From contig PLLI01000070.1 in assembly GCA_003140915.1 (NCBI GenBank), positions 1 to 10,385 on the forward strand: DNA of 10,385 bases, read 5' to 3'. Positions 1 to 10,385 of the stretch are shown here, piece after piece. The stretch comes from Candidatus Omnitrophota bacterium (GTDB lineage: Bacteria; Omnitrophota; Gorgyraeia; 2-01-FULL-45-10). How positions within the stretch are numbered: position 1 is the stretch's first letter; the number at the start of each line of letters is the position of its first letter. The translations under genes and the position numbers were made by a program. The notes under the pieces are model-generated. The model searched no databases. It saw nothing but the letters and a program-made list of their open reading frames with translations, and had not been told where the DNA came from.

Positions 1-553
1 CCAAAGCGCCCTCCATGCCCGCTATCACAATAATGACATTCGCGCGCTCTAAAACTTCCTGTTTACCCAGGAGCCGGTGTATCCCTGCAACGCCAACGTC
101 GCACAATAACTCGACCGGGTTACCCATTATCTCCAGCGTGGCCTTGGCCTCAGCTGCTACCGGCAGGTCGGATGTGCCCGCTGTTACGATAAGGACGGTC
201 CCGTTCTTGAGCACCGGCTTATCTTTCCTGTAACTGATGATCCGCGCCTTCTTGTCAAATTTTATTTCCGGATAGGATTGTTTCAGTTTCCGGAACGCTT
301 TCTCGTCGGCATGCGTGACAAGGAGGAGCCCATCATGCGCAATGATCTTTTGCGATATCCTGACAACCTGCTCCGTTGTCTTCCCCTTTCCAAAGACAAC
401 TTCGGGAAAGCCTCTCCGTAATTTTCTGTGATTATCGACTTTGGCAAATCCGAGGTCCTGATAAGGCAGGTTTTTCAAGGTCTTGCGTACCTTCTCAGGC
501 GAGATGCGGCCCGCCTTGAAGTCATCCAGCATCCTGGTGATCTTATCTGTCAT
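1..553 (-). CDS. larB: LarB, nickel pincer cofactor biosynthesis protein (3' end outside window)
   Basis: Reading back from an ATG at 553 gives 184 codons with no stop before the window edge. LarB carboxylates and hydrolyses nicotinic acid adenine dinucleotide, the first step towards the nickel-pincer nucleotide cofactor of lactate racemase and related enzymes; it acts in the cytoplasm. Seen in the translation: an N-terminal helical part with DFKAGRISPEKV (11-22) and LPYQDLGFAKVDNHR (29-43), then RRGFPEVVFGKGKTTEQ (46-62), and the PurE-like core with TAGTSDLPVA (124-133), DVGVAGIHRLL (152-162) and VIAGMEGAL (176-184). These are characteristic LarB (PurE-related) signatures. Family members are about 250 residues, so roughly 65 C-terminal residues are missing, probably including the reactive cysteine. 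The start lies 8 bases after the stop of the upstream HTH-anchor gene, without a clear Shine-Dalgarno sequence, suggesting translational coupling. larC and larE are not in the window. Confidence 0.9.
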   Translation of the reverse strand, partial: MTDKITRMLDDFKAGRISPEKVRKTLKNLPYQDLGFAKVDNHRKLRRGFPEVVFGKGKTTEQVVRISQKIIAHDGLLLVTHADEKAFRKLKQSYPEIKFDKKARIISYRKDKPVLKNGTVLIVTAGTSDLPVAAEAKATLEIMGNPVELLCDVGVAGIHRLLGKQEVLERANVIIVIAGMEGAL

Positions 554-561
554 CTTGAACT

Positions 562-960
562 TTAGGTTTTTAAGATCAGGTACATTAGAAAAACAATGAG
601 TAAAAATGAGATGATGTAAAAATCGTTGAAATAGAAAAAGTCTTTCACCCGTTCGGCGACCGTATAATCATACTGGCGCGTTGAGGGCTCCTTTCGCTTG
701 ATGTCCCTCTCCATCTGTGTATAAGGATGGGTGATCCGGCCTTTCTGGTCCAGGGTAGGCTTCGCGTGTTCCGGTTCCTTCTTCTCGAACTCGGAGATCT
801 CGGACCTTATTGCGTCTATCTGCTCTTTTCTGAACCTCAGGAAGGTGTCGCCTATCTTATAGGCGGGTATCTCTCCGGCGTCCACGAGACGCTTCACCTC
901 TTCCTCGGATATCTTGAGATAGTCCGCGACCTCTTTTATGCTAAGTAATTTTTCCGGCAT
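562..960 (-). CDS. Small membrane-anchored excisionase-type HTH protein
   Basis: 132 residues; I know of no named gene for it. Residues 5-52 form an excisionase/MerR-like HTH module (HTH_17 type): LSIKEVADYLKISEEEVKRL is the helix-turn-helix, followed by the wing AGEIPAYKIGDTFLRF and a last helix. Residues 53-105 are a charged, probably flexible linker. Residues 114-131 are one hydrophobic helix (YIISFLLIVFLMYLIL) ending two residues before the stop, which makes it a C-terminal tail anchor. Basic residues before the helix (RVKD at 104-107, KRK at 88-90) favour a cytoplasmic HTH. The HTH resembles the C-terminal domain of the bactofilin encoded 9 bases upstream (shared S, E, A, YL, IP, GD, RF and ID positions). 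The ATG at 960 has no evident Shine-Dalgarno sequence, so coupling to the upstream gene is likely. The role is unknown. It may anchor a partner protein (as RodZ does MreB) or DNA to the membrane. Confidence 0.85.
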   Translation of the reverse strand: MPEKLLSIKEVADYLKISEEEVKRLVDAGEIPAYKIGDTFLRFRKEQIDAIRSEISEFEKKEPEHAKPTLDQKGRITHPYTQMERDIKRKEPSTRQYDYTVAERVKDFFYFNDFYIISFLLIVFLMYLILKT

Positions 961-969
961 TGTCTTGGT

Positions 970-1509
970 TTACTTTATTTTCCCTTCCGCGACCCACTCA
1001 TCGATCCTGCTACGGTCGAACCTCCAGATGTCCCCTTCCTTCATCCCGGGTATCTTTCCGGAATTCACCCACTCGGAAATAACACCGACCTCGACCTCAA
1101 GATATTTCGCCAGCTCTTCGGCCGACATCATCATGCCCTGTTTATGCGCCTCGGACTTGGAATGGGCGAGCATCTTGCAGTTGCCTTCAAAGACCGCTCC
1201 CTCGGCGATGCTTAAGAGCGGGGCGGTGATGTCGCCGACAACGCAGGCCGGGGATATCAGTTTAAGTTCTTTCAGCGCGCTTATATTGCCGTTGATTTTC
1301 CCGGCAACGATGATGGACTCACCGGTAATATCCGCGTTCACCGAAGCATGTTCCCCTATCATCAGATTGCCCTTTGTGTTCAATATCCCCTCGAACCTCC
1401 CGTTAATGCGTAAATTCACAGGGTCTTTGAAGGAAAGTGATCCCTGCATCGAGGCGTCAACATCCAGCACCTTTTCAACCTCATGCTTCTTATCCTTTTT
1501 CCCCATCAT
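970..1509 (-). CDS. Bactofilin with C-terminal HTH domain
   Basis: 179 residues from the chosen ATG. Residues 18-113 are a bactofilin (DUF583) beta-helix: short repeating strands with glycine turns such as LRINGRFEG, LMIGEHASVNADITG, IIVAGKINGNI and GDITAPLLSIAEGAVFEG. Bactofilins polymerise without nucleotide and act as cytoskeletal scaffolds for envelope growth, stalks or chromosome positioning. Residues 128-176 are a separate excisionase-type HTH module: MSAEELAKYLEVEVGVISEW, then GKIPGMKEGDIWRF, then a final helix. A short hinge with MMM joins the two. Most bactofilins end in a short disordered tail, so this fusion is unusual. A TTG further upstream (1536) would add nine residues, but the purine-rich AGGGGG six bases before the ATG at 1509 supports the shorter form. 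The next gene repeats the HTH and adds a membrane anchor, suggesting that the two proteins work together. DNA binding is possible but unproven. Confidence 0.88.
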   Translation of the reverse strand: MMGKKDKKHEVEKVLDVDASMQGSLSFKDPVNLRINGRFEGILNTKGNLMIGEHASVNADITGESIIVAGKINGNISALKELKLISPACVVGDITAPLLSIAEGAVFEGNCKMLAHSKSEAHKQGMMMSAEELAKYLEVEVGVISEWVNSGKIPGMKEGDIWRFDRSRIDEWVAEGKIK

Positions 1510-1515
1510 GCTGCA

Positions 1516-1521
1516 CCCCCT
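1516..1521 (-). promoter_or_regulatory. Ribosome binding site of the bactofilin gene
   Basis: On the minus strand AGGGGG lies six bases before the ATG at 1509. This decides between that ATG (with a second ATG directly after it) and the in-frame TTG at 1536, which has no such site at a suitable distance. Confidence 0.6.
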
Positions 1522-1522
1522 G

Positions 1523-1539
1523 TTTTTGCGAAGCAAAAA
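1523..1539. repeat. Short perfect inverted repeat in the mgtC-bactofilin gap
   Basis: TTTTTGC-GAA-GCAAAAA: two perfect 7-base arms around a 3-base loop. It lies in the roughly 36-base gap between the MgtC-type gene and the bactofilin gene, the longest gap in the cluster, just upstream of the bactofilin ribosome binding site. In the transcript (minus strand) it would fold as UUUUUGC-UUC-GCAAAAA. The stem is AU-rich and weak, and no U-run follows it, so it is not a classical terminator. It could be an mRNA processing site, a weak attenuator or an operator, or it could be chance. Confidence 0.4.
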
Positions 1540-1545
1540 GCATAT

Positions 1546-2217
1546 TTATTCCGTCTCCCACGTGACGTGCTTGACGCCTTCCAGATGGGCCAAGTCATCT
1601 ATCAACTGGTCGGCGGTCCTCAACTTATATAACTTCAGGCCTATTTTCAGCATCATATTGGCGCCGTCTCTCGTCCTCTCCGCTTCGAAATCCGTGATCT
1701 CGGAGTTGCGGCCCGCGATCGTCTCTCTTATGGCCTTCAACTGGTCGACGCCCTCTTTCGTTTCGATAATAAGTGTCTTATACCAATCTTTGCGTATCAT
1801 GGTGTGCTCTAATCTCGAAAAGAGCATGAGTGTTATCATCGTCAATATCGTAGTTATAATGGATCCGAAATAGAACCCGGAGCCTACCGCGAGGCCTATG
1901 CCGGCAACTACCCAAAGGCTTGCCGCGGTCGTGAGGCCCCTGACCGCCGACCTGGAATGCATTATCGTCCCCGCCCCGAGGAACCCTATGCCGGTGATTA
2001 CGCCCGCCGCTATCCTGGCCGGGTCCGGAGAGATCCTGGAAGAATAGATGTCGAAGATGTGCATTGAGGTGAGCATTATAAGTGTCGAGCCGACGCATAA
2101 AAGGATGTGGGTCCTGAAGCCGGCTGCCCTGCCGTGGAATTCGCGTTCGAAACCGATAACACCGCTGAGAAAGGCGGCAAATATTAAACGAAATAATATT
2201 GTCCAATTACTTAACAT
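1546..2217 (-). CDS. MgtC/SapB family membrane protein
   Basis: 223 residues. The N-terminal two thirds hold about five hydrophobic segments (roughly 5-23, 36-55, 68-88, 95-113, 117-135), with the family signatures GFEREFHGRAAGFRTHILL (22-40), ARIAAGVITGIGFLGAGTI (67-85) and VRGLTTAASLWVVAGIGLAVG (92-112). The C-terminal part (about 147-222) is a soluble ACT-like domain, as in many MgtC relatives. It is an inner-membrane protein. Salmonella MgtC supports growth at low magnesium and in macrophages and affects the F-type ATP synthase, but the biochemical role of chromosomal MgtC/SapB homologues in free-living bacteria is not settled. The ATG at 2217 is supported by a strong GGAGG six bases upstream and overlaps the end of tsaD by 11 bases. 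A magnesium-sensing leader is not evident, because the upstream sequence is the tsaD coding region. Confidence 0.9.
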   Translation of the reverse strand: MLSNWTILFRLIFAAFLSGVIGFEREFHGRAAGFRTHILLCVGSTLIMLTSMHIFDIYSSRISPDPARIAAGVITGIGFLGAGTIMHSRSAVRGLTTAASLWVVAGIGLAVGSGFYFGSIITTILTMITLMLFSRLEHTMIRKDWYKTLIIETKEGVDQLKAIRETIAGRNSEITDFEAERTRDGANMMLKIGLKLYKLRTADQLIDDLAHLEGVKHVTWETE

Positions 2218-3247
2218 TCACAACCTCCAGATTTGGCTCCGCCGACAAGTACAAATCAGACCTTGCCCCTTTTTTATAAAGCGCTTCGCCAAGATAGCCG
2301 ATCATGGCCGCGTTGTCCATACAGTATTTTAACTCAGGAAAATGTATTTTCATAGCAGAATTTACGGCAAGTTCAACCATCCGCTCCCTGAGCCTCGAGT
2401 TCGCGGCAACCCCGCCGCCTATCACTACGCGTTTTGACTTTGTAAATTCGGATGCCCTGATCACTTTTTCCACGAGCACATCGAGCGCGGCTTCTTGAAA
2501 CGCGTAGCAAATGTCATTTATAACGGCCTGGCGCAGGCCGGTTGTCCGTCGTTCGTATTTCGCATTGCGTAAATTGTTAACATAATACAGGACCGCCGTC
2601 TTTACTCCGCTGAAGCTGAAATCGAGCGAATCTTTGCCAAGGTAACTTTTCGGAAAAGATATCGCGGCATTCCTGTGGCCGCGTTTCGCGCGCTGGTCAA
2701 TGACCGGGCCACCCGGATATCCCAGCCCGAGTATCTTCGCCACCTTGTCATATGCTTCGCCGACCGCATCGTCCTGCGTCGATCCGAGAAGACGCTGGAT
2801 GCCGATAGCTTCGCAATAGAATAACGCCGTGTGCCCACCCGATACAACCAGGCCTATGAACGGGAAGTCCGGCTTATCATCCTCGTTCAAGAACGAACTG
2901 TATAGATGAGCGAGGATATGGTTAACTCCGATAAACGGCTTATCCAGGCTATAGCCTATCGATTTAGCCAGAGATATCCCGGTCAATAGCGCACCCACGA
3001 GCCCTGGCCCGTTCGTAACGGCGATGAGCCTGATATCTTTCAAACTCTTCCGCGAATCTTTTAGCGACCTCGAGAGGACCTCGATTATATATTCTACGTG
3101 AAACCTCGATGCTATCTCGGGGACAACGCCGCCGTACCTTTTGTGAAGATGAACGCTGGACGAAACGATATTCGACAGTACTTTTCGGCCGTCCGTAACC
3201 GATGCGCTCGTCTCATCGCATGATGTCTCAAGGCCGAGGGTGAGCAT
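2207..3247 (-). CDS. tsaD: tRNA N6-threonylcarbamoyladenosine transferase TsaD
   Basis: 346 residues, the usual length. TsaD (Kae1/YgjD/Gcp) transfers the threonylcarbamoyl group from TC-AMP to A37 of ANN-decoding tRNAs, working with TsaB and TsaE. Seen: the ASKHA-fold start LGLETSCDETSASV (4-17), VVPEIASRFH (41-50), NGPGLVGALLTG (79-90), the metal-binding motif H110-x3-H114 (NHILAHLYSS), the nucleotide-loop sequences LVVSGGHTAL (133-142) and DDAVGEAYDKVAKILGLGYPGGP (159-181, continuous in the protein), FSFSGVKTA (210-218), GGGVAANSRLRERM (277-290), and the C-terminal metal ligand D311 in MDNAAMIGY. All key residues are present. The ATG at 3247 sits one base after the stop of the deacetylase gene, with only a weak ribosome site, so coupling is likely. 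TsaB and TsaE must be encoded elsewhere. Confidence 0.97.
   Translation of the reverse strand: MLTLGLETSCDETSASVTDGRKVLSNIVSSSVHLHKRYGGVVPEIASRFHVEYIIEVLSRSLKDSRKSLKDIRLIAVTNGPGLVGALLTGISLAKSIGYSLDKPFIGVNHILAHLYSSFLNEDDKPDFPFIGLVVSGGHTALFYCEAIGIQRLLGSTQDDAVGEAYDKVAKILGLGYPGGPVIDQRAKRGHRNAAISFPKSYLGKDSLDFSFSGVKTAVLYYVNNLRNAKYERRTTGLRQAVINDICYAFQEAALDVLVEKVIRASEFTKSKRVVIGGGVAANSRLRERMVELAVNSAMKIHFPELKYCMDNAAMIGYLGEALYKKGARSDLYLSAEPNLEVVNVK
2224..2228 (-). promoter_or_regulatory. Strong ribosome binding site of the MgtC-type gene
   Basis: GGAGG on the minus strand, six bases before the ATG at 2217 and inside the last codons of tsaD. It is one of the best Shine-Dalgarno matches in the window and suggests that this membrane protein is initiated independently of tsaD translation. 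Confidence 0.65.
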
Positions 3248-3248
3248 T

Positions 3249-4097
3249 CTATTTAACCATTTCCGAAAGATAGACGAACTCTATCCCGTCTTTAGCCATC
3301 TGAGGCATTATCCTGGCCAGCACCGCTGCCGTGAGCTTCCTGTCATGGCATATAGCTATGGCCCTCCCTCTCTTCACGGCGAGCTTCTGGAGCTCGGCAA
3401 GTTGTTTCTCGATCGCCACGGCGTTATTATCATTATCCAGAAAAACGTCCCGCTTCGCGAACCGCAGGCCCGCGGCCCCGGCACATTCGCGGCATACCGA
3501 TTTTTCAGAGGTCAGGCTGTCGAAAAAGTACAGGTTATGTTTCTTTAAATACGCGAATATCCCGGACATAAGCTCTCTGTCTTCCGTTGCCTTCGAACCC
3601 ATGTGGTTGGAGACGCCGCTCAGGCCCGGAACGGACTCCATATCTTTCGCAAGCCGCGCGGTGACCTCTTTCCCGGTCTCTCCCTGTTTTATCGTATCGG
3701 GCTCTTCCTTCACATCTCTCCTGTGCGATTCGAGCGGCAGGTGCAGTATCACTTCATCTCCGTGTTCCTTGGCAGCTATCGCCACGTCGCGGGAACGGCG
3801 CAAGTTCGGCAATACGGAAAACGTGAGAGGTTCTTTGATGCCGAAGAACGCTCCAAGGTTATTCGTGTTGTAGCCGAAATCATCTATGACTATCGCCACT
3901 TTGGCGCCCCGCGGCCTTTTAATAACAGCGGCCGGCGCAGGTGCCGCGGCCATCTTCTTCGCGGGCGCCGCGAACTTTACGGCTTTCCCAGTCCGCACTT
4001 GCTTCTCGCGGATAACCTGCGTTCTTTGCCCCAGAAAGAAGGCGGCGAGAACCAGAACTATGACCGCTAACGCTATCAGGACAGCTCTTGCCTTCAT
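3249..4097 (-). CDS. Divergent polysaccharide deacetylase (DUF610/YibQ family)
   Basis: 282 residues from the ATG at 4097. Residues 5-23 are a signal anchor (VLIALAVIVLVLAAFFLGQ), followed by an Ala/Pro/Lys-rich linker to about residue 65, so the catalytic domain should lie in the periplasm. The rest is a NodB-like barrel of the COG2861 type: VAIVIDDFGYN (67-77), FSVLPNL (93-99), VILHLPLES (116-124), LSGVSNHMGSKATED (159-173), YFFDSLTSEKS (190-200), RDVFLDND (216-223) and GRAIAICHDR (244-253). The Asp-Asp pair and the His residues are candidate metal ligands. The substrate is unknown; family members are assumed to act on envelope polysaccharide. The gene follows the S41 protease with a 1-base overlap (TGATG), a pairing seen in other bacteria and suggesting joint envelope work. 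A GTG at 4100 is an alternative start but lies only two bases from the Shine-Dalgarno sequence. Confidence 0.9.
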   Translation of the reverse strand: MKARAVLIALAVIVLVLAAFFLGQRTQVIREKQVRTGKAVKFAAPAKKMAAAPAPAAVIKRPRGAKVAIVIDDFGYNTNNLGAFFGIKEPLTFSVLPNLRRSRDVAIAAKEHGDEVILHLPLESHRRDVKEEPDTIKQGETGKEVTARLAKDMESVPGLSGVSNHMGSKATEDRELMSGIFAYLKKHNLYFFDSLTSEKSVCRECAGAAGLRFAKRDVFLDNDNNAVAIEKQLAELQKLAVKRGRAIAICHDRKLTAAVLARIMPQMAKDGIEFVYLSEMVK

Positions 4098-5374
4098 CAC
4101 TTCTCCTTCTTATATACCTTTATCGCCTTCATCAAATTAACCGCGGCGCTCAACTGATTGTCTTTCTCCAGTTCTTCTTTATTTGAAGGCTCCTTCGTCT
4201 CGGGCTTCTTCTCAGCAACCTTTTCGAAAACCTCCTCGGGGTTCTCTACTTTTTCGTCTTTAGCATCCTCTGCTTCCACAACGACATCCGGTTTTATGCC
4301 CTCATTTTTTATGAGCTTGCCGGACGGCGTGAGGTAAGAGGCTGTTGTAAGACGAAGCGCCGAGCCGTCTTTTAACGGGATAACTATCTGGACCGAGGCC
4401 TTGCCGTACGTTTTCGTCCCCAGTATCAGGCCGCGCTTGTTATCCTGTATGGCCCCGGAAACTATCTCGGAGGCGCTTGCGGATCCCTCATTAACAAGGA
4501 CGATGAGCGGATAATTAGGATGAGTGAAGCGTCCGCTCGATTTGAAGACCGCGTTCTGGTCGGGCGTTCTCGATTTTATGGAGACTATTGTCTTGTCTTT
4601 AGGCAGGAACCGCTGCGCTATATCGACCGCGCTGTCGAGTATGCCACCAGGATTATATCTGAGATCGAGTATGAGAGAATCCATCCCCTGAGATTCTAAT
4701 TTCTTGAGCGCTTCGTCAAAATCCCGCGTCGTATTATCCTGGAACTCGACCAATCTTATATAGCCTATCTTATCGTCTATGAATTCCGATTTCTTAACGC
4801 TTTGGATCTTTATTATCGCCCTTTTGATGGAAATAGAGATGATCTTCTGGTCCTTTTCGCGCCAGACCGTAAGGGCCACCGTCGTGCCCGGTTTTCCGCG
4901 CATCTCTTTTACCGCGTCGTTCAAGGTTATGTTCTTTGTGATCTTTCCGTTTATCTTAACGATCTTATCGCCCGGTTTTATTCCCGCCGCCTCGGCCGGC
5001 GTGCCGATCATCGGCGTCACCACCGTGAGTATCCCGTCCTTGAGCGATATCTCCGTGCCAATGCCTCCGAACTCGCCCTTCGTCTCGGACTTTATCTCCT
5101 CGAACTCTCCGGGGTCCATGAACTGGCTGTAGTCATCGAGGTTCGAGAGCATGCCTTTCATCGCGCCGTATATCAGTTTCTTCGAATCGACCTCGTCGAC
5201 GTAGTCCGACCTTATCAGGCTTATCGCGTCGGCAAAGAGCTCTAAAGAGCCATACAGGTCGCTCTTCGAGGCCCTGGCCTTCGTCTGCATCTCTTTTTCA
5301 TGGACGCCTATCGCCAGAGATGCGCTCATCAAAAGCGAAATGGCAATTAACGCTATTTTATACCGTCGTCTCAT
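4097..5374 (-). CDS. S41 family C-terminal processing peptidase (CtpA/Prc-like)
   Basis: 425 residues. An N-terminal hydrophobic segment (about 6-23) exports or anchors the enzyme in the periplasm. A helical region (40-95) carries the typical YVDEVDSKKLIYGAMKGML and LDDYSQFMDPGEF motifs. A PDZ domain follows (about 100-185, with GIGTEI and GTPAEAAGIKPGDKI), then the S41 core (about 195-365). The catalytic set is S300 in GSASASE and K325 in TYGKASVQ, with Q329. Their spacing (25 and 4 residues) matches E. coli Tsp/Prc S430, K455, Q459. The enzyme cleaves near the C-terminus of periplasmic or lipoprotein substrates, often peptidoglycan hydrolases. Residues 368-406 form a strongly charged Glu/Lys-rich tail followed by a short helix. 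The ATG at 5374 lies 4 bases after the gatB stop and has a good GGAG seven bases upstream. The following deacetylase gene overlaps its stop. Confidence 0.95.
   Translation of the reverse strand: MRRRYKIALIAISLLMSASLAIGVHEKEMQTKARASKSDLYGSLELFADAISLIRSDYVDEVDSKKLIYGAMKGMLSNLDDYSQFMDPGEFEEIKSETKGEFGGIGTEISLKDGILTVVTPMIGTPAEAAGIKPGDKIVKINGKITKNITLNDAVKEMRGKPGTTVALTVWREKDQKIISISIKRAIIKIQSVKKSEFIDDKIGYIRLVEFQDNTTRDFDEALKKLESQGMDSLILDLRYNPGGILDSAVDIAQRFLPKDKTIVSIKSRTPDQNAVFKSSGRFTHPNYPLIVLVNEGSASASEIVSGAIQDNKRGLILGTKTYGKASVQIVIPLKDGSALRLTTASYLTPSGKLIKNEGIKPDVVVEAEDAKDEKVENPEEVFEKVAEKKPETKEPSNKEELEKDNQLSAAVNLMKAIKVYKKEK
4103..4108 (-). promoter_or_regulatory. Ribosome binding site of the deacetylase gene
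   Basis: AAGGAG on the minus strand within the last codons of the protease gene. It lies five bases before the ATG at 4097 and only two before the GTG at 4100, so it favours the ATG as the start. Confidence 0.65.
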
Positions 5375-5378
5375 AGGC

Positions 5379-6818
5379 TCACTCCCCCAAACTTTTTTTC
5401 AGGATTTCGTTCACCATGACGGGGTTCGCTTTGCCCTTGCTCGCCTTCATTACCTGTCCGACCAAAAAACCGAGAGCGGTCTTCTTCCCGCCCTTATAGT
5501 CGTTCACGGATTTCGTCTCTTTTTGCAGCACATTCTTCACTATCTCTTCTATCGAGCCCTTGTCGCTTATCTGGGCGAGTCCATTCTTCTTAACTATATC
5601 CTCGGGGTTTGACCTGGTCTCGATCGCCTCCGCAAGCACTTCCTTTGCCATCGTACCGCTGATCGATCCCGAGTCTACCATCTTCAGAAGCCCTACGAGA
5701 GCGGCGGGCGCCAGGCCCAGTTCGTTTATATTTATATTTCGCGCGTTCACGGCCGCCATTATATCGCCCATCAGCCAGTTAGCGGCTGCCTTTGCGTCTG
5801 GATAGAGCTTAGTGCACTCTTCAAAATAATCGGCGAGATCGATCTGGCTTGTCAATACCCCGGCATCGTAATCCGAAAGGCCGAACTCCTTTTGAAAGCG
5901 GCCCGCTTTTGCCTCAGGAAGTTCCGGCAGGGTTTCCCTTATCTTCTCTATTTCATTCTTGTCTACGACGAACGGCACGAGATCGGGCTCCGGAAAATAT
6001 CTGTAGTCCTCAGCCTCTTCTTTTGTCCTCATCGACGCGGTAACGCCCTTTTCCGCGTCCCACAGGCGCGTCTCCTGGATCAACTTGCCCTTATCCTCGA
6101 GTACGGAGACCTGTCTCTTCACCTCGTATTCAAGGCCGGCCTTCACGCCTTTGAATGAGTTCATGTTCTTGAGTTCGACCTTCGTTCCCAATTTTTTTTC
6201 GCCTTCCGGCCTTATGGAGATGTTGGCATCGCACCTGAGCGATCCCTTCTCCATGTCGCAGTCGGATACCTTCAGATATTCAAGGATCGATTTCAGCTTT
6301 GTGAGATAGTCGTACGCTTCCTGAGGCGAATTCATGTCCGGCTCCGTGACGATCTCGAGGAGCGGCATACCACCGCGGTTGTAATCTACGAGGCTGTAAT
6401 TCTCTCCCTTCGGATGTATGAGCTTCCCCGCATCCTCTTCCATGTGCACACGCTTGATCTTTATCCTTTTACGCCTGCCGTCAGCGGCAGCTATATCCAC
6501 GAAACCGTTATATGAAAGCGGCATGTCGTATTGCGATATCTGGAAATTTTTCGGCAGGTCGGGGTAGTAGTAATTCTTCCTGTCAAATTTTATCAACTCC
6601 TGTATCCGGCAATTCAGGGCGAGCGCGGTCTTTATTGCGAAACGGAACGCCTCCTCATTCAGGACGGGCAGGCTCCCCGGAAAACCGAGGCACACCGGAC
6701 AGACTTGCGAATTCGGCCTTGAACCAAATTTGGTCGAACAGCCGCAGAACGCCTTTGTATTCGTCGCCAATTGCAGATGGACTTCAAGTCCTATGACAGT
6801 TTCGTATTTCACGCTCAT
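5379..6818 (-). CDS. gatB: Asp-tRNA(Asn)/Glu-tRNA(Gln) amidotransferase subunit B
   Basis: 479 residues, the usual length. GatB binds the misacylated tRNA and its kinase-type active site phosphorylates the Glu/Asp side chain with ATP before ammonia from GatA is added. Seen: the start YETVIGLEVHLQLATNTKAF (5-24), a zinc-type cysteine set C25/C27 (FCGCS) and C40/C43 (CPVC), LGFPGSLPVLN (44-54), NYYYPDLPKNFQISQYDMPL (82-101), VHMEEDAGKLIH (124-135), DYNRGGMPLLEIVTEPD (145-161), LRCDANISIRP (194-204), KNMNSFKGVKAGLEYEVKRQ (217-236) and the YRYFPEPDL motif. The C-terminal part (about 330-479) is the helical and YqeY-like tail that grips the tRNA, with KKTALGFLVGQVMKASKGKANP. Its ATG overlaps the gatA stop by 4 bases (ATGA), so translation is coupled. 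Presence of the complex implies missing or incomplete direct charging of tRNA-Gln and/or tRNA-Asn. Confidence 0.98.
   Translation of the reverse strand: MSVKYETVIGLEVHLQLATNTKAFCGCSTKFGSRPNSQVCPVCLGFPGSLPVLNEEAFRFAIKTALALNCRIQELIKFDRKNYYYPDLPKNFQISQYDMPLSYNGFVDIAAADGRRKRIKIKRVHMEEDAGKLIHPKGENYSLVDYNRGGMPLLEIVTEPDMNSPQEAYDYLTKLKSILEYLKVSDCDMEKGSLRCDANISIRPEGEKKLGTKVELKNMNSFKGVKAGLEYEVKRQVSVLEDKGKLIQETRLWDAEKGVTASMRTKEEAEDYRYFPEPDLVPFVVDKNEIEKIRETLPELPEAKAGRFQKEFGLSDYDAGVLTSQIDLADYFEECTKLYPDAKAAANWLMGDIMAAVNARNININELGLAPAALVGLLKMVDSGSISGTMAKEVLAEAIETRSNPEDIVKKNGLAQISDKGSIEEIVKNVLQKETKSVNDYKGGKKTALGFLVGQVMKASKGKANPVMVNEILKKSLGE
5382..5388 (-). promoter_or_regulatory. Ribosome binding site of the S41 protease gene
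   Basis: GGGGGAG on the minus strand, ending seven bases before the ATG at 5374 and lying inside the final gatB codons. It supports the chosen start and marks a switch from the coupled gatCAB block to an independently initiated gene. Confidence 0.6.
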
Positions 6819-8260
6819 AATTTCGGTTTCTTAGTATGGAATTCTGTATACTGTTCAAAAGTGTATGCGGCCCTGAATATCGTCTCTTCGTCGAATGCCT
6901 TAGCGAGTATCTGCATTCCTATCGGCAGGCCGCTCTTTGAAAAGCCGCACGGGATGGACATTGCCGGCAGCCCCGCGAGGTTCGCCGGTATAGTATAGAT
7001 ATCGGAGAGATACATGCTTAACGGGTCATTCATCTTCTCGCCTATTTTAAAGGCCGGCGTCGGAGAGGTCGGCGTAATTATGCAATCGCATTCCTTAAAC
7101 GCCTTATCGAAATCTTCCCGTATCTTTGTCCTGACCTTCTGGGCCTTCAGGTAATACGCATCGTAATAGCCGGTCGAAAGGCAATACGTACCGAGGAGTA
7201 TCCTTCTCTTCGCCTCGTCGCCGAAGCCCTGCGACCGCGTCTTTATGTACATGTCTATCATGTCTCTGGAATTGCCCGCCCTGAAGGCGTATTGGACGCC
7301 GTCAAATCTGGCAAGGTTGGAACTCGCTTCCGCCGTCGCGACTATGTAATATGTGCCGACCGCATATTCCGTATGCGGCAGTGATATCTTATGCACCTTT
7401 GCGCCCAGGGATCTTAATAATTCTATCGCCGCTTTAACACCCGCTTCGATTTCTTTGTCGAGCCCTTCGATGAAATATTCTTTCGGCACGCCGATGCGCA
7501 GGCCCTTGACGTCTTTGGACAACGCCTTCGTATAATCAGGGACCGGCAGATCGACCGATGTCGAATCCATCTCGTCGTATCCGGCGATGACGCTGAGGAG
7601 GAGCGCCGCGTCTTCCGTATCTTTCGTGATCGGGCCGATCTGATCGAGCGACGATGCAAACGCGATCAGTCCGTAGCGCGAGACCCTGCCGTAAGTCGGT
7701 TTGAGGCCGACCACGCCGCAGAGCGCGGCGGGCTGCCTGATCGAGCCGCCCGTATCCGAGCCGAGCGCCAGTATCGTTTCGTCGGCGGACACGGCCGCAG
7801 CTGAGCCGCCGCTTGAACCGCCGGGGATGCGCGTGATATCCCAGGGATTCTTCGTCGGGCCGTAGCACGACGTCTCGCAGGACGAGCCGAACGCGAACTC
7901 ATCCATGTTCGCCTTGCCTATCAGGACGGCGCCCTCTTCTTCGAGCTTCTTCACTACTGTCGCGTCGTATGGCGGCTTGAATCCCGCCAATATCCTGGAA
8001 GCACAGGTGGTCACCTCGTCTTTAACACAAATGTTATCCTTCATCAAAACGGGGATACCTGCCAATTTTCCTTTCAGTTTCGTAGGATTATTGACGGATC
8101 TTTTCGCTTTTTCTTTATTGGCGAGGACGAATGCCTTTATCTTCGGATCGAATTTTTCAATTCTGGAGAATACCTGGTCAAGGATCGCGGAGGGCGCGGC
8201 TTCACCTTTTACCATCAACTCTTTCAATCTGTGCGCCGCTAAAGAATACAAATTTTCCAT
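6815..8260 (-). CDS. gatA: Asp-tRNA(Asn)/Glu-tRNA(Gln) amidotransferase subunit A
   Basis: 481 residues, full length for the family. GatA is the glutaminase of the GatCAB complex: it releases ammonia from glutamine and channels it to GatB. It belongs to the amidase-signature family, and the Ser-cisSer-Lys triad is intact: K74 in GIPVLMKDN, S149 in PGGSSGGSAAA (146-156) and S173 in DTGGSIRQPAALCG (169-182). The spacings (75 and 24 residues) match S. aureus GatA K79, S154, S178. Other family motifs are LIGKANMDEFAFGSS (113-127), GLKPTYGRVSRYGL and ASSLDQIGP downstream. The ATG at 8260 follows the gatC stop directly with no spacer. A GAAGG seven bases upstream, inside gatC, serves as ribosome site. 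The gene forms a block C-A-B with its partners, which helps keep subunits balanced. Confidence 0.98.
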   Translation of the reverse strand: MENLYSLAAHRLKELMVKGEAAPSAILDQVFSRIEKFDPKIKAFVLANKEKAKRSVNNPTKLKGKLAGIPVLMKDNICVKDEVTTCASRILAGFKPPYDATVVKKLEEEGAVLIGKANMDEFAFGSSCETSCYGPTKNPWDITRIPGGSSGGSAAAVSADETILALGSDTGGSIRQPAALCGVVGLKPTYGRVSRYGLIAFASSLDQIGPITKDTEDAALLLSVIAGYDEMDSTSVDLPVPDYTKALSKDVKGLRIGVPKEYFIEGLDKEIEAGVKAAIELLRSLGAKVHKISLPHTEYAVGTYYIVATAEASSNLARFDGVQYAFRAGNSRDMIDMYIKTRSQGFGDEAKRRILLGTYCLSTGYYDAYYLKAQKVRTKIREDFDKAFKECDCIITPTSPTPAFKIGEKMNDPLSMYLSDIYTIPANLAGLPAMSIPCGFSKSGLPIGMQILAKAFDEETIFRAAYTFEQYTEFHTKKPKL

Positions 8261-8584
8261 TTACTTACCTTCATCCTGCACTCTGTCGGTAGATTCTATT
8301 ATCTGAGGAACCTTGAAGAAATCGCCTTCGCTTGCGGGAGCATTTTTAATGGCTTCATCTGTTTCCAGAGATTTTCTTAAAATATCTTTTCTGAATACAT
8401 TTTTAAGGGTCGTGAGGGCATGGCTCGTAGGAGGCACGTTTGCCGTATCTATTTCGTTTAATTTGCTTATATATGATAAGATAGATGCCAGTTGCGCGCT
8501 ATAAAGTTTAAGTTCTTTATCGCTCAACTCAAGCCTCGCCAGATGTGCAACATGTTTAACAGTCTTATCGTCTATCGTTTTCAT
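8261..8584 (-). CDS. gatC: Asp-tRNA(Asn)/Glu-tRNA(Gln) amidotransferase subunit C
   Basis: 107 residues from the ATG at 8584; the family is around 95-100. GatC is a small belt-like subunit that wraps around GatA and GatB and stabilises the complex. Seen: the N-terminal signature KTVKHVAHLARLELSDKE (7-24 from this start), the helix YSAQLASILSYISKLNEID, the loop motif TANVPPTSHALTTLKNVFRKD and the C-terminal segment NAPASEGDFFKVPQIIES. A GTG at 8602 in the same frame would add six residues and overlap the rsmA stop by 4 bases (GTGA). The ATG gives the more typical N-terminus, but neither start has a good Shine-Dalgarno sequence, so the choice is uncertain. Confidence 0.94.
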   Translation of the reverse strand: MKTIDDKTVKHVAHLARLELSDKELKLYSAQLASILSYISKLNEIDTANVPPTSHALTTLKNVFRKDILRKSLETDEAIKNAPASEGDFFKVPQIIESTDRVQDEGK

Positions 8585-8598
8585 TTTTATATAACTTA

Positions 8599-9441
8599 TC
8601 ACATTCCACGCGCATTGTCAATTTTCGCGAAATCGGAAAGGTTCAGGGTCTCGGGCCGGGCGGCCGGGTCTATGCCGGCATTATTCAGGATAGCGGTCAG
8701 CTCGTCTTTCGGGATATTAAGCACAGCCTCACGGGAGAGCGAATTCACGATAGATTTCCGGCGCTGGTTGAAGGCGCCTCTTACGATCCTGAAAAATCGT
8801 TCTTCATCCTTAACCCGCACCGAAGGAGTACCCAGAACATCCATCCTCACGATCGCTGAGTCAACTTTCGGCGCGGGATAGAAGCAGGTCCTCTTCACAG
8901 TGTAAATATATTCGGGCCTTGTGTGGTATTGGACAAAACAGCTTAAAGAGCTGTAATCTTTCGTGCCGGGTTTGGCGAGAAGCCGCGATGCAACTTCTTT
9001 CTGGACCATGATTATCGCGGTAGTTACGAGATCTTTATTGCGCAAAAGATATTCTATGACGGGCGTTGTAATATAATATGGCAGGTTACCGATCACTTTC
9101 AGTTTCCGCGATCCCACGGCACCGCCCATATCGAATTTCAATACATCCGCGTTCACGATCTCGAGGTTCGGGAAGACACTGCCTACGAGGTCCGTAAGGA
9201 TCGCGCACGCCTTTTTGTCTTTTTCTACGGCGATCACGGAGGCGCCTGTCTTCGCGAGATCCAGCGTCAGCGCGCCGAGGCCTGGCCCTATTTCAAGGAC
9301 AATGTCGTCCTTCGAAAGACGCGCGACCGATATTATTTTATCCCTGATATTTCCGTCGATGAGATAGTTCTCGCCCAGCCGCTTCAGGGGAGCGAAATCA
9401 TGCCGAATGAAAATTTCGTTTAACTGGGTTTTGTTGAGCAT
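8599..9441 (-). CDS. rsmA: 16S rRNA (adenine1518-N6/adenine1519-N6)-dimethyltransferase RsmA
   Basis: 280 residues from the ATG at 9441. RsmA (KsgA) dimethylates two adjacent adenines in helix 45 of 16S rRNA late in 30S assembly, using S-adenosylmethionine. Seen (numbered from this ATG): the N-terminal PLKRLGENYLID (18-29, the variant of the usual LGQNFL), the SAM loop VLEIGPGLGALTLDLA (48-63), the acidic VEKDKK (73-78), NADVLKFD (97-104), catalytic motif NLPYYITTPVIEYLL (119-133), MVQKEVASRLLAKPGTKDYS (145-164) and FYPAPKVDSAIVRM (187-200). The C-terminal helical domain has FFRIVRGAFNQRRKSIVNSL. A GTG at 9456 would add five residues; the overlap with pdxA is 22 bases for the ATG and 37 for the GTG. 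Neither has a clear ribosome site. It follows pdxA, as in E. coli. Confidence 0.95.
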   Translation of the reverse strand: MLNKTQLNEIFIRHDFAPLKRLGENYLIDGNIRDKIISVARLSKDDIVLEIGPGLGALTLDLAKTGASVIAVEKDKKACAILTDLVGSVFPNLEIVNADVLKFDMGGAVGSRKLKVIGNLPYYITTPVIEYLLRNKDLVTTAIIMVQKEVASRLLAKPGTKDYSSLSCFVQYHTRPEYIYTVKRTCFYPAPKVDSAIVRMDVLGTPSVRVKDEERFFRIVRGAFNQRRKSIVNSLSREAVLNIPKDELTAILNNAGIDPAARPETLNLSDFAKIDNARGM

Positions 9442-10322
9442 CTTTGCAGGCGGCACGCAAGCTTGATCGCCTCGATCATGGAACTCGGATCGGCGATACC
9501 CTTACCGGCAATGTTGAAGGCGGTGCCGTGGTCCGGCGAGGTCCTGATGAACGGCAGGCCGAGTGTTAAGTTCACGCCGTTATCGAAGTGGATCATCTTG
9601 AAGGGTGTGAGCCCCTGGTCATGATACATCGCGATCACGGCGTCGTACCTTTTATTGAACGCCTCATAAAAAGCGACGTCCGCAGATATGGGCCCGTAAA
9701 TATTTTTCATAAACTTTAATGATTTTTTTATCGCGGGGGCGATTATCTTCCCTTCTTCGTTCCCGAACGCGCCACCCTCCCCAGCGTGAGGATTGAGGCC
9801 GCAGACGGCGATCTGCGGGTGTTTTATATGAAAATATTCTTCGAGATACTTGTGCGTAAGCGTTATAGCGTTATATATCATTACGGAGCTCAATATCTCC
9901 GGGACGTTTTTTAACGGCACGTGGCGCGTAACGAGCGTAACCTTCAGGTCACTGCCCGCGAACATCATTGCAAAATTTTTAACCTTGAACTTGCCTGCCA
10001 GGTATTCGGTATGCCCTTGAAAATCCGGAAAGCCCGCCTTCTTTATGCATGCCTTATTGACCGGCGCGGTAACGAGCGCATCGGCCTTGCCCCTGGCGAG
10101 CATATCTACAGCCGTATCTAAATAGCCTATCGCTGCCCTGCCGGATCCGGCGCCCGAATGATCCCGATGAGTACCGCGATCTTCGTCGCCGATAATTAAA
10201 AAATCGGCAAGTCCTTTTACTTCCGGACTTGCCAATGCCTTCAATGTGACCTCCGGCCCGATGCCGGACGGGTCACCCATCGTTACGATAACCCGCGTCT
10301 TATTTGAACGCGATATACGCAT
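9420..10322 (-). CDS. pdxA: 4-hydroxythreonine-4-phosphate dehydrogenase PdxA, shortened N-terminal region
   Basis: 300 residues. PdxA oxidises 4-phosphohydroxy-L-threonine with NAD(P) in DXP-dependent vitamin B6 synthesis; PdxJ then condenses the product with DXP. Seen: VTMGDPSGIGPEV (13-25), TAPVNKACIKKAGF (85-98), the substrate motif GHTEYLAG (103-110), metal ligands H134 (TRHVPL), H179 (GLNPHAGEGG) and H234 (AMYHDQGLTPFK), and NLTLGLPFIRTSPDHGTAF (251-269). All three metal His are exactly 32 positions lower than E. coli H166, H211 and H266, so about 32 residues are missing before them. The missing part lies between IIGDEDRG (43-50) and GSGRAAIGYLD (59-69), where relatives have a longer variable region. 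The core motifs remain in one frame, so the gene is probably functional. Paralogous PdxA2-type enzymes of sugar-acid catabolism are an alternative. The ATG overlaps the SurA-like gene by 23 bases. Confidence 0.93.
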   Translation of the reverse strand: MRISRSNKTRVIVTMGDPSGIGPEVTLKALASPEVKGLADFLIIGDEDRGTHRDHSGAGSGRAAIGYLDTAVDMLARGKADALVTAPVNKACIKKAGFPDFQGHTEYLAGKFKVKNFAMMFAGSDLKVTLVTRHVPLKNVPEILSSVMIYNAITLTHKYLEEYFHIKHPQIAVCGLNPHAGEGGAFGNEEGKIIAPAIKKSLKFMKNIYGPISADVAFYEAFNKRYDAVIAMYHDQGLTPFKMIHFDNGVNLTLGLPFIRTSPDHGTAFNIAGKGIADPSSMIEAIKLACRLQRCSTKPS

Positions 10323-10385
10323 TCTTCTTTAATCCCTCAAGCCATACTTTTATCTTCGCGTCAACCTTCGCCCTGTAGACCGCCG
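10300..10385 (-). CDS. C-terminal end of a SurA-like peptidyl-prolyl isomerase/chaperone
   Basis: Only the last 27 codons before a TAA at 10302-10300 are in the window; the reading frame enters from the right edge. The peptide (AVYRAKVDAKIKVWLEGLKK, then NAYIAFK) looks like the final amphipathic helix and strand of SurA/parvulin-type periplasmic chaperones, where a long charged helix with a conserved Trp ends in a short A-Y-I/V-hydrophobic strand. Its position directly upstream of pdxA and rsmA is the E. coli surA-pdxA-rsmA order and is the main support for the call. If correct, the protein helps fold outer-membrane proteins in the periplasm. The domain that would prove it lies outside the window. 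Confidence 0.6.
   Translation of the reverse strand, partial: AVYRAKVDAKIKVWLEGLKKNAYIAFK

Follow-up and report, generated by a model that had tools for sequence, protein, structure and literature searches.

Bactofilins form filaments through their beta-helix domain, and RodZ, which has an HTH_25 domain and a periplasmic part, is a binding partner of MreB. The known bactofilins, including BacA of Caulobacter, BacNOP of Myxococcus and CcmA, combine the beta-helix polymer domain with a basic N-terminal peptide, and the consensus of the bactofilin membrane-targeting peptide is given as MFSKKKK (PMC12448750). Their C-terminal region is described as binding partners (PMC12364344; PMC12448750): it binds SpmX in Asticcacaulis (PMC12364344) and, as cited in that article, the PadC–ParA complex in Myxococcus. 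BacA of Caulobacter recruits the bitopic protein PbpC, which in turn supports the attachment of BacA to the membrane (PMC12448750). Winged helix-turn-helix (wHTH) domains are also reported to bind proteins. In BldC multimers, F21, V23, W31 and R22 of one subunit (the head) contact L11', I40', T42', L43', G44' and E16' of the next (the tail), and the R30A mutation essentially abolishes DNA binding (PMC5859096); head-to-tail pairing is reported for both RdfS and BldC, in RdfS even without DNA (PMC11963761, PMC5859096). CbpM, a MerR-like wHTH protein without DNA-binding residues, binds the protein encoded upstream in its operon (PMC4063869).

We analysed a window, i.e., the whole stretch of 10,385 nucleotides, from the genome of a Candidatus Omnitrophota bacterium (G000, a 1.16 Mb assembly that is 79% complete). 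Here, a bactofilin with a C-terminal wHTH is followed by a second wHTH protein ending in a membrane helix, which we refer to as HTM. The features were as follows:

970 to 1509, minus strand: bactofilin with C-terminal winged HTH, 179 aa plus stop (PF04519 and PF12728).
1483 to 1509, minus strand: N-terminal peptide MMGKKDKKH, a hydrophobic start followed by lysines, resembling the bactofilin membrane-targeting peptide.
1174 to 1470, minus strand: bactofilin beta-helix domain, residues 14-112 (PF04519, E 4.3e-24).
982 to 1131, minus strand: bactofilin winged HTH, residues 127-176, acidic (PF12728 HTH_17, E 4.4e-11).
961 to 969, no strand: intergenic gap of 9 bases between the bactofilin stop (970-972) and the HTM ATG (958-960).
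562 to 960, minus strand: HTM, a winged HTH, linker and C-terminal membrane helix, 132 aa plus stop (PF12728).
778 to 948, minus strand: HTM winged HTH with extended last helix, residues 5-61 (AlphaFold2 model).
859 to 861, minus strand: HTM Tyr34 codon; the residue is aromatic in 235/237 HTMs adjoining a bactofilin.
613 to 642, minus strand: HTM motif DFFYFNDFYI at the membrane border, residues 107-116.
568 to 624, minus strand: predicted HTM membrane helix, residues 113-131 (AlphaFold2), ending one residue before the C-terminus.
1546 to 2217, minus strand: MgtC-family membrane protein directly upstream of the bactofilin (PF02308, 6.1e-40).
2 to 553, minus strand: LarB, of nickel-pincer cofactor synthesis; score 169.2 bits (cut-off 175), the gene being truncated at the window edge.

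Both open reading frames of the pair lie on the minus strand, where the gene order is tsaD, mgtC, bactofilin, HTM and larB, after gatCAB and others; MgtC and LarB were identified by profile, whereas tsaD, gatCAB, ksgA, pdxA, an S41 protease and a deacetylase were named by eye. The initial annotation had described an HTH, a linker and a C-terminal helix encoded 9 bases from an HTH-tailed bactofilin, and Pfam matches, coordinates and helix prediction agreed with this description. Among the best 120 of 2285 and 756 matches, the close homologues with an organism name belonged to Candidatus Omnitrophota/Omnitrophica. Neither an HTH-tailed bactofilin nor its pair with HTM was found in the literature searched, which comprised open-licence PMC articles, in part as best-ranked titles and abstract starts. 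The MgtC-family protein additionally showed a weak ACT-like match at its C-terminus. The bactofilin and HTM genes of the window lie in one reading frame that is interrupted by a single TAA, and the same frame with one stop between the genes occurred in 29/237 pairs. Despite the shared frame, there was no sign of recoding, and we rejected read-through or fusion of the two proteins. The apparent single fused frame in locus L103 was likewise rejected, as it is joined through masked bases only.

The window bactofilin resembles the known members in its polymer domain and basic N-terminus. Its PF04519 match scored 85 bits against a cut-off of 27.9, its solved relatives are BacA (2n3d) and the bactofilin 6ria, and no second bactofilin was found in the genome, which is 79% complete. 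We modelled the two proteins with AlphaFold2 as one joined chain, in which the stop between the genes was read as Gly. Bactofilin residues 11-110 formed strands (block pLDDT 91-98), and the elements of its HTH came in the same order as in a winged HTH. The flanks of known bactofilins are predicted to be disordered (PMC12364344), whereas in each of the 164 bactofilin-bearing genomes the Omnitrophota bactofilin ended in a winged HTH, 160 by profile and 4 by reading, one of the latter spanning masked bases. Per-position composition across 214 relatives revealed L137-E138-V139-W147 as the conserved face of this domain. With the start Met chosen by position, at least two K/R at positions 3-8 were present in 232/233 paired bactofilins, and 152/233 also had a hydrophobic residue at position 2-3. 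Because these basic and hydrophobic N-termini resemble the known targeting peptide, HTM is probably not the sole membrane link of the filament; given a targeting-like N-terminus of its own, the bactofilin may attach to the membrane without relying on HTM.

HTM matched HTH_17 at residues 5-50 (E 1.8e-12), and its AlphaFold2 model (mean pLDDT 85, pTM 0.49) placed a helix at the membrane border (101-111) before the membrane helix. The best solved structural match of the model was BldC, and the matches included RacA, Xis and the CbpM complex 3ucs. The winged HTH of HTM is of the MerR/BldC type. The most conserved part of the protein was DFFYFNDFYI together with R42, the invariant columns in 81 sequences being R42, D107, F108, F114 and Y115. 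A Kyte-Doolittle window of 19 residues reached at least 1.6 within the last 40 residues in 235/237 paired HTMs, and the mean net charge was +2.0 in the 30 residues before the helix and +0.08 after it (229 sequences). Judged by sequence, these properties fit a C-terminally anchored (tail-anchored-type) protein with a single predicted helix and its N-terminus inside. The proposed arrangement is similar to that of BacA and PbpC, in which the filament binds the cytoplasmic part of a single-helix membrane protein (PMC12448750); however, PbpC synthesizes cell wall and is recognized via a short N-terminal peptide, whereas HTM offers a winged HTH and contains no enzymatic domain. As a separate observation, HTM gave a weak match to the NCBIfam magnetosome protein MamR (19.3 bits, cut-off 100).

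Linkage of the two genes was assessed in 193 evenly sampled Omnitrophota genomes using both profiles and the Pfam bactofilin model. The bactofilin profile was positive in 165 genomes, or 164 after removal of G029, whose match was a secreted repeat protein by eye. The loci of these 164 genomes had been picked by HTM (27), by bactofilin (133) or from a further set (4). HTM followed the HTH-tailed bactofilin on the same strand in 164/164 genomes, identified by profile in 158, as divergent copies by eye in 5 and cut by the contig end in 1. The corresponding numbers for the 133 loci picked by bactofilin alone were 127, 5 and 1. Thus, the co-occurrence in relatives that the initial annotation had proposed to search for was found in every bactofilin-bearing genome, one copy being cut at a contig end, and the pair is an Omnitrophota module with strong linkage within the surveyed genomes. 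Starting from HTM, 98 of the 109 loci L006-L114, which include 79 named loci and count some genomes twice, were paired with a bactofilin. Of the remaining 11, four were indeterminate, as L036, L058 and L065 lie at contig ends and L103 contains masked bases; the other seven had HTM without an adjoining bactofilin (L009, L012, L014, L040, L041, L046 and L047). In the small-genome member G004, an MreB-model match (contig 3, 34686-35441, plus strand) lay in a 644-aa frame approximately 0.8 kb upstream of the bactofilin (36263); judging tentatively by its length and the weakness of the match, this frame is probably DnaK.

No bactofilin was detected by Pfam in 29/193 genomes, G029 included. A full HTM was encoded in nine of these (G007, G023, G083, G031, G172, G190, G176, G146 and G010), an HTM cut by the contig start in G153, and only the membrane-motif part in G085 and G029; in the other 17/29, several of them incomplete assemblies, the profiles found neither protein. 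In family f8, HTM was present in 12/13 genomes, and bactofilin was detected in 0/12 of these. The dependence is one-way: HTM was kept without bactofilin, and an HTH-tailed bactofilin was never seen without HTM. Since HTM is present where no bactofilin is detected, it must do more than anchor bactofilin and has another job. In family f7, a frame of 68 aa in two genomes and a longer frame in G029 contained a DFFYFYDYY-type motif and the helix and lacked the HTH; the fourth f7 genome gave no match to the HTM motif. The HTH-less HTM-like frames of this family were as follows:

L350, 2640 to 2843, minus strand: HTH-less HTM-like frame.
L318, 1417 to 1620, plus strand: HTH-less HTM-like frame.
L351, 3040 to 3453, minus strand: HTH-less HTM-like frame.

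Because the motif and helix persist without the HTH in f7, the membrane part seems to be the core of HTM. These frames adjoined plsX (named by eye) in two genomes and other genes in G029.

We next considered how the two HTHs relate to each other. In a single comparison, the window domains were 36% identical across 45 aligned residues (E 2e-7). In a FastTree phylogeny of 48 columns, comprising 40 of 214 bactofilin HTHs and 40 of 222 HTM HTHs drawn at random, all 18 standalone HTH_17 proteins and BldC, the two kinds of paired domain separated into a clade each, both containing 40/40 of their sequences (support values 0.924 and 0.87). Mean identity between the two groups was 24.6%, and their mean identity to standalone HTH_17 from the same loci was higher, at 30.9% and 26.4%. 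By alignment and tree, the two HTHs are of a common family and not close kin; a recent duplication within the pair, which the initial annotation had raised, was not supported by these separate clades and low identity.

Our preferred reading, to which we give about an even chance, is that the pair is a filament and membrane-adaptor module in which HTM is bound by the bactofilin wHTH, the two wHTHs most likely touching directly in head-to-tail fashion. At the BldC head positions 21, 22, 23 and 31, the bactofilin HTHs carried L (100%), E (92%), V (73%) and W (89%), and their tail position 42 was acidic in 84%. At the tail positions, HTM carried L/M/F/Y at 11, Y/F at 40 (100%), I/V/L at 42 (99%) and G at 44 (86%). 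Thus, the head face is retained in the bactofilin HTH, and the tail face in HTM. In a covariation set of 237 pairs (effective number 94 to 207), the block of bactofilin head and HTM tail ranked 2-68 of 836 shifted blocks across 12 settings with the contacts of the BldC paper and 2-23 of 779 with an extended contact set that we chose ourselves. Entropy-matched nulls reached the observed value in 0.016-0.24 of draws for the paper contacts and 0.005-0.036 for the extended set. The reverse block (bactofilin tail and HTM head) was not raised in the DCA runs, although mutual information raised it somewhat (0.048-0.097 with the paper contacts, 0.014-0.074 with the extended set). Between the proteins fell 20-22 of the top 40 covarying pairs, a sign of noise and shared ancestry, and the top score of the real pairing (2.10 vs 1.24-1.70 in ten shuffled pairings) can also be explained by shared ancestry. 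In the strongest exchange, W147 occurred with L/M at HTM position L5 in 199/212 pairs, and L/M at W147 with F/Y in 23/25. We rejected this as a compensating change: it corresponds to approximately one event on the tree, and the comparison, with three independent pairs and the other trait along in 0.3, had no power. Without the non-W rows, the head-tail block ranked 15-58 of 836. Taken as a whole, covariation is no more than suggestive of the bactofilin-head and HTM-tail contact.

Tyr34 of HTM was examined as a marker of bactofilin presence. In bactofilin-less family f8, Y34 and K35 were the only changed columns of 21 class-conserved ones, in all 12 HTMs. Meanwhile, Y34 was retained in bactofilin-less g2 (3/3), G146 and G153, and the position was T in both bactofilin-less G176 and its bactofilin-bearing relative L338, and L in L342. 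As a strict marker, Y34 was complete in 212 pairs and was broken in 2/237 after family f35 was added, and the strict form was rejected; as a marker it may be called suggestive. The joined-chain model had a local confidence of 86 and a pTM of 0.47 and gave no fixed arrangement of the two HTHs.

A rival reading is that both HTHs bind a common third protein, such as a cell-wall or membrane machine, and are co-recruited to it rather than touching each other. In its favour, the covariation for direct contact is weak. HTM occurs without bactofilin in 9 sampled genomes and its motif without the HTH in f7, so a further partner is probable. However, no tested third gene was equally linked: within 2.5 kb, tsaD lay upstream in 86/124 loci, the best of those tested, mgtC upstream in 76/124 and larB downstream in 42/113. 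In addition, the two HTHs are no closer to each other than to the standalone proteins, unlike what a shared binding surface would lead one to expect. We consider co-recruitment by a third protein rather unlikely.

The same neighbours bear on the idea that HTM and the bactofilin work separately and that tsaD, mgtC, bactofilin, HTM and larB are inherited as a block. Many genomes conserve the cluster, and HTM retains its position where the bactofilin is missing: MgtC precedes and LarB follows HTM in six bactofilin-less loci (L009, L012, L014, L040, L041 and L046), the context is MgtC-HTM-larB in g2, G146 and G176, and it is tsaD-HTM in f8. However, in 26/104 loci with 2.5 kb on both sides, the pair was present with none of eight tested neighbours by profile. 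Two genomes also encoded second bactofilins without the HTH, starting with MFKK:

L361 (G057), 1405 to 1875, minus strand: second, HTH-less bactofilin.
L248 (G138), 3595 to 4014, minus strand: second, HTH-less bactofilin.

HTM was absent beside both of them (2/2), which speaks against mere block inheritance, and we regard separate function as improbable.

A further reading takes both HTHs as DNA binders, which would hold the chromosome at the envelope in a RacA-like manner or act as a membrane-bound regulator. Both domains have the BldC/excisionase-type fold (PF12728; PDB 6ama, 6amk and 4j2n) shared with the DNA-binding proteins BldC, RacA and Xis; the wing residue R42 of HTM, equivalent to Arg48 that touches DNA in BldC, was invariant in 212/212 paired HTMs, and the net charge of HTM reached +6 in some members. 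Against this, the mean net charge was -2.8 in the bactofilin wHTH (n=214) and +0.6 in that of HTM (n=222), compared with +6.5 in standalone HTH_17 proteins from the same loci, a small control set (n=18) that comes mostly from the family of the window, and +6 in BldC. Acidic residues (D/E) occupied the position of BldC Arg30 in 84% of bactofilin HTHs and 52% of HTM HTHs. Unlike BldC, the Omnitrophota HTHs thus lack the DNA-contact charge and are fused to a filament protein or a membrane helix; judged by sequence, neither has the electropositive DNA-binding surface of HTH_17/BldC-like domains. DNA binding appears to be lost clearly in the bactofilin HTH and likely in HTM. Because the basic surface is lost in both, shared DNA binding is unlikely, and we hold the DNA reading as a whole to be quite improbable. 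The suggestion of the initial annotation that the HTHs link the filament to the membrane fits and is plausible, whereas the form in which both occupy the same DNA site is disfavoured by the loss of charge. CbpM is a precedent for a wHTH turned protein binder that shares an operon with its partner and is encoded after it (PMC4063869); unlike HTM, it is a coiled-coil dimer, and the partner domain in CbpA is a J-domain and not an HTH.

Separately, we observed a small, standalone, strongly basic HTH_17 protein approximately 2-4 kb downstream of the pair in several relatives from the family of the window:

L041, 5214 to 5420, plus strand: standalone basic HTH_17 protein, with similar ones in L036, L038, L039, L043, L044 and L046.

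The copy in L046 adjoins a histidine kinase (by eye). These standalone proteins served as the control for DNA-binding-type charge.

It is very improbable that HTM has nothing to do with the bactofilin and connects to MreB in the manner of RodZ, even though it combines a cytoplasmic HTH with a single helix and MreB was encoded in 18/18 genomes tested, with or without bactofilin, and elsewhere in the window genome: HTM belongs to a different HTH family (HTH_25, PF13413, was absent from its Pfam matches up to E 1), the predicted helix leaves no periplasmic domain after it, and a separate RodZ-type frame with HTH_25, a membrane helix and a C-terminal part occurs in the window genome (L316), PF13413 being above the cut-off in 22/25 genomes (19 at E 6.7e-13 or better). 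HTM is not RodZ, because it has the wrong HTH family and nothing after the helix and coexists with this RodZ-type frame. The parallel with RodZ drawn in the initial annotation holds as an analogy of a cytoplasmic HTH, one membrane helix and a filament link, and fails as an identity in view of the separate RodZ-type frame and MreB.

Returning to the filament and membrane-adaptor module, HTM would face the cytoplasm, with its C-terminal helix anchoring it in the inner membrane and the DFFYFNDFYI border motif probably forming its core and probably engaging something in the membrane. The bactofilin would polymerize via its beta-helix, and its C-terminal wHTH, without binding DNA, would dock HTM. 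The most likely contact would place the bactofilin head (L137, E138, V139 and W147) on the HTM tail (L5, Y34, I36 and G37), as in BldC multimers. HTM would then be collected along the filament, and the filament held at HTM sites; the cellular task would probably be envelope growth or shape. We also put forward, tentatively and with some doubt, a bolder version, in which a DNA-free heterotypic head-to-tail wHTH pair ties bactofilin to the membrane throughout the phylum, reusing the mode in which BldC and Xis coat DNA, and in which the adaptor also works without the filament.

How bactofilins select their partners at the membrane is understood for few proteins. In the large uncultured phylum studied here, gene order fixes a candidate partner in every sampled bactofilin-bearing genome. 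Since the two proteins have one type of compact module in common, two small soluble domains would suffice to test the contact. If true, this would be a clear example of DNA-binding domains turned into connectors of the cytoskeleton, and the pair offers a way into Omnitrophota cell biology.
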